Positions 1 to 64,000 of a DNA stretch of 64,000 nucleotides are shown here, in pieces; position 1 is the stretch's first letter, and each line of letters begins with the position of its first letter. Origin of the DNA: Pyramidobacter porci (GTDB lineage: Bacteria; Synergistota; Synergistia; Synergistales; Dethiosulfovibrionaceae); assembly GCF_009695745.1 (NCBI RefSeq), contig NZ_VUNH01000013.1:1-64000 (forward strand). The letters run 5' to 3'. Below the pieces are notes generated by a model, which did no database searches, was not told the DNA's origin, and worked only from the letters and a program-made list of their open reading frames with translations. Position numbers and translations under genes: made by a program.

Positions 1-126
1 TTACTCACCCGTCCGCTGCTGAAATGTACCAATCAACCGAAGTCTCTCAATCCATCTCCGCTCAACTTGCATGTGTTAAGCACGCCGCCAGCGTTCGTCC
101 TGAGCCAGGATCAAACTCTCCGTTAA
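1..126 (-). rRNA. rrs: 16S ribosomal RNA, 5' end (partial)
   Basis: Read on the minus strand, positions 119-100 give the universal bacterial 27F site (AGAGTTTGATCCTGGCTCAG). It is followed by the conserved GACGAACGCTGGCGGCGTG and, at the window edge, GCGGACGGGTGAGTAA. The mature 5' end is placed about seven bases before the 27F site, so 126 is approximate. The gene runs off the left edge. Confidence 0.98.
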
Positions 127-263
127 ATCCTTTATCCCTTACCTACTGCATCTTCCAGGCTCGCTCTCGCTTGGCTTCTCTTCCTCGTCCTCTTCTATTG
201 TCAAGGTGCTGCACTGACGTTTTATGGTCCAATGTGAACCACGTTTCGTTCAGTGCAAATGAG

Positions 264-292
264 ATGATACACCCTGAGGCTTTTTTTGTCTA
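264..292 (-). promoter_or_regulatory. Probable rRNA operon promoter
   Basis: On the minus strand a TAGACA -35 (287-292) and TATCAT -10 (264-269) are separated by 17 bases, about 130 bases upstream of the 16S 5' end. A TTGACA at about 198-203 is closer to the gene but lacks a good -10. Assignment is by motif only. Confidence 0.5.
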
Positions 293-407
293 TATCTTCT
301 TTTAGATTGTGTTTTTGTCGCATTTGTAATCTATCAGATTTTATTATGTGCGCGGTTAAAAGTAACCGGCCGCCAGCGACCGACGACACAAAGCTCAATG
401 ACTGGAG

Positions 408-453
408 GCAACAGAAAATCCCGAAAACGTTGGTTTTCGGGATTTTCTGTTGC
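408..453. terminator. Long perfect hairpin between ymdB and the rRNA promoter
   Basis: A 21-base arm (408-428) pairs perfectly with 433-453 across a 4-base loop; the stem centres on AATCCCGAAAAC. It lies just downstream of the ymdB stop and would end the rny-ymdB transcript before the rRNA promoter. No strong T-run follows on the minus strand; a short one follows on the plus strand. Confidence 0.6.
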
Positions 454-479
454 GCATTTTTCACAAGAATCTTTCCGTT

Positions 480-1286
480 TCAATTTTCGCCGTCGCGCTC
501 GCCCAACTCGCCCGAACGAATCGCCACGCGCTCGATGCCGCAGGCTCTGCCGTCCTCATCGTCGATGTCGATAAGGACGCCGTTCAGGCGCACGTCTTCT
601 TCGGCGACTTCGAATTTAGCCGGCAAAGAGGTGAGAAAGCGGGGCAAAACGCTTTCGTAGGTCATGCCGATGGAGCTGCGGAACGCGCCGGTCATGCCGA
701 CGTCGCTGAGGTAGGCGGTGCCGCCGGGCAAAATCTCCTCGTCGGCCGTCTGGACATGGGTATGGGTCCCGACCATGGCGGAAACCCTTCCGTCAAGGTA
801 CAGTCCCATGACGCGTTTCTCCGAGGTGGCTTCGGCGTGGAAATCGACGAAGACGGGGATGTCGCCGAGTTTTGGCAGCACCTCGTCCACGGCACGGAAG
901 GGGCAGTCGGTAAGGGGCATGAAAACGCGGCCCTGGATGTTGACGACGCCCAGTCTTTTGCCGTTCCTGCCGGTCAGGATCGTCCAGCCGCGGCCGGGCA
1001 CGCCCTGCGGGTAATTGAGGGGGCGAAGGACGCGGGGTTCTTCATCCAAAAGAGGAAGGAATTCCTTTTTATCCCAGATGTGATTGCCCGAGGTGATGCC
1101 GTCTACGCCGGCGGCGAAAAGCTCGTTCATGATCTTTTCGGTGAGGCCGCGGCCGGCGGCGCTGTTTTCACCGTTCACAAGGATAAAGTCGAAGGGGCCT
1201 TTCAGGCGGCGCAGCTTGGGCAGCATGGCGAAGAAGGCGTTCCGTCCGGGGCTGCCGACAATGTCGCCGACAAAGAGTATTCTCAT
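480..1286 (-). CDS. ymdB: YmdB family metallophosphoesterase
   Basis: A 268-residue cytosolic phosphodiesterase of the calcineurin-like YmdB family, whose B. subtilis member hydrolyses 2',3'-cAMP and affects biofilm and motility choices. Metal-binding motifs are in family order: GD at residues 7-8, NGEN 38-41, GNHIWD 67-72, DFHAE 148-152 and GTHTHVQT 173-180. Length is normal. It starts 10 bases after the rny stop, so the two are almost certainly cotranscribed. In Bacillus YmdB also interacts functionally with RNase Y, and the pairing here fits that link. Substrate is inferred from family. Confidence 0.93.
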   Translation of the reverse strand: MRILFVGDIVGSPGRNAFFAMLPKLRRLKGPFDFILVNGENSAAGRGLTEKIMNELFAAGVDGITSGNHIWDKKEFLPLLDEEPRVLRPLNYPQGVPGRGWTILTGRNGKRLGVVNIQGRVFMPLTDCPFRAVDEVLPKLGDIPVFVDFHAEATSEKRVMGLYLDGRVSAMVGTHTHVQTADEEILPGGTAYLSDVGMTGAFRSSIGMTYESVLPRFLTSLPAKFEVAEEDVRLNGVLIDIDDEDGRACGIERVAIRSGELGERDGEN

Positions 1287-1296
1287 TGAAAAGATC

Positions 1297-2835
1297 CTAC
1301 TTGGCGAGGTCGGAGGCGCGGATCTCCTTGATGGCGGTGACCTTGATCTGCCCGGGATATTTCAGTTCCTCTTCGATCTTGCGGGCGATGTCGTAGGCCA
1401 GTTTGGCCACGGACGCCTCGTCGGGCACGCTGGGGGCGACCAGCACGCGCACTTCGCGTCCGGCCTGGATGGCGAAGGCTTTGCTGACGCCCTTGAAGCC
1501 GTTGGCCACGGTCTCGAGTTTTTCCAGACGTTTGACGTAGGCGTCGATGCTCTCGCGGCGGGCGCCGGGGCGGGCTGCGCTGATGGCGTCGGCGGTGGCG
1601 ACGATGACGTCGTAAATGCTCTTGACTTCCATGTCTTCGTGATGCGAACCGATGGCGTTAATGACTTCGGCCGGCTCGCCGTAACGTTTGGCGAGGTCGG
1701 CGCCGATCAGGGCGTGCGGCCCCTCGATCTTGAAATCGACGGCCTTGCCGATGTCGTGAAGCAGCCCGGCGCGGCGGGCCAGTTCTTCGTTGACGCCCAG
1801 TTCGGAGGCGATCATGCCGGAAATGTACGCCACTTCCATGCTGTGCTGCAGGGCGTTCTGTCCATAGCTGTAACGATAGCGCAGCTGGCCGATGGTGCGG
1901 ACCAGTTCGGGATTCATCTGCTTGATGCCGAGTTCCATCAGGGCCTGATCGCCGGCGTCGGCGATGGACTCCTCCACTTCGGCGGTCGCTTTGGCAACCA
2001 GTTCCTCGATGCGGGCGGGGTGGATGCGGCCGTCGACGACCAGTTTTTCGAGCGACAGGCGGGCGATCTCGCGGCGCACGGGGTCGAAACAGCTCAGCGT
2101 CACCGCTTCCGGCGTGTCGTCGACGATCAGATCGACGCCGGTGGCCGTCTCGAAGGCGCGGATGTTGCGCCCTTCGCGCCCGATGATGCGGCCCTTCATC
2201 TCGTCGTTCGGCAGCGACACGGTGCTGACGGCGACGTCCGAGGATTTTTCCACGGCGCAGCGCTGCACGGCGGTGACGATGATCTCGCGGGCTTTCTTGT
2301 TCGCGTCGCGCTGGGCCTGCGCTTCCATTTCCGCCAGCCGCAGTCCGATCGCGTGCTGAGCGCTGTCCTCAACTTCGTGAAGCAGCTGGGCGCGGGCCTG
2401 GTCGCTGGTCATCTGAGCGATCTGCTCGAGGTCGGTAACGCGTCTTTTGCAGAGTTCGTCGGCCTCCTGGATCTTCTTCTCCAGGTCGTCCTGACGCATC
2501 TTCATCTCGTCTTCGCGGTGCTGAAGCTTTTCCAGCTTGCGGTCGAGCTTCTCTTCTTTCTGCTCCAGAAGGCGTTCGGTGCGCTGCAGTTCCACGCGGC
2601 GTTCCTTCGCGTCGCGCTCGGCTTCGAGGCGGACTTTGGAAGCTTCGTCGCGCGCTTCCGACACCAGCAGCTTGCTGTCGCGCTCGGCGCTGGACCGGGC
2701 CTCCTTGACGATGTTCTCCGCCTGAGAGCGCGCTTCCGCGACCTTGCGCGCGGCCACGCCCTTGGCGATGAACATCCCCGCCCCCGTGCCCCCGATGATG
2801 CCGAGGAGCACTCCAAGTACCAGATAAATACTCAA
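1297..2835 (-). CDS. rny: Ribonuclease Y
   Basis: A membrane-anchored endoribonuclease that starts mRNA decay. The 512 residues show the full RNase Y plan: one N-terminal membrane segment (about 3-25), a long charged coiled coil (about 30-190), a KH domain with the GxxG loop at 219-222, then an HD domain with the metal-binding HD pair at 360-361. The start is TTG at 2835, preceded by an AAGGAG site about 10 bases upstream. It is first in a two-gene unit with ymdB. Confidence 0.96.
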   Translation of the reverse strand: MSIYLVLGVLLGIIGGTGAGMFIAKGVAARKVAEARSQAENIVKEARSSAERDSKLLVSEARDEASKVRLEAERDAKERRVELQRTERLLEQKEEKLDRKLEKLQHREDEMKMRQDDLEKKIQEADELCKRRVTDLEQIAQMTSDQARAQLLHEVEDSAQHAIGLRLAEMEAQAQRDANKKAREIIVTAVQRCAVEKSSDVAVSTVSLPNDEMKGRIIGREGRNIRAFETATGVDLIVDDTPEAVTLSCFDPVRREIARLSLEKLVVDGRIHPARIEELVAKATAEVEESIADAGDQALMELGIKQMNPELVRTIGQLRYRYSYGQNALQHSMEVAYISGMIASELGVNEELARRAGLLHDIGKAVDFKIEGPHALIGADLAKRYGEPAEVINAIGSHHEDMEVKSIYDVIVATADAISAARPGARRESIDAYVKRLEKLETVANGFKGVSKAFAIQAGREVRVLVAPSVPDEASVAKLAYDIARKIEEELKYPGQIKVTAIKEIRASDLAK

Positions 2836-3151
2836 AAGTTCTCACTCCTTATGAATTTGTCAATGTAAAGTCGCCCCGTCGTTCGCCGGCGGCGACGGAC
2901 GCCTGTATTCCTCTGAATAAATAGTGAGAGAAGCATACGTTTAGAGAGGGGAATACGGACGTGACAAAAATCTGCTTGTAACGTTTTTTATTTTACAGTT
3001 CTCTGCGAAACTTCACAAGGGGAAAACGCAAAAAAATCCCCCATTAAAAGGGCGGGAAAATCTTCAGAATTTTTCGGACGTCCATCGTTTGCAACGACGA
3101 AAGCCCATGAGAAAAAATTTCTCATGGGCTTCCGCGGATTGTTCCGCGCCG
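2836..3151. other. Gene-free spacer between recX and rny
   Basis: About 316 bases. The right end holds a perfect hairpin (3101-3131). The rest is AT-richer than the genes and must carry the rny promoter, but no convincing -35/-10 pair was found. No RNA gene was recognised. Confidence 0.6.
3101..3131 (-). terminator. Hairpin downstream of recX
   Basis: AAGCCCATGAGAAA (3101-3114) pairs perfectly with 3118-3131. It sits 20 bases past the recX stop and probably closes the transcript that includes recG and recX. There is no clear T-run after it. Confidence 0.55.
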
Positions 3152-3667
3152 TTATTCATCACCGTCGTCGGATTCTTCGCCGAGGCTGTGAAAATTTCCA
3201 AATTCCTCACGCAACTGCGCGAACGCCTCGCGGACGGCGGCCGATGAAAAGCCGCGGCGGCGCAGGCGGGCGTCGAGTTTTGGCGGCGTCATACCGCGCT
3301 GATTTTTCCACTGGCGCGCCAGGCGCAGCGCCCGTTCGGTTTCGTCGATTTCGCTCTCCGCAAGGGCGTCGTCGATATCGGCATGGCTGACGCCGCGCGC
3401 TCTCAGTTCGTCGCGCAGGCGGCGCAGGCCGAAGTCGCGCTTGGAATCGATGTAAAGCAGCGCGTAGGCGCGGTCGTCGACCATGCCGATCTCCTCGAAA
3501 CGGTCCAGCAGCTCCGCCGCTTTCTCCTCGGGGCAACGGCGTTCGTGCAGTTTCCGCGCCAGTTCCTTGCGCGTGCGCGGGGTTGAAACGAGGCGGACCA
3601 GCACGGACTCCCACTTCATGTCTTCGTCGCTCAGGGCAGAAAACGGCACGGCGCGATCCCCTTTCAT
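3152..3667 (-). CDS. recX: Regulatory protein RecX
   Basis: A 171-residue small, charged, helical protein that binds RecA filaments and modulates recombinase activity. The body matches the RecX repeat layout: an LARKLHERRCPEEKAAELLDRF-like first repeat, then a YALLYIDSKRDFG-type segment and a C-terminal MTPPKLDARLRRRGF repeat. The ATG overlaps the recG stop by one base, which implies translational coupling. It is the last gene before a hairpin. The pairing with recG rather than recA is unusual but fits a recombination unit. Confidence 0.85.
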   Translation of the reverse strand: MKGDRAVPFSALSDEDMKWESVLVRLVSTPRTRKELARKLHERRCPEEKAAELLDRFEEIGMVDDRAYALLYIDSKRDFGLRRLRDELRARGVSHADIDDALAESEIDETERALRLARQWKNQRGMTPPKLDARLRRRGFSSAAVREAFAQLREEFGNFHSLGEESDDGDE

Positions 3668-5751
3668 CAGGCGGTCCTCGCGATGTCGAGCATGCGCCCG
3701 TAGCGGCTCAGCACGGCCTGCATGAGCAGCGGGAAGTTCTCGTAGGGGTCGCCCCGCGCGATCAGAGCGAAGGCTTCCTGGCGCGCGACTTCCATGACGG
3801 CGCCGTCGCGGATCAGGTCGGCGACGCGGAAGTCCGTCAGGCCGTGCTGGCGCACGCCGCAGAACTCGCCCGGGCCGCGCAGCTGCATGTCAGCTTCGGC
3901 GATCGCGAAGCCGTCGCTGAGGGCGCAGAACTGATCGAGGCGGTGTTCCGCCTCGGGATTTTTCGGATCGGCGTAGAGGATGCACCAGGACTTGGCGGAG
4001 CCGCGCCCGACGCGGCCGCGCAGTTGGTGCAGCTGCGAGAGCCCGAAGCGCTCGGCGTTTTCCACGACCATCACCGTCGCGTTGGGCACGTCGACGCCAA
4101 CTTCGATGACGGTCGTGGAGGCGAGCAGGTCGATGCGCCCCGCCGAGAATTCGGTCATGACGGCGTTTTTTTCCTTTTCGCTCATGCGTCCGTGAAGCAT
4201 GGCCAAACGTCGCTTCGGGAATTCGCGCCGGAGTTTTTCGAAGCGAGATTCCAGCGGCGCGGCGTCGAAGTTCTCGCTCTCCTCGATAAGCGGGCAGACC
4301 CAATAGATCTGACGGCCGGCGGCCATTTCGCTTTCGAGGAAGCGCAGCATTTTCGGCAGGCGGTTGTCGCCGATCCACACGGACTTGACGGGCTGGCGGC
4401 CGCCCGGCAGCTGGCGGATCGTGGACACGGCCAGGTCGCCGTAGACCGAAAGGGCCAGCGTGCGCGGGATCGGCGTGGCCGTCATCACAAGCGTGTGCGG
4501 CGCTTCGGCGCCGGCTTTGCTGTTCAGAGCCTTGCGCTGGAGCACGCCGAAGCGGTGCTGCTCGTCGATGACGATCAGGCCGAGCCGCTTGAAGCTGACG
4601 GTCTCCTGGATCAGCGCGTGGGTGCCGACGACGACGCGCAGCGTGCCGTCGGATAACCGTTCGTGGATCTTTTTCTTTTCGGCGGGGGCGACGCCGCCGG
4701 TCAGCAGGGCGACTTCGACGCCCAACGGCGCAAGCCACCGGTTCAGCGTCAGCGCGTGCTGCTGGGCGAGCACGGCCGTCGGCGCCATCATGGCGGCCTG
4801 TATGCCCGAGTCGAGCGCCTGCAGGAGCGCCATCACGGCGACGACGGTCTTTCCCGAACCGACATCGCCCTGCAGCAGCCGGTTCATGGGCACGGAGCGG
4901 CGCATGTCGGCGGCGATTTCCTGCGCGACGCGGCGCTGATCGTCGGTAAGTTCGAAAGGGAGCCCGGCGAGGAACTTCCGCGTCAGATCCCCCTGCCCAG
5001 TCAGAGCCGGAGCTTTTTTTTCGAGGCAGCCGCGGCGGTGGCGCAGCGCCAAGCCGACCTGGAGCAGAAAGAACTCTTCGAAGACGAGGCGCTGCCGCGC
5101 GGCGCGGAAGAGCGCCTCATCGGTGGGCTGATGCATCTGGCGCACGGCGGAGGCGGCGTCGATAAAATGGAACTTCTCGACGAGCGGCGGCGGCAGAATA
5201 TCGGGGATCGTCGGGACCAGAGCTTCGAGCACCGTATCGATGACGCGGCGCAGCCATTTTTCGTTCAGTCCGGCCGTCGCGGAATAAACGGGCACGATGC
5301 GGCCCACGCTGCGCGGGTCGCTGCCGTCGAGGATCTCGAACTCGGGATTGAGCAGCTCCGGCACGGGACGGCGCGGCTCCAGCGAGCCGTAAAGCGCCAG
5401 TTCCATGCCTTCCCGCAAAATCTTGCTCAGGTTCCAACGGTTGAACCACAAGGCCCAGGCCACGTTTTTGCCGTCGCTGAGGCAGACGCGCGTGATCTGC
5501 ATGCGGCGGTTGCTGCGAGCCACGCGCTGTTCGATGGAAACAACCCGGGCCCGGAAGGCCTGAGGCGGCCCGCCGGGCGCAAGATCCTGGATCGTCACGA
5601 TCTGCCGCCGGTCTTCGTAGCGCCGGGGGAAAAAATACACGAGATCTTCCGCCGTCGCGATGCCGAGACGCTGAAGCAGCAGGGCCTTCGCCTCGCCGAT
5701 GCCGCGGATAGCTGTCACCGGGTCGTCAAGGCGGAGGAAGCCCCGGTTCAT
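3667..5751 (-). CDS. recG: ATP-dependent DNA helicase RecG
   Basis: A 694-residue branch-migration helicase acting on stalled forks and Holliday junctions. An N-terminal wedge/OB region precedes a superfamily 2 helicase core: Walker A GDVGSGKT at 295-302, DEQH box at 396-399, TATPIPRTLA just after, and the C-terminal QLRGRVGRG motif. The start ATG overlaps the divIVA stop (ATGA-type junction), and its own stop overlaps recX, so divIVA-recG-recX look translationally coupled. Confidence 0.97.
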   Translation of the reverse strand: MNRGFLRLDDPVTAIRGIGEAKALLLQRLGIATAEDLVYFFPRRYEDRRQIVTIQDLAPGGPPQAFRARVVSIEQRVARSNRRMQITRVCLSDGKNVAWALWFNRWNLSKILREGMELALYGSLEPRRPVPELLNPEFEILDGSDPRSVGRIVPVYSATAGLNEKWLRRVIDTVLEALVPTIPDILPPPLVEKFHFIDAASAVRQMHQPTDEALFRAARQRLVFEEFFLLQVGLALRHRRGCLEKKAPALTGQGDLTRKFLAGLPFELTDDQRRVAQEIAADMRRSVPMNRLLQGDVGSGKTVVAVMALLQALDSGIQAAMMAPTAVLAQQHALTLNRWLAPLGVEVALLTGGVAPAEKKKIHERLSDGTLRVVVGTHALIQETVSFKRLGLIVIDEQHRFGVLQRKALNSKAGAEAPHTLVMTATPIPRTLALSVYGDLAVSTIRQLPGGRQPVKSVWIGDNRLPKMLRFLESEMAAGRQIYWVCPLIEESENFDAAPLESRFEKLRREFPKRRLAMLHGRMSEKEKNAVMTEFSAGRIDLLASTTVIEVGVDVPNATVMVVENAERFGLSQLHQLRGRVGRGSAKSWCILYADPKNPEAEHRLDQFCALSDGFAIAEADMQLRGPGEFCGVRQHGLTDFRVADLIRDGAVMEVARQEAFALIARGDPYENFPLLMQAVLSRYGRMLDIARTA

Positions 5752-6221
5752 TGATCTTTTTTCTCCTGCAGGCCGTCGAGCAGCATGTTGTACCGCAGCA
5801 CCGCGGCCTTGGCGTCGGCGACGAAATGTTCCTTCGAGCGGCGCAGTTCTTCGATTTCGCCGAGAAGCTGCGTCTTCTGCGCGACGGCGTCGGCCAGCAT
5901 GCCCTCGGCTTTCGCTTTCGCCTGCGCGAGCACGGCTTCGCTCTCTTTCTGGGACGAAACGAGAAAATCCTCGGAAGTTTTCTTCGCCATGGTCAGCGCG
6001 TTCTGCAGCGACATTTTGAGCTCGTCGTTCTCTCTGATGGCCGTCTCCAGCTCGCGGATGCGCATCTGGTCGGTGGCGTGCAGTTCGGAATATCGCTGCA
6101 GCGTGTCGGCTACGCGGTCAAGGAACTCGTCGACTTCGTCGGCCGCATAGCCGCGCAGGCCCCGCGAGAAAACGACGCCCTCCACGTCCACGACTTTCAG
6201 CAAGTCCAGATCGTTTGCCAT
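5748..6221 (-). CDS. divIVA: DivIVA domain protein
   Basis: A 157-residue coiled-coil protein. The N-terminus (FSRGLRGYAADEVDEFLDRV, about residues 18-37) is the DivIVA lipid-binding crossed-loop signature, and the remainder is a long coiled coil. DivIVA proteins mark curved membrane at poles and septa and recruit partners. Position directly after sepF and before recG matches the ylm-type division cluster of other Gram-positive-lineage genomes. Function as a division or polarity scaffold is by family. Confidence 0.9.
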   Translation of the reverse strand: MANDLDLLKVVDVEGVVFSRGLRGYAADEVDEFLDRVADTLQRYSELHATDQMRIRELETAIRENDELKMSLQNALTMAKKTSEDFLVSSQKESEAVLAQAKAKAEGMLADAVAQKTQLLGEIEELRRSKEHFVADAKAAVLRYNMLLDGLQEKKDQ

Positions 6222-6224
6222 CCC

Positions 6225-6842
6225 TTACTGCTCCCGGCCGTTTTCTTCGGGCAGCCATTCGATCACGGCGTTTTTGTTCAACGAAAGCAGCAGGCTCGTG
6301 CTCGTCACCGTGTAGAAGACGCCGTCGTGCATGCGTACGAAATCGGCCACACGGCGAACGATATCGGCGGCCGCCTTGCGGTCTTCTCTTTCGAAATCGA
6401 GCATCACCGTCTGTCCCTGTACGAGCGCGTCTTCGATGTCGTCGAGCATTCCGGCGGCGCCTTTTTTGACCAGCACCAGCGGCTGCGCCGCCTCGTCCTG
6501 ACGGCGCAGCGACTCGCCGAAGCGGCGCAGGCGGCTGGAAAAGGAGCCGGAAAGCCCAGCCGCATGACGTCTGCCGTCGCTTTCGCGCTCCGCAGCTTCC
6601 TCAGATTCGCCGTTTTCTTCGGCAGCGTCGCGGCCGGCTGCAAAAGCCCGTTCATCTTCCACAGCAGCGGGAGCCGCTTCGTTCTCCGCCGCGGGGACTT
6701 CCGTTTCTTCCTCATCGTCGGGGACGACAAGGCGCTGGATCTTCTTCATATAGTCGGTACGACGCTTCTTGTTCCGGTGAGATTCCACCACGACGTCGCC
6801 GCTGTCGGCGAGACCGAGAAATGACAAAAGCTTGTTGGCCAT
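6225..6842 (-). CDS. sepF: Cell division protein SepF
   Basis: A 205-residue cytosolic FtsZ-anchoring protein. It begins MANKLLSFLGL, a plausible amphipathic membrane-binding helix. An acidic, low-complexity linker (about 40-95) follows, and a C-terminal SepF fold (about 115-195) carries the phrases QTVMLDFER and GVFYTVTSTSLLLS. The linker is longer than in Bacillus. The start has a strong AGGAGG. Flanking yggS and divIVA support the identity. Confidence 0.9.
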   Translation of the reverse strand: MANKLLSFLGLADSGDVVVESHRNKKRRTDYMKKIQRLVVPDDEEETEVPAAENEAAPAAVEDERAFAAGRDAAEENGESEEAAERESDGRRHAAGLSGSFSSRLRRFGESLRRQDEAAQPLVLVKKGAAGMLDDIEDALVQGQTVMLDFEREDRKAAADIVRRVADFVRMHDGVFYTVTSTSLLLSLNKNAVIEWLPEENGREQ

Positions 6843-6854
6843 GGGGATTTCCTC

Positions 6855-7550
6855 CTAACGATGTCCAAAGATTGCGGTGCCCACGCGAATTTCGGTGCTG
6901 CCCTGTTCGATTGCCCACTCGAAATCGCCGCTCATGCCCATGGAAAGGCACGGCAGATCGTCCGCGCTCAGGCGCAGGCGGTCGCGCAGTTCGCGCGTGG
7001 CGTCGAAGGCGCCGCGGATCTCTTTTTCGCTGCCGCCCAGCGGACCGATGGTCATCAGCCCCCGAAGCGCCAGATGCGGGCATTGTCCTCTGACAAAATC
7101 CGCCAGCGCGGGAACGTCCGCCATCGGCGTTCCCGTCTTCGACGCCTCGCCGGAGCTGTTGACCTCGATGAGCACGTCCAGGCGCCGTTCCTTTTCGGCG
7201 CAGACGCGCTCGACCGCCGCGGCGATTTCCTCGCCGTCGATGCTTTCGATCACGTCGAAGAGCTCCACCGCCTTGCGCGCTTTGTTGCGCTGCAGATGAC
7301 CGACCAGATGCCACACGGCGCCGAGTTCCGCGGGAAAATTGGGGATCTTGGCCTGGCCTTCCTGAACGCGATTTTCACCAAAATGAGTCACCAGTCCGGT
7401 ACGGGCCGCCGCGACCACTGTTTCCAACGGTTTGGTCTTGCTCACCGCCACCAGCGTCACATCCGGCGCCCTGCGGCCGCTCCGCCGCGCCGCCGCTTCC
7501 ATGCGGTCCCGAATCGACCGGATCGACGCGAACATTTCCGACTCTACCAT
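6855..7550 (-). CDS. yggS: YggS-family pyridoxal phosphate homeostasis protein
   Basis: A 231-residue PLP-binding TIM-barrel protein that helps PLP homeostasis and has no known catalytic activity of its own. Typical phrases are VAVSKTKP (PLP-lysine strand), HFGENRVQE, WHLVGHLQRNKAR and LSMGMSGDFEWAIEQGSTEIRVG. It overlaps the 3' end of the upstream HlyD-like gene by seven bases and precedes sepF, the usual ylmE-ylmF order. Confidence 0.94.
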   Translation of the reverse strand: MVESEMFASIRSIRDRMEAAARRSGRRAPDVTLVAVSKTKPLETVVAAARTGLVTHFGENRVQEGQAKIPNFPAELGAVWHLVGHLQRNKARKAVELFDVIESIDGEEIAAAVERVCAEKERRLDVLIEVNSSGEASKTGTPMADVPALADFVRGQCPHLALRGLMTIGPLGGSEKEIRGAFDATRELRDRLRLSADDLPCLSMGMSGDFEWAIEQGSTEIRVGTAIFGHR

Positions 7551-8902
7551 AACCGCACCCTCTTTTCTTCGGCATTTGCCGCTTCAAGTATAACAGGATT
7601 TCCGGCAGAAAGCCCCGAGGCGATGAAAAAACGGCCGTCTTCGATGGGCTTTCCGGTGACGCTGCGGAAGACGAGCCGGTCGCCGACCAGCTCGAAAACG
7701 CCGTAGGTGCCGCGGCGGATCGTCACCGCCGAGTCCGGCACCACCAGCCCCGCATCCTCGTCGGAACAGACGAGAAAGTCCACCTCGCGCGACAGCGCCA
7801 TATCCATGGGGAAATAGGGCATGTCGAGCGCCACTTTGGCGCGCTCGTCGCCGTACTTCACGTACACGCGCACGCGCGCCGTCCACTTCGGCCCCTTCGA
7901 CTCGCGGCGGATGGAAATGGAGCCGCGCTCCAGACCGGTCCGCAGCCGGTCGGTCAGATCAAGGTAAAAAATCGCGCGCGGCTCCTGAGGCAGATAAATC
8001 AGTTTGCCCACCGCGCGGACGGCCGTGTCGAGCGGCTTCAGATCCTCGATCCAGCGCAGTTCCGGCGCTTTGGGAAGCAAGCCGGAGCCGAGCCACAGCG
8101 TCGGATAATCCCAGCGGTCTTCCGCACCGTCGATAGCCGGCAAAAAGTATCCCCGCGCCGGCGTGCGGATCGTGGTCGTGCGTCCGCGCGCCAGCACGGT
8201 CGCCACCACTTCGTCGTCGGCCACGGCCGCTACTTTGCCGCCGTAAGCCAGCTGCACCGTGCCGCCCGACGGAGCGGTGAGCACTTTTTCATGCCAGAGC
8301 AGCAGCGCGTGAACCGGCTGCTCTTCCTCGTAGAAATAGGGCTGCGGCATGAACAGAGGCGGCATAGCCTCTTCCGCGCTCTGCCTGGCCCACAGAAAAT
8401 AGAATCCGGCGGCCAGCGCGCAGATGCCGGTTGCAAGGACGACGCGCAGAAAGCGGACGGGCCACGGCTCTCTCTTTTCGGGCGCTTTTTCCGGGCGCGG
8501 CGCGGAAACGCTTTGCCGCGGTTCCGGCGTGGCCGGGCGAGGCTTTTCGCGTTCCGTTTTCGAAAGCGGGACGCTCTTCGCGACCGCCCCTTGCACTCGC
8601 GCCCCCCTGTCCGGCGTTTTTTCCTCGGCGGGGCGGGGAGAACGGCTGGTCCGCTCGGTCTGCGGCGCCGCGTCGTTTTCGTTCAGATCCGGCAGTTCGA
8701 GCGAACGCCGCAGCCGCGGACGGACGGGCCATTTGAGCTTTCCGCGTCCGGAAGGAGGCGGCGCGTCGGGAGCATCCCGCGCCGGCGCGCCCGGCTGCAC
8801 GCGCTTTTCCGGTGCCGGCGAAAGCGGAGACGAAGCGGACGGACGCTTTCGCTCCGGCCTTTCGCGTGCCTGCGTTGCTGATTTTACGTCATGTCGTCCC
8901 AT
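7544..8902 (-). CDS. HlyD-like membrane protein of the division (ylm) cluster
   Basis: About 452 residues from an ATG at 8902 with GGAGG seven bases upstream; a longer frame to 8980 lacks such a site. Residues 1-150 are highly charged and Pro/Arg-rich, followed by one membrane segment (about 155-175). The periplasmic part begins with a lipoyl-like stretch (GTVQLAYGGKVAAVADDEVVATVLARGR-type) and ends in a beta-rich adaptor-like region (TIRRGTYGVFELVGDRLVFRSV). This resembles the HlyD-type 'membrane fusion protein' often found just upstream of yggS and sepF. No exporter gene is adjacent, so an efflux role is doubtful and a cell-envelope or division role is possible. I infer the fold, not the function. 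Confidence 0.6.
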   Translation of the reverse strand: MGRHDVKSATQARERPERKRPSASSPLSPAPEKRVQPGAPARDAPDAPPPSGRGKLKWPVRPRLRRSLELPDLNENDAAPQTERTSRSPRPAEEKTPDRGARVQGAVAKSVPLSKTEREKPRPATPEPRQSVSAPRPEKAPEKREPWPVRFLRVVLATGICALAAGFYFLWARQSAEEAMPPLFMPQPYFYEEEQPVHALLLWHEKVLTAPSGGTVQLAYGGKVAAVADDEVVATVLARGRTTTIRTPARGYFLPAIDGAEDRWDYPTLWLGSGLLPKAPELRWIEDLKPLDTAVRAVGKLIYLPQEPRAIFYLDLTDRLRTGLERGSISIRRESKGPKWTARVRVYVKYGDERAKVALDMPYFPMDMALSREVDFLVCSDEDAGLVVPDSAVTIRRGTYGVFELVGDRLVFRSVTGKPIEDGRFFIASGLSAGNPVILEAANAEEKRVRLW

Positions 8903-9037
8903 TGCCGCGCCTCCGAAGTGAATAGTCGCTTCAATCAGCTTTTTATTGTAACGCAAAACGTCAAAAATTTGGAGATGCAAACGAGGCGGCGCACGAATTT
9001 TCAGCGTGAAAGTTTCGTTTTTTCGCGGGCGGCGCGC

Positions 9038-9065
9038 TTCACTGCGGCCGTTATTATGCTATAGT
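9038..9065 (+). promoter_or_regulatory. Possible promoter of the O-antigen-ligase-like gene
   Basis: TTCACT (9038-9043) and TATAGT (9060-9065) with a 16-base spacer, about 40 bases before the proposed start. Weak -35; motif match only. Confidence 0.4.
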
Positions 9066-9106
9066 ATGAAAAATTCTTGGGAACAAAAACCAAAGGGGGC
9101 TTCGCC

Positions 9107-10912
9107 GTGGAATGTGACGACGCTTCGCTGCCGAAAGCCGCGTCCGATGAAAAAGGCGCGTTCCGCAACGCGCTCTTCTTCCTGCTGTTCGCGGTCAGTC
9201 TGACGCTGCCGAATCTGGTGTATTCAGGCACTTCGTTCTTTCAGACGCTGCACTTGATGAAGTGGTGCTTCGCGCTGGTCCCCGTCGGTCTGCTCGCGCT
9301 CTGCGCGGGCGGGCAGACGCTGCTCGACGGGGAACGCGGGCCGCTGCGCCTCGACGTTATGGGGCTTTATTGGCTGTTCTTCCTGGTTTTCGTGACGCTG
9401 CAGCCGCTGTGGGTGCCGCTCCGTTCCGTGCCCGGCTGGCAGCGCGAATGGTTCTTTTTCGCCGGCTGCGTCGTCTTCTATCTGGCGGCGTTCTCCTTTT
9501 TCAAGGAAAACTGGCTGCGTCCGATCCTCTGGATGGCGGCGCTGAACGCCACGATCAACGGGATTTTCGCCGAGCTGCAGGTACGCGGCATGGTCGCGCC
9601 GCTCCGGGGCCTGAAGCTGGTCATGCAGACGCCGGGGCACTACATCGGCAACACGGGACAGCAGAACATGTTCGCGTTATGGCTGGCGATGGCGCTGTTC
9701 TCGTCGCTGTTCCTCTTCGTCTGCTACGGCGGCCTTTTCGCCAAAAATTTCCGGAACAAGCTTATGATCGCCGGCAACCTGTCCTTCTATATGATCATGT
9801 CGTGGTGTCTGATCCGTTCCACAAGCCGTTCGGGGATCCTGGCGTTCTGGGTGGGGACGCTGGCGATGGCGCTGATGATCTTCTTCACTTCGCGGGACCG
9901 CGCTCAGCTCAAACGCGCCGCCCTCGGCATCGCTCTGTTCTTCGCCGTGCTGGCCGTGTTCATTCTCGCCGACACGGGACGGGGCTTCGACTTTTTGCTG
10001 AAGACGCGCGACATGATCAAAAACATCGCCGACATCGCCGCCCGCCGGGAAATTTGGCAGACGTCGCAGCAGGTCGGCGCGTTTCGGCCGCTGACCGGCG
10101 TCGGTCTGGGGCAGTTCAAATGGCACTATCTTCAGGGGCAGCACGTCGCCATGACGCTCGATCCTACCATGAAATGGCAGTTCACCTACTGGGCGCACAA
10201 CGAAATCCTGCAGTGGTTCTGCGAGTTCGGCCTGGGGGGCGTTGCGTCGCTGCTGCTGGCCGGTCTGGTCTGGCTGGCGGCGTTGTGCCGCTGCGTGCGC
10301 CGCCACCGCGGCCGCCGGCTGCCCATGGAGTTCCTCTGGGGAAGTTCGTTCCTGTTCCTGGTCTGGTTCGACGCGCTCTGGACGCGCCCGTTCCACCGCA
10401 TCGAGAATTCGCTCTGGGCCGCCCTCGCCTTCGCGCTTTGCAGCCGCCATCTTTTCCGGGACGAAGAGGGCGTGTCCGCGCCGAAGAAATTGCCTTCGCT
10501 GTTCTACCGCCTGACGGGCGCGTTCATGCTCGCCGCGGCGGTGGGCGGATTCTGGTTCGGCATCGACGGCATCCGCGCCGACTTGCTGCTGCGCCGCGCC
10601 GAAAGCTTCACCGACGACGTGGAGGAAAAAGCCCGGCTCATGAACATCGCCCGTCACAGTCCGATGGTGCGCGACCTGGCGGAACACGAGCTGGCCATGC
10701 TGCGCCTGCGCTTGGGCGAAAAGCTCGGCGACCGCGAGATCATCGCCGACGGCCTCAATCAGCTGATCGCCTGCTTCGTTCAGCAGCCCACGGCAGAGGA
10801 CTTCGCCACGCTGATGGACTACGCGCGCCGATCCAACATCGCCTCGCTGCTCGAATTTCTCGAACCGTACGCGCCGCCCTCGCCGCCGCCTGCAGCCGGG
10901 GCGGCAGGCTGA
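9107..10912 (+). CDS. O-antigen ligase (Wzy_C) family membrane protein
   Basis: About 601 residues with roughly a dozen hydrophobic segments in the first 470 residues, then a soluble, helical tail. The middle loop (NTGQQNMFALWLAMAL, then SWCLIRSTSRSGILAFWVG) and the late periplasmic loop ending WAHNEILQWFCEFGLGG are typical of the O-antigen ligase/polymerase superfamily. The start chosen is GTG at 9107, preceded by AAAGGGGG at good spacing; a TTG at 9077 is in frame but lacks a site. It is monocistronic and ends at a bidirectional terminator. Substrate is unknown: no glycosyltransferases are nearby, so it could act on a glycan or glycoprotein encoded elsewhere. Confidence 0.75.
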   Translation: MECDDASLPKAASDEKGAFRNALFFLLFAVSLTLPNLVYSGTSFFQTLHLMKWCFALVPVGLLALCAGGQTLLDGERGPLRLDVMGLYWLFFLVFVTLQPLWVPLRSVPGWQREWFFFAGCVVFYLAAFSFFKENWLRPILWMAALNATINGIFAELQVRGMVAPLRGLKLVMQTPGHYIGNTGQQNMFALWLAMALFSSLFLFVCYGGLFAKNFRNKLMIAGNLSFYMIMSWCLIRSTSRSGILAFWVGTLAMALMIFFTSRDRAQLKRAALGIALFFAVLAVFILADTGRGFDFLLKTRDMIKNIADIAARREIWQTSQQVGAFRPLTGVGLGQFKWHYLQGQHVAMTLDPTMKWQFTYWAHNEILQWFCEFGLGGVASLLLAGLVWLAALCRCVRRHRGRRLPMEFLWGSSFLFLVWFDALWTRPFHRIENSLWAALAFALCSRHLFRDEEGVSAPKKLPSLFYRLTGAFMLAAAVGGFWFGIDGIRADLLLRRAESFTDDVEEKARLMNIARHSPMVRDLAEHELAMLRLRLGEKLGDREIIADGLNQLIACFVQQPTAEDFATLMDYARRSNIASLLEFLEPYAPPSPPPAAGAAG

Positions 10913-10942
10913 TCTTCCGCCGCTCGATGAGAGAACCCGTAC

Positions 10943-10982
10943 AAAAAAATCCTGAACCGGAAAACCGGCTCAGGATTTTTTG
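10943..10982. terminator. Bidirectional terminator
   Basis: AATCCTGAACCGG pairs with CCGGCTCAGGATT, with A-runs and T-runs on both sides. It serves the plus-strand ligase-like gene and the minus-strand hydE. The hydE stop codon (10970-10972) lies inside the stem. Confidence 0.9.
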
Positions 10983-12043
10983 TAACGCGGCGGGAATCCG
11001 TAGGCGTCGCCGCGGCTGACCGCCAGACGGCGGCCGACGTTTTTCATGCGCAGGGCAAGAGAATCGCGGCACTCGGCAGCTTCGTCGCCGGCGCAGAGCT
11101 TATGGTCGTAGAGGGCGTAATCCCGGCGCACGGCCTGCGGCGAAAGATTCGGCATGACGACGTTGGCTCCGGCCAGAATCCCCAGCTCGCGCCCGTCCGC
11201 CGCGATCGTGCCCAGCGCCGTGGTAGCGGGAATCAGGGCTTTGGGAAAAAACAGGCGCAGCAGCGACAGGCACAGCAGCGTCAGCTCCAGAGTGCCCGCC
11301 GGCGCGTGTCCGAAAGGCGTGTCCCGCTGGGGGATGAAGGGGCCGATGCCGATCATCTGCGGCTGCAGTTCCTTCATGAATTGAAAGTCGGCGGCGAGAT
11401 GCGCGGAACTCTGTCCGGGGGAGCCGACCATGAACCCCGAACCGACTTGATAGCCCAGGCGTTTCAGCGTCCGCAGGCAGCGCTTGCGGTTTTCCGGGCG
11501 CTGCCGCAGCGGGTGGAGCATACGGTAATGTCCGTCGCAGGCCGTCTCGTGGCGCAGCAGATAACGCTCGGCGCCGGCGTCGAAAAACATCCGATAGGCA
11601 TCGTCGCTGCACTCGCCCACCGAAAGCGTCACCGCACAGTCGGGGAACTCGCGGCGGATGCAAGCCACGAGCGGCGCGATGCGCTCGGGCGGGTACTGCG
11701 GATCCTCGCCGCCCTGCAGCACGAACGTACGAAATCCCCAATCGTAGCCCCGCCGGCAGCAGCCGAGGATCTCCTCTTCGCCGAGGCGGTAGCGGCGCAC
11801 GGCGCCGTTGCCGCGGCGGATGCCGCAGTAATAGCAGTCGCTGCGGCACTCGTTGGTGAACTCGATCAGGCCGCGCATGTACACCTCGTCGCCGTAATAG
11901 ACGCGACACAGCTCCTGTGCCGCCTCCGCCAGCGTGCGGCGCAGCTGGGGCGAATTGTTTTCGAGCAGCGCCTGCAGATCCTGCGGCGGCAGATCATGCT
12001 CCGCGATCAAACGCATTGCGATCGCTTGAATTTTTTCATTCAT
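10970..12043 (-). CDS. hydE: [FeFe]-hydrogenase maturation radical SAM enzyme HydE
   Basis: About 357 residues from an ATG at 12043 (AAGAG eight bases upstream; the frame stays open to 12082). The radical SAM cluster motif CRSDCYYC follows GLIEFTNE, the characteristic HydE lead-in. GIRRGNG and VLQGGEDP are also HydE/BioB-like. HydE works with HydF and HydG to build the 2Fe subcluster of the H-cluster. It stands alone apart from a small membrane protein gene upstream; HydF, HydG and the hydrogenase are not in the window. The last codons fall inside the transcription terminator. Confidence 0.93.
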   Translation of the reverse strand: MNEKIQAIAMRLIAEHDLPPQDLQALLENNSPQLRRTLAEAAQELCRVYYGDEVYMRGLIEFTNECRSDCYYCGIRRGNGAVRRYRLGEEEILGCCRRGYDWGFRTFVLQGGEDPQYPPERIAPLVACIRREFPDCAVTLSVGECSDDAYRMFFDAGAERYLLRHETACDGHYRMLHPLRQRPENRKRCLRTLKRLGYQVGSGFMVGSPGQSSAHLAADFQFMKELQPQMIGIGPFIPQRDTPFGHAPAGTLELTLLCLSLLRLFFPKALIPATTALGTIAADGRELGILAGANVVMPNLSPQAVRRDYALYDHKLCAGDEAAECRDSLALRMKNVGRRLAVSRGDAYGFPPRYKKS

Positions 12044-12078
12044 AGCAGAGCTCTTTTCTGGCTCCCGACACCCGCCGG

Positions 12079-12396
12079 TCAAAGATCCCGATCGGCGCGG
12101 CGGGAATTTTTCCCTTCCTCCCGAACCGCATGAGAGGCCCCGACCGAATAAGGATTTTTATTGGGGCGCTCCGGCTCGGGAGCGTCGATGGCCCGCTTCA
12201 TGACGGCCATCGACAGCGACGAAAGCCCCAGCGGGAAAATCCACAGCCCCAGCAGCCCCCAGAACCAGCGCAGCGAAATCCCCGCCCAGTGATGGAGCGC
12301 CAGCGCGATCCAGGCTGGCGCCGACCACTCGGCGCTGAGCGCCAGCGATACCAGCAGCCCTGACCAAAAACCGTCCTGTTGCCGTTTTTTCGCCAT
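12079..12396 (-). CDS. Small two-helix membrane protein, function unknown
   Basis: A 105-residue protein starting at an ATG with AGAGG close upstream. It has two hydrophobic stretches (about residues 10-38 and 42-65), a basic N-terminus and a polar, charged C-terminus rich in Pro, Glu and Arg. The stop lies 36 bases before the hydE start, so they are probably cotranscribed. I do not recognise the family. A link to hydrogenase maturation is only positional. Confidence 0.6.
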   Translation of the reverse strand: MAKKRQQDGFWSGLLVSLALSAEWSAPAWIALALHHWAGISLRWFWGLLGLWIFPLGLSSLSMAVMKRAIDAPEPERPNKNPYSVGASHAVREEGKNSRRADRDL

Positions 12397-12750
12397 CGCC
12401 TCTCGTCCCCTTCCGGCGAACATTATAACAACTCAGCCAATGTCGGACAAGCGTACGACAATAAGAGCTCCGGCGCTTCCTTTTATCGTCCGGCGTCCGC
12501 TTGCCAGCGAGAATTCATTCTGCTATTTTACTGTATACAAAAAATGACAAATCTCATTTTATTCTTAATTTTGAACAGAAGAAATATTTCATCTCCGATT
12601 TTCTATGGTCAGAGTTAAAATTCTTTTGTATAATCCAATTATGCACTATTGGAGCTAAGGTTCCAAGAACTTTTCTCCGCCGGAGCGCAAATGAATCGGC
12701 TCTCGCGCCGCAGGCATGAGAGCGAAATTTTTGAGGAGGTGTTTTTCATC
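12397..12750. other. AT-rich intergenic region
   Basis: About 350 bases between divergent genes. Positions 12530-12650 are markedly AT-rich compared with the surrounding coding DNA. It contains a probable plus-strand promoter (12606-12634) for the aminotransferase and presumably a minus-strand one for the hydE unit. An imperfect AAATGA/TCATTT inverted repeat sits at about 12543-12560. No gene is seen. Confidence 0.6.
12606..12634 (+). promoter_or_regulatory. Probable aminotransferase promoter
   Basis: Consensus TATAAT at 12629-12634 with a weak TGGTCA -35 (12606-12611) 17 bases upstream. It leads into a roughly 110-base leader before the ATG at 12751. Confidence 0.5.
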
Positions 12751-13983
12751 ATGAGCAGCACTTGGAATGGCAATTTCAGCTACAAAGCGATGCACACACG
12801 CCCTTCGCCCGTCCGTGAGATCCTGGCGGTCATCAAAAAGCCCGGCATGATCTCCTTCGCCGGCGGCATGCCCGCGCCCGAGGTTTTTCCCGTCAACGAG
12901 TTCTACGAGAGCGCGCATCTGCTTAAGGACAACGGCACCGAACTGCTCCAGTACGGCACCACCGACGGCAACCCGGCGCTGCGCGAGTTCCTGATCAACT
13001 TCATGGAGCCGCGGCTCGGCCGCAAGGTCGGCATGGATCAGATTTTCCTGACCACCGGTTCGCAGCAGGCGCTCGACCTGTTCTCCTGGGCCATGCTCGA
13101 TCCCGGCGACGTCATCATCACCGAAGATCCGTCCTACATGGCCGCCATGACCGTGTTCATGAATCACGGCGGCGTGTGCCGCGGCATTCCCTGCGACGGC
13201 GACGGCCTTCAAGTCGAAAAGGTGCCCGCCCTGATCGAGTCGCTGCGCGCCGAGGGGAAAAAGGTCAAGTTCCTCTACACCATCGTCAACTTCCAAAACC
13301 CCGGCGGCATGACGATGGGCGTCGAAAAGCGCAAGAAGCTGGCAGCCATCGCCGAGGAATACGACATCGGCATTTTCGAGGACGATCCTTACGGCTACGT
13401 GCGTTACGAAGGCGATCACCTGCCCTCCATCTTCTCGTTCGACAAGGTCGGCAACGTGCTCTATGCCGGTTCGTTTTCCAAGATTCTGGCTCCCGGCACG
13501 CGTACGGGCTGGGTCATCGGCGACCCCGCCATCGTCCGCAAGATGTGCGTCTTCAAACAGAGCACCGACCTCTGTTCCAGTTCCGTCGATCAGGCCCTGA
13601 TCGCCGAGTACTGCCAGAAAGGACATCTCGTCAGACACCTGCCCAAAATCATCGACAATTACCGCAGACGCCGCGATTCTATGGAAGAGAGCATGAAGCG
13701 CCATCTGGCGCCTCTCGGCGTCACGTGGGTCAAGCCTCAGGGCGGCTTCTTCTACTGGATTAACGTTCCCGGCGTCAACACCGACGAACTGATGAAGCGC
13801 GCGCTCGACAAGAAGGTCGCCTTCATCCAGGGTTCCGCCTTCGCCGTCGAGCCCGGCGCCTGCACCAACAACGCCCGTTTGAACTACACCTACTGCTCGC
13901 CCGAAGTCATCGAAGAGGGCATCGCCCGCATCGCCGCGGCCATCCAGGAGATGAAGGCCGAAGCCGAAGGGATCAAAGCGTAG
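12751..13983 (+). CDS. PLP-dependent aminotransferase (2-aminoadipate/aromatic type)
   Basis: A 410-residue fold-type I class I/II aminotransferase. GSFSKILAPGTRTGW holds the PLP-binding lysine, with LYTIVNFQNPGG and FEDDPYGYVRYEG upstream. The opening PSPVREILAVIKKPGMISFAGG is typical of the MocR-like and 2-aminoadipate transaminase group. The start is the ATG after GAGGAGG; the frame opens earlier at 12649. It is single, ending at a strong terminator. A close paralogue lies at 19809-21029. Likely role: transaminating imported branched-chain or aromatic amino acids to 2-oxoacids. Exact substrate cannot be read from sequence. Confidence 0.9.
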   Translation: MSSTWNGNFSYKAMHTRPSPVREILAVIKKPGMISFAGGMPAPEVFPVNEFYESAHLLKDNGTELLQYGTTDGNPALREFLINFMEPRLGRKVGMDQIFLTTGSQQALDLFSWAMLDPGDVIITEDPSYMAAMTVFMNHGGVCRGIPCDGDGLQVEKVPALIESLRAEGKKVKFLYTIVNFQNPGGMTMGVEKRKKLAAIAEEYDIGIFEDDPYGYVRYEGDHLPSIFSFDKVGNVLYAGSFSKILAPGTRTGWVIGDPAIVRKMCVFKQSTDLCSSSVDQALIAEYCQKGHLVRHLPKIIDNYRRRRDSMEESMKRHLAPLGVTWVKPQGGFFYWINVPGVNTDELMKRALDKKVAFIQGSAFAVEPGACTNNARLNYTYCSPEVIEEGIARIAAAIQEMKAEAEGIKA

Positions 13984-14003
13984 TTCTTCGTAATCATATT
14001 TTT

Positions 14004-14030
14004 AGGAGGGGAAATTCCCCTCCTTTTTTT
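14004..14030 (+). terminator. Rho-independent terminator
   Basis: AGGAGGGGAAATTCCCCTCCT followed by seven or more Ts, about 20 bases after the aminotransferase stop. Confidence 0.95.
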
Positions 14031-14087
14031 GAAAAGAAATTTGGAATTTTTCGCAAGAGTCACTGCAAGCACAAAAGGAGATTATCC

Positions 14088-14567
14088 GTGAAAAAATCCT
14101 TTTTCTCGGCGCTTTTGGGAATCCTTATGGGCGGGCTCTTCGCGGCGTCAGCCTCCGCATCTCATTACGAAAACGACCGCTTCGGCTACGGCGTCGATGT
14201 GCCGGAGAGTTTCGCGCCGCAGCCGGAAGCGGAAAACGGCGACGGACGCGTTTTCATCAGCCGCTCCCCGCAGGGATAGATCGCCGTGGGGGGGCAGTAC
14301 AACGCGCTCGAGCGGACGCTCGCCGAGGCGGCCGACTTCGCCGCCGGAGAGCGTGTCATCGCTTACCGGCGTCTGAACGAGAAGCAGAACTGGTTCGTGC
14401 TGTCATGGCTCGACGACGAGGGAAAGATCGTCTATCTGCGGCAGCAGCTCAGCGGCGACACGATCTGCGCGCTCCAGTTTACATATCCCCCAAGCGAATA
14501 AAAAGCGTTTGATATCATCATCAAGAATATGGTCGCATCGTTCAGGATCCCGCCGGCGAACCAGTAG
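14088..14567 (+). pseudogene. Decayed small secreted protein gene (two in-frame stops)
   Basis: The frame opens with a clear signal peptide (KKSFFSALLGILMGGLFAASASA) preceded by AAAGGAG, then a HYENDRFGYGVDVPESF segment. TAG at 14277-14279 interrupts it, and the same frame continues without shift (IAVGGQYNALERTLAE...) to a TAA at 14499-14501. It continues again (KAFDIIIKNMVASFRI) to a TAG at 14565-14567. Composition and protein-like character persist across both stops, so the ancestor was a roughly 159-residue exported protein. I do not recognise its family. Readthrough of the TAG is conceivable, but the additional TAA makes decay more likely. Confidence 0.75.
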
Positions 14568-14647
14568 TTCCCATCAGAGCGTCATCCCCTCGCCGCGCGG
14601 CGGAGGAAACCTCGAATAGAATATTTCAACTCCAGGAGGGATATATC

Positions 14648-15853
14648 ATGCGCAAATTTCTGACGGCAGTTTGGGCGACGGCGTTTCTGTGCGCTGCCGG
14701 TACGGCTTTCGCGGCGGCGCCGTTCCACATCGGCGTCTGTACCGAGACCGTCTCGCAGGCGGAAGACAACCTGCGCGGCGCCGAGGAACTGATCCGCCGC
14801 TACGGCGAAGTGGCCGACGGCGGCTACATCAAGCACGTGACGATGCCGGACAACTTCATGGCCGAGATGGAGACGACCATCAGTCAGATCGCGGCTTTCG
14901 CCGACGATCCGCTGATGAAGGTGGTCGTGGTCATGACGGCCGTGCCCGGCACGACCGAAGCGTTCCGCCGTATCCGCGAAAAGCGTCCCGACATTCTGCT
15001 CTTCGCCGGCCAGCCGCAGGAGGATCCCGGCGTCATCGAGAGTATCGCCGATCTCGCCACCAACGTCGATTCGATCACCCGCGGCTATCTGATTATCTAC
15101 GGAGCCAAGAAGCTGGGCGCCACGGACTTCGTGCACATATCCTTCCCGCGCCACCTCAGCTCGGAGCTTAAACTGCGCCGCTTCAACATCATGAAGGCGG
15201 CCTGCGAGGACATGGGCATCAACTTCCATGCCGAGACGGCGCCCGACCCGATGAGCGACGTCGGCGTGGCCGGCGCGCAGCAGTTCATCCTCGAACACGT
15301 GCCCGCATGGCTTGACCGCTACGGCAAGCAGACGGCGTTTTTCTGCACCAATGACGCTCATACCGAGCCGCTGCTCAAGCAGATCGCCGCGCTCGGCGGC
15401 ATTTTCGTCGAAGCCGACGTGCCTTCGCCGTTGATGGGTTATCCCGGCGCGCTCGGCCTGGATCTTTCCAACGTGGCCGGCAACTTCCCCGCCATTCTCA
15501 AGCGTATCGAAGAAGAAGTCGTCAGACGCGGCGGCGCGAAGCGCATGGGCACCTGGGCGTACTCCTCCGGCTTCACGACCGTGGTCGGCCTCGCCGAGTA
15601 CGGCAAGAAGTGCGCGGAAGCCGGCGTCAGCGCCCAGAATTTCCGCCGCCAGTTCAAGGCCGAAGATCTGTTCGCCGTTTATGCGGCCAACACCCCCGGC
15701 GCCAAGTGGAACGGGTCTTATTACCGCGACGCGCAGACGGGGCTGGAGAAGAAGAATCACCTGCTGGTCTATCAGGACACGTACGTGTTCGGCCAGGGCT
15801 ACCTGGGCAACACCGAGCTGCCGATTCCCGAGAAATATCTGCAGATCAAATGA
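14648..15853 (+). CDS. DUF3798 periplasmic binding-like protein
   Basis: A 401-residue secreted protein with a signal peptide (about 1-23, ending AGTAFAAA) and strong AGGAGG. The body resembles two-lobed periplasmic binding proteins: HIGVCTETVSQAEDN at the start, alternating beta/alpha segments, FFCTNDAHTEPLLKQIAALGG in the middle and a Trp/Tyr-rich C-terminus. I recognise it as DUF3798, a family seen often in Synergistota and Fusobacteria. Its ligand is unknown. It has no adjacent permease; brnQ follows after a repeat-bearing spacer. Confidence 0.8.
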   Translation: MRKFLTAVWATAFLCAAGTAFAAAPFHIGVCTETVSQAEDNLRGAEELIRRYGEVADGGYIKHVTMPDNFMAEMETTISQIAAFADDPLMKVVVVMTAVPGTTEAFRRIREKRPDILLFAGQPQEDPGVIESIADLATNVDSITRGYLIIYGAKKLGATDFVHISFPRHLSSELKLRRFNIMKAACEDMGINFHAETAPDPMSDVGVAGAQQFILEHVPAWLDRYGKQTAFFCTNDAHTEPLLKQIAALGGIFVEADVPSPLMGYPGALGLDLSNVAGNFPAILKRIEEEVVRRGGAKRMGTWAYSSGFTTVVGLAEYGKKCAEAGVSAQNFRRQFKAEDLFAVYAANTPGAKWNGSYYRDAQTGLEKKNHLLVYQDTYVFGQGYLGNTELPIPEKYLQIK

Positions 15854-15907
15854 TCTCTCAAGAGATCACGCAGTAACCCTCTTTTTTAAAACGACAAACG
15901 TCACGAC

Positions 15908-15960
15908 GAATGTGTTCACCGCCCTCCGAGGGGAATCTACAAAGCGAGCTGCGCAGGCCG
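15908..15960 (+). repeat. Dispersed repeat, copy A
   Basis: Contains the shared core GGAATCTACAAAGCGAGCTG (plus CGCAG) at about 15931-15956. The same core occurs at 44853-44880 and, inverted, at 60412-60440, and a left-half relative occurs at 17442-17467. It sits in the 145-base spacer upstream of brnQ. Confidence 0.75.
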
Positions 15961-15998
15961 CACATCGGAAACTGAAAGCCTCTAGGATGTGAGATCAT

Positions 15999-17330
15999 AT
16001 GAACTCGAAGAACAAGGAAATTATCGTGATGGGTTTCGGTTTGTTTGCCATGTTTCTCGGCGCGGGCAACATTATTTTTCCTCCCTATATCGGGATTGTT
16101 TCCGGCGAAAAGTGGCCCGCAGGGCTCTTGGGCTTCGCAGTCACGGGAATCGGGATGCCTTTGCTCGGGCTGCTTGCCACATTCAGAGCCGGAGGCAATA
16201 TCGACAAATTCGCAGGGAAGGTCAGTCTGCCTTTTGCAAAGGCTTTCAACTTTGTCATCCTTCTGTGTATTGGCCCGTTGTTTGCTATCCCCCGGACGGC
16301 AGCGACGACCTTCGAGGTGGGGATCCTGCCCCTTTTGGGATCCTTTGACCCGGGAAGTATTTGGGGCATTTCCTGGAGGGCGATCCTGGTCTCCCTCGTC
16401 TTTTTCGTCATCACGCTCTATTTCTCTCTCAATCCTTCCCGGGTACTTGACCAGATTGGAAAATACTTTACCCCTGTTTTAATTCTGATGCTGGGCTTCA
16501 TTATCGCCAAGGGAATCCTCATGCCTATCGGCAAGCCGGTCGCTTCTGTTGTCGACAATGCCTTTGCTCTCGGTTTCACCGAGGGCTACCAGACCATGGA
16601 CGCCCTTGCCTCAATGGCTTTTGCGAGCATCATCATGGCTGATATCATGAGCCACGGTCATGGCAACACAGGGGAAGGGTTATCGATGGCCGTCAAGGTC
16701 GCTCTCGTTTCCATGCTGGGTTTCCTTTTTGTCTACGGAGGGCTCGTCTACCTGGGAGCTTCGGGGGGAGAGGTCTTCGCCAATGCGAAGGACGGGCACA
16801 CCGCCGTCACGGTCAGGCTCGTGGACGCCATCGCCGGCGTCGCCGGCAGATACGCCTTGGCCGGCGCCATGACCTTCGCTTGTCTCACCACAGCAATCGG
16901 TCTCACCACGGCGGTGGCGGGATATTTCGAAAAGCTCCTGGGCAAAAGGCTCTCCTATAAGATCCTGGTCTAGATCATCGTCACCGCCAGCGCCGTCCTT
17001 TCGGTGTACGGGGTGAGGCACATCATCTCTTTGTCCGTGCCGGTCCTGTGCGCCCTTTACCCTGTGGCCATCGTCCTGATTCTTCTCAACCTGGTTGACG
17101 GCGGGATCAATTCCGGGGTCTACCGCGGAGCCGTCGTCGGAGCCTTCCTCATGGGAATCCTCTATGGCTTGCAGCATGTGAGTGCAGTTGCTGAACGAGC
17201 CCGAAACATGCTGGCCGCCATCCCGCTTGGACAGGAGGGCTTTGCCTGGATTTTTACGGGCAGCCTTGGCGGGATCATCGGGGCAGCCTGGGCAAAAACG
17301 CACCGCCCAAACGCAGCATCCGAAAAATAA
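15999..17330 (+). pseudogene. brnQ: Branched-chain amino acid:cation symporter BrnQ, interrupted by in-frame TAG
   Basis: Residues 1-324 form a typical LIVCS-family carrier (MGFGLFAMFLGAGNIIFPP at the start, many hydrophobic helices, ACLTTAIGLTTAVAGYFEK near the break). TAG at 16971-16973 stops it, yet the same frame continues for 118 more codons with further membrane helices (SLSVPVLCALYPVAIVLILL) to TAA at 17328. Total length (about 443 codons) equals an intact BrnQ, so only this codon is wrong. Either it is a recent nonsense mutation or the TAG is suppressed or read through. Dispersed repeats flank the gene on both sides, and base composition at third positions looks less GC-biased than in neighbours, suggesting acquisition. 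Confidence 0.85.
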
Positions 17331-17413
17331 CTCCATTAAAGAGGCCCTGGTTGAAGTTTCCCTCAAGTTTTTGCCATTCTACTATTTCTTATAAAAAGCT
17401 TTGACATAGTTTT

Positions 17414-17467
17414 GCGGGGCGCCGCGAGCGGCTTGATTTTTTCGCAGCGCCCTTGTATTCGGCCTTT
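17414..17467 (-). repeat. Dispersed repeat, partial copy D
   Basis: TCGCAGCGCCCTTGTATTCG (17442-17461) matches TCGCAGCGCCCTTGTGTTCA in copy C (60439-60458), with CCTTT continuing in both. The other half of the unit has diverged. Together with copy A it brackets brnQ. Confidence 0.55.
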
Positions 17468-17499
17468 CAATATTAAGAGATAGTATTATACTGTTTCTT

Positions 17500-17556
17500 G
17501 ACTGGCACTGATACTGACTTTCATTGACGCTTTTCCATTGAAAATCAGCGCCAGTC
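17500..17556. repeat. Imperfect inverted repeat
   Basis: GACTGGCACTGAT (17500-17512) and ATCAGCGCCAGTC (17544-17556) pair with one mismatch, and the interior partly pairs again. It could be the remnant of a small mobile element or a structured 3' end for brnQ. Confidence 0.5.
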
Positions 17557-17562
17557 ACTCAA

Positions 17563-17596
17563 GACGGCGGCGTCCTCAGGCAGGAACGCCGCCGTC
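17563..17596 (+). terminator. GC-rich hairpin, possible terminator
   Basis: GACGGCGGCGT (17563-17573) pairs with ACGCCGCCGTC (17586-17596). No T-run follows, so it may be only a weak or Rho-assisted terminator before the panF promoter. Confidence 0.4.
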
Positions 17597-17654
17597 TCCG
17601 TTCCGGCTTCGCGCATCGAACGCCGAAAGGCACAGCCCGACGGCAAGACTTCGC

Positions 17655-17682
17655 TTGAGCCGCCGCGAATTTGTCGTATAAT
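17655..17682 (+). promoter_or_regulatory. Probable yhdT-panF promoter
   Basis: TTGAGC (17655-17660) and consensus TATAAT (17677-17682), 16-base spacer. Predicted start near 17689 leaves a 5' leader of about 190 bases that is GC-rich and likely structured. Confidence 0.6.
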
Positions 17683-17878
17683 GAAACCTGCCAGTTTTAC
17701 AAAGGGCGTTGCCGTCGCTTGAAGGGCGGCCGGAGGTTCTCCGCGCGTTTTGCGGGCCGCGCGCGCGGGGACGGCGGCACCGGGCCTTGTGGGATCACAG
17801 CATATCGCCGGCGCGGGACCGGCGAAAGGCGCGGTGTGCTTTCAGCGCGGCCGAAAAAAACGGAGGAGGTTCTCGCCC

Positions 17879-18160
17879 ATGAAAAACATGGACCGCCGCT
17901 TTCGCCAGGCCAACTTCGAGGCTTTGTGCTCCGTGGTTCTGGCGCTGTCGTTCTTCGTCTGGTGGTACGCTTTCGCCTACGGGCTGGGATCGGGAGATCC
18001 CGCGCGCTACCGCTTCGTTTGGGGGCTGCCGGAATGGTTCTTTTACAGTTCGGTGGCCGGCCCGGCGCTGTTCTGCTTTTTGGCGTGGCTGATGGTGAAG
18101 TTTCTGTTCAAAAACGTCTCGCTGGCCCCGCACGAAAAGGAGGAAGCTTCCCATGATTAA
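17879..18160 (+). CDS. yhdT: YhdT family (DUF997) membrane protein
   Basis: A 93-residue protein with two membrane helices (about 15-37 and 52-75). It starts at the ATG after GGAGGAGG and overlaps panF by eight bases. The YhdT/DUF997 family is typically encoded directly before the sodium:pantothenate symporter, and the motif RRFRQANFEA at the N-terminus fits. It is presumed to be an accessory subunit of the symporter, though no biochemical role is established. Confidence 0.82.
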   Translation: MKNMDRRFRQANFEALCSVVLALSFFVWWYAFAYGLGSGDPARYRFVWGLPEWFFYSSVAGPALFCFLAWLMVKFLFKNVSLAPHEKEEASHD

Positions 18161-19616
18161 CTGGCCGCTGCTGACTCCCGTGCTGGCCTATCTGGCCGGC
18201 GTCTATCTGCTGGCTCTGTACAGCGGCGCGCGTCTGGAGAAAAGCAAAAGTTTCCTCAGCGAATACTTCATCGGCAGCCGCAGTATGGGCGGCTTTGTGC
18301 TGGCGATGACGCTGGTCGCCACGTACACGTCGGCGTCGAGCTTCATCGGCGGCCCCGGCGTGGCCTACAAGACGGGGCTGGGCTGGGTGCTGCTGGCGGT
18401 GATTCAGGTGCCCACGGCCTGGCTGACGCTGGGCGTGCTCGGCAAAAAGTTCGCCATCGTCGCCCGCCGCATCGACGCCATCACGGTCAACGACTTTCTG
18501 CGCGAGCGCTACCGCAGCCCGCTGCTGGTCGTCGTCGCGTCCGTCAGCCTGATCCTGTTCTTCCTCTCGGCGATGACGGCGCAGTTCATCGGCGGCGCGC
18601 GGCTGTTCGAGACCATCACCGGACTGCATTATCTATGGGGACTGGCGATCTTCGCCGGCACGGTCGTCCTCTACACCACCGTCGGCGGATTCCGCGCCGT
18701 GGCGCTCACCGACGCGCTGCAGGGCGTGGTCATGATCCTCGGAACGATCGCCATGATCTGGGGCATTTCCGCCTCCGGCGGCGGCATGAAATCCGTCATG
18801 GGCAAGATCGCCGCGGCCGATCCGGCGCTGCTCACGCCGTTCGGCCCCGACAACTTCATCGCCAAGCCCTTCATCCTTTCCTTCTGGGTGCTGGTCTGCT
18901 TCGGCACGATCGGCCTGCCGCACACCGCCGTGCGCTGCATGGGCTACAAGGACTCGCGATCGATGCACGGGGCCATCGTTATCGGTACGTTCGTCGTCAG
19001 CTTCATCATGCTCGGCATGCACCTCTGCGGCGCGCTCGGCAGCGCCGTGCTGCCGGGACTGGAGGCGCCCGATTCGATTATGCCGCGGCTGGCCGTGAAG
19101 GTCCTGCCGCCGGCCGTGGCGGGCGTGTTCCTGGCGGGGCCGCTGGCGGGCGTGATGTCCACCATCGACTCGCAGCTGATCCAGATGTCCTCGACGATCG
19201 TCAAAGACCTTTACATCAACTACGTCGATCCGGCCGCCGCCGGCGACGAACGGCGCGTCAAAAAGCTGAGCGTGTTCAGCACGGCCGTCCTCGGCGCGGT
19301 CGTGTTCCTCGCCGCCGTGCGGCCGCCCAGCCTGATCGTGTGGCTGAACCTGTTCGCCTTCGGCGGCATGGAAGCGGCCTTCCTCTGGCCGCTCGTACTC
19401 GGCCTCTACTGGCGCCGCGCCAATGCCGCCGGAGCGCTGGCTTCCGCCGTCTGCGGCGTCGGCTCCTACTTCGTCATGGGCGCGTGGCTGAAGAACTTCT
19501 ACGGCATGAACGTGATCGTTCCCAGCCTGGCGATCGGCCTTTCCGCCTTCGCCGCCGTCAGCCTGCTGACTTCCCCGCCGCCGGGCGACGTGATCGACAC
19601 GTTCTGGGGAGAATAG
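18153..19616 (+). CDS. panF: Sodium:pantothenate symporter-like SSS transporter
   Basis: A 487-residue sodium:solute symporter with about 13 hydrophobic helices. Family marks include EYFIGSRSMGGFVLAMTLVA near residue 37, YTSASSFIGGPG, the GGFRAVALTDALQG sodium-symporter signature (about 181-194) and AGPLAGVMSTIDSQLIQ (about 328-344). The yhdT neighbour and the sequence type support pantothenate as substrate over proline or acetate, but substrate remains an inference. The start is ATG with AAGGAGG; translation is coupled to yhdT. Confidence 0.88.
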   Translation: MINWPLLTPVLAYLAGVYLLALYSGARLEKSKSFLSEYFIGSRSMGGFVLAMTLVATYTSASSFIGGPGVAYKTGLGWVLLAVIQVPTAWLTLGVLGKKFAIVARRIDAITVNDFLRERYRSPLLVVVASVSLILFFLSAMTAQFIGGARLFETITGLHYLWGLAIFAGTVVLYTTVGGFRAVALTDALQGVVMILGTIAMIWGISASGGGMKSVMGKIAAADPALLTPFGPDNFIAKPFILSFWVLVCFGTIGLPHTAVRCMGYKDSRSMHGAIVIGTFVVSFIMLGMHLCGALGSAVLPGLEAPDSIMPRLAVKVLPPAVAGVFLAGPLAGVMSTIDSQLIQMSSTIVKDLYINYVDPAAAGDERRVKKLSVFSTAVLGAVVFLAAVRPPSLIVWLNLFAFGGMEAAFLWPLVLGLYWRRANAAGALASAVCGVGSYFVMGAWLKNFYGMNVIVPSLAIGLSAFAAVSLLTSPPPGDVIDTFWGE

Positions 19617-19644
19617 CGCCGCGGCGGCAGGAATCGGAAATCGA

Positions 19645-19660
19645 TGTTCCACGTGGAACA
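19645..19660. promoter_or_regulatory. parS site (ParB binding), copy 1
   Basis: TGTTCCACGTGGAACA is a perfect 16-base palindrome and exact match to the chromosomal parS consensus TGTTNCACGTGNAACA. The symmetry extends to 20 bases (19643-19662). It is intergenic, just past panF. An identical site lies at 58695-58710. Confidence 0.93.
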
Positions 19661-19670
19661 TCACACGCCG

Positions 19671-19710
19671 ATCCCCGATGGCCGCCGGTTTATCGGGGAT
19701 TGCATTTTTT
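19671..19710 (+). terminator. panF terminator
   Basis: ATCCCCGAT (19671-19679) pairs with ATCGGGGAT (19692-19700), followed by TGCATTTTTT. Confidence 0.88.
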
Positions 19711-19808
19711 CGCATTCACCTTTTCCCGCGCTTTTATGGCCGCTCCGTTGAAAAGCGTTATAATCGGCATCAGTACGAAAATTCTTGCGATTCAGGGAGG
19801 TTTTTCCC

Positions 19809-21029
19809 GTGACGTTCGACGTCAAGAAACAGTTCAGCGCCGCTGCGCTCGGCATTCGTCCCTCGCCGATCCGCGACATGTTCCAGCTGATCCGCCGGCC
19901 CGGCATGATCAGTTTCGCCGGCGGCATGCCCGCGCCGGAAGTGTTCCCCGTGGAGGAGTTCTACGCTGGCGCGTCGATCCTGCGCGACGAAGGGCGCGAC
20001 ATCCTCCAGTACGGCGCCACCGAAGGCTATCCGCCGCTGCTGGACTTTCTCCGCGCCTGGATGGCGCCCCGCCTCGGGCGCGTCGTCTCGCGCGACGAGA
20101 TCCTCGTCACTTCGGGCAGCTCGCAGGCCTGCGACCTGCTGATCCGCGCCACCGTGGACCGCGGCGATTATGTCGTCACCGAAGAGCCGACGTTTCTCGG
20201 CAACTCGCTGAACATGTACAATCAGGGGGCGAAGTTCGTCACCGTGCCCTGCGACGGCGACGGCATGATGGTCGATCTGCTCCCGGAAAAGCTGGATCGG
20301 ATCCTCGCCGCCGGGCACAAGGCGCGCTTCGTCTACACGATCCCCAACTTCCACAATCCCACGGGCGCGACGCTCTCGCTTGCACGCCGCCGCAAGCTCG
20401 TGGAGATCGCCCACCGCTACGGCCTGGTCGTCATGGAGGACGACCCGTACGGCAGCGTGCGCTTCGAGGGCGAGGACCTGCCGACGCTCTACTCGCTCGA
20501 CGGCGAGGGCTGCGTGCTGTACGCCGGCTCGTTCTCCAAGATCCTCGCGCCGGGCACGCGCGTGGGCTGGTGCGTCGGCCCCGCCGAGCTGATCCGCACG
20601 CTGGCGGTCTTCAAGCAGGGGGCGGACACCAGCACCAGCGTCGTGTCGCAGGCACTGGTGTACCGATATTGCGCGTCGGGCGCGCTCGACGCGAATCTGC
20701 CAAAAATCGTCGACAACTACCGCCGCAAGCGCGACCTCATGGAAGCGGCGCTGCGCAAATATCTGCCCCCGGGCGAAGCGAAGTGGGTCACGCCGCACGG
20801 CGGTTTTTTCTACTGGATCACGACGCCGCGCATCGACTGCGACGAACTGTTCGAAAGGGCGATCGCGCGCAACGTGGCCTTCGTCGTCGGCGGGCCGTTC
20901 TTCCCCAACGGCGGCGGCGAGCACAGTTTCAGAATGTGCTTCACCTTCGCCACACCCGAGCAAGTGAACGCCGGCGTCGAAGCCCTCGGCGCAGCGATGC
21001 GCGAGCTGTTGCCCGCAGCGTCGCGCTGA
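19809..21029 (+). CDS. PLP-dependent aminotransferase, paralogue of 12751-13983
   Basis: A 406-residue fold-type I aminotransferase starting at GTG (19809) after AGGGAGG; the frame extends upstream to a TTG without a site. Motifs: PSPIRDMFQLIRRPGMISFAGG near the start, YTIPNFHNPTGATLS, MEDDPYGSVRFEG and the PLP-lysine segment GSFSKILAPGTRVGW. The overall wording closely follows the paralogue 7 kb away, pointing to an old duplication. It is expressed alone between parS/terminator and the dnaB unit. Substrate is unknown; branched-chain, aromatic or 2-aminoadipate-type activity is plausible. Confidence 0.9.
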   Translation: MTFDVKKQFSAAALGIRPSPIRDMFQLIRRPGMISFAGGMPAPEVFPVEEFYAGASILRDEGRDILQYGATEGYPPLLDFLRAWMAPRLGRVVSRDEILVTSGSSQACDLLIRATVDRGDYVVTEEPTFLGNSLNMYNQGAKFVTVPCDGDGMMVDLLPEKLDRILAAGHKARFVYTIPNFHNPTGATLSLARRRKLVEIAHRYGLVVMEDDPYGSVRFEGEDLPTLYSLDGEGCVLYAGSFSKILAPGTRVGWCVGPAELIRTLAVFKQGADTSTSVVSQALVYRYCASGALDANLPKIVDNYRRKRDLMEAALRKYLPPGEAKWVTPHGGFFYWITTPRIDCDELFERAIARNVAFVVGGPFFPNGGGEHSFRMCFTFATPEQVNAGVEALGAAMRELLPAASR

Positions 21030-21040
21030 ACGAACAACAA

Positions 21041-21084
21041 AAAACGCCTTTTCCACATTCGGACGGTGGAAAAGGCGTTTTTCG
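21041..21084. terminator. Bidirectional terminator
   Basis: AACGCCTTTTCCAC pairs with GTGGAAAAGGCGTT, flanked by an A-run and a T-run, between convergent aminotransferase and dnaB. Confidence 0.92.
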
Positions 21085-21098
21085 TCATGCAAAATATT

Positions 21099-22445
21099 TC
21101 AGCGACCGTAGGCCATATCCTCGAAGCGCGTATACTCGCGCAGGAAAACGAGCTTCACCTTGTCGGTGGGGCCGTTGCGGTTCTTGGCGATGTCGAGCGA
21201 GGCCGAGTTGTCGTTGCGGCCTTCCGGATCTTTGGCGTAGTAGCTCTCGCGATACAGCAGCGCGACGAGATCGGCGTCCTGCTCGATGGCGCCGGAGTCG
21301 CGCAGGTCGGAGAGCTGCGGCGTCTTTTCGTTGCGGCTCTCGACGGCGCGCGACAGCTGCGACAGCGCGATCACGGGGACTTCCAGCTCGCGGGCGATCG
21401 CTTTCAGCCCGCGGGAGATCTCGGCCACTTCGTTCTGCTTGCTGTCCATGGTGCGGCTGGCATTCATGAGCTGCAGGTAATCGACGACGATCAGCCCCAG
21501 TTCGCCGTGCTTGGCCTTGAAGCGGCGCGCGCGCGCTTTCAGTTCGATCGTGGAGAGGATGGAGCTGTCGTCGATGTACAGCGGCGCTTCGATGAGGATC
21601 GCGGCGGCGTCCTGAAGAGCTTTCCAGTCGCCGCGCGCGAACGAACCGTTGACCAGTTCCTGCAGGTTCATGCGCGCTTCGGCCCCCAGCAGGCGCAGCG
21701 CCAGCTGCTCGGCCCCCATCTCCAGACTGAAGACGAGCACGGGCAGCTGCGCTTTGACGGCAACGTTGCGCGCGATGTTCATGGCCAGGGCGGTCTTTCC
21801 CATCGAAGGACGGGCGGCGATAATGTTCAGCGCGCCGCGCTGCAGGCCGCTGGTGAGCCGGTCGATGCCGATAAAGCCGCTGGTGATGCCGGTGATGCCG
21901 GTATCCTCGCGGTTGAAGGCTTCTTCGATCTTGTTGAAGGTGGCGGGCATGACATCGCGCAGGCTCTTGAAGTTGGCCTCGTTGCGCTGGCGCGAGACTT
22001 CGAAGACGAAGCGCTCGGCGTCTTCCAGCAGTTCGCTGAGGTCCTTGCTTTCGTCGTAGCCCATGCGCACGATGGCGTTGCCGGCGCTGATCAGGCGGCG
22101 GTGGACAGCCTTGTCGCGCACGATGCGGGCGTGGTAGGCGGCGTTGGCCGCCGTCGGCACGCTGTCGATGACGGCGGCGAGGAACGCCTGCCCGCCCAGC
22201 TTCTCCAGCAGGCCGCGGTTCTGCAGCTCGGCGCTGAGCGTGAGCATGTCCACAGGGCGGCCGGTCTTGACCATGCCCACAATCACGTTGAAGACGTCGC
22301 GGTAGTTCAGGTCGTAAAAGTCTTCCGGCGACAGGAACTCGGTGACGTCGACCAGCGCCTCGCGGTCGAGCAGGCAGGCGCCGAGGACCGCCCGTTCGGC
22401 GTCGAGATTGCTCGGCGGCAGGCGGTCGAAGATCTCGTCAGGCAC
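21099..22445 (-). CDS. dnaB: Replicative DNA helicase DnaB
   Basis: A 448-residue hexameric helicase that unwinds the fork. The N-terminal domain (PSNLDAERAVLGACLLD) is followed by a RecA-like core with Walker A ARPSMGKTA (about residue 205) and LIVVDYLQLM for Walker B. SQLSRAVESRNEKTPQLSDL and the conserved DSGAIEQDAD close the core. The start is GTG, five bases after the rplI stop. It belongs to the DUF2232-rplI-dnaB unit, a common bacterial order. Confidence 0.97.
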   Translation of the reverse strand: MPDEIFDRLPPSNLDAERAVLGACLLDREALVDVTEFLSPEDFYDLNYRDVFNVIVGMVKTGRPVDMLTLSAELQNRGLLEKLGGQAFLAAVIDSVPTAANAAYHARIVRDKAVHRRLISAGNAIVRMGYDESKDLSELLEDAERFVFEVSRQRNEANFKSLRDVMPATFNKIEEAFNREDTGITGITSGFIGIDRLTSGLQRGALNIIAARPSMGKTALAMNIARNVAVKAQLPVLVFSLEMGAEQLALRLLGAEARMNLQELVNGSFARGDWKALQDAAAILIEAPLYIDDSSILSTIELKARARRFKAKHGELGLIVVDYLQLMNASRTMDSKQNEVAEISRGLKAIARELEVPVIALSQLSRAVESRNEKTPQLSDLRDSGAIEQDADLVALLYRESYYAKDPEGRNDNSASLDIAKNRNGPTDKVKLVFLREYTRFEDMAYGR

Positions 22446-22449
22446 GACG

Positions 22450-22899
22450 CTACTGCTGCCCTTCCACGGACAGCGTCATGGCGCACTCGACGCCCGGATA
22501 GAGTTTCAGCGTCAGCGGATAAGCTCCCAGCGCCTTGACGGCGCCGTCGATCTTGACGTTTTTCTTGTCGAGCTTTACGCCGTACTGAGCCTGCAGAGCT
22601 TCGGCGATCTGCGCGGCGGTGACGCTGCCGAACAGGCGTCCGCCCTCGCCGGCGCCGACGCCCATCCTGACGACCTTGCCGCCGATCTTCGCCTTCACGG
22701 CTTCGGCTTCGGCGGTGAGTCTCGAGTCGCGGCGCTCGGCCGCGGCGGTCTTGTCCTTGAGGATGTTGACGTTCTGCGCGGTGCCTTCCACGGCGAGGCC
22801 GCGCGGGAACAGGAAATTGCGGGCGTAGCCGTCGGCAACTTCGACGACGGCGTTTTTTTTGCCGAGCTTGCGCACATCTTCCTTGAGAATGACTTTCAT
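22450..22899 (-). CDS. rplI: 50S ribosomal protein L9
   Basis: A 149-residue L9. It starts MKVILKEDVRKLGKKNAVVEV, has the conserved ADGYARNFLFPRGLA loop, a central connecting helix, and a C-terminal domain with GRLFGSVTAAQIAEAL. ATG at 22899 is preceded by GGAGG and overlaps the end of the DUF2232 gene by four bases. Length is normal. Confidence 0.97.
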   Translation of the reverse strand: MKVILKEDVRKLGKKNAVVEVADGYARNFLFPRGLAVEGTAQNVNILKDKTAAAERRDSRLTAEAEAVKAKIGGKVVRMGVGAGEGGRLFGSVTAAQIAEALQAQYGVKLDKKNVKIDGAVKALGAYPLTLKLYPGVECAMTLSVEGQQ

Positions 22900-23843
22900 A
22901 AACGATCGCCTCCAAAACGATATCTTATATTCCAGCACATGTCGATGATTCCCGCGAAGGCCGCAAGCTGCGACAGGAACGGGATGATCGTAAGCGTCAC
23001 GAGTATGACGTTGCGGACAATGCGGGGCAGGCCGCGGCCGTCCATGTACCACGCCGCCAGGGACATGCCCTGGATCAGAAACAGCGTGCGCACGAGCAGA
23101 TCGAGATTGAGCCCGATGCGGATGAGAAAGCCGGCCTGCGCCGGATAGTTCGCTCCCGCCCACGTGCACAGCAGCCCGACGAGGAAAGCCCACATCAGGC
23201 TGGAGGGGAAACGCCAGCGGTCAAAAGGCGGCAGCTTGGGCAGTTCGACGCGGTCGAGATGCCCGAGCACGCGCCCGGTGATCCAATAGCAGGTGGCGCT
23301 GTCGATCACGGCTACCATGATAAAAATAGCGGGGACGATCAGCGGCATGATCTTCATGGTCGCTTCGAGCTGCGCTTTGACGGCGGCCGACAGTTCGGCG
23401 CCGACGGGCAGCTTCAGCATCATGTCCATTATCTTCTGGGCGCCGCTCATATCGAGGTTCATCGGGTTGAGCCCGGTGACGTAAAAGAGGAGGACGGCCA
23501 TGATCAGCTTACAGCCCAGCGAGACGAGCGAGCTCCAGCCCAGGATCTCGACGGCGGAACTTTTCAGCTCGATGATGCGCCCCATGCTCAGCCCCATCAG
23601 GGCGAAGCCGAGAGCGTAGGACAGCGCGGCGATCGGGCCGCCCCAAAGCAGCACGAGAACGGAGCCGACGATCAGCGACGCAAAGCCGAGCCGCAGGTCG
23701 TGGCGCATTTCCAGGATCACCAGGGGAACCGGGCTGAGCAAGATCAGGAGCAGCCCCAACACGGGAATGTTCGCTCCAACGTACAGAATGACCGACAGCC
23801 CCGTGAGGAGCGCCGATTCCACCAGGCTGCGCGCCTGTGTCAT
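22896..23843 (-). CDS. DUF2232 (YybS-like) membrane protein
   Basis: A 315-residue polytopic membrane protein with about eight hydrophobic helices. The tail (GMSLAAWYMDGRGLPRI, then LTIIPFLSQLAAFAGIIDM) and its position immediately before rplI and dnaB match the DUF2232/YybS family. Those proteins are ECF-transporter-like or membrane-organising proteins of unknown role. ATG follows AAAGG. It is the first gene of the unit after the rpsR terminator. Confidence 0.8.
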   Translation of the reverse strand: MTQARSLVESALLTGLSVILYVGANIPVLGLLLILLSPVPLVILEMRHDLRLGFASLIVGSVLVLLWGGPIAALSYALGFALMGLSMGRIIELKSSAVEILGWSSLVSLGCKLIMAVLLFYVTGLNPMNLDMSGAQKIMDMMLKLPVGAELSAAVKAQLEATMKIMPLIVPAIFIMVAVIDSATCYWITGRVLGHLDRVELPKLPPFDRWRFPSSLMWAFLVGLLCTWAGANYPAQAGFLIRIGLNLDLLVRTLFLIQGMSLAAWYMDGRGLPRIVRNVILVTLTIIPFLSQLAAFAGIIDMCWNIRYRFGGDRL

Positions 23844-23906
23844 GTCCTTTTCCCCCTTCTATGATGGCAGGCTGAACGGAGCAGCCGCGTTTTTCACAGA
23901 TTGTGT

Positions 23907-23940
23907 AAAAAAAGAGAGAGGAAGACAAGCATCCTCTCTC
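23907..23940 (-). terminator. rpsF-ssb-rpsR operon terminator
   Basis: On the minus strand GAGAGAGGA pairs with TCCTCTCTC, followed by a run of seven Ts (complement of 23907-23913). It lies 15 bases past the rpsR stop. Confidence 0.92.
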
Positions 23941-23955
23941 CGTGCGTGCGTATGA

Positions 23956-24204
23956 TTACTCGGCGGTATAGGGCAGAAGAGCCATGAAACGAGCGCGCTT
24001 CACGGCGACCGTCAGCTGACGCTGATGCTTGGCGCAGTTGCCCGTGACGCGGCGGGGAATGATCTTGCCGCGCTCGCTGACATACTTCTTCAGGCGCTCC
24101 ACATCCTTGTAATCTACCTCGTCAAGCTTGTCAACGCAGAAAAAGCAAACCTTCGGACGGCGCTTGCCGCCGCCTCTCTTTCTCATCGGACCGGAAAAGG
24201 GCAT
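23956..24204 (-). CDS. rpsR: 30S ribosomal protein S18
   Basis: An 82-residue S18 with the conserved core [21 protein letters not shown] and [17 protein letters not shown]. The start is ATG at 24204 with AAGGAGG; the frame is open seven codons further but without a site. Two of the four cysteines of the N-terminal zinc-binding form are present in CFFC, with another Cys in NCAKH. It is the last gene of rpsF-ssb-rpsR; S18 pairs with S6 on the ribosome and in autoregulation. Confidence 0.97.
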
Positions 24205-24294
24205 CGGGAAAAACCTCCTTCGCAAAAAACACCACCAGGGGTGCGCCCCTGTTCAATGCTCCGCGGCGCTTAAGGCGCGCGAAGCGAGACTTTT

Positions 24295-24864
24295 TTAAAA
24301 GGGAATGTCGGCCTCGTCCTCGGGCGGCGCAACGCTGGCCGCGCCCGAGTCGAGCTCGGAGATATCCATGGGGAAACTGTCGTTGGGGCCGAAGCCGTCG
24401 TTTTGCGGCGGCTGAGAGTCGCGGTAGCTTTTCGGCGCGCTGCCGCGCCCCGACTGGTAGGAACCGCCGCCTTGGCTCTGAAAAGAACCGCCGCCGTCCT
24501 GGGCCCCGTAAGGCGCAGCTCCGCCGTCGTCGCGGCGTCCGCCCACAAACTGGAAGTTGTCGGCTACGATCTCGGTAACGTAACGTTTCTCGCCGGTCTT
24601 CGCCTCGTAGGAACGCACGTTGATGCGTCCCTCCACCAGCACGCCGCCGCCTTTTTTCAGGTAGCGTTCGCAGACTTCGGCGCCTTTGCCCCAGACGACG
24701 ACGGGGATAAAGCAGACTTCCTCGCGCATTTCGCCGTTCTGGTCTTTCCAGCTGCGGTTGACGGCCACGGAAAACGACGCTACGGCGCGCTGCGTGGCGG
24801 TGTAGCGGATCTCCGGATCGCGGGCCACGTTGCCCATGATGATGGCTCTGTTATACCCTCGCAT
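24295..24864 (-). CDS. ssb: Single-stranded DNA-binding protein
   Basis: A 189-residue SSB. The N-terminal OB fold (about 1-110) has NRAIIMGNVARDPEIRYT and FIPVVVWGKGAEVCERYL. A Gly/Gln/Ser-rich disordered linker (about 115-160) and an acidic tail ending DEADIPF, the canonical partner-binding tip, follow. ATG at 24864 has only a weak ribosome site and probably relies on coupling to rpsF, which stops 14 bases upstream. Confidence 0.96.
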   Translation of the reverse strand: MRGYNRAIIMGNVARDPEIRYTATQRAVASFSVAVNRSWKDQNGEMREEVCFIPVVVWGKGAEVCERYLKKGGGVLVEGRINVRSYEAKTGEKRYVTEIVADNFQFVGGRRDDGGAAPYGAQDGGGSFQSQGGGSYQSGRGSAPKSYRDSQPPQNDGFGPNDSFPMDISELDSGAASVAPPEDEADIPF

Positions 24865-24878
24865 CGGACGACACCCGT

Positions 24879-25166
24879 TTACTTTCCGTCCGCCGCCACG
24901 TTGAGATGGCGAACGATCAGCGGACGCAGGCTGAGAACGCGGCCAAGCTCCTTGAGCTGATCGGGGTCGATCTTGAACTCGACGACGACGTAAATGCCCT
25001 CGGTCAGCTTCTTGATCTCGTAAGCAAGACGCCGCTTCCCCCAAACATCGGTCTTCGCGACCTCGCCGCCGAGTTTGACGACGAGCTCCTCGATAGCCTT
25101 GACTTCCACGCTGTGGTCCTCGACGGTGGGATCGATGATCGCCATCATTTCGTATGAACGTACCAC
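24879..25166 (-). CDS. rpsF: 30S ribosomal protein S6
   Basis: A 95-residue S6 (VRSYEMMAIIDPTVEDH, WGKRRLAYEIKKLTEGIYVV, PLIVRHLNV). The start chosen is GTG at 25166, eight bases after GGAGGAGG; GTG at 25175 and TTG at 25172 are in frame but too close to that site. A hairpin resembling the S6:S18 binding motif lies 20 bases upstream, so the operon is probably autoregulated by the S6:S18 complex. Confidence 0.95.
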   Translation of the reverse strand: MVRSYEMMAIIDPTVEDHSVEVKAIEELVVKLGGEVAKTDVWGKRRLAYEIKKLTEGIYVVVEFKIDPDQLKELGRVLSLRPLIVRHLNVAADGK

Positions 25167-25188
25167 GCGCAACACCTCCTCCCTCTGG

Positions 25189-25222
25189 ACTGTCGGCCCC
25201 TCATGGGGCAGGGAACTACAGT
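25189..25222 (-). ncRNA. S6:S18 leader motif (autoregulatory RNA element)
   Basis: In the rpsF 5' leader, ACTGT (25218-25222) pairs with ACAGT (25189-25193) and CCCC (25205-25208) pairs with GGGG (25197-25200) over a 4-base loop. This leaves a CCG bulge (25194-25196) on the 3' side, the hallmark of the published S6:S18 mRNA motif that mimics the 16S binding site. Recognised by structure; not modelled. Confidence 0.7.
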
Positions 25223-25227
25223 TAGCG

Positions 25228-25256
25228 ATTATACATTACTTGCGCATGCCGCGCAA
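25228..25256 (-). promoter_or_regulatory. rpsF operon promoter
   Basis: Minus strand TTGCGC (25251-25256) and consensus TATAAT (25228-25233), 17-base spacer. Transcription would start just before the S6:S18 motif. Confidence 0.75.
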
Positions 25257-25308
25257 GCGGATTTTTTTCGTTTCGCGGAGGGACGGGCGCTGTCGTCCGC
25301 TCCGTCGC

Positions 25309-25350
25309 AAAAGTCCGCCGCCTGAAATTTTCTCAGACGGCGGACTTTTT
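25309..25350 (-). terminator. Terminator after the DUF3100 operon
   Basis: AAAAGTCCGCCG (25309-25320) pairs with CGGCGGACTTTT (25338-25349). On the minus strand it follows the 25364 stop by 14 bases. Confidence 0.85.
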
Positions 25351-25363
25351 CAGAATGTCTCTT

Positions 25364-25855
25364 TTAGAACACGCCGGTCCATTTCATGACCAGCTGAGCG
25401 ATGACCGCGGAACCGACAAACGTGCCCACCAGAGCGATGAGCGTAGTCAGGACGATGGCGACGCCCTGCTCTCTGAAAGTCTTCAGATCCTTGCCGGCGG
25501 CGACGCCGGAATAGGCCAAAATCGGCGTGCACAGCGGCAGCAGATAGATTTTGCCGACCGTTTTGTTGACGAAATCGGCGCAGGGAAGCAGCCCCGGCCA
25601 CGTCACCAGGATCCCGATGAACGTGATATACAGAACCGCGGGGAACCTCACGCGCGGGGCGGCCTTCTTCATGGCCTGATAAATCAGCTGGGCCAGCACG
25701 ATGATACCCAGAAAGATCAGCAGTCCGGGAGCGGCTTCGTGCGGCCTGACCACTCTGGCGGGATCGTTCAGCCTCAGCGTGTAGACATAGTTGCAGAACG
25801 CCGCCACGACGCCGGATACGATCCAGCCCTTCGTAAGCATCCACATTCTGGTCAT
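25364..25855 (-). CDS. Small four-helix membrane protein, DUF3100 partner
   Basis: A 163-residue protein with about four to five hydrophobic helices. ATG at 25855 follows GAGGAGG at good spacing, 14 bases beyond the DUF3100 stop; a longer frame to 25918 lacks support. I do not know the family by name. It is the last gene of an M20 hydrolase-DUF3100-this gene unit and probably forms a two-component permease with the DUF3100 protein. Confidence 0.65.
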   Translation of the reverse strand: MTRMWMLTKGWIVSGVVAAFCNYVYTLRLNDPARVVRPHEAAPGLLIFLGIIVLAQLIYQAMKKAAPRVRFPAVLYITFIGILVTWPGLLPCADFVNKTVGKIYLLPLCTPILAYSGVAAGKDLKTFREQGVAIVLTTLIALVGTFVGSAVIAQLVMKWTGVF

Positions 25856-25868
25856 GACGATCGCCTCC

Positions 25869-26744
25869 TCAGCTTTCCTCGATGTCTTCCGCTTCGATCT
25901 TTGCTTCCGCTTCGACAAGATCGGGCAGAGGCTGCGCTTTGATCCCCATGCCGCGGATCCCGGCGCACTTTTCGTACAGCCAATTCGTCATGGGCAGCGT
26001 CAGAAGCAGATTCATCAGCATGCCGTCGGCGTTCGTCAGTGCCTGGGAAGTGTAAGCGTAAGTCTGGATGTCCTTTGCCATCTCGGGAAACTCGACTTGC
26101 AGCGCGCCAAGCGAGGCGGACATCATCGAAGCGGAACCGACGCCGCATGCAGCCCCCAGCGCGTACGGATGGAACAGACCGGAACGGGCGCAGAGAGAGG
26201 CCATCAGCCCGAAGAAAATCGTGCCCAGCACGGTGCCGGTCACATAACCGCCCATGACGCCGATCCCCTCGTCGCTGTCCAGGCCGTACAGCTCGCCGAT
26301 AATAGCGATGGTTCCTTCGCGCGACGTGGAGACGGTGCAGCCGATGGCGGCGCGGCTCATCTTGAACAGAAAGACGGCGACCGGCACGCCGAAAATCGCC
26401 GTGCCCATGTTGCCAAACTCCTGCAGGATCAAGGCCAGCGCCGTGCCGCCGAGTTTGCCTTCCGTATAAATTTTATAAAGCCCGGGAGCGATGCCGGAAG
26501 CGACCTTCGCCGTCAGGAACATGACTGAAATCGTGGTATAGGCCGAGGCCTGCTTCATCGTCTCCATCGAAAAAAGCTTTCGCGCTCCCATGACGATGCC
26601 GATGGCCATGGCGTACAGCATCGGGAACAGACTGAAACCGATCGCCGGCGTGATCTGGAACTTCCTTACGCCGAGAGCCTCGGCGACCAGCGCAATGACG
26701 ACGCACAGCGCATGCACTTTCCAATCCTTGAAAAAATCCTGCAT
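25869..26744 (-). CDS. DUF3100 membrane protein
   Basis: A 291-residue polytopic membrane protein with about eight hydrophobic segments. Phrases such as ITPAIGFSLFPMLYAMAIG and GVMGGYVTGTVLGTIFFG, and the soluble acidic tail, are what I associate with DUF3100 proteins, which often sit beside M20 amidohydrolases. Start chosen: ATG after GGAG at eight bases; a GTG three codons upstream is possible. Inferred role: import or export of the hydrolase's substrate or product. Not established experimentally as far as I know. Confidence 0.72.
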   Translation of the reverse strand: MQDFFKDWKVHALCVVIALVAEALGVRKFQITPAIGFSLFPMLYAMAIGIVMGARKLFSMETMKQASAYTTISVMFLTAKVASGIAPGLYKIYTEGKLGGTALALILQEFGNMGTAIFGVPVAVFLFKMSRAAIGCTVSTSREGTIAIIGELYGLDSDEGIGVMGGYVTGTVLGTIFFGLMASLCARSGLFHPYALGAACGVGSASMMSASLGALQVEFPEMAKDIQTYAYTSQALTNADGMLMNLLLTLPMTNWLYEKCAGIRGMGIKAQPLPDLVEAEAKIEAEDIEES

Positions 26745-26786
26745 TCTTCTCACTCCATCACGTAAAATTTTGCCGCCCTCTCACGC

Positions 26787-28106
26787 TCATTTCATGTTTA
26801 CCCACGTGTCGATGTATTCCTGCTTGGTCATTTGAGGCCTGAAGTCCGCTTTGATCTTCAGGCCGATTTTGGCGCCGTCGGCCAGCAGGTCGATCACCGT
26901 CATCGTCAGCGCCTTGGCGGCGACGATGTACGCCAGTTCCTTGTCCACGATGTGGTAGTCCTTGCTGTGCGCCACGCCGGCCGCGCCGCCGATATAGGTG
27001 TGGACCACGGGCATCAGCGCCGCCACGTCGGCCGCGTCCGTGCTGCCGCCGCTGTGAGGCGTGGAGCGCCCGACGGCGTCTTCTCCCAACAGTTGAACAA
27101 GGTTGGCGTACATCAGATCCTGCAGATCGCCGCACGGCTTCATCGGCAGGTAGCCCGGCACTTCGTCGATGATCGTTTCCGCGCCTACGGCGTAGCCGCC
27201 GGCTTTCAGCGCGCGGTCGACCTTCTGCGAGGCGTCCAGGATCGCCTCGACGGAGGCGCCGCGCACGTAGGTTTCGATGCGCACGTCCGCCGGCACGACG
27301 TTGACGGTGTCGCCGCCCTTGGTGACAATAGGATGGACACGGATGTGGTCCTCGTCGCGGAACGTCTCGCGCTGCGCGTCGATGGCGACCAGGCCGATCT
27401 TGGCCGCGTTGAGCGCGTTGACGCCGTTGTGAGGCGAGCCCCCGGCATGAGCCGCCTTGCCGACGTAAAAGACTTCCTTGCTGACGAAGCCGTTCGACGT
27501 GCCGCCGACGTTGGCCTTGATCGGCGTCTCCTGCTCGCCCTCGGTCGGCGTGGTGTGCTGCATGACCATCATGTCGACGTCGTCCATCAGGCCGCGGCAA
27601 ATGAACTCCTGCTTGCCGCCGAACATTTTGATCTTTCCCTCGCGGCGCAGCCGGCCGCGGTAGCTCATCTCGATGAATTCCTCGGCGGGCACGGCCATCA
27701 GCGCCACGTCGCCGCTCAGCTCGTCCATGATGCGGCGGTCGTGCAGCGCGTAAGCCACGCCGGACAGCGCGGCAATCATGCAGTGGTGCCCGCACATGTG
27801 CGCGGCGCCCGTTTCCGGATCGGCGAAGGGGCTGTCGGGCACGCCGAGCGCGTCCAGCTCGCCCATCACGGAAAGCTTCAGCTTCTTCTCCTTGCCGCGG
27901 ACCTGCGCGATCACGCCCGTGATGCATTGTTTGTCGGCCGTCGGGTACCCCAGAGATTCGAAAACTTTTTTGATCTTCTCCGCCGTCTTGAATTCCTTCC
28001 AGCCCGTCTCCGGCTCGGCGAAAACGCTGTCGCCCAGCGCCGTGATCCTCTCGCGATGTTCGTCGATAATCCCGCACGCCAGGTCTTTCAGTTCCTGTTT
28101 TGTCAT
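26787..28106 (-). CDS. M20 family amidohydrolase (AbgB-like)
   Basis: A 439-residue zinc-dependent M20 peptidase/amidohydrolase. Metal and catalytic motifs are MGELDALG, the GAAHMCGHHCM histidine cluster, PAEEF and a late HSGGSTDAADVA. The central dimerisation insert has KAAHAGGSPHNGVNA. Of the M20D subgroup it most resembles p-aminobenzoyl-glutamate hydrolases. The start is placed at ATG 28106, ten bases after GGAAAGGGG; an ATG three codons upstream is too close to that site. First gene of the unit with DUF3100. Substrate probably an N-acyl amino acid or dipeptide. Confidence 0.85.
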   Translation of the reverse strand: MTKQELKDLACGIIDEHRERITALGDSVFAEPETGWKEFKTAEKIKKVFESLGYPTADKQCITGVIAQVRGKEKKLKLSVMGELDALGVPDSPFADPETGAAHMCGHHCMIAALSGVAYALHDRRIMDELSGDVALMAVPAEEFIEMSYRGRLRREGKIKMFGGKQEFICRGLMDDVDMMVMQHTTPTEGEQETPIKANVGGTSNGFVSKEVFYVGKAAHAGGSPHNGVNALNAAKIGLVAIDAQRETFRDEDHIRVHPIVTKGGDTVNVVPADVRIETYVRGASVEAILDASQKVDRALKAGGYAVGAETIIDEVPGYLPMKPCGDLQDLMYANLVQLLGEDAVGRSTPHSGGSTDAADVAALMPVVHTYIGGAAGVAHSKDYHIVDKELAYIVAAKALTMTVIDLLADGAKIGLKIKADFRPQMTKQEYIDTWVNMK

Positions 28107-28257
28107 GAAATTCATTCCCCTTTCCTCACGAGTTCCGTCAACGCGATTTTCTGCTGTGTGCCGCTCCAACCGGAGCGATTTTCGATTCATCCCCTCTTGA
28201 ACCATATCTCATGGTGATCCCGCCGCCATTTGCAATAAATAAATCGCGTTGGGATAT

Positions 28258-28285
28258 ATTATATTCATGAAAGTGTTTTTGTAAA
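28258..28285 (-). promoter_or_regulatory. Promoter of the M20-DUF3100 operon
   Basis: Minus strand TTTACA (28280-28285) and consensus TATAAT (28258-28263), 16-base spacer, in a strongly AT-rich stretch. The implied leader is about 145 bases; no riboswitch was recognised in it. Confidence 0.7.
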
Positions 28286-28404
28286 GAGCTAATATTTTTT
28301 GATCGTCGATTTTTATATAATACCAATTTTCGACGCGTCTTCAGCGCTGCGGAGAGGCCGAAAAACCATAGGACTCTTAACGAAAACCGCATATGATGAA
28401 GGCA

Positions 28405-28446
28405 TAAAAAAATCCTGAACGTGTGAGAGACGTTCAGGATTTTTTG
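28405..28446 (-). terminator. Terminator after ftsB-like gene
   Basis: AATCCTGAACGT pairs with ACGTTCAGGATT, with T-run on the minus strand. Its stem sequence echoes the terminator at 10943-10982. Confidence 0.92.
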
Positions 28447-28477
28447 TGCTCCTTTGTCCAATCGGGGAAGGGGAACC

Positions 28478-28786
28478 CTATTTTGACTCCGTCGCCGGCT
28501 TTCGATCGTCCGGGATTTCTCCTTCGATCCTATAGATTTCTTCGCCGCCGAAGGCCATGTTCAGCTTGTCCCGCGCGATCCAGGCCTGGCCTTCTTCGGT
28601 CTTGAAAAACTCGACGCGGTCGCGCATGCGGCTCAGCTTGTCCTGCGCCTGGTGCAGCGCTTCAACCTTTTCTTGCATCAGTTCGGCCATGCGCCGCTGC
28701 CGGCGGAATTCGTTCAGCACCGACGTGACGAGCATGGCCGCCGACATGACGACCACCGCCCAAAAGGCCACCCAGCGCAGTTTCAT
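28478..28786 (-). CDS. Septum formation initiator (FtsB/DivIC) family protein
   Basis: A 102-residue bitopic protein: one membrane helix (about 5-25), then a coiled coil (about 27-62) and the short FFKTEEGQAWIARDKLNMAFGGEEIY tail typical of DivIC/FtsB. ATG at 28786 lies in the last codon region of argS, so translation is coupled. These proteins bridge division-site proteins in the periplasm. Length and layout fit well. Confidence 0.82.
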   Translation of the reverse strand: MKLRWVAFWAVVVMSAAMLVTSVLNEFRRQRRMAELMQEKVEALHQAQDKLSRMRDRVEFFKTEEGQAWIARDKLNMAFGGEEIYRIEGEIPDDRKPATESK

Positions 28787-28788
28787 GG

Positions 28789-30468
28789 CTACATTTTCTC
28801 GGGGGCGCTGATGCCCAGCAGATGCAGAGCGTTGGCGATCACCGTACGGATGGCTGCGACCATCAGCAAGTGACTGTCCCGAAACGCGCCGGACTCCTCG
28901 AGGATGCGGCTGCCGTTGTTGTAATACGAATGAAAATCGCCCGCCAGCTCGTGAACGTAGTTGACGATGCGATGAGGTTCGAGGTCGGCCGCGGCGCGCC
29001 CCACTTCGTCGGGGAACTGGGCCAGTTTGGTGAATAAACGTTTTTCCTCGGGCGTGGCGATGGCGTCGGGGTCGAAGGCCGAAACGCCGGGCACGGCGAT
29101 CCCCTTCTCGGCCGCCTTCTGCAGGATGCTGCACAGGCGGGCGTGGGCGTACTGCACATAATAGACAGGATTGTCCGCCGACTGGCTTTTGGCCAGCTCG
29201 AGATCGAAGTCGAGATGGCTGTCGCTGCGGCGCATCAGGAAATAATAGCGCGCGGCGTCGACGCCGACCTCTCTGACCACTTCCTGCAGCTCCACGAACT
29301 GTCCGCTGCGCGTGGACATCTTCACCTGCTCGCCGTCGCGCAGCAGATTGACGAACTGGATCAGCAGGATCGTGAACTTTTTCGGATCGTAGCCCAGCGC
29401 TTCGATGGCGGCTTTCATGCGCGGCACGTAACCGTGATGGTCGGCGCCCCATACGTCGATGACGCGCTCGAAGCCGCGGTCGAACTTTTCCTTGTGATAG
29501 GCGATGTCCGACGTGAAGTAGGTGGGCACGCCGTTGGAGCGCATCAGCACGCGGTCCTTGTCGTCGCCGTATTCGGTGCTGCGGAACCAGAGCGCCTCGT
29601 CCTGTTCGTAGAGATGGCCGCGCTCCTTCAGCGTCTGCACGGCGGCCGGCACTAGATTGCGGTCGTACAGCGACTTCTCGGAGAAAAAGCTGTCGAACGT
29701 GACGCCGAATTCGCCCAGCTCGTCCTTGATCTGCTCGAGGATGCGCCCGGCCGCGTAAGTCCTGAAGAACGGCAGCGACTCTTCGAGCGGCTGGTCGAGG
29801 AACTCTTCGCCGCGGGCGTCGACCACTTCCTGAGCGATGTCGTAGATGTAGTGCCCTTTGTAGGACTCTTCGGGAAAAGGGAACTTCTCGGGATGGCCGA
29901 GCAGTTCGAAATAGCGCGACTGCGCGGAACGGCCGAGGATGTTCATCTGCAGGCCGGCGTCGTTGACATAATACTCCTTCTCCACGTTCCAGCCCGCGAA
30001 GGCGAGGATGTTGCCCGTCACGTCGCCGACGGCGGCGCCGCGGCCGTGACCGACGTGCAGCGGCCCGGTGGGATTGGCGCTGACGAACTCGACCTGCGCT
30101 TTCCGCCCTTTGCCGAGATCGACGCGCCCGTAATCGCCGCCGGCCGCCAGCACGTCGCGGACGATGTCGCCCATCCACAGATTCGACAGATAGAAATTGA
30201 TGAAGCCGGGACCGGCCACTTCGACGCGGCGAATGTGCTTGTCCGAACCGATACGGCGCACGATGTCCTCGGCCAGGTCGCGCGGTTTGCAGCCCAGCAG
30301 TTTGCAGTTCTGCATGGCGGCGTTCGTCGCCCAGTCGCCGTGGTTCTCCTGTTTGGGACGCTCGAAATGGAGCTCGCCCAGCGAAGCGGGATCCTGCCCC
30401 TTTTCCTTTGCGATCTCCTCAAGAGCCCCCCGAACAAGAGCCTTCAGCGCACTCGTGTTGTCTGACAT
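28789..30468 (-). CDS. argS: Arginyl-tRNA synthetase
   Basis: A 559-residue class I synthetase. The N-terminal additional domain (FERPKQENHGDWATNAAM) is followed by the HIGH-equivalent GPLHVGHGRGA (about 120-130). KMSTRSGQFV stands for KMSK, and the C-terminal DALR anticodon-binding domain begins YYVQYAHARLCSIL. The start is placed at ATG 30468 with GGGAG upstream; the frame opens ten codons earlier. Cotranscribed with the ftsB-like gene. Confidence 0.96.
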   Translation of the reverse strand: MSDNTSALKALVRGALEEIAKEKGQDPASLGELHFERPKQENHGDWATNAAMQNCKLLGCKPRDLAEDIVRRIGSDKHIRRVEVAGPGFINFYLSNLWMGDIVRDVLAAGGDYGRVDLGKGRKAQVEFVSANPTGPLHVGHGRGAAVGDVTGNILAFAGWNVEKEYYVNDAGLQMNILGRSAQSRYFELLGHPEKFPFPEESYKGHYIYDIAQEVVDARGEEFLDQPLEESLPFFRTYAAGRILEQIKDELGEFGVTFDSFFSEKSLYDRNLVPAAVQTLKERGHLYEQDEALWFRSTEYGDDKDRVLMRSNGVPTYFTSDIAYHKEKFDRGFERVIDVWGADHHGYVPRMKAAIEALGYDPKKFTILLIQFVNLLRDGEQVKMSTRSGQFVELQEVVREVGVDAARYYFLMRRSDSHLDFDLELAKSQSADNPVYYVQYAHARLCSILQKAAEKGIAVPGVSAFDPDAIATPEEKRLFTKLAQFPDEVGRAAADLEPHRIVNYVHELAGDFHSYYNNGSRILEESGAFRDSHLLMVAAIRTVIANALHLLGISAPEKM

Positions 30469-30501
30469 ATAATTTATACTCCCATCATTTTCATGCATTT
30501 T

Positions 30502-32319
30502 TCACTTTGAGCGGCCGACAGGCATCAAGGCCAGGCTGGTGCCCCTCCAGGTACCCCACGTTTCGATCACGCGTTTGAAGCCGCCCAGATACGGCACATC
30601 GACTCGCGTAGAGGACTGGATCAGCTTCTCTTCGCCTTCGAGCTGATTCTTGCGCTGATTGATGCGGTATTGGCTCGTGTAGCTGCTGACCATGCTCCCC
30701 TGCTCCATTTTGAGCGGCGCGCCCATGGAACGATAGCCCTTGGGAAGCTGCACACGGTAGGACTGCTCCACCACGAAGGGATATTTCAGCACGGCGCTGC
30801 TGCCCACGTCAAGAAGACGCATCATCGGGCCGGGAGCGATCGAGGGCAGGCCGATCATCAGGCCCTGCTGTCCTTCGATGCCCGACCGTGCCTTCACGGG
30901 CAGAACCAGTTTGAAGCCCTGGCTGCCCAGCGGCGAGATGTCGAGATCCCGATCGAGGTCGATCCAGCCTTCCAGCCCGGGGAACAGCGAATAGATCTGA
31001 TCCTTGCGCCCGTCCGCCAGCGACTCGCACGTCTCGACCCAGTTGTTGCGCGCACGGATATCGACCGTGCCGGAGACGATGCAGTCGGCGTCGACGTCAA
31101 GATTCCAGGCGATGGAAAGGCGGTTTTTCTCCAGGCGGGTGCCGCCGACCGAATGGCGGCGGAGTTTTTTCGTGCCGGCGGCGTACAGCGTCTTGCCGCG
31201 CAGCGATACGGGCAGCTTGCCGGGCTCCCCCGGCTGTCCGGGCACATAGTACCAGCTTTTTTTGGAGCCCGGCTCGCTGAGCAGAAACACCGGATGCGTC
31301 AGCGCCGGCGCGCAGGAAATGGATTCGCGATCCTGCGGCAGCACATGCTGGAACCAGACTTCGGCTTTCCAGCCCTGTTTCTGCAGCCAGGACGCCAAAA
31401 GGTACATGGATTCCCACGTGGTCCAGGGACCGCCGGCAGGGATCATCCGGGCGCTGCGCCAGGTGCCGCGGCCGGGAAGCCGGTCGGCGCTGCGCCAAAA
31501 CTTCTCGATGGTCTTCAGGGCCTTGTCGCGGGGACTGCCCTCATTGACCACGTACTTTTCGGGCAGACCGGGCCAGCGGCGTTCTTCCAGATCGCGCATC
31601 ATGGCCACGGCGGTGGCGGGGCCGGTCGTAAGGCTGAAGACCACGTAGGGATCGGAGCTTTCGAGCATGCCGCGCATGCCGCGGTTGGCCGGCTGTTTGA
31701 AATAGAACCAGCCGTAACGGCGAAACGTCTCGTCCACGTCGATCGTGGGAATGGCGTCGGTGCTCGACTCCCAGTCCAGCGCCTGATCCTTGGCGATGCG
31801 GATCTGTACGCTGCCCTCCCAGGTGGGATATTCGGAACCGAGCCAGGCGATGTCTTCCATCACGTTCGGCTCGGCGAAGATCTGGCGGTAGCTGAGCACG
31901 AGCACGTAGACGTCGTCCATCTTCGGGAAATTGACGATAAGCCGTCCGTGTTCGGCCAGTTCGTCCCGGTCATAAGGAAGGTTGTGCAGAAGCTTCGCCG
32001 TGCCGGGATCGAAAATCGCCGCCTGTTCGAGTTCGATATGTCCGCCGTTGGGAGCGATAAGCTGATCCTGAAGCCAGCCAAGACGAGCCGTGGCTCCGCA
32101 GAGGATCACATAGGACGTGCTTTTGACGGCACGCCCCTGAGAATCCTGCGTGTAGAGCTGTTTCCGGCTCCAAATCACCGCGGGCTCGGCGCCTCGGTAC
32201 TCCTCGAGCGTGGGACAATCCTGCACCATTTTGGCGATGTCCGCCGAGGTCAGGGGCAGTGCCAAGGACGCCGCCGGCAGGCAGAGCGCCAGAAGCAACA
32301 CGAGAACAAACTTTTTCAT
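30502..32319 (-). CDS. Secreted DUF3857/transglutaminase-like protein, probably non-catalytic
   Basis: A 605-residue exported protein with signal peptide (KKFVLVLLLALCLPAASLA). The layout resembles DUF3857-transglutaminase-DUF3858 proteins. An N-terminal beta-rich part (YRGAEPAVIWSRKQLYT, then LSYRQIFAEPNVMEDIAW) leads to a middle helix (TTWESMYLLASWLQKQGWKA) where such enzymes carry GDC-K/R-D followed by LLRAxGI. A C-terminal part follows with YPFVVEQSYRVQLPKGYR. At the expected catalytic cysteine the sequence reads GGPWTTWES, so the nucleophile appears lost. It lies 10 bases downstream of secA. Assignment is by architecture and is tentative. Confidence 0.55.
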   Translation of the reverse strand: MKKFVLVLLLALCLPAASLALPLTSADIAKMVQDCPTLEEYRGAEPAVIWSRKQLYTQDSQGRAVKSTSYVILCGATARLGWLQDQLIAPNGGHIELEQAAIFDPGTAKLLHNLPYDRDELAEHGRLIVNFPKMDDVYVLVLSYRQIFAEPNVMEDIAWLGSEYPTWEGSVQIRIAKDQALDWESSTDAIPTIDVDETFRRYGWFYFKQPANRGMRGMLESSDPYVVFSLTTGPATAVAMMRDLEERRWPGLPEKYVVNEGSPRDKALKTIEKFWRSADRLPGRGTWRSARMIPAGGPWTTWESMYLLASWLQKQGWKAEVWFQHVLPQDRESISCAPALTHPVFLLSEPGSKKSWYYVPGQPGEPGKLPVSLRGKTLYAAGTKKLRRHSVGGTRLEKNRLSIAWNLDVDADCIVSGTVDIRARNNWVETCESLADGRKDQIYSLFPGLEGWIDLDRDLDISPLGSQGFKLVLPVKARSGIEGQQGLMIGLPSIAPGPMMRLLDVGSSAVLKYPFVVEQSYRVQLPKGYRSMGAPLKMEQGSMVSSYTSQYRINQRKNQLEGEEKLIQSSTRVDVPYLGGFKRVIETWGTWRGTSLALMPVGRSK

Positions 32320-32328
32320 GACCGCCTC

Positions 32329-35118
<2,790 letters not shown>

Positions 35119-35210
35119 AAACCTTCCACCTCTCGTAAAAAACCGGGTGACGCACGTCCGGAATATATTTTTTCACAAAGGCCGCAGAGGCGGCCCTGGC
35201 ATTTACGAAA

Positions 35211-35783
35211 TCAGTCAGCGTCGGTGATCAATTCCCAGCCGTTGGCCACGTAGACGACGCCCGACCAGACGGTGAGCACGATGCTGAGATACATCACATA
35301 GATCGCACAGGGGATCCTGAAGATCATCATCACGATGGCGACGATCTGAGAAACGGTCTTCAGCTTGCCGAGCCGGGACGCGGCGATGACCTGTCCCTCG
35401 GCGGCGGCCACCATGCGCAGGCCGCTGACCATGAAATCGCGGGCGACGATGATCATCACCATCCAGCCGCTGAGGCGGTGCAGTTCCAGCAGAGCGATCA
35501 GGGCGGCCATGACCAGCACCTTGTCGCTGAGCGGGTCGATGAATTTGCCGAGATTGGTGATCAGTCCCTTCCTGCGCGCGATGTAGCCGTCGACCGTATC
35601 GGTCAGCGCCGCAATAATAAAGACCAGACCGGCCAGCAGATCGCTGTAGGTCAGGTCAAGGCCATAAGCGCTGAAAAAAGGAATGCCCCGGCCGATGCGC
35701 GTGTACAGCAGCAGAACCATCACAAACGGAGCCAAAAAAATGCGCGACAGGCTCAAGAGGTTGGGAACGTTCAGAGAACGCAT
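35211..35783 (-). CDS. pgsA: CDP-diacylglycerol-glycerol-3-phosphate 3-phosphatidyltransferase
   Basis: A 190-residue membrane enzyme making phosphatidylglycerophosphate. The CDP-alcohol phosphotransferase signature DG-x2-AR-x8-G-x3-D-x3-D is complete (DGYIARR ... GKFIDPLSDK, about 64-87). About five membrane helices. The opening LNVPNLLSLSRIFLAPFVMV is typical of PgsA. ATG is preceded by GGAGAGAG. Confidence 0.94.
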   Translation of the reverse strand: MRSLNVPNLLSLSRIFLAPFVMVLLLYTRIGRGIPFFSAYGLDLTYSDLLAGLVFIIAALTDTVDGYIARRKGLITNLGKFIDPLSDKVLVMAALIALLELHRLSGWMVMIIVARDFMVSGLRMVAAAEGQVIAASRLGKLKTVSQIVAIVMMIFRIPCAIYVMYLSIVLTVWSGVVYVANGWELITDAD

Positions 35784-35895
35784 AGCAGGACTCTCTCTCC
35801 TTTTCGCCGCAGGAAAAGCCGCGGCGACTTTTTGTCAGTGCAACCGGTCTATTATCGCATAAAATATCGATCTGTGCGTATTCGGACGAAAAATT

Positions 35896-36408
35896 TCACT
35901 TCTTCGCAGAACTTTTCTTCTCCTCTTTTTCTTCGTCGGTTGCCTCCGGCTGCCCGGCGCGGGAGACCAGCCTGGCGATTTCCCGCTGAAAGCTGGAAAG
36001 GTCGGTGAACTCGCGGTACACCGAAGCGAAGCGCACGTAAGCCACTTTGTTGATCTCGGCCAGCTCTTTCATGACCAGTTCGCCGATCGCCATGCTGGAA
36101 ACTTCGTCGCCGCTTTCGCGCAGGCGCGCTTCGATGCGGGCGGCCATGTCCTCGATGGTGTCGAGGGAAACGGGAAGGCGCTCGCAGGCGCGGCTGATGC
36201 CGCGGACCAGCTTGCTGCGGTCGAAGGCCTCGCGGCGGCCGTCTTTCTTGGAGATCCACAGCACTTTGCGTTCTTCCACGCGTTCGTAGGTCGTAAAGCG
36301 GAACCCGCAGGCCATGCACTCGCGGCGGCGGCGGATCGTGCGCCCCTCTTCGGCGGTGCGCGTTTCCATCACGCGAGTCTCCATGGAACCACACTGAGGG
36401 CATCTCAT
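35896..36408 (-). CDS. nrdR: Transcriptional repressor NrdR
   Basis: A 170-residue regulator of ribonucleotide reductase genes. The N-terminal zinc ribbon (MRCPQCGSMETRVMETR ... ECMACGFRFTTYER) leads into an ATP-cone (VLWISKKDGRREAFDRSKLVRGI ... VAYVRFASVYREF). The C-terminal 25 residues are a charged Lys/Glu tail. ATG at 36408 with AAGGAG is preferred over an in-frame TTG at 36420, which touches that site. No NrdR box was recognised nearby. Confidence 0.95.
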   Translation of the reverse strand: MRCPQCGSMETRVMETRTAEEGRTIRRRRECMACGFRFTTYERVEERKVLWISKKDGRREAFDRSKLVRGISRACERLPVSLDTIEDMAARIEARLRESGDEVSSMAIGELVMKELAEINKVAYVRFASVYREFTDLSSFQREIARLVSRAGQPEATDEEKEEKKSSAKK

Positions 36409-36465
36409 CGATTCTGACAACTCCTTTCCTTACGATCACTCCGAAACTCGTTTTTCAATGCCTTC

Positions 36466-36503
36466 AAAAAAAACGGATCCGGAGAAAAACTCCAGACCCG
36501 TTT
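36466..36503 (-). terminator. yqeY terminator
   Basis: Minus strand ACGGGTCTGGAG pairs with CTCCGGATCCGT, followed by eight Ts. It sits just after the yqeY stop. Confidence 0.9.
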
Positions 36504-36513
36504 CACGCAATAC

Positions 36514-36969
36514 TCAACCTTGCAGGACGCGCATCACCACGTCCTTGACAAGCATGCCGTCAGCCTGGCCTTTCAGCCGGGGCATAACAGCCTTCATCAC
36601 TCTGCCCATGTCCTTGGGCGCAGCAGCGCCGATCTCGGCGGCCGTTTCGCGGACGAGCGTCTCCACTTCTTCAGCGCTGAGCTGGGCAGGAAGGTAGGCG
36701 TCAAGGACTTCGATCTCGGCGAGCTCGCTCTCGGCGCGGTCGTCCGCGCCCGCCGCCTTGTACTGCTCCGCCGCTTCCCGGCGCTGCTTCACCAGGCGGC
36801 CGACGAGGGAAATCACGTCGTCGTCGCTCAGTTCGTAGCTGACGCCTTTGTCGGCCTGAAACTTCTGAAGTTCGGCCTTGAGCATGCGGAACACGGAAAG
36901 CTCGAGCTCCCGGTGCTCTTTCATGGCCGTCTTCAGATCGGCGGAAACCCGATCGGTCAACGTGCTCAC
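36514..36969 (-). CDS. yqeY: GatB/YqeY domain protein
   Basis: A 151-residue soluble helical protein of the YqeY family, related to the tRNA-binding tail domain of GatB. Conserved features: LSVFRMLKAEL near residue 25, RQRREAAEQYKAAG near 62, LDAYLPAQLSAEEVE near 88 and MGRVMKAVMPRLKGQADGM near 122. It directly follows rpsU, a common pairing. Role in tRNA-dependent amidation or related metabolism is unproven. Confidence 0.93.
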   Translation of the reverse strand: MSTLTDRVSADLKTAMKEHRELELSVFRMLKAELQKFQADKGVSYELSDDDVISLVGRLVKQRREAAEQYKAAGADDRAESELAEIEVLDAYLPAQLSAEEVETLVRETAAEIGAAAPKDMGRVMKAVMPRLKGQADGMLVKDVVMRVLQG

Positions 36970-36975
36970 GGCTGC

Positions 36976-37155
36976 TTACCCCCTGACTTTTCTGCGAGAG
37001 AGTTCCTGGCGCTTGCGCTTTCTCGCCTCGCTGGGTTTCTCGTAGTGTTCTTTCTTACGGGCCTCGCGAAGGACTCCCGCTTTGGAGACGTCTCTCTTAA
37101 AACGACGAAGGACGTCTTCGATCGATTCGTTGTCTTTTCTAACGACTGTCGTCAA
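36976..37155 (-). CDS. rpsU: 30S ribosomal protein S21
   Basis: A 59-residue basic protein ([40 protein letters not shown], ending RRKVRG), clearly S21, and too short for a standard ORF cutoff. The start is TTG at 37155, eight bases after GGAGG; no ATG or GTG is available. It is followed six bases later by yqeY. S21 helps start-site recognition on the 30S subunit. Confidence 0.95.
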
Positions 37156-37193
37156 AACAATTCCCTCCTTTCTGCTCCACCTGCATCAAACTT

Positions 37194-37529
37194 TTAACCC
37201 GGGGGCCATTGGAGCCCTCGCCCTGCGAGTAAATGGATATGAAGGTGGGGGACTGTCTGACCAGCAGATTCGCCGCAGTTGACGACGAGCCGGTATCCGC
37301 CGGACACGCCGAGCTTCGCCGCCGTCGCCTTGACGGCCGGCATCAGCCGGCTCCAGAGGGTGGGATCCTGTACGTCGTCGGCAGAACCGACATGCTCCTT
37401 CGGCACGATCAACACGTGAACGGGCGCCTGCGGCCTGATGTCGCGAAAAGCCAAGGCATTCTCGTCCTCGTACACGGTCTCCGCGGGAAGCCGCTTCTGC
37501 ACGATCGCGCAAAATGGACAGGATTCCAT
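37194..37529 (-). CDS. HIT family nucleotide-binding protein (HINT-like)
   Basis: A 111-residue histidine-triad protein. CPFCAIVQKRLPAETVYED at the N-terminus, APVHVLIVPKEH in the middle and the triad HLHIHLL near residue 98 are all present. ATG at 37529 lies eight bases after GAGG; a GTG three codons earlier overlaps that site. Hydrolase of AMP-N adducts by family. Located upstream of rpsU on the same strand. Confidence 0.94.
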   Translation of the reverse strand: MESCPFCAIVQKRLPAETVYEDENALAFRDIRPQAPVHVLIVPKEHVGSADDVQDPTLWSRLMPAVKATAAKLGVSGGYRLVVNCGESAGQTVPHLHIHLLAGRGLQWPPG

Positions 37530-37614
37530 CGTCGTCACCTCGCATAGCGATTATTTTATCACTCTTGAACTGCTTCCGACAATAGGCAATTATCGACAGT
37601 CGGTCTTTTTCTTC

Positions 37615-38925
37615 CTAACGGCCCCAAAGAACCCCGTTTTTGCTCGATATCACCGTCATTTTCCGCAGTTCGTCGTAAATACTTTCTTTCTCGGGACGGA
37701 ATTCAAAATAGCCGCGCGTATATCCCTGCGCGCGTCCGCGCTGTCTCCCTTCGAAAAGCACTTCCACTTCGCGCCCGATCCAGCGCCGCGCCTCCGCGGC
37801 CAAAAGCCGTTGGCCGCTTTTTTTCAGGCGTTCGGCGCGGGCGTGCGCGATTTCCGTCGGGATCTGCCCGGGCATAGTCGCTGCCAGCGTGCCGGGGCGC
37901 GGCGAATAATGGAAGCCGTGCACGCGGCCGACGCGCGCCGCTTTCAGCAGCGCCAGCGTGTTCTCGAAGGCCGCTTCGCTCTCGCCGGGGAACGCGCACA
38001 TCACGTCGGTGGAGACGTGCAGGTCGCTTCCCAGCGCAGCGCGAAGACGCTCGACCAGCTTCAGATAATCCGCGGCCGTGTGCCCGCGCCCCATGCGGCG
38101 CAGGATTTCGTCGTCGCCGGACTGCACGGGCAGGTGAAGATGGCGGCAGAACCGCGGCGACTGCGCCAGCGCCTCGAGCAGATCGTCGCCGATGGAAAAC
38201 GGCTCCAGAGAACCGAAACGCAGGCGCTTTATTCCCTCGATTTTGTCGAGTTCGCGGATCAGCCCGGCAAAGGATTCGCCGCTGTCGCGGCCGAAAAGCC
38301 CCAGATGCACGCCCGTCAGGATCAGCTCGAACTGCCCGGCCGCCGCGCAGCGGCGCGCCTCATCAAGGATGTCGGCCGCGGGCCGGCTCACCGACGGCCC
38401 GCGCAGAACGGGAACGATGCAGTACGTGCAGCGGTGGTCGCAGCCGTCCTGCACCTTCACGAACGCTCGCCCGAAATAGGGGGAGCGTTCCAGTTCCAGC
38501 GCGTCCCACTTCCGCCCCATCTCGCCCCGCACGGCTTCAAAGGGGCGCTTATGCCCAGCCAGCCACTGCGCGACGAGGCAAGGCAGCTCGCTTTTATGGC
38601 GGTTGCCGATCAGCAGATCGACGCCCATCGCCGCGGCTTTTTTCTCGCCGACGCCCTGCGCCCAGCAGCCGCATACGGCGACGCAAACGTTTTCGCCCGC
38701 GCGGCGGCAGCGGTTGATCAGCTGGCGGCTCTTGCGGTCGGCCGCGGCCGTCACCGAACAGGTCACGATCACGGCCGCGTCGTAGGGTGGCTCGTCCACG
38801 ACCAACGCGCCGCGGCGCTGAAAGGCCGAGGCCAGCGCTTCCGCTTCGGCAAGGTTCGTGCGGCAGCCCAGCGCCTGTATGGCGACGCGGCGCCCCCGCA
38901 GCGGCTCAGATTTTGGCGACGGCAA
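37615..38925 (-). CDS. mtaB: tRNA (t6A37) methylthiotransferase MtaB
   Basis: About 436 residues. The N-terminal UPF0004 domain (VAIQALGCRTNLAEAEAL) precedes the radical SAM motif CDHRCTYC, and a C-terminal TRAM-like domain follows (REVEVLFEG). The CGCWAQ sequence marks a second cluster ligand. Start is uncertain: no ATG precedes the conserved region. TTG at 38925, inside the prmA 3' end, is the nearest conventional start and would overlap prmA by 20 bases; CTG is an alternative. It converts t6A to ms2t6A at tRNA position 37. Confidence 0.85.
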   Translation of the reverse strand: MPSPKSEPLRGRRVAIQALGCRTNLAEAEALASAFQRRGALVVDEPPYDAAVIVTCSVTAAADRKSRQLINRCRRAGENVCVAVCGCWAQGVGEKKAAAMGVDLLIGNRHKSELPCLVAQWLAGHKRPFEAVRGEMGRKWDALELERSPYFGRAFVKVQDGCDHRCTYCIVPVLRGPSVSRPAADILDEARRCAAAGQFELILTGVHLGLFGRDSGESFAGLIRELDKIEGIKRLRFGSLEPFSIGDDLLEALAQSPRFCRHLHLPVQSGDDEILRRMGRGHTAADYLKLVERLRAALGSDLHVSTDVMCAFPGESEAAFENTLALLKAARVGRVHGFHYSPRPGTLAATMPGQIPTEIAHARAERLKKSGQRLLAAEARRWIGREVEVLFEGRQRGRAQGYTRGYFEFRPEKESIYDELRKMTVISSKNGVLWGR

Positions 38926-39775
38926 GGCCGCACCAGTCGTCCAGCCGCACTTCGTCGACGAGACGCAAGCCGTTTTCCGCGAGCTTCTCCTTGAACTTCT
39001 CGCCCTCTTCGACGACCAGCCCCGAGAAGATCGCCCGTCCGCCGGGTTTGAGAACGCGCGCCACATCGGGCAGCATGGCCATGTTCGGCTCGTAAAGGAT
39101 GTTGGCCAGCAGCAGATCGACCGTGTGCCCAAAGCCCTTGAGCAGATCGCCGACGGCGATGTCGAGTTTTTCCCCGGCGATGCCGTTCAGCTCCAGAGTG
39201 TTGCGCACCGCCTCGCGCACGACGGACGGATCGAGGTCGCGGGCGTAGGCGCGCTCCGCCCCCATCTTCAGCGCCGCGATGGAAAGGATCGCCGTGCCGC
39301 AGCCGATGTCGGCCACCGCGTCGCCCGGCTTCAGCCAGCGCTCCATCAGCGTCAGCACCGCCTGCGTGCTCTGATGATAGCCCGTGCCGAACGCCGAGCC
39401 GGGATAGATGAAGATGGGCAGACGGCCGGGATCTTCCTTGCCGGCGTGCCACGGCGCCATGACGACCAGCTTCTCGCCCACGTTCAGCGGCGGGAAGGCG
39501 TCCATCCACTCCGTGTTCCAGGCGCGGTTCTCCACCCGCCCCATGTCCTTGATCTCGATCTCGCGCCACGGCTCCAGATACGGCTGCAGCATCTTCAGCC
39601 ATTCGCCCAGATCCTGGTTGGCGCGGTAATAGACCTGCAGATCCACGGCGTCGCCCTCGTTCGTCACCGTCGAGCCGATGCAACCCGTGCTCTCCGCCGC
39701 CGAGCTGAGCACGTCTTCCAGCCCCGCCGGCCCGCGCAGCGTGATGTACCACCAGAAGTTGTCGTTGCGTTCCAT
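38906..39775 (-). CDS. prmA: Ribosomal protein L11 methyltransferase
   Basis: A 289-residue SAM-dependent methyltransferase. The C-terminal half has the SAM motif VADIGCGTAILSIAALKMGA (about 159-178) and LLLANILYEP, the N-P-P-Y equivalent of PrmA. PGSAFGTGYHQSTQ immediately before motif I is diagnostic. ATG at 39775 follows GGAGG; a GTG two codons upstream is possible. It overlaps mtaB. Confidence 0.93.
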   Translation of the reverse strand: MERNDNFWWYITLRGPAGLEDVLSSAAESTGCIGSTVTNEGDAVDLQVYYRANQDLGEWLKMLQPYLEPWREIEIKDMGRVENRAWNTEWMDAFPPLNVGEKLVVMAPWHAGKEDPGRLPIFIYPGSAFGTGYHQSTQAVLTLMERWLKPGDAVADIGCGTAILSIAALKMGAERAYARDLDPSVVREAVRNTLELNGIAGEKLDIAVGDLLKGFGHTVDLLLANILYEPNMAMLPDVARVLKPGGRAIFSGLVVEEGEKFKEKLAENGLRLVDEVRLDDWCGLAVAKI

Positions 39776-39880
39776 TTTCACGCCTCCTGCCCAGAAGAAA
39801 TCCCCTGAGACATTATAGCAAAAACACCGCCAAAGGACAGCACTTGCTCTTGCGAGACAACCAAATACGAGTTCACAAAA

Positions 39881-39919
39881 ATGGATCCTGAAACAGGATG
39901 AAACTGCTTCAGGATCCAT
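39881..39919 (-). terminator. Hairpin after dnaJ
   Basis: ATGGATCCTGAA (39881-39892) and TTCAGGATCCAT (39908-39919) are perfect complements, 10 bases past the dnaJ stop. On the minus strand it is followed by TTTTTG. Confidence 0.85.
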
Positions 39920-39928
39920 GTCGTCCGT

Positions 39929-41086
39929 TTATTTCTTTTTCGCGCTTTTCTTTTTGGCGGCGGACTTTTTGCCGCCGAAGAGCTTGTCGAACAGGCCTTC
40001 CTTTTCGCCGGCGGCGACGTCCATTTCTTCGGCGAGCTGTTTCATCAGCTCGGCGGCGCGCTCGGAAAGCGCGCTGCCCTTGGGGACGTCGACGGTGACG
40101 TGCAGGTACAGGTCGCCGCGGCTGGAGCCGCGCAGGCGGGGCATGCCCTTGCCTTTGACGCGGATGGTCTGGCCGGGGGCGGTTCCCTCGGGGATGTCGA
40201 AGGAGGCGTCGCCGTCGATCAGGGTGCCGACGCTCGACGAGCCGCCCATGACGGCGAGCGGGAAGGGGATGGAAACGGTACGGTGCAGGTCGTTCCCGTC
40301 GCGCTGGAACAGCGGATGATCCTTAACCTGCATGACGATGTACAGGTCGCCGGGAGGGCCGCCGTTGGCGCCCAGTTCGCCGGCGCCGGGAACGCGCAGG
40401 CGCGTGCCGGTGTCGACGCCGGGCTGGATTTTGATCTCCTGCTCGCGGCGGCGGTGGATGCGGCCTTCGCCGCCGCACTCGGTGCAGGCTTTTTCCACCA
40501 CTGTGCCGCGGCCGCCGCAGGTGGGGCAGGTGCTGACGCTGAGCGTGTCGCCGAAGAGGGTGCGCACGCGGGTACGGACCTCGCCGGCGCCGTGGCAGGT
40601 GGGGCATTCTCGCGCTTCGTGCCCCGGCTCGGAGCCGCTGCCGTGGCAATGGTCGCAAGGTTCCCAGCGGGGAATGGTGACCTTCTTCGCCACGCCGGTC
40701 GCCGCTTCTTCGAGGGTGACGGAAAGGACCATCTGCAGGTCGCTGCCGCGGGCAGGGGCGTTGGGGCGCGAACGGGGACCGCCGAAGCCGCCGAACATGC
40801 TGCCGAAAAGGTCGCCGAAGATGTCCTCGGGGCCGGCGCCGGCAAAGGGATTGCCGGTGTCGTCGGCGGTGCCGAAGCGGTCGTAGCGCTGTCGTTTTTC
40901 CTGATTGCCGAGAACGGAAAAAGCCTCGTTGATCTCCTTGTATTTCTGTTCCGCTTCGGGATCGTCAGGATGAGTGTCGGGGTGGCAGTCGCGGACTTTC
41001 AGGCGAAAGGCGCGCTTGATCTCGACGGTCGTCGCGTCGCGGGCGACGCCGAGGACTTCGTAATAGTCCCGATGCGTTCCAGCCAT
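39929..41086 (-). CDS. dnaJ: Chaperone DnaJ
   Basis: A 385-residue type I J-protein. J domain with HPD variant CHPDTHPDD near residues 34-42, Gly/Phe-rich linker (about 75-110), and four CxxCxGxG-type zinc repeats (CDHCHGSG, CPTCHGAG, CPTCGGRG, CTECGGEG). A substrate-binding C-terminal part and a Lys-rich tail (KKSAAKKKSAKKK) follow. Last gene of hrcA-grpE-dnaK-dnaJ, 13 bases after dnaK. Confidence 0.97.
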   Translation of the reverse strand: MAGTHRDYYEVLGVARDATTVEIKRAFRLKVRDCHPDTHPDDPEAEQKYKEINEAFSVLGNQEKRQRYDRFGTADDTGNPFAGAGPEDIFGDLFGSMFGGFGGPRSRPNAPARGSDLQMVLSVTLEEAATGVAKKVTIPRWEPCDHCHGSGSEPGHEARECPTCHGAGEVRTRVRTLFGDTLSVSTCPTCGGRGTVVEKACTECGGEGRIHRRREQEIKIQPGVDTGTRLRVPGAGELGANGGPPGDLYIVMQVKDHPLFQRDGNDLHRTVSIPFPLAVMGGSSSVGTLIDGDASFDIPEGTAPGQTIRVKGKGMPRLRGSSRGDLYLHVTVDVPKGSALSERAAELMKQLAEEMDVAAGEKEGLFDKLFGGKKSAAKKKSAKKK

Positions 41087-41099
41087 TGCCTACGCCCGA

Positions 41100-42932
<1,833 letters not shown>

Positions 42933-43003
42933 AATGAATCACCTCATGAAAAATTTTGTTTCGTTTTTATATGTCGCGGCGGTCTTTCCCGCTTATTACC
43001 CTG

Positions 43004-43591
43004 TTACTGCTGTTCCCCGTTCCCTTCCGGTTCGTTTTCGGCGTAACGGCCGACCATGACCAGAGCCGGACGGATAACCTTCTCGGCCATCTGGAAGCCC
43101 TTGCGCACGACTGTGTGGACAAGCCCGTCCTGCGCCTTGTCGTCGACGGGCACCATGCCCATGGCGTCGTGCTCCGCGGGCGAAAACGGTTTGCCCGCGG
43201 GATCCAGCTCCGTCACGCCAAGATCTTTGAGCGCGTCGGCGAACTGCTGCCGGACCATGCGTACGCCTTCCTTGATCGAGGCGGGATCGGACTCGGCCGA
43301 ACCGAGGGCGCGTTCGAGGTTGTCGAACACGGGCAGCATGGCGAGGACCGCACGCTCGCTGCCGTACGCCTTGAGCCGCTTCATCTCGCGCTCGGCCCAG
43401 TTGCGGTAGTTGATGCCGTCGGCCTGCGCGCGGGCGGCGAGTTCGCGCATCTGCTGGTACTGCGCCGTCAGTTCGTCGATTTTCCGCTGCGTTTCGTCCG
43501 CGGGCGTTTCCGCCTCGGGCGCGCTCTGGTTCTCGGGGCACTCTTCCGCTGCGGGGGTCTCCGCCGTCGTTTTTTTCAAATCGTCTTCCAT
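43004..43591 (-). CDS. grpE: Nucleotide exchange factor GrpE
   Basis: A 195-residue GrpE. An acidic, disordered N-terminus (about 1-38) leads to the long dimerisation helix, then LPVFDNLERALGSAE near 90 and the C-terminal beta wing containing PAEHDAMGMVPVDD and VVRKGFQMAEKVIRPALVMV. Starts one base after hrcA stops. Confidence 0.96.
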   Translation of the reverse strand: MEDDLKKTTAETPAAEECPENQSAPEAETPADETQRKIDELTAQYQQMRELAARAQADGINYRNWAEREMKRLKAYGSERAVLAMLPVFDNLERALGSAESDPASIKEGVRMVRQQFADALKDLGVTELDPAGKPFSPAEHDAMGMVPVDDKAQDGLVHTVVRKGFQMAEKVIRPALVMVGRYAENEPEGNGEQQ

Positions 43592-43592
43592 A

Positions 43593-44633
43593 TCATGATT
43601 CCTCCTTCTCGGTCACGGGACGGTTCAAGCCGTTCAGAACGGCCTCCAGCACCGCGATCGAGTTCTCGTAATTCATGCGCAGCGGCCCCACCAGCCCCAC
43701 CACGGCCTTGCGCCCTCCGCCGGTGGCGGTGGACATCATGACCGAACAGTTCTGCATGGCGGGACGCTCGTTCTCGTCGCCGATGGTCACTTTCAGCCCC
43801 TCGGAAGCGGCGTAATCGGAAATGAAGTCTTCCAGATCCTCGCGCGTGTCCATCAGCGAAGAGATGGCCTGGATGCGGCCGCGCCGCTCGTCGGACGCCT
43901 CTCCGCCGTCGGAGACGAAGACCTCGCGCATGCCGCCGGTGGAAAGGGTCAGGCCGTCGCCGCTCATCATCTCGTCGATGGCGATAAAGATGTCTTCGAT
44001 GTCCCGCCAGCGTTCGGCCATCGCCCTCGAAAGATACTCGAGCAGCTCGCCGCGCACGTCGTTCCACGGCATTCCGCCCGCGGCGCGGTCGATGACCGCG
44101 GCCAGCTGCTCCAGCTGCTCCTGCGTCACGTCGGGCGAAACGCGCACGCGGCTGTGGTGCACGGCGCCGTTTTCCATCACCAGCAGGATCAGCAGGATCT
44201 CCGGCGCCAGCCGGATGAAATCGGCCTTGCGCAGCTTCAGTCCTTCGAGCGCGGAAACGGCGGCGACGCTGAAACAGCGTGTGAAGCGCCCCAAAAAACG
44301 GGCCGCTTCGGCCAGACGCTCGTCCAAACTTTGCAGCTGATCGGCGACCTGGTGCACCCAGCGGCTGATCTCCGGCGGAGGCGACGAGGGGCGGTGCAGG
44401 ATCGAATTGACGTACACGCGATACGCCATGGAAGTGGGCAGCCGTCCCGCCGATGAGTGGGGCTGGGAGAAATAGCCCATCTCTTCCAGATCGGACATTT
44501 CGTTGCGGATCGTCGCCGCGCTGTGGCTCTTGAGGAACTTGCGCGAAATCGTGCGCGAGCCCACCGGTTCGCCGGTCTTGATGTACTCGTACACCACGGC
44601 GAAAACTATCTCAAGCTGCCGTTCTGTAAGCAC
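43593..44633 (-). CDS. hrcA: Heat-inducible repressor HrcA
   Basis: A 346-residue repressor. N-terminal winged helix (LTERQLEIVFAVVYEYIKTG, then SAATIRNEMSDLEEMGY with HSSAGRLPT) and the GAF-like dimerisation domain with NCSVMMSTATGGGRKAVVGLVGPLRMNYEN-type ending. GTG start with GGAGG nine bases upstream. Sits directly behind a perfect CIRCE operator, so autoregulation is expected. Confidence 0.97.
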   Translation of the reverse strand: MLTERQLEIVFAVVYEYIKTGEPVGSRTISRKFLKSHSAATIRNEMSDLEEMGYFSQPHSSAGRLPTSMAYRVYVNSILHRPSSPPPEISRWVHQVADQLQSLDERLAEAARFLGRFTRCFSVAAVSALEGLKLRKADFIRLAPEILLILLVMENGAVHHSRVRVSPDVTQEQLEQLAAVIDRAAGGMPWNDVRGELLEYLSRAMAERWRDIEDIFIAIDEMMSGDGLTLSTGGMREVFVSDGGEASDERRGRIQAISSLMDTREDLEDFISDYAASEGLKVTIGDENERPAMQNCSVMMSTATGGGRKAVVGLVGPLRMNYENSIAVLEAVLNGLNRPVTEKEES

Positions 44634-44657
44634 GGCCTCGCACCTCCTTCCATGTTA

Positions 44658-44684
44658 TTAGCACTCAATTAAAAGGAGTGCTAA
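44658..44684. promoter_or_regulatory. CIRCE operator
   Basis: TTAGCACTC-N9-GAGTGCTAA, a perfect match to the HrcA-binding inverted repeat. It lies between the promoter (44704-44732) and the hrcA start, in the transcribed leader. Confidence 0.98.
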
Positions 44685-44703
44685 CGCATCTATTACGCAT
44701 GAG

Positions 44704-44732
44704 AGAATAGCAGGAAGTCAGCCGAATGTCAA
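44704..44732 (-). promoter_or_regulatory. hrcA-grpE-dnaK-dnaJ promoter
   Basis: Consensus TTGACA (44727-44732) and TATTCT (44704-44709), 17-base spacer, immediately upstream of CIRCE. Confidence 0.85.
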
Positions 44733-45016
44733 TACAGGTCAGGGAAAAGTTTTACTTTGTCACTCTCTTTCTCAATGAAGCGACTTCATCGAAGACGCCG
44801 CACTTCGGAGCGGAGCAAGCCGTGACTCAAACAATGAATGTCCTTTCCCCTGAAGGAGATCCACAAAGCGGGCTGCGCAGACTGCGCAGCAGTCGAGCTC
44901 CTTCTGAGCGACTGAACTCCCTCGCAGCTCCCAGCAAACTATGTTAATGCTTTTATCAAGAAATAATATAAGCGCCCCAATGAAAGACCGTCCGCTTTCT
45001 TCCATTTTTCGCACGG
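44733..45016. other. Gene-free spacer carrying a dispersed repeat
   Basis: About 285 bases between the heat-shock promoter and the trxB terminator. It contains repeat copy B and several short self-complementary stretches. No gene or known RNA was recognised. Confidence 0.6.
44836..44930 (+). repeat. Dispersed repeat, copy B
   Basis: Core AGGAGATCCACAAAGCGGGC followed by TGCGCAG (44854-44880), then a structured tail GCAGTCGAGCTCCTTCTGAG and CGACTGAACTCCCTCGCAG. The tail matches copy C almost base for base, with extra ACTGCGCAG in this copy. Confidence 0.8.
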
Positions 45017-45059
45017 CGAAAAAAAATCCGCGAACCGACGGAAAACGGTTCGCGGGATT
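45017..45059 (-). terminator. trxB terminator
   Basis: Minus strand AATCCCGCGAACCG pairs with CGGTTCGCGGATT, followed by eight Ts. Confidence 0.93.
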
Positions 45060-45082
45060 CTCTTCGTCTGCTCGATGAAAAA

Positions 45083-46006
45083 CTAGAAGTTCTCGGCGAT
45101 GTACTTGTAAGCGGACATGCCGGCTTCGGCGCCGTCGGCGGCGGCGGTGATGACCTGACGCAGCGGCGTGTCGCGCACGTCGCCGGCGGCGAGGATGCCG
45201 GGGACGCTGGTTTCCATGTTGCTGTTGGCCACGACCCAGCCGCCCTTTTCGGTGCACTTGACGAGATTCTTGACAAGCTCGTTGTTGGGCTCGGTGCCGA
45301 CGAACATGAACACGAACTCGACAGGCAGGTCGCTGATCTCGCCGGTCTTGACGTTCTTCAGCACGACCTTCTGCACGAAGTCGCCGTCGCCCTCGATCGA
45401 TTCGACGACCGAACTGTAGACGGGCTGGACTTTGGGGTTCTTGAGCATGCGCTCGACGGCCATCTCGTCGGCGCGGAACTGGTCGCGGCGATGGATGATG
45501 TAAACTTTATTGGCGAACTGGGTCAGGTAGCAGCCCTCTTCGACGGCCGTATTGCCGCCGCCGACCACGGCCACGTCGACGCCTTCGGTGAAAGCGGCGT
45601 CGCAGGTCGCGCAGTAGCTCACGCCCTTGCCGGTGTACTCGGCTTCGCCGGGGCAGCCCAGCTTGCGGAACTCGGCGCCGGTCGCCACGATGACGACCTT
45701 GGCCTTGTAATCGCCCTTGCTGGTGCCGACGACCTTGAACTTGCCGTCTTCCTTGATGCTGTTGACGGTGCAGTCGACCATTTCGGCGTTGAAAGCCTTG
45801 GCGTGCTCGACGAACATTTTGCCGATCTCGGGGCCGCTGCTGTGTTTGATGGCGGGGTAATTTTCGATCTCTTCGGTGCGATTGATCGCGCCGCCCCAGT
45901 TGCCCTTCTCCAGCACGACCGTCTTCAGGCCGGCGCGCCGGCAATAAACGGCCGCAGCCATTCCGGCAGGGCCTCCGCCGATGATGACAACATCTCTTTC
46001 TTCCAT
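45083..46006 (-). CDS. trxB: Thioredoxin reductase
   Basis: A 307-residue flavoprotein that reduces thioredoxin. FAD motif VIIGGGPAGMAAAVYCRRAG at 6-25, redox-active CATC in SYCATCDAAF (about 133-142), NAD(P)H motif VAVVGGGNTAVEEGCYL and the C-terminal GILAAGDVRDTPLRQVITAA. It would supply electrons for the thioredoxin encoded at 55768-56094 and thence to glycine reductase, although the two are 10 kb apart. The NADPH-specific HRRDQFRADE segment is present. Confidence 0.95.
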   Translation of the reverse strand: MEERDVVIIGGGPAGMAAAVYCRRAGLKTVVLEKGNWGGAINRTEEIENYPAIKHSSGPEIGKMFVEHAKAFNAEMVDCTVNSIKEDGKFKVVGTSKGDYKAKVVIVATGAEFRKLGCPGEAEYTGKGVSYCATCDAAFTEGVDVAVVGGGNTAVEEGCYLTQFANKVYIIHRRDQFRADEMAVERMLKNPKVQPVYSSVVESIEGDGDFVQKVVLKNVKTGEISDLPVEFVFMFVGTEPNNELVKNLVKCTEKGGWVVANSNMETSVPGILAAGDVRDTPLRQVITAAADGAEAGMSAYKYIAENF

Positions 46007-46100
46007 CTAAATTCTTCCTCTCTGCACGAAGATCTCCGCTGACAAGCAGCGGGTGTAAACAAGAAACATATTTGAGATTATATCAAACTCAAGAAAAGTT

Positions 46101-46961
46101 TTATTGCGGCAAAGCATCGGCAAATCGCCACCCCATCACTCTGTCGCAGCCAGCAATATCACGCAAAAAAACCGTTTCGCGAAAAGTTTTCGGGGCCAAG
46201 GCGCGCAGCGCTTCCGTCTGTGCGCCGCCGCCGTACTCGACGCAGAAGAAGCCGCCCGGGCGCAGCACGCGCCCGCAGAGCTCAAAAAGCCGGCGGTACG
46301 GCTCCAGCCCGTCGGGGCCGCCGTCGAGGGCCAGTCGCGGCTCGTAGCACGAAACTTCGGGCATCAAACGCTCGATTTCGCCGGAAGGGATGTACGGCGG
46401 GTTGGAGACCACAAGAGAGACTTCGCAGTCGGGAATGTCTTCGGGCGCCTCGCTGGCGATCAGGCGGGCGCGGGACGCAAAACCGAACTTTTCCAGATTG
46501 CGGCGCGCGCAGCGCAGGCTGGCGGGATTTTTTTCCGCCATCAGCGCCCGCGCGTTCGGAAAGCGGTTCAGCAGCGCCACGGCAATGCACCCCGTTCCCG
46601 TGCCCCAGTCGAGGAACGCGCCGCCGTCGAAGTTCGCCGCCGCGCATTCCACCAGCAGCTCCGTTTCGGGGCGCGGCACGAGGCAGCCCGCCTCGACGAG
46701 CAGCGAAAGGCCGTCGAAATCGCAGCAGCCCAAGACATATTGCAGCGGCTCGCGCGCCTTGCGCCGCGCGCAGGCCGACAGCGCCGCTTCCGCCACGGCG
46801 GCGGGCGCGGCGTCGGGCAGATGGACGTGGACCCAGGCGCGGTCTTTGCCGGCGTAATGAGCGAGGATCAGGTCGGCTTCGAGAAGCGGCGAATCAAGTT
46901 CCTTCAGCTCGGCGGCCAAAAGCGCGCGCAGTTCGCCCAGCGTGCCGGGCTTATACTCCAT
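46101..46961 (-). CDS. prmC: Peptide chain release factor N5-glutamine methyltransferase
   Basis: A 286-residue SAM methyltransferase that methylates the GGQ glutamine of release factors. The SAM motif FLDWGTGTGCIAVALL (about 114-129) and catalytic VVSNPPYIPSGE (about 182-193) are clear; RKAREPLQYVLG and VPRPETELLVE precede them as usual. ATG at 46961 overlaps the prfA stop by 11 bases, so the enzyme is translated together with its substrate. Confidence 0.95.
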   Translation of the reverse strand: MEYKPGTLGELRALLAAELKELDSPLLEADLILAHYAGKDRAWVHVHLPDAAPAAVAEAALSACARRKAREPLQYVLGCCDFDGLSLLVEAGCLVPRPETELLVECAAANFDGGAFLDWGTGTGCIAVALLNRFPNARALMAEKNPASLRCARRNLEKFGFASRARLIASEAPEDIPDCEVSLVVSNPPYIPSGEIERLMPEVSCYEPRLALDGGPDGLEPYRRLFELCGRVLRPGGFFCVEYGGGAQTEALRALAPKTFRETVFLRDIAGCDRVMGWRFADALPQ

Positions 46962-48027
46962 CGAGGGCTTCGAGCTTGGCAGCCTGTTCGGCCATGACAA
47001 GCGCCTTGATCATCTCGTAGAGGTCGCCGTCCATCATGTATTCGAGCTTGTAGAGCGTCAGGCCAATGCGGTGGTCAGTGACGCGGTTCTGCGGATAGTT
47101 GTAGGTGCGGATGCGCTCGGAGCGGTCGCCGGAGCCGATCATGCCCTTGCGCTCGGCCGATTCGGCGCTGCGCTGCTTCTCCACTTCGGCGTCGTAGAGG
47201 CGGGTCTTGAGCACTTGCAGGGCTTTGGCGCGGTTTTTGATCTGCGAGCGCTCGTCCTGGCAGGTGACCACCAGCCCGGTGGGCAGGTGCGTGATGCGCA
47301 CGGCCGAGTCGGTCATGTTGACGTGCTGTCCGCCCGCGCCGCTGGATCGGTAGGTGTCGATCTTCAGATCTTCGGGACGGATCTCGATGTCAATGTCGTC
47401 GGCGACGGGCATGACGACGACGGTCGCCGCCGAGGTGTGGATGCGTCCGCCCGCTTCGGTGGCGGGGACACGCTGCACGCGGTGCACGCCGCTCTCGTAT
47501 TTGAGCTGGCTGTACACGCCGTGGCCGTGAATCTGAAGCACGATTTCTTTGTAGCCGCCGACTTCGGTCTCGTTCTCGTCGACGATCTCGAGCTTCCAGC
47601 CCTCACGCTCGGCATAGCGCGAATACATGCGGAACAGGTCGGCGGCGAACAGGCTGGCTTCGTCGCCGCCGGTGCCGGCGCGGATCTCCATGATGACGTC
47701 TTTCTCGTCGTTGGGATCCTTGGGCAGCAGGGCGACGCGCAGCTGCTCTTCGATCTCGCCGAGCAGCGGCTCCTTCTCTTCCAACTCCATCTTGGCCAGC
47801 TCGGCCAGCTCGTGATCGCCGCCGCCGGCCAGCTCTCTGGCTTCGGCGATCTCATCCCGGACCTGCCGGTAGCGGCGGTAGTCGCCGACGACTTCCTCCA
47901 GTTCGGCGTGTTTCCTGCCGAGGCTCTGCATCTCCTTGAGGTCGGAGACGACAACGGGGTCGGCCATCTTCCTTTCAAGTTCGACGTAAAGCGCTTCCAG
48001 TTCGCGCAGTTTTGGTTCCAGGTTCAT
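46951..48027 (-). CDS. prfA: Peptide chain release factor 1
   Basis: A 358-residue class I release factor for UAA and UAG. The GGQ loop YRSSGAGGQHVNMTDSAVR (about 225-243) and an RF1-type PAT/S-like segment (RVPATEAGGRIHTSAATV) are present. RF1 reads UAG, which matters for the in-frame TAG codons at 14277 and 16971. Begins one base before yqhQ ends. Confidence 0.97.
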   Translation of the reverse strand: MNLEPKLRELEALYVELERKMADPVVVSDLKEMQSLGRKHAELEEVVGDYRRYRQVRDEIAEARELAGGGDHELAELAKMELEEKEPLLGEIEEQLRVALLPKDPNDEKDVIMEIRAGTGGDEASLFAADLFRMYSRYAEREGWKLEIVDENETEVGGYKEIVLQIHGHGVYSQLKYESGVHRVQRVPATEAGGRIHTSAATVVVMPVADDIDIEIRPEDLKIDTYRSSGAGGQHVNMTDSAVRITHLPTGLVVTCQDERSQIKNRAKALQVLKTRLYDAEVEKQRSAESAERKGMIGSGDRSERIRTYNYPQNRVTDHRIGLTLYKLEYMMDGDLYEMIKALVMAEQAAKLEALDGV

Positions 48028-48993
48028 TCAGACGGCCTCCGTGCGGTCAGAATCGAATTTCAGATCGAGAGCTTCTTCGAGGGAGCGGATGCCCACTTCC
48101 ACCTGATCGGCCCCCGGCTCTCTCGTGGTCAGATACTGGAGCGACATGGCCGGCGCCATGACGCAGCGCCCGGCGCGCCCCAGCCGCGACATGGCGCGGA
48201 TGAACTCGTAGGACACGCCGACGACCACGGGGACCAGGCAGACGCGCGAGCCGACGCGCCAGACGATGCCGCCGGGGCCGGCCAGGGAGAAGACGACGAT
48301 GCTGACGATCACGACAATGAGCAAAAACGACGTGCCGCAGCGGGGGTGCAGGCGCGAACAGCGGCACACCGACTCCACCGTCATGGGGCGGCGGGACTCG
48401 TAGGCATTGATGGTCTTGTGTTCGGCTCCGTGGTAGGCAAGCATGCGGGCCATGTCTTTCCACAGGCCGATCATGCCCAGATAGCCGACGAACACCAGGC
48501 CGCGCACGCAGCCTTCGATCAGGTGCCCGCTCCAGGCCGACAGCCCAGCGGCGCGCCGGATCCAGTCGGCGGCGTAGACGGGCAGCACGATGAACAGCCC
48601 GATCACCATGACGGCCGCGACCAAACCGGTGAGAAACACGTCGCGGGTCGTCATCTCGTCATCCTCGCCGAGGGAGAGGCTGGCGGACTTGGACAGCGCC
48701 TTGAAACCTTCGCGCAGCATCTCGATCATGTTGAGGAAGCCGCGGACGACGGGAATTTTGCCCCAGCCCGTCTTGCTCCAGTTTTTGGCGGGCCAGTGCT
48801 CGGTGACGATCTCGCCGTCGGCGCGGCGTACCGCCAGTCCCCAGCGGGTGTAGCCTTTCATGAGCACGCCTTCGATGACGGCCTGCCCCCCCACGGGCAT
48901 GGGCGCGGGAAGGCCGTCTTCCGCTTCCGCGGCAAGGGCCGCCAGCGAGGCGGTCAGTACCGCGAAAAACTTTTTTGCCGCAGAAAAAGTCAC
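48028..48993 (-). CDS. yqhQ: YqhQ family (DUF1385) membrane protein
   Basis: A 321-residue protein with GGQAVIEGVLMKGYTRWGLAVR as the family signature, about five membrane helices, and YHGAEHKTINAYES with SRLHPRCGTSFLL, both DUF1385 hallmarks. The likely start is GTG at 48993, overlapping the thyX stop; it gives about 37 extra residues with a hydrophobic stretch (KKFFAVLTASLAALAA) before the usual family start. Position before prfA-prmC is conserved in many genomes. Function unknown; metal-dependence has been guessed from the His motif. Confidence 0.88.
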   Translation of the reverse strand: MTFSAAKKFFAVLTASLAALAAEAEDGLPAPMPVGGQAVIEGVLMKGYTRWGLAVRRADGEIVTEHWPAKNWSKTGWGKIPVVRGFLNMIEMLREGFKALSKSASLSLGEDDEMTTRDVFLTGLVAAVMVIGLFIVLPVYAADWIRRAAGLSAWSGHLIEGCVRGLVFVGYLGMIGLWKDMARMLAYHGAEHKTINAYESRRPMTVESVCRCSRLHPRCGTSFLLIVVIVSIVVFSLAGPGGIVWRVGSRVCLVPVVVGVSYEFIRAMSRLGRAGRCVMAPAMSLQYLTTREPGADQVEVGIRSLEEALDLKFDSDRTEAV

Positions 48994-49634
48994 TTTGGCG
49001 AGACTCCTTCGAAAACGCCGGCCAGCCACGGTTCCTTCTCCACCAGCAGTTCGGCCATACGGCGCACCATCTCGCGCACTTCCCACTGCGCGCCGGAGAC
49101 GAGCACGCGCTTTTCGTAGATGTCGAGCAGCGAGCGCAGGTTCAGCGTGGTGACGAAATTCGTGCAGATGCCGCCGGGCAGCGCGAAGCGCGCGTCTTCC
49201 ATGGGCGCGCCGGCGGCGACCAGTTCGTCGTAGCTCTTCTGGGCGGCGGCCATGGCGGCCTGGTAGGCGGACAATCTCGCCGGGTCGGCGGCAATCGTGG
49301 GCGGCGTGACGTACTCGAACGTTTGACCGCGCTTTTCCGTGCCTTCGGAGACGTAGCGCTGACTCTGCACCGACAGAGAAACGCCGATGCGGTGGCGGCT
49401 GTACTGCGCCAGCAGCGTGCGCGAGACGCCCGCCACGGCGTAGGTCACGGAGCAGTGCTCCAGCGTGCTGAGATGGCGGGCTTTCAGCAGAAAGTTCACC
49501 AGCTTGAGCATTTTGCCCTCGCTCTCGTCGAGTTCGAAAAGCTCCTGCGGCGCCATGGTGCTGTGGCAGGTACGTCCGGCCGTCCAGATCGTGCGCAGAA
49601 AATCGGGCGTCTTGTTGATAACTTTGATCTCCAT
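48990..49634 (-). CDS. thyX: FAD-dependent thymidylate synthase ThyX
   Basis: A 214-residue flavin-dependent thymidylate synthase making dTMP from dUMP. LEHCSVTYAVAGVSRTLLAQ precedes the substrate-binding RHR motif (SRHRIGVSLSVQSQRYVS, about 78-95). By my count eight residues separate RHR from the final Ser instead of the textbook seven. FALPGGICTNFVTTLNLRSLLDIYEKR follows. ATG has GGAGG. ThyA is therefore probably absent, as in many anaerobes. Confidence 0.95.
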   Translation of the reverse strand: MEIKVINKTPDFLRTIWTAGRTCHSTMAPQELFELDESEGKMLKLVNFLLKARHLSTLEHCSVTYAVAGVSRTLLAQYSRHRIGVSLSVQSQRYVSEGTEKRGQTFEYVTPPTIAADPARLSAYQAAMAAAQKSYDELVAAGAPMEDARFALPGGICTNFVTTLNLRSLLDIYEKRVLVSGAQWEVREMVRRMAELLVEKEPWLAGVFEGVSPK

Positions 49635-49734
49635 CGCTCAAAACCTCCTTTGAACGCCGGGCTCGAAACGGGGACTCGAAAAACGCCCGGCATATTTATA
49701 CAGCAACGCCCCGGCGGGGCGCAAAACGCAGCTG

Positions 49735-49760
49735 AAAAAAAAACGGGGCGCAGGCCCCGT
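49735..49760 (-). terminator. rpmE terminator
   Basis: Minus strand ACGGGGC-CTGC-GCCCCGT followed by eight Ts, a few bases after the rpmE stop. Confidence 0.92.
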
Positions 49761-49764
49761 CTTT

Positions 49765-49998
49765 TTAGTCCGAACTCTCTTCTCTCTGGCCGTAGTTCAT
49801 GCCGGCGTACTTTCTGTTGAACTTCTCGAGGCGGCCGGCTTCGGAAACGACGCGGCTCTTTTTGCCCGTGAAGAAGGGATGACAGGCCGAGCACACGCCG
49901 ACCTTGATCTCCGGGACCGTGGCGCGGGTCGTGAAATGGTTGCCGCAGGCGCAGGTCACCTGGCATTCGACGTAATTGGGATGAATGTCCTTTTTCAT
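49765..49998 (-). CDS. rpmE: 50S ribosomal protein L31 (zinc-binding form)
   Basis: A 77-residue L31 with the CxxC-type set [11 protein letters not shown] and [12 protein letters not shown], so the zinc-binding type. ATG at 49998 follows AGGAGG; the frame is open 12 codons further without support. Ends at a strong terminator and is expressed alone. Confidence 0.95.
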
Positions 49999-50117
49999 AC
50001 TTTGTGCACCTCCTAGCGTACAAAGATCTTCCATTTACATTGGTAGAATTTAACACAACTTGAGCTTTCGCGCAAGAGTTGAAAAGTCTCTTCCGGAGGC
50101 GACAGCGCGAAAATAAC

Positions 50118-50735
50118 TTAAATGTGCATGACGCCGACGCCGACGCGCTCGTGATGGGCGATGGCATGAAAGGCCGCATCGCCGACGACGGCCACGGCGA
50201 GCCATTGAGCATTGCGCACGATGGCGATCTTGGCGCCGACACTCGCTTCAAGCAACCCGAAGGGAATGAAGGAATTGAAGGCTTCCTGCGCCGCATGCAT
50301 GAGCGCGTGCATTTCCGAAGCGCTCCTGCGCACGACGCCGCTGTTCAGCGCCGCGCCGACCAGAGCACGGCTGGCCTTCGCGGCAAGCTCGCCGGAAATG
50401 CCGCCCACTTCGGTGGCCACGCTGCACCACCCGCAGGCGCTCAGTGCCTCCTTGATACGGCGCTCTTCGTCGATGCTTTCGGAAAGCGCCAGATAAAGCG
50501 CGGCTTTGGCGGCGTTCCCCGTATCGCTGATGCACATGCGCACCGCCACGTCGCAGAGGGGAAGCCCCACCGCACCGCCGCCGCTTTCCGTTTCGGTTTC
50601 GGCAGCCTGGCAACCGACTTCGCCGTCGGCAGGGGGTAGCGTCTTTCCGCCGACCATCGCAGTCCCCGCGGAAAAAGCTGTGGGATCTTTTTCGTCCGGA
50701 GTTCTCTTCCCCATGAAGATCTCGCTCCAGTTCAT
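50118..50735 (-). CDS. HutP-like regulatory protein
   Basis: A 205-residue protein. Residues 1-55 are a low-similarity polar leader. The rest (DVAVRMCISDTGNAAKAALYLALS ... ACGWCSVATEVGGISGEL ... GLLEASVGAKIAIVRNAQWLAVAV) follows the layout of HutP, an RNA-binding antiterminator that in Bacillus responds to histidine and Mg2+ at the hut operon. The metal-ligand histidines are only partly matched (MHALMHAA and AFHAIAHHE). No histidine-use genes are near. It probably senses a small molecule and acts on RNA, but target and ligand are unknown. Confidence 0.5.
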   Translation of the reverse strand: MNWSEIFMGKRTPDEKDPTAFSAGTAMVGGKTLPPADGEVGCQAAETETESGGGAVGLPLCDVAVRMCISDTGNAAKAALYLALSESIDEERRIKEALSACGWCSVATEVGGISGELAAKASRALVGAALNSGVVRRSASEMHALMHAAQEAFNSFIPFGLLEASVGAKIAIVRNAQWLAVAVVGDAAFHAIAHHERVGVGVMHI

Positions 50736-50824
50736 CCATACCCACCCTCTTTCTTAATTTCTCTCGAAAAAACACCTCCGCCTCTTTTCACCGCCGCAGC
50801 TCCGCGTGCCGTTCCCGGCGGACG

Positions 50825-51886
50825 CTATTCGGTCTTGAATTCCTTCTCGAACGACTGGCCGGAACTCATCAGCACGCCGACCATCTTCAACTGATCGACG
50901 TTGTCGCAGATGATCTTGATGATGCCGGCGATCGGCATGGAAAGCAGCGCTCCCGCCACGCCCCAAAGCCAGCCCCAGAGCAGCAGCGAAACCAGGATCA
51001 TGACCGGGCTCAGATTCATGCTGTCGCCCATCACCTTGGGCGTGATGATGTTGCCGATCGTCACCTGCACCGCCAGAATCACGCCGATCGTCATAAAGAC
51101 CTGCGGCGGAATGCCGAACACACCGCTGGCCGCCGCGGGATAAAACTGTACGACCGAAATCAGGATCGGCGGGACCGAAGCGACGATCGAGCCGACCGTG
51201 GGAACGAAGTTCAGGAAGAACGCCAAAACGCCCCACGTCGGCGCGAAATCGACGCCGATCCAACTCAGCCCCAGCCAGATCAGGATCCCCGTCGCGCCGC
51301 TGATCAGCGTCATCACCGAAAGGAAACGGCCGATCTGCGTCGAGATCGAATCGAGAATGTTCATGACCTGTCCGCTCTTCTGCGGAAACGCCTTGCGCAT
51401 TTTATACTCCACGTAGGGACTGCCGAAGAGAATGAACATCAGAAAGACGATCACCATCACCGTCTTGGACAGGATCGTGACGATCGACCCCGACAGCGCG
51501 ATGATATAGGAACGCAGCGCCCCGCCCCAGTCCACGCCCCGCAGGTAAGTGGCGGTGATGTTGTATTTGGCCGAGAATTGGTTCCAGATGGCGACGAGCT
51601 GTTCGTAGTAGTTCATGAACTTGTCGGCCGAACCGGCGAACAGTTGGCTCAGGAAGCTGCCCGCCTGCGACGTGATGTACAGCAGCAGCGCCAGCAGCAG
51701 AAAAGTGGTTATTTCGACCGGTACTTTCAGGCGCGTCATGAAACGCACGCCCGGCGCCATGATGTACGAAATGATCCAGGCGATGACCAGAGGCAGAAAG
51801 ACGTTTTGCGCCGCCTGAAGCACGACCCCCACGGCAATCACGGTCAGCACGGCGACACAGCCCGTTAGAATTTTCAGATCTTTCAA
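50825..51886 (-). CDS. AI-2E family transporter
   Basis: A roughly 353-residue membrane protein of the AI-2E (UPF0118/PerM) exporter family with about eight helices. LPLVIAWIISYIMAPGVRFM in the N-terminal half, the long amphipathic middle, and the C-terminal FVPTVGSIVASVPPILIS with NIITPKVMGDSMNLSPVMIL are typical. The start is either GTG 51895 or TTG 51886; the latter has AAGGGG at a normal distance. Family members export AI-2, auxin-like or ion substrates; the substrate is not predictable here. Confidence 0.9.
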   Translation of the reverse strand: MKDLKILTGCVAVLTVIAVGVVLQAAQNVFLPLVIAWIISYIMAPGVRFMTRLKVPVEITTFLLLALLLYITSQAGSFLSQLFAGSADKFMNYYEQLVAIWNQFSAKYNITATYLRGVDWGGALRSYIIALSGSIVTILSKTVMVIVFLMFILFGSPYVEYKMRKAFPQKSGQVMNILDSISTQIGRFLSVMTLISGATGILIWLGLSWIGVDFAPTWGVLAFFLNFVPTVGSIVASVPPILISVVQFYPAAASGVFGIPPQVFMTIGVILAVQVTIGNIITPKVMGDSMNLSPVMILVSLLLWGWLWGVAGALLSMPIAGIIKIICDNVDQLKMVGVLMSSGQSFEKEFKTE

Positions 51887-51954
51887 CTTTCGCACCCCTT
51901 CTTCAGAAAATCAAAATCTCCGATCTTTTTCATATTATATCCATATTCGCTCAT

Positions 51955-51993
51955 AAAAAAAAGGACGCCTTTGCAAAAAAGGCGTCCTTTTTT
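51955..51993. terminator. Bidirectional terminator
   Basis: AAGGACGCCTT pairs with AAGGCGTCCTT, flanked by runs of A and T, after grdB on the minus strand. Confidence 0.94.
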
Positions 51994-52028
51994 AGGTTTC
52001 GAATATCTCTCTGACCGTCGAGAGGCGC

Positions 52029-53339
52029 TTAGTCCTCCGTGAAAACAGTCTGCTCGGTCACCGGGGTCTGCAGAGCCTTGAGAGCGCGAGTGACCAGGCG
52101 GTAACGAAGCGCGAACTCCTCCTCGGGCTTCAGCGCGGGGTTGCCGAGCGGGTGAGGAATGGCCACGGTGGGAATCAGACGGTTGGCGCCGACGCTCAGA
52201 GAGATCGGCACGATCGTCAGCATGTGGACCACGGGGACGTCGGCATTCTCTTCAATAGCTTTGACCATCGTTGCACCGCAACGAGTGCAAGTGCCTCAGG
52301 TGGAGGTGAGAATGACCGCGTCGACCTTGCCGTGCAGCTTCTGGCCGATCTCCGTGCCGAAACGCTTGGCGTTGGCGACGCCGGTGCCGTTGCCGACGGT
52401 GGTGTAGAAGAAATCGTAAAGTTTGCCGATCTTGTGTTCCTTCTCCAGCTTGCGCATCACGTCGACGGGAAGCACGCGGTCGGGATCCTCGTTGGCGTAG
52501 GTCTGATCGTAGCCGCCGTGAGCGGTCTGATACTCGCCCTGCTTCAGATCCTCGACGCCGGCGATGTTGTACTCGCCGTAGTTCTGGGCGCTGGAAGCAG
52601 CGATGTGGTCGGGGTTGCCGAAGGGCACGATACCGCCGGAAGTGACGAGGGCGATCGTGGCCTTGGTGACGTCCTTGAGCGCCGGACGGGGTTCGACGCG
52701 GTCGAAGACGGGCATCTTGTACTCGGTCTCGAACTTCTCGCCCTTGAGCTTGCTGATCAGCATCTTCACGGCGCGCTCCGCGCCGACTTCGTCGTAGAAC
52801 TTGTTGACGCGCACGCCGCGCTCGATATAGCCTTCGGCGGCGGGAGCGCCGAGCTTTTCGCCCTTCATCTGGCGCAGGATGATGCTGGCCATGACGGGTA
52901 CGGCCTTGCCCAGTCCGCGGGCGCTGTCGGCGGCGCTGACAATGTAGGTGTACTTCTTGTACAGGTCGACGCCGGGGTTCTCGACGTACATGGCGGAAAC
53001 GGTGGGAATGCCCAGCTTCTCGCCCACGGCCTTGCAGACGGCGCCGCAGGCGGTGCCGTAACGGCCGGCGTTGAAAGCGGGACCGGCGACGAAGCCGTCG
53101 GCGCCGAACTTCTTCACGGCCTCGACCACGAAGTCGGAAGCGGCGTCCATGTTCTCGGCGAAATAGGAGTCGCCGCAGATGACGGTGGCCACAATATCGG
53201 CCTCGCCCTTGAAAGCGTTCTTCAGGGCCAGACCGGGGCCGACGACGCCTTCGCGCACTTCGGGCGCGATGTCGGCCTTTTCTTCTCCGCCGATGCCGGC
53301 GAAGAACTGGTTGATATAATGAACTACTTTATAAGTCAT
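52029..53339 (-). CDS. grdB: Glycine/sarcosine/betaine reductase component B, selenoprotein GrdB
   Basis: A 436-residue selenoprotein read through an in-frame TGA at 52296-52298 (codon 348). Upstream codons end VDAVILTST and downstream codons begin GTCTRCGATMVKAIE, exactly the GrdB/F/H active site U-x2-C-x2-C. Treated naively the gene splits into 347- and 79-residue frames. GDSYFAENMDAASDFVVEAV and PSRP-free GGYDQTYANEDPDRVLPVD are family features. It binds substrate and forms the selenoprotein half of component B with GrdE products. ATG follows AAGGAGGGG. The glycine riboswitch upstream suggests glycine over betaine or sarcosine. Confidence 0.95.
52271..52298 (-). promoter_or_regulatory. Selenocysteine UGA and putative bSECIS hairpin
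   Basis: The TGA (52296-52298) is followed on the minus strand, five bases later, by TTGCAC-N8-GTGCAA (52271-52290), a six-pair stem whose loop contains TCGTTGCG. This is a plausible bacterial SECIS for SelB. It overlaps coding sequence for the CxxC residues. Confidence 0.75.
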
Positions 53340-53388
53340 AAGTTCCCCTCCTTAAGAGTCTGTCCTGGGAAAAAGGGATTCTTCGCCG

Positions 53389-54681
53389 CTAGATCGTGTA
53401 AGCGCCGTTTTTGGTGAAGCCGACTTCACTCGTGGCGCCGGTGATGATCTGGATCTCGGCGAAGATGCTGCCGTCTTCCTTCAGCGAGCCGAAGAAACCG
53501 CCGGCCATGACGTCGGCGAACTGCGTGTCGCCGATGATCCTGTCCATCGGGGGCAGGGTGATGGTGGCGTTGGCGTTGCCGGCGGTGACGCAGGCGTCGC
53601 CCTCGGGGCAGGTGTCGGCCAGAGACTGGGAGGCGCCGTCGCGGTTAGCGTATTCGTCGGTGACGAGGACGGTCTTGATGCCCTTGCGCTCGCACTTCCA
53701 GCAGTTCATGACCAGGTCGGCGTCGGGGTTGCCGAAGCCTTCCTCGGAGATGACGGCCGCGTCGGCGCCAAGAGTCTGGGCCAGCTTGACGGCGTAGGAG
53801 CTGCTGCGCTTCTTGTCGGCCAGCGTTACGTTCTCGTTGGTAATGACGACGCCGATGAAGTTCAGATCCTTGCCGTGGTGCTCGTAGAGGCTCTTGATGA
53901 TGGGGTTGTTCAGATGCACGTAAGTGCTGTTCTTGTCGCAGGCGGAAACGCAGTTGCCGGAGCAGATGGCGCCGTCCATGACTTCGGTGGCGTTGATCAC
54001 CGAGGGGATGATCTTCTTGGCGTCGACACCGTAGACATAGGTATCGTGAAGCAGGCCCTGAGTCTGCAGCATGTAGATGTAGGCGACCTTGGGAAGCCCG
54101 GGGTAGGCGGCCAGGGCATCCTTGTAGCAGGGAGCCTCGAACGTCTCAACCTTGTCGGCCGTGAATCCGGCCTTTTTGATCTGCTGGGCGATGAAAACGG
54201 CGGCCTTCAGTCCAGCCATGCGGCAGCTCGTCTCGCGGTTGTGGTTCTCAAGCCCCTCAACGGGGTTCAGGACCAGAACGATGTTCTTGGTCTTGGAGAA
54301 CGGCGTCAGTTCGGCGCCGGGGCCGGACATGTCGACGATGCCTTCCTGAGGAGCGATAAGGCGGCCGGTGGTAACCACGGCGGCGCCGTCGAGGACCAGC
54401 GTGGAGCCTTCGCCGACGGTGTCGACGTCGCCGATCATGCCGGGGAACACCTCGTTGGTTCCCTCGATCTTGCAGCGGGGTTCGACAACGTCCTTGACGG
54501 GCATGATGCGGGTCTTCTCGCCCGGATGGGCCAGTTCCACATCGACACTGGCGAGACGATCGTCATCCATCAGATGGTCGATGATGGCCTTCTTGTTGAT
54601 GGTGAGCACCCCGCCCTTGACGGAGAATTCGTCTCCAAACGCGATCTTGTCAATCTTTACCTTATGGAGTTCAAGCTTCAA
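53389..54681 (-). CDS. grdE: Glycine reductase component B proprotein GrdE
   Basis: A 430-residue proprotein that is cleaved to give the pyruvoyl-bearing and small subunits of component B. The conserved cleavage region GAICSGNCVSACDKN is at about 238-252, with Cys240 the likely pyruvoyl-forming residue. Start is TTG at 54681, in KLELHKVKIDKIAFGDE, after GGGAGGAG; the longer frame upstream lacks a site. The pyruvoyl group forms a Schiff base with glycine. Encoded between grdX and grdB. Confidence 0.93.
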   Translation of the reverse strand: MKLELHKVKIDKIAFGDEFSVKGGVLTINKKAIIDHLMDDDRLASVDVELAHPGEKTRIMPVKDVVEPRCKIEGTNEVFPGMIGDVDTVGEGSTLVLDGAAVVTTGRLIAPQEGIVDMSGPGAELTPFSKTKNIVLVLNPVEGLENHNRETSCRMAGLKAAVFIAQQIKKAGFTADKVETFEAPCYKDALAAYPGLPKVAYIYMLQTQGLLHDTYVYGVDAKKIIPSVINATEVMDGAICSGNCVSACDKNSTYVHLNNPIIKSLYEHHGKDLNFIGVVITNENVTLADKKRSSSYAVKLAQTLGADAAVISEEGFGNPDADLVMNCWKCERKGIKTVLVTDEYANRDGASQSLADTCPEGDACVTAGNANATITLPPMDRIIGDTQFADVMAGGFFGSLKEDGSIFAEIQIITGATSEVGFTKNGAYTI

Positions 54682-54838
54682 GATAACTCCTCCCTTCTGA
54701 ATGTTACCCATGCCCCTCCTCGGGGCACTGATGCCGGAAAATCCGGCGGCGCGCGGTACCTGTATCGTTTAGATCATGGCCAGAAACGGTTCCACGCTCT
54801 GCCCAGCGGAGGGAAACGTTTCGTGCCCGGATAAAACG

Positions 54839-55228
54839 CTAGTGGATCAGATTGTTCTTGAGAAGCGTCTCCTTCATCAGCTCGAAGTCGATCTCGGAAC
54901 AGTCTGCGGCCATCCGGGACGGCGTCTGCTCCGGAGTCAGCGGATAAGGATCGTTCGTGTAGACGAGCGCGGCTTCTTCGATCAGGTTGAGGCCGTATTC
55001 GTCGAATCCCGCCTTTTCGTCTTTTTTCATCAGCAGCGTGCGGAACGGCTGCTGGTGCGGCCGGAAGTTGCCGTACAGGGGATGATTCTGCAAGGCCCAG
55101 CCCTGGTGGATCAGATCGCGCCCGGCGGTAATAACGTCCTTTCCGGCGCCGCCGACGAACTGCACGGGCAAATCGGTCCGGTCTTTGTAGCGCGGGTTGT
55201 TCGTGAGCAAAATAAAACGACAGGACAC
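54839..55228 (-). CDS. grdX: GrdX protein
   Basis: A 129-residue soluble protein found at the front of glycine and betaine reductase operons. The SCRFILLTNNPRYKD start and LPVQFVGGAGKDVITAGRDLIHQGW region are family typical. I place the start at GTG 55228, eight bases after GAGAGG; the frame opens earlier at 55276, and an ATG eight codons upstream is possible. It lies directly downstream of the glycine riboswitch. Its function is not established. Its stop is TAG. Confidence 0.85.
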   Translation of the reverse strand: MSCRFILLTNNPRYKDRTDLPVQFVGGAGKDVITAGRDLIHQGWALQNHPLYGNFRPHQQPFRTLLMKKDEKAGFDEYGLNLIEEAALVYTNDPYPLTPEQTPSRMAADCSEIDFELMKETLLKNNLIH

Positions 55229-55296
55229 CACGTTCACCTCTCTGGCGCTCATGTGTCTCTGTCGTACGATTTGCACGTATGTTCAGAGCGGCGTCC

Positions 55297-55402
55297 GCTC
55301 GGGATCCTTTGTGCCTGAGAGTTTCCGCAATGGAAAAGCGTTTTGCGTTGCCCCTTCGGCGTCCGACCCTCACAAAACAGGCCGGGATCTCTCTCCCGAA
55401 TT
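55297..55402 (-). ncRNA. Glycine riboswitch (single aptamer)
   Basis: On the minus strand the conserved gcvT-motif elements occur in order: TTCGGGAGAGAGATCCCGG (opening stem), GACGCCGAAGGGGCAA (core), a variable arm, and AAACTCTCAGGCACAAAGGA (closing core), then CCCGAG. Only one aptamer is visible. It ends about 70 bases before the grdX start, so glycine could control expression of the grd genes. The expression platform was not resolved. Confidence 0.93.
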
Positions 55403-55417
55403 TCTTTCGCCGTGTTC

Positions 55418-55445
55418 ATTTTACAACCAACGAGAAAAAGTTCAA
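55418..55445 (-). promoter_or_regulatory. grd operon promoter
   Basis: TTGAAC (55440-55445) and TAAAAT (55418-55423), 16-base spacer. Transcription would begin just before the riboswitch. Confidence 0.6.
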
Positions 55446-55720
55446 GTTTTTTACGATCGATCAGTAATGTTTTTTATGAAAGAGCAGTTGATCTAAAAGT
55501 ACGAGGAATACACCAAAACCGCGAAAAGACAAATTTATTTTGTGCAGTTTAACCAAACATCGCGAAGGAAGAAATATTCTTACGACATTCTGCCACAACA
55601 TAAAGATTTACGACCTTTATTTTCCATTCAAAAATACAAACTCATTCACGACAAAAATCCCCTGCGACGAAAACCCTCTCCACACCGATTTCCGATCCAG
55701 AACTTGTGCGAGATCCAATA
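55446..55720. other. AT-rich gene-free region
   Basis: About 275 bases of unusually AT-rich DNA upstream of the grd promoter. No gene, tRNA or further riboswitch aptamer was recognised; in particular no grdA-like selenoprotein frame is present. It may hold an upstream activation or regulator site. Confidence 0.6.
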
Positions 55721-55753
55721 AAAAAGCCCGCGCGAAAAAACGCGCGGGCTTTT
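55721..55753 (-). terminator. Thioredoxin gene terminator
   Basis: AAAAGCCCGCGCG pairs with CGCGCGGGCTTTT, immediately downstream of the thioredoxin stop on the minus strand. Confidence 0.93.
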
Positions 55754-55767
55754 GCAGTTAATCGAGG

Positions 55768-56094
55768 TTATTCGCAGAGCTTCTTGACGTTCTCTTCGAT
55801 CTGCTCGATGGTGACCGTGTCACCGCTCAGACGGGCCACTTCGGCGCCGTCCTTGAAGAACAGGAACGAAGGAAGGCTCATGACTTTAAGGGCCATGGCG
55901 ACACGGCGGCCGCCGGCGATGTTAACCTTGCACAGATCGACCTTGTCAGCATATTTCTCGGCGAGAGCTTCGACGCTGGGCATCAGGGCAAGGCAATGAG
56001 TGCACTTGGGGCCCCAGAAATCCATAAACATGGGTTTGTTTTTGCTGGCTTCGATTGCCGCTTCATACGTCTCTTTCGTAAGTTCAACTGCCAT
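55768..56094 (-). CDS. Thioredoxin with atypical CTHC active site (glycine-reductase-associated)
   Basis: A 108-residue thioredoxin fold. Instead of WCGPC the active site reads FWGPKCTHC, with cysteines at 31 and 34. Later landmarks are KVNIAGGRRVAMALKVMSLPSFLFFKDG with the cis-Pro region (MSLPS) intact. Variant thioredoxins of this type are known beside glycine reductase genes, where they pass electrons from TrxB to selenoprotein A. It has its own promoter and terminator and lies directly upstream of the grd unit. Activity is inferred from context. Confidence 0.88.
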   Translation of the reverse strand: MAVELTKETYEAAIEASKNKPMFMDFWGPKCTHCLALMPSVEALAEKYADKVDLCKVNIAGGRRVAMALKVMSLPSFLFFKDGAEVARLSGDTVTIEQIEENVKKLCE

Positions 56095-56155
56095 AGTAAA
56101 TCCACTCCTTGAAAGATGTTTTTGTCCGCGCAGTTCATGCGCCCTTTACCGTCTC

Positions 56156-56183
56156 ATTTTAACGCCAGAATCGGTTACGTCAA
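56156..56183 (-). promoter_or_regulatory. Thioredoxin promoter
   Basis: TTGACG (56178-56183) and TAAAAT (56156-56161), 16-base spacer. The same spacing and -10 occur at the grd promoter, hinting at parallel expression. Confidence 0.65.
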
Positions 56184-56333
56184 TGACGCAAAATGAATAA
56201 GATCTAAACGCCTCAAAGTTCAAACATGCAACAAATTGGAAAAGCGTTTCGGACGGGGCGCGGCTGCCGTGCGGCGAAAACGTTTCGCCGTTGTATAATT
56301 GACGGAGAGTTTCAGAAAAAGGGGGGCGGACAG

Positions 56334-56579
56334 ATGTGTCTCGCAGTGCCTCATAGAATTGAAGAACTTTGCGGCGACGGCAGCGCGATCGCCGCGGCCG
56401 GCCCGATCCGCCGTTCGATCCGCGTCGACCTGCTGGACGCGCCGGCCGTGGGGGATCTCGTGCTGGTGCATGCAGGTTTTGCCATCGAAAAAGTCGACGA
56501 ACGCGACGGCGCCGAACTGGAAGCGCTCTGGGCCGAAATTCGGGAAGGCGCCGGCGATGCAGGCCAGCTTCCTTTCTAG
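56334..56579 (+). CDS. hypC: Hydrogenase maturation chaperone HypC
   Basis: An 81-residue HypC/HybG-type chaperone. MCLAVPHRIEEL carries the essential Cys2, and VGDLVLVHAGFAIEKVD is the conserved second half. ATG at 56334 with a GGGGGG run just upstream; the frame opens earlier but Cys at position 2 fixes the start. A TATAAT at 56294-56299 and a GGCGAAA/TTTCGCC inverted repeat lie upstream. Overlaps hypD by 23 bases. Works with HypD to carry the Fe(CN)2CO unit of [NiFe] hydrogenase. Confidence 0.95.
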   Translation: MCLAVPHRIEELCGDGSAIAAAGPIRRSIRVDLLDAPAVGDLVLVHAGFAIEKVDERDGAELEALWAEIREGAGDAGQLPF

Positions 56580-57639
56580 CGCCGCGCAGACGCTGGCGGA
56601 ACTGGCCCGGCGCATAGGCCCCGTCAGGCTGATGGAAGTCTGCGGCACTCACACGGTGTCGATCTTCCGCAGCGGCCTGCGCTCGCTGCTGCCGGAAAAC
56701 GTCGTGCTGCTTTCCGGCCCCGGCTGCCCCGTCTGCGTCACCGATCAGGCCGACGTCGACCAGGCTATCGCGGCGGCTTCGCTCCCCGGCGTGACGCTAT
56801 GCAGCTACGGAGACATGCTCCGCGTTCCCGGACGGGGCGGCTCGCTGCGCGAAGCGGCGGGCCGCGGCGGCGACGTGCGCGTGGTCATGAGCGCCATGGA
56901 CGTGATCCCGCTGGCGCTGAACGAACCGCGGCGCGAATTCGTTTTTTTCGCCGTCGGCTTCGAGACGACCACGCCGCAGACGGCCCTGCTTCTTCAAGAA
57001 GCGAAACGCCTCGGCGTCGGCAACGTTTCCGTGCTGGTCGAGCATAAGCGGGTCCTCCCGGCGCTCGAGCTGCTGGCGCAGGATCCGCTGACCGGCGTGA
57101 AGGGGTTTCTGCTGCCGGGTCACGTCTCGAGCATTATCGGGCTGGAGCCTTACGGGATCCTGGCCGAAAAGTACCGCCTCGCCTGCGCCGTGGGCGGCTT
57201 CGAGGGAGAGCAGATCCTGCTGGCGTTGTGCGCGCTGCTGTCGCAGGCCGTACGCGGCGAGCCGCGCGTCGTCAACGCCTATCCGAGCGGCGTGCGCGAT
57301 CGCGGCAATCCGCGCGCCCGGGCGCTGATCGACGAATGTTTTACGCCCTGCGACAGCGTCTGGCGCGGGCTGGGGTCGATCCCGCAGTCGGGGCTGAAAC
57401 TGCGCGCTCCCTATGCGTGTTGCGACGCCCGCGCCAAGCTGGATCTGCCGTCCGCCGTCAGCGCCCCCATTCCCGGCTGCCGCTGCGGCGAAGTGCTGCG
57501 CGGCCGTCTCGCGCCGCCGCAGTGTGCTCTTTTTGGGAAGGTCTGCACGCCGCAGGAGCCCGTCGGCCCCTGCATGGTTTCGTCGGAAGGAAGCTGCGGC
57601 GCGTGGTACCGTTACGGCCGCCGGGGGGGAAGACTATGA
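56557..57639 (+). CDS. hypD: Hydrogenase maturation iron-binding protein HypD
   Basis: A 360-residue HypD. LMEVCGTHTVSIFRSGL near residue 26, LLSGPGCPVCVT near 51 and FFAVGFETTTPQTALLL near 129 are diagnostic. GFLLPGHVSSIIG follows, and cysteines near the C-terminus (PGCRCGEVLRG, GPCMVSSEGSCGAWYRYG) bind the 4Fe-4S cluster. ATG at 57 bases inside hypC's end has GGAAGG upstream. Confidence 0.96.
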   Translation: MQASFLSSAAQTLAELARRIGPVRLMEVCGTHTVSIFRSGLRSLLPENVVLLSGPGCPVCVTDQADVDQAIAAASLPGVTLCSYGDMLRVPGRGGSLREAAGRGGDVRVVMSAMDVIPLALNEPRREFVFFAVGFETTTPQTALLLQEAKRLGVGNVSVLVEHKRVLPALELLAQDPLTGVKGFLLPGHVSSIIGLEPYGILAEKYRLACAVGGFEGEQILLALCALLSQAVRGEPRVVNAYPSGVRDRGNPRARALIDECFTPCDSVWRGLGSIPQSGLKLRAPYACCDARAKLDLPSAVSAPIPGCRCGEVLRGRLAPPQCALFGKVCTPQEPVGPCMVSSEGSCGAWYRYGRRGGRL

Positions 57640-58631
57640 GCGAACTGATCTCGTTGGGCGAAGGAAGCGGCGGCCGCCTCACGGCCGACCTCGTCGCCTC
57701 CGTCATAAAGAATTTCGCCGCCTGCGACGGTCAGAAAGGCGGCTGCGAAGACTGCACGTTTATCGAGGGGAACCTGGCCGTCACCACCGACGGCTTCACG
57801 GTCTCGCCGCGATTTTTCCCCGGCGGCGACATGGGGCACCTGGCCGTCTGCGGCGCCACGAACGATCTGGCGGTGCGCGGCGTCAGGCCGCAGTGGCTGA
57901 CGCTGGGCATGATCATCGAGGAAGGGCTGCCGCGCGCGGAATTGCTGCGCCTCGTGCGGAGCGCGGCCCGGCAGTGCGAAGTCCTCGGCGCCACGCTGGC
58001 GGCCGGCGACACGAAAGTGGTGCCTCACGGCGCCTGCGAGGGCGCGTTTTTCAACGTCACCGCCCTCGGCCATGCCGTCACGCCCCGGCCGCTGGGCATG
58101 AACCGCCTGCGTCCCGGCGATGCGCTGATTCTCTCCACCACGCCGGGACGCCACGGCGCGGTTATCGCCGCGCTGCGCTACGGGCTTGACCGCGGCGGCC
58201 TGGAAAGCGACTGCGCCGCCCTCTGGCCCCTGCTGGAACCGTTGCTGTCGCTCGAAGGCCTGCGCTGCATGCGCGACTGCACGCGCGGCGGCCTCGGCAC
58301 CGTGCTTTGCGAATGGGCCGAAGCCGCGGGGCTCGGCATGGAGATCGAAGAGGAACGCCTCGCATTCCATCCCTCCGTCGCCGCCATCTGCGACATCCTC
58401 GGCTTCGATCCGCTCTACCTCGCCAGCGAAGGCTGCGCCCTGATCGCCTGCGCCCCGGCAGAAACGGGGAACGCGCTCGCGCGGCTCCGCCGCCACCCGC
58501 TGGGACGCGACGCCGCCCTTATCGGCACCGTCACGGCGGAACATGCCGGGCTCGTGGGCATGAAGACCCGGCTCGGCGGTTCCCGCATCGTCGACATGCC
58601 CGTCGGCGAGATCCTGCCGCGGATCTGCTGA
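57636..58631 (+). CDS. hypE: Hydrogenase maturation protein HypE
   Basis: A 331-residue AIR-synthase-like protein. The GEGSGGRLTADLV start, VTTDGFTVSPRFFPGGDMGHLAVCGATNDLAV, AGDTKVV and the C-terminal ending LPRIC are complete; the last Cys is the thiocarbamate or cyanide carrier. Overlaps hypD by four bases. HypABF and hydrogenase genes are not in the window. Confidence 0.96.
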   Translation: MSELISLGEGSGGRLTADLVASVIKNFAACDGQKGGCEDCTFIEGNLAVTTDGFTVSPRFFPGGDMGHLAVCGATNDLAVRGVRPQWLTLGMIIEEGLPRAELLRLVRSAARQCEVLGATLAAGDTKVVPHGACEGAFFNVTALGHAVTPRPLGMNRLRPGDALILSTTPGRHGAVIAALRYGLDRGGLESDCAALWPLLEPLLSLEGLRCMRDCTRGGLGTVLCEWAEAAGLGMEIEEERLAFHPSVAAICDILGFDPLYLASEGCALIACAPAETGNALARLRRHPLGRDAALIGTVTAEHAGLVGMKTRLGGSRIVDMPVGEILPRIC

Positions 58632-58694
58632 CAGATTTCCCTCCGACGCGCGCCTTCCGACAGTGAATACCGGCGAACGATTTTTCGCACGCGA

Positions 58695-58710
58695 TGTTCC
58701 ACGTGGAACA
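58695..58710. promoter_or_regulatory. parS site (ParB binding), copy 2
   Basis: TGTTCCACGTGGAACA, identical to copy 1 at 19645-19660. Intergenic, between convergent hypE and the symporter gene. Confidence 0.93.
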
Positions 58711-58783
58711 ACTGAAGCCGCTGAAAGCCGATAATCGAGTTTTCATCAGCCTTCGATCGCTTTTCATTTTTCCGATGCCGCAA

Positions 58784-58817
58784 AAAGAGGACTCCCCGCA
58801 CGCGGGAAGTCCTCTTT
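58784..58817 (-). terminator. Symporter terminator
   Basis: AAAGAGGACT pairs with AGTCCTCTTT around a GC-rich inner part, just past the 58823 stop. Confidence 0.88.
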
Positions 58818-58822
58818 GTTTG

Positions 58823-60175
58823 TTACATCAGCCCCTGGATCAGGATCGCCAGGATCAGCAGCGGCAGCACGAACTGAAAATAAGGCTTGAAGCGGCGGCT
58901 CATCTTGATGCCCGCGCCTTTGTTGCACTCCGCCAGGTATTTGTCGAAGCCCCAGCCCCATTTCGTCACGCAGAACAGCAGATAGATCAGCGATCCCAGC
59001 GGCAGCAGCAAATTGCTGACGACAAAGTCTTCGCTGTCGAGCACGTCGCGCGAGCCGAGGATGCGGACGTCGCTCCACAGATTGTAGCCCAGCACGCAGG
59101 GCACGCTGGTCACGAGCACGAAGGCGCAGTTGAACCACACGGACTTGGTGCGCGACCAGCCGAAGTTGTCCATGCAGGCGGCCAGGATATTTTCGAACAC
59201 GGTAATCACCGTCGAAAAGCTGGCGAAGGTCATGAACAGGAAGAACAGCGAACCCCACAAGCGGCCCGCCTCCATGTTGATGAAGACCTTGGGCAGCGTG
59301 AGGAAGATCAGCGACGGGCCGGCGTCGGGCTGCACGCCGAAGCTGAAGCAGGCAGGAAAGATGATCAGCCCGGCCATGAACGCCACGAAGGTGTCGAGCG
59401 CGACGATGCGCACGGCTTCGCCGGTGAGAGTGAACTGATCCGACATATAGCTGCCGAAGATCTCCATCGAGGCGATGCCGAGGCTGAGCGTGAAGAACGA
59501 CTGGTTCATGGCCGCCATGATCACGTTGCCGAGTCCGGAAGCTTTCATGCGCGTCACGCTGGGCAGCAGATAAAAGCGCGCCCCCTCGCCGGCTCCCGGC
59601 AGCAGCAGACTGTGCACCGCCAGCACCACGATCAGCGCCAGCAGACCGAGCATCATCCACTTGGTGACCTTCTCCAGTCCTTTCTGCATCCCCATGGAAC
59701 AGACCAAAAAGCCGCCGATCACCGTCAGCGCCATGCACAGCGCCATCTCCTCGGGATTGCCGAGCATGCCGCCGAAGACCCCGTTCACCTTCTCGGCCGC
59801 CATGCCGTCGAACGTGCCGAAAGTGAACTTGAAGAAGTACGACAGCATCCAGCCGGAAACCGTCGTGTAGTACATCATCAGCAGATAGTTGCCCGCCACG
59901 CAGAACCAGCCGTGCACGTGCCATTTGCTGCCGGCCGGTTCCAGCGTCTCGTAGCCCTTGACGGCGCTCTTGCGGCTGGCGCGTCCCACCGCCAGCTCCA
60001 TCGTCAGCACGGGAATGCCCATACAGATCAAAAACAGCAGGTAGAACAGCACGAAAATGCCGCCGCCGTTCTGCCCCACCAGCCAGGGATACTTCCACAC
60101 GTTGCCGATGCCGATCGCGCAGCCGGCGCTGACCAGGATGAAACCGATCCGCGACTTGAAACTCTCTCTTTCCAT
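58823..60175 (-). CDS. Neurotransmitter:sodium symporter (SNF) family amino-acid transporter
   Basis: A 450-residue LeuT-fold symporter with about 12 helices. RIGFILVSAGCAIGIGNVWKYPWLVGQNGGG at the N-terminus carries the NxxxFP-like sodium site, and later MAAMNQSFFTLSLGIASMEIFGSYM matches TM6. FFLFMTFASFSTVITVFENI matches TM8. ATG at 60175 follows GAGGAG eight bases upstream. Bacterial members carry tryptophan, tyrosine, leucine, alanine or glycine; the substrate cannot be fixed here. Runs convergently with hypE and ends by parS. Confidence 0.93.
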   Translation of the reverse strand: MERESFKSRIGFILVSAGCAIGIGNVWKYPWLVGQNGGGIFVLFYLLFLICMGIPVLTMELAVGRASRKSAVKGYETLEPAGSKWHVHGWFCVAGNYLLMMYYTTVSGWMLSYFFKFTFGTFDGMAAEKVNGVFGGMLGNPEEMALCMALTVIGGFLVCSMGMQKGLEKVTKWMMLGLLALIVVLAVHSLLLPGAGEGARFYLLPSVTRMKASGLGNVIMAAMNQSFFTLSLGIASMEIFGSYMSDQFTLTGEAVRIVALDTFVAFMAGLIIFPACFSFGVQPDAGPSLIFLTLPKVFINMEAGRLWGSLFFLFMTFASFSTVITVFENILAACMDNFGWSRTKSVWFNCAFVLVTSVPCVLGYNLWSDVRILGSRDVLDSEDFVVSNLLLPLGSLIYLLFCVTKWGWGFDKYLAECNKGAGIKMSRRFKPYFQFVLPLLILAILIQGLM

Positions 60176-60253
60176 TATCCTTCGCTCCTCAGATGACAAG
60201 TTTTTCAGACGCGGCGGAAAACCCCTCGCCGTCTTTTCTGAAAAGTTAGCGGC

Positions 60254-60262
60254 ATTATAGCA
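60254..60262 (-). promoter_or_regulatory. Extended -10 promoter of the symporter gene
   Basis: Minus strand TGCTATAAT: consensus -10 preceded by TGn. No good -35 lies 16-18 bases upstream, as is common with extended -10 promoters. It is about 80 bases before the ATG at 60175. Confidence 0.6.
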
Positions 60263-60295
60263 CACGTGCCACGTTTTGAGGATTATTTTTTTCAT

Positions 60296-60537
60296 AATTC
60301 AGCACATTGCGAGAATACGACGAAAAAACAGCGGCGATGAAACGGCGCCCGCAAAAGGCGGCGCGCCCCGGTACTGCGGGGGAGTTCGGTCGCTCAGAAC
60401 GACCTCGACTGCTGCGCAGCTCGCTTTGTGAATCTCCCTCGCAGCGCCCTTGTGTTCACCCTTTATAATCGAGAATTTGTATGACACGCTTTTTCCTCAC
60501 ATTCACGGCAGACGCCGATTTTTCCCGACGCAGGGCG
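60296..60537. other. Gene-free spacer carrying a dispersed repeat
   Basis: About 240 bases between the radical SAM gene's stop and the SNF symporter promoter. It contains repeat copy C. No RNA gene recognised and no clear terminator for the radical SAM unit. Confidence 0.6.
60373..60468 (-). repeat. Dispersed repeat, copy C (inverted)
   Basis: Its reverse complement contains GGGAGATTCACAAAGCGAGC plus TGCGCAG (60412-60438), then GCAGTCGAGGTCGTTCTGAG and CGACCGAACTCC. The unit matches copies A and B on one side and copy D on the other. Confidence 0.8.
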
Positions 60538-61548
60538 TCACTCTGTGAACCAGTTGCGCCACCTTCGCATCTCGTATCCCTGCACGTTCCCGCGGCTCAG
60601 ACGCTCGATGGCCCAGTCCAACCGGCGCAGCAGGAGCGCCTTGTGCTCCGGCAGACGCCCTTTCAGCGGAAAGGCGTTGGTCTTGTGAGTTCCGTCGTAG
60701 ACGGTCGGTATTTCCAGCAGCGAGAGAAGACGCCGCCCCTCGCCCAGAGCCTCGAGCGGCCGAAGCCGCTTGAACTCGCCCGCCCGTACGCGCTCCGCCA
60801 GACGAGCTCCTCTGAACAGCACCAGGTTCACCACCGTCAGCTCGAACGGATGAGCTCCGTTCAGCAGGCTTGCCGTCTCGGCGATGTGCTCGCCGGAAAG
60901 AGCCCGTCCGCCCAGCCCCAGGATGATGTAGACCGAATAGCTTATCCCGGCGGCGTCGAGCTTCCTCATGGCCTCGGCGTTCCCGGCGCGCCCCACTCCC
61001 TTCTCGTGATAGCGAAGCACCCGCTCCGACCCCGACTCGATCCCCAGACACAGGCGGTCATATCCGGCTGCGTGCAGGGTCTCGAGTTCCTCCGCCGACT
61101 TTTTCATCACGTCGTCCGCCCGTGCGAAGCAGGAGACGGACTCGCACTCGGGAAAGGCGCCGCGTAGCTCCCCGGCGATCCACAGCAGTTTCTCCGCGGA
61201 CAAAAAGAACGGGTTCCCTCCGGACAAAAGACAGCGCCGCACGGGCCGGCGGTCGTATTGATGGAGAAAGCGCAATTTTCCGACCTTGTCCCGTATCTCC
61301 GGGCAGGAAAGCTCCCGGTAGGCCAGCCCGTGATTCAGGTCGCAGAAGAGGCAGCGGCCATAGCTGCACCCCACGGTGACGGGAAGCTGCACGGAGCGGG
61401 ATTCCGCCATCGGCACGTAGTAAAAGGCGCCGTACTCTTCGTAAAGCTCTTTTCTGAGCCGCGCCGCAACCGCGACGAAATTGCGGTCCATGCCGTCAGG
61501 CCCCGTTCCCCGGCGGAGGCGATCCGGCGTTTGCTCTGCGCTCGACAC
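60538..61548 (-). CDS. Radical SAM protein linked to an amino-acid ABC transporter
   Basis: A 336-residue radical SAM enzyme of the HemN/Elp3-like class. The cluster motif CSYGRCLFC is at about 61-69, SGGNPFF near 110, and a LCLGIESGSERVLRYHEKG segment near 168 typical of coproporphyrinogen-type or Elp3-like folds. GTG at 61548 lies nine bases beyond the ATPase stop, with GAGGCG upstream. No known substrate domain is visible. It is the last gene of a binding protein-permease-ATPase-radical SAM unit, so it may modify an imported compound. Function unknown. Confidence 0.78.
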   Translation of the reverse strand: MSSAEQTPDRLRRGTGPDGMDRNFVAVAARLRKELYEEYGAFYYVPMAESRSVQLPVTVGCSYGRCLFCDLNHGLAYRELSCPEIRDKVGKLRFLHQYDRRPVRRCLLSGGNPFFLSAEKLLWIAGELRGAFPECESVSCFARADDVMKKSAEELETLHAAGYDRLCLGIESGSERVLRYHEKGVGRAGNAEAMRKLDAAGISYSVYIILGLGGRALSGEHIAETASLLNGAHPFELTVVNLVLFRGARLAERVRAGEFKRLRPLEALGEGRRLLSLLEIPTVYDGTHKTNAFPLKGRLPEHKALLLRRLDWAIERLSRGNVQGYEMRRWRNWFTE

Positions 61549-61557
61549 CGGCGCGCC

Positions 61558-62304
61558 TCAAGCCACGGAGCCCACGAACTTGCGCACTCTCGGGTTATCG
61601 CCGCCGAAGATTTCCTGCGGAGTTCCTTCAAGGGCGATTCCCCCGTTGTCCATGAACAGGACGCGGTCCGAGATCTCCTGCGCGAAACGCATCTCGTGCG
61701 TCACGATGAGCATCGTCATGCGATGCTCCGAGGCCAGCTGCCGGATAACTTCCAGCACCTCGTTGACCAGTTCGGGATCGAGGGAGGAAGTGGGCTCGTC
61801 GAAAAGCATGACTCTGGGCCTGACGGCCATGGCCCTGCCAATGCCGATCCGCTGCCGCTGCCCGCCCGACAGGTGGGCCGGATAGACGTCGCGCTTGTCG
61901 AACAGCCCGATGACCTTCAGGATCCTCTCGGCCTCTTCCCTGGCCTCGCCGCAGGGAACCTTCTGCACCTGCGTCATGGGTTCCATGATGTTTTCAAGCG
62001 CCGTCTTGTTCCGGAACAGGTTATAGTTCTGGAAGACCATGGCGGCCTTTCTGCGCAGCGCGTAAACATCCCTACGGCGGCTCCGGGAAGCGTCCACGCT
62101 GACGCCGTCGATGGCGATCACCCCCGCGGTGGGACGTTCCAGATAGTTGATGCACCGCAGCAGGGTGGATTTGCCCGTTCCCGAAGGGCCGATGATCGAG
62201 ATGATCTCGCCCTCTGCGACCGAAAGACTGACGCCCTTCAGGACCTCGAGCGCGCCGAAGCTTTTTTTCAGACCGGACACCGTCAATATGGGCAGCCCGC
62301 TCAT
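61558..62304 (-). CDS. Polar amino-acid ABC transporter ATP-binding protein
   Basis: A 248-residue ATPase. Walker [21 protein letters not shown] at 38-57, signature [19 protein letters not shown] near 140, Walker [17 protein letters not shown], and switch [23 protein letters not shown]. The GlnQ/HisP-type wording indicates a PAAT family importer. ATG directly follows the permease stop. Confidence 0.95.
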
Positions 62305-62985
62305 CTACTGCCCCTCCTGCACGTAAGGCCTGTTCATGTAGCGTTCCAGCACCGCCTGCGCGTAGGAGACGAGGGCGAGGATGACCCAGTAAATGAGCAG
62401 CAGGGCGATGAACCCTTCCAGATAGCGATAGGTCAGGTTGACCTCGTTTTTGGCGCAGGACGTCATGTCCATGACGCCGACGGTGAAGGCCAGCGACGTG
62501 GACTTGAACAGGTTGGCGAACGAATTGACCATGCCGGGCACGGCGACGCGGGCCGCCTGCGGGATCACGATGCGGCGGATCGTCTGCCACGGCGTCATGC
62601 CGATGGAGATCCCCGCCTCGAACTGCCCCTTGTCGACCGAACTGATGGCGCCGCGGATGTTCTCGCCCATGTAGGCCGCGAAACTGAGCGAGAGCACGAT
62701 GACGACCGCCCAGAAGCTGGACAGGCTCCTGACGGTCATGGAGATCTGCGCGAAACCGTAATAAAAGACGAAGAGCTGCGCGATAAAGGGCGTGCTGCGG
62801 AAAAACGACGTGAACACGACGGAAAACTGCTTCATCACGGGAATGTCGTAGTATCGGGACGCCGCCAGCACAAAGCCGAGCAGGACCGCGAAAATGAGCG
62901 AGATGAACGCCATCGAGACCGTGTTTTTGAATCCCGAAAAGATGATGGTGAACATCCTCAAAAAATAGTCGAATTGAAAAACCAT
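62305..62985 (-). CDS. Polar amino-acid ABC transporter permease
   Basis: A 226-residue permease with about five helices. The EAA loop reads EAGISIGMTPWQTIRRIVIPQAARVAVPGM (about 138-167). FRSTPFIAQLFVFYYG near residue 63 is typical of HisM/GlnP-type subunits. ATG at 62985 follows AGGGGAAAG; the frame opens 11 codons earlier without a site. Probably homodimeric, since only one permease gene is present. Confidence 0.93.
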   Translation of the reverse strand: MVFQFDYFLRMFTIIFSGFKNTVSMAFISLIFAVLLGFVLAASRYYDIPVMKQFSVVFTSFFRSTPFIAQLFVFYYGFAQISMTVRSLSSFWAVVIVLSLSFAAYMGENIRGAISSVDKGQFEAGISIGMTPWQTIRRIVIPQAARVAVPGMVNSFANLFKSTSLAFTVGVMDMTSCAKNEVNLTYRYLEGFIALLLIYWVILALVSYAQAVLERYMNRPYVQEGQ

Positions 62986-63083
62986 GCGCGCTTTCCCCTC
63001 TTTTCGATAAACCGCCAAAATGCGGCAAGCGTCCTTTTTCGGAATGCCTGCCGCATCGTCCGGGAACGATTTTTACGAAAACG

Positions 63084-63914
63084 CTACTTCGAATGAGCGG
63101 CCTGGTAGTCCCTGGCCGGTTTCATTTCCATCACGTCCACGCCGAACCACTTCTTGCACAGTCCGGCATAACTGCCGTCGTCGATCATCTGCGAAAGCGC
63201 TTCGTTCGTCAGTTTCAAAAGCGCCTGCCCCCGCTCGGTGCGGGCGAACGGGTAGGCGTTGACCTCGGTGTAGATAGGATTGTCGAGATCGACGAACTTC
63301 AGCTTGAGCGCGGGATTTCGCTTCAGTTCGTAAGGCAGCTCGATAAACGCGCTGGGGCAGGCGTCGATACGCCCGACCGACACTTCGGAGAAAATGTTCT
63401 TGTCGGACTCGTACACAAATTTTTTCACCTTGTTGTCGGGATCCAGCGCCGCGACAAACTCGTTCATGGCGCTTCCCTCAGCCAGCGCGATCGTTTTCCC
63501 CGCCATGTCCTTCCATGATTTGATCTCTTCGTTGGATTCGGCCACGGTCAAAAAGTACGGACTGAAGAAAAACGGCCGCGAGAAGTCATATTTTTGCTGG
63601 CGCGCCGGCGTGATGCTGATCTGCTTGGCAACAGTATCGACCCGGCCAAGATCGAGTTCGGCAAAGGTCGCCGGAATGTCGAACCTCAAAAACTCGACCT
63701 CGTAACCAAACTTCTTTCCAATCGCTCGCCACAATTCAATTTCAAAACCAGACCATTCCTTCGCAGCGTCGTCGTACATAGTAAAGGGCGCGTAAGTTCC
63801 CGGCGTGGCGACGCGGATCACCCGATCTTCCGCGCCGTTTTTCGCAGCGAAGGCGGACGCGCCGAAAAGCGCCATAAGAGCGGCCGTCAAAACAGCAGTC
63901 AGTTTCTTGTTCAT
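63084..63914 (-). CDS. Extracellular amino-acid-binding protein (SBP family 3)
   Basis: A 276-residue exported protein. Signal peptide ALMALFGASAFA (cleavage near 23), then the family 3 signature VIRVATPGTYAPFTMYDD and FEIELWRAIGKKFGYEVEF. DTVAKQISITPARQQKYDFS and the C-terminal YAGLCKKWFGVD follow. ATG at 63914 has AAAGGA nine bases upstream; an ATG three codons earlier overlaps that site. Ligand probably a polar amino acid. A sister gene appears just upstream. Confidence 0.93.
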   Translation of the reverse strand: MNKKLTAVLTAALMALFGASAFAAKNGAEDRVIRVATPGTYAPFTMYDDAAKEWSGFEIELWRAIGKKFGYEVEFLRFDIPATFAELDLGRVDTVAKQISITPARQQKYDFSRPFFFSPYFLTVAESNEEIKSWKDMAGKTIALAEGSAMNEFVAALDPDNKVKKFVYESDKNIFSEVSVGRIDACPSAFIELPYELKRNPALKLKFVDLDNPIYTEVNAYPFARTERGQALLKLTNEALSQMIDDGSYAGLCKKWFGVDVMEMKPARDYQAAHSK

Positions 63915-63957
63915 GAGCGTCATTTCCTTTCTCTGAATCAATAAAACGGCGGCGGTC

Positions 63958-64000
63958 TTACTGCGCGCGTTTCTGCCGGTACTCCTTCGCCGGTTTCGTC
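63958..64000 (-). CDS. 3' end of a second amino-acid-binding protein (partial)
   Basis: Only 13 codons and the TAA are in the window. The visible end, TKPAKEYRQKRAQ, parallels the end of the neighbouring binding protein (MKPARDYQAAHSK). The gene is therefore most likely a tandem paralogue sharing the transporter. The upstream part lies beyond the right edge. Confidence 0.6.
   Translation of the reverse strand, partial: TKPAKEYRQKRAQ

Follow-up and report, generated by a model that had tools for sequence, protein, structure and literature searches.

A type 1 glycine riboswitch with a 3' ghost aptamer upstream of grdX-grdE-grdB in Pyramidobacter porci and related Synergistota

Introduction

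Glycine riboswitches have been described in front of glycine reductase genes. In Clostridioides difficile, the grd operon (CD2357-48) has a glycine riboswitch upstream that is reported as a likely ON switch (PMC11477304, PMC10880999), and a review states that glycine raises grd transcription in this organism. The architecture of such riboswitches was treated by Crum et al. 2019 (PMC6944388), who propose that tandem glycine riboswitches decay into singletons with ghost aptamers. Type 1 singletons, as presented there, have one working aptamer and a 3' ghost with P1 kept, and are associated with catabolic genes.

We analysed a 64,000-nucleotide stretch of a P. porci contig (hereafter the window) in which an initial annotation, made from the sequence, had placed a single-aptamer glycine riboswitch before the genes grdX, grdE and grdB. 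This locus resembles the one in C. difficile in having a glycine riboswitch upstream of a glycine reductase operon. However, Pyramidobacter belongs to another phylum, and the likeness drawn here covers the riboswitch and its position. The locus also shares the listed features of type 1 singletons but differs in its target, which is grd rather than the gcv and transporter contexts discussed in PMC6944388; a term count of the text of that paper gave 0 occurrences of both 'grd' and 'Synergist'. Our literature searches, which covered full texts in part, turned up no description of such a riboswitch at Synergistota grd genes. In kind the riboswitch is ordinary, being already known at C. difficile grd from the sources above, and the less expected part is the predicted ghost-driven platform that overlaps the grdX start.

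Results

Three Rfam matches exceed the gathering score in the window. Besides the glycine riboswitch RF00504 they comprise a SECIS_4 element and, at the start of the window, a 16S rRNA gene represented by its 5' end; each is encoded on the minus strand. The RF00504 match (56.3 bits, gathering score 32, E 6.1e-9) covers model positions 1-94 of 94, and the core motifs GGGAGAGAGA, CGCCGAAGGGGCAA and GAAACUCUCAGGC are retained in the alignment. RF00504 has no other match in the assembly, and a genome-wide search found no second aptamer over the threshold anywhere in the Pyramidobacter genome. The aptamer region by itself shows no folding advantage over shuffles (z -0.03). The covariance model thus bears out the riboswitch that the initial annotation had claimed, and the gene order grdX-grdE-grdB is confirmed. 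The interval first proposed, 55228-55402, ends at the likely grdX start codon, drops the first four aptamer bases and leaves the minus strand unstated. The predicted switch outruns it, into grdX to about 55209. Coordinates are collected in Table 1.

Table 1. Features of the grdX-grdE-grdB locus, in window coordinates.
Feature	Position	Strand	Description
Promoter-like TTGAAC-N16-TAAAAT	55418-55445	minus	9/12 consensus matches
Glycine riboswitch aptamer, full length	55292-55406	minus	RF00504 match
Ghost (decayed second) aptamer	55257-55288	minus	P1 strands CUCUG (55288-55284) and CAGAG (55261-55257), small hairpin between
Predicted OFF hairpin	55217-55265	minus	ACGACAGAGACAC (55265-55253) pairs with GUGUCCUGUCGU (55228-55217)
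Putative Shine-Dalgarno-like AGAGAGG	55237-55243	minus	apical part of OFF hairpin
U-rich run UUUUAUUUU, possible intrinsic terminator	55209-55217	minus	directly 3' of OFF hairpin, inside grdX
grdX	54839-55228	minus	NF038093, 87.1 bits, cut-off 40; likely start GTG 55228
grdE, proprotein subunit of glycine reductase protein B	53389-54711	minus	profile match
grdB selenoprotein	52029-53339	minus	TIGR01917 over cut-off; one in-frame TGA (52298-52296)
SECIS_4 element	52258-52295	minus	60.3 bits, gathering score 38

Upstream of the aptamer lies a promoter-like motif, from which a transcript start near 55411 may be placed; two such motifs were found in the region compared to 1.4 expected in shuffles, which is weak evidence alone. 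A start at this position would adjoin the aptamer, so that the transcript could not accommodate a ghost aptamer on the 5' side. On the 3' side, the description 'single aptamer' holds for the ligand-binding part but not for the whole leader, as the ghost of a second aptamer follows (Table 1). Its pair of P1 strand motifs is present in 96 of the 103 grdX-linked leaders that we identified in Synergistota (see below). No covariation of ghost P1 was seen within family f8 or the window's own family because the strands hardly vary. With no second aptamer over threshold and a ghost P1 on the 3' side, the riboswitch is classified, by its sequence, as a type 1 singleton with a 3' ghost aptamer.

Less decayed forms occur in the same phylum. 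Two adjoining aptamer matches were found at nine Synergistota sites; three of these belong to grdX leaders and the remaining six lie in front of gcvT-like genes. Seven grdX leaders (L089, L092, L101, L104, L011, L030 and L031) carry half-decayed second aptamers, in which the P3 parts GGGGCAA...GAAUC are kept and the core is gone. Together, the tandem, half-decayed and ghost leaders at the grd operon fit the decay scheme of Crum et al. (PMC6944388).

Folding of the window leader predicts a hairpin (the OFF hairpin) in which GUGUCCUGUCGU, the grdX start codon and next codons, is covered by ACGACAGAGACAC. The 3' strand of ghost P1 lies within ACGACAGAGACAC, and the hairpin competes for the same bases. 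Its apical part holds the Shine-Dalgarno-like AGAGAGG. The duplex is modelled at -20.5 kcal/mol, with 0 of 100 shuffles as good, and a 48-nt part of the hairpin has a fold z of -2.74. In the folding model, ghost P1 and the OFF hairpin are mutually exclusive. Without ligand, the modelled energies are -69.4 for the OFF fold and -63.8 for the ghost-P1 fold, an OFF advantage of 5.6 kcal/mol that, if the model is right, must be overcome by ligand or by folding order. A pairing of the Shine-Dalgarno-like region with the aptamer (GCCAGAGAGG with CUCUCAGGC), considered by eye, was dropped in favour of the start-codon hairpin, which is the stronger of the two and is also found in relatives.

We compared leaders across Synergistota (f and g denote family and genus; the window belongs to f1). 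The fold test used 96 of the 103 grdX-linked leaders, the other seven being left out for missing strand motifs. Hairpins with z <= -2 were found in 45 of the 96: f1 11/12, f8 13/16, f7 2/2, f3 4/5, f2 3/4, f10 5/7, f4 1/2 and f6 g10-18 6/16. None reached z <= -2 in f5 (4 leaders), f6 g19 (15), g20 (3) or g21-29 (10). Since the hairpin is lacking in several lineages, the platform is not universal. A strong comparative signal comes from f8 (median z -3.75), where the homologous hairpin was aligned over 14 sequences (13 distinct) and 20 pairs, with 94.6% of cells paired. Seven of the 20 pairs are double-changed (26 cells; 0/500 shuffles; slid controls at most 3). Elsewhere, the pair beside CGAC is G-C, A-U or U-A across 15 leaders of f6 and f7. 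Among the 96 leaders, CGACAG and CUGUCG occur together in 22, the first only in 20, the second only in one and neither in 53; given the non-independence of related genomes, we do not count a Fisher test on this co-occurrence as proof.

The same hairpin could serve the glycine ON switch in another way, with control exerted mainly by transcription termination and not by hiding the start codon. A U-rich run stands right behind the hairpin in the window, the corresponding run reaches 8 U or more in homologous leaders, and a U-rich run also follows the strongly folding f8 hairpin, with about 8 U in part of that family. However, genus g2, of the same family as the window, has a strong hairpin and no such run, and the run in the window is broken by an A. 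A consensus terminator scan, whose loop limit is 8, did not list the hairpin either. We therefore regard control mainly by termination as possible but somewhat doubtful, and keep start-codon hiding as the preferred reading of the hairpin.

To place the locus among its relatives, RF00504 was searched in 185 Synergistota genomes and found in 118, at 130 sites. The first gene directly downstream is grdX at 103 of these sites (103 genomes), with a GrdE match in the fetched stretch for 100. The other 27 sites precede gcvT-like genes (17, in one cluster), lipoate-protein ligase (3), AGCS transporters (2), GrdA as the longest early frame (2) or an unassigned membrane protein (2), or lie at a contig end (1); these labels name one representative per cluster. 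The initial annotation had raised sharing of the riboswitch by related grd clusters, which is what we find, and had given gcv and transport genes as the usual targets. While gcvT-like and AGCS sites do occur, grd is the commonest target in Synergistota. The pairing of riboswitch and grd is real, but the unusual setting that had been implied is not, given its recurrence at 103 of 130 sites and the C. difficile precedent.

One genome has a second glycine riboswitch, upstream of a lipoate-protein ligase gene (L098, G041:C51). Over the promoter and aptamer it can be aligned with that genome's grdX leader, and the ligase gene opens with codons, MVCRALSHQNHP, that resemble a decayed grdX start. By sequence, this switch looks as if it had been copied together with the first grdX codons.

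We next consider GrdB itself. Matches were called glycine-type when over the curated TIGR01917 cut-off (121 of the 150 GrdB matches listed, with 29 below); a split at 612 bits was set aside as it had been chosen after seeing the list. Among the matches listed, 94 of the 121 glycine-type genes lie within 6 kb downstream of a same-strand aptamer, compared to one of the 29 others, whose match is incomplete and lies close to the end of a contig. The 27 glycine-type genes without a link include the four lowest-scoring of the 121 listed. We rescanned 15 stretches beside unlinked glycine-type genes. Two have a glycine riboswitch cut by the contig end and 13 have no match to any glycine riboswitch family, showing that true absences exist. 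L138, L139, L140, L141, L143, L144 and L145 are grdX loci of glycine-type clusters with no glycine riboswitch match. In Synergistota, the riboswitch is nevertheless the rule for the glycine-type reductase.

For the proteins of the window, the likely GTG start of grdX aligns with the ATG of relatives. GrdE, whose closest relative found is 98% identical (Pyramidobacter sp. C12-8), best matches sarcosine_GrdG among NCBIfam models (573 bits, below the cut-off of 780), and its NCBIfam matches include no glycine-specific GrdE model. GrdB reaches the cut-off of the glycine-type model TIGR01917 (644.0 bits, or 638.4 in the genome-wide search; cut-off 602.2). HMM scores alone would not settle its substrate. 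The same genome encodes four GrdB paralogs with one TGA each. Of these, the window copy alone exceeds the glycine cut-off and carries an RF00504 aptamer; the aptamer is absent at the other three. L037 best matches betaine GrdH (672.6 bits, cut-off 775 not reached) and stands beside a transporter that we presume from its look to be BCCT-like, L036 best matches sarcosine GrdF (628 bits, cut-off 800 not reached), and L038 is the fourth. GrdA (selenoprotein A) is encoded on another contig (G000:C10, 252.7 bits, cut-off 130), and PF02504 has two matches (351.8 and 109.2 bits) that are candidates for GrdD of protein C.

It could be argued that the substrate of the operon is sarcosine or another N-methyl glycine, with glycine merely a cue, as the sarcosine model gives the window GrdB a slightly higher score (659 bits) than the glycine model does. 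Yet the sarcosine cut-off of 800 is not reached while the glycine cut-off is, the separate paralog L036 also best matches the sarcosine model and has no RF00504 aptamer, and it is glycine-type GrdB that the aptamer accompanies. We find this distinctly unlikely. The initial argument that this GrdB/GrdE pair acts on glycine, and not on betaine or sarcosine, is well supported by the association of the aptamer with glycine-type GrdB and by the paralogs that do without it.

Two neighbouring features were also recorded. An NSS-type sodium-dependent transporter, possibly for amino acid uptake, lies upstream of the riboswitch on the same strand (window 58823-60295). At L036 and L154, CUCUCAGGCAUAAAAC, which is like the 3' core of the glycine aptamer, is flanked by a GrdB paralog on one side and a GrdX-transporter pair on the other; this candidate remnant of a riboswitch, in front of the second GrdX, has its exact motif in 2 of the 4 genomes looked at.

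Discussion

At this locus the analysis identified the aptamer, both strands of ghost P1 and the order of the genes, and across the phylum it found the link to glycine-type grdB. We consider it likely that the transcript of grdX-grdE-grdB is controlled by an ON switch, namely a glycine-binding type 1 singleton riboswitch with a 3' ghost. The 3' strand of ghost P1 is able to pair with either CUCUG or the grdX start. Without glycine, it would pair with the grdX start, forming a hairpin that hides the start codon with the U-rich run behind it. With glycine, ligand binding would stabilise the aptamer and ghost P1. Once formed, ghost P1 would keep ACGACAGAGAC off the start region so that grdX could be translated, and transcription would not be terminated at the U-rich run. 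The ON-switch reading is drawn from the mutual exclusion of ghost P1 and hairpin and from a model that favours the hairpin without ligand. Both the platform and the C. difficile case lead us to predict glycine induction and its direction. Under this explanation of a riboswitch-controlled grdX-grdE-grdB, the GrdB/GrdE pair most likely reduces glycine.

The arguments are evenly balanced on a more specific proposal: that the ghost aptamer is the switching element and not a mere scaffold, sharing its P1 3' strand with the start-codon hairpin, and that the grdX codons M-S-C-R (UCC UGU CGY) are kept as its RNA partner in distant Synergistota genera. If the first codons are kept for pairing with the ghost strand, the riboswitch would reach into the coding sequence.

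The opposite direction was weighed, since OFF switching has been demonstrated for glycine riboswitches that precede AGCS transporter genes (PMC11477304). However, the ghost here is 3' (type 1), which Crum et al. (PMC6944388) tie to glycine cleavage genes rather than transporters, the modelled ghost-P1 fold rules out the start-codon hairpin, and the gene product consumes glycine; a glycine OFF switch is very unlikely. That the RNA is instead a glycine-GGAnGA variant (RF03166) sensing another ligand is scarcely plausible and was rejected: the window does align end to end with this 177-position model of aptamer plus second domain (55410-55255, spanning leader, aptamer and second-domain P1) at 59.7 bits, slightly above the 56.3 of RF00504, but this is far below the gathering score of 110, the second domain in the model adds score, and the core letters are those of RF00504 (CUCUCAGGC) where RF03166 has CugACaGGC.

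For the glycine ON switch that we favour, these leaders offer a platform that can be tested, with the ghost strand as its predicted driver. The Synergistota grd leaders, tandem, half-decayed and ghost, form a natural series for testing the decay of tandem glycine riboswitches. Finally, the position of the aptamer separates glycine-type GrdB from close paralogs in the same genomes, making it a practical annotation marker for Stickland-type reductases in Synergistota.
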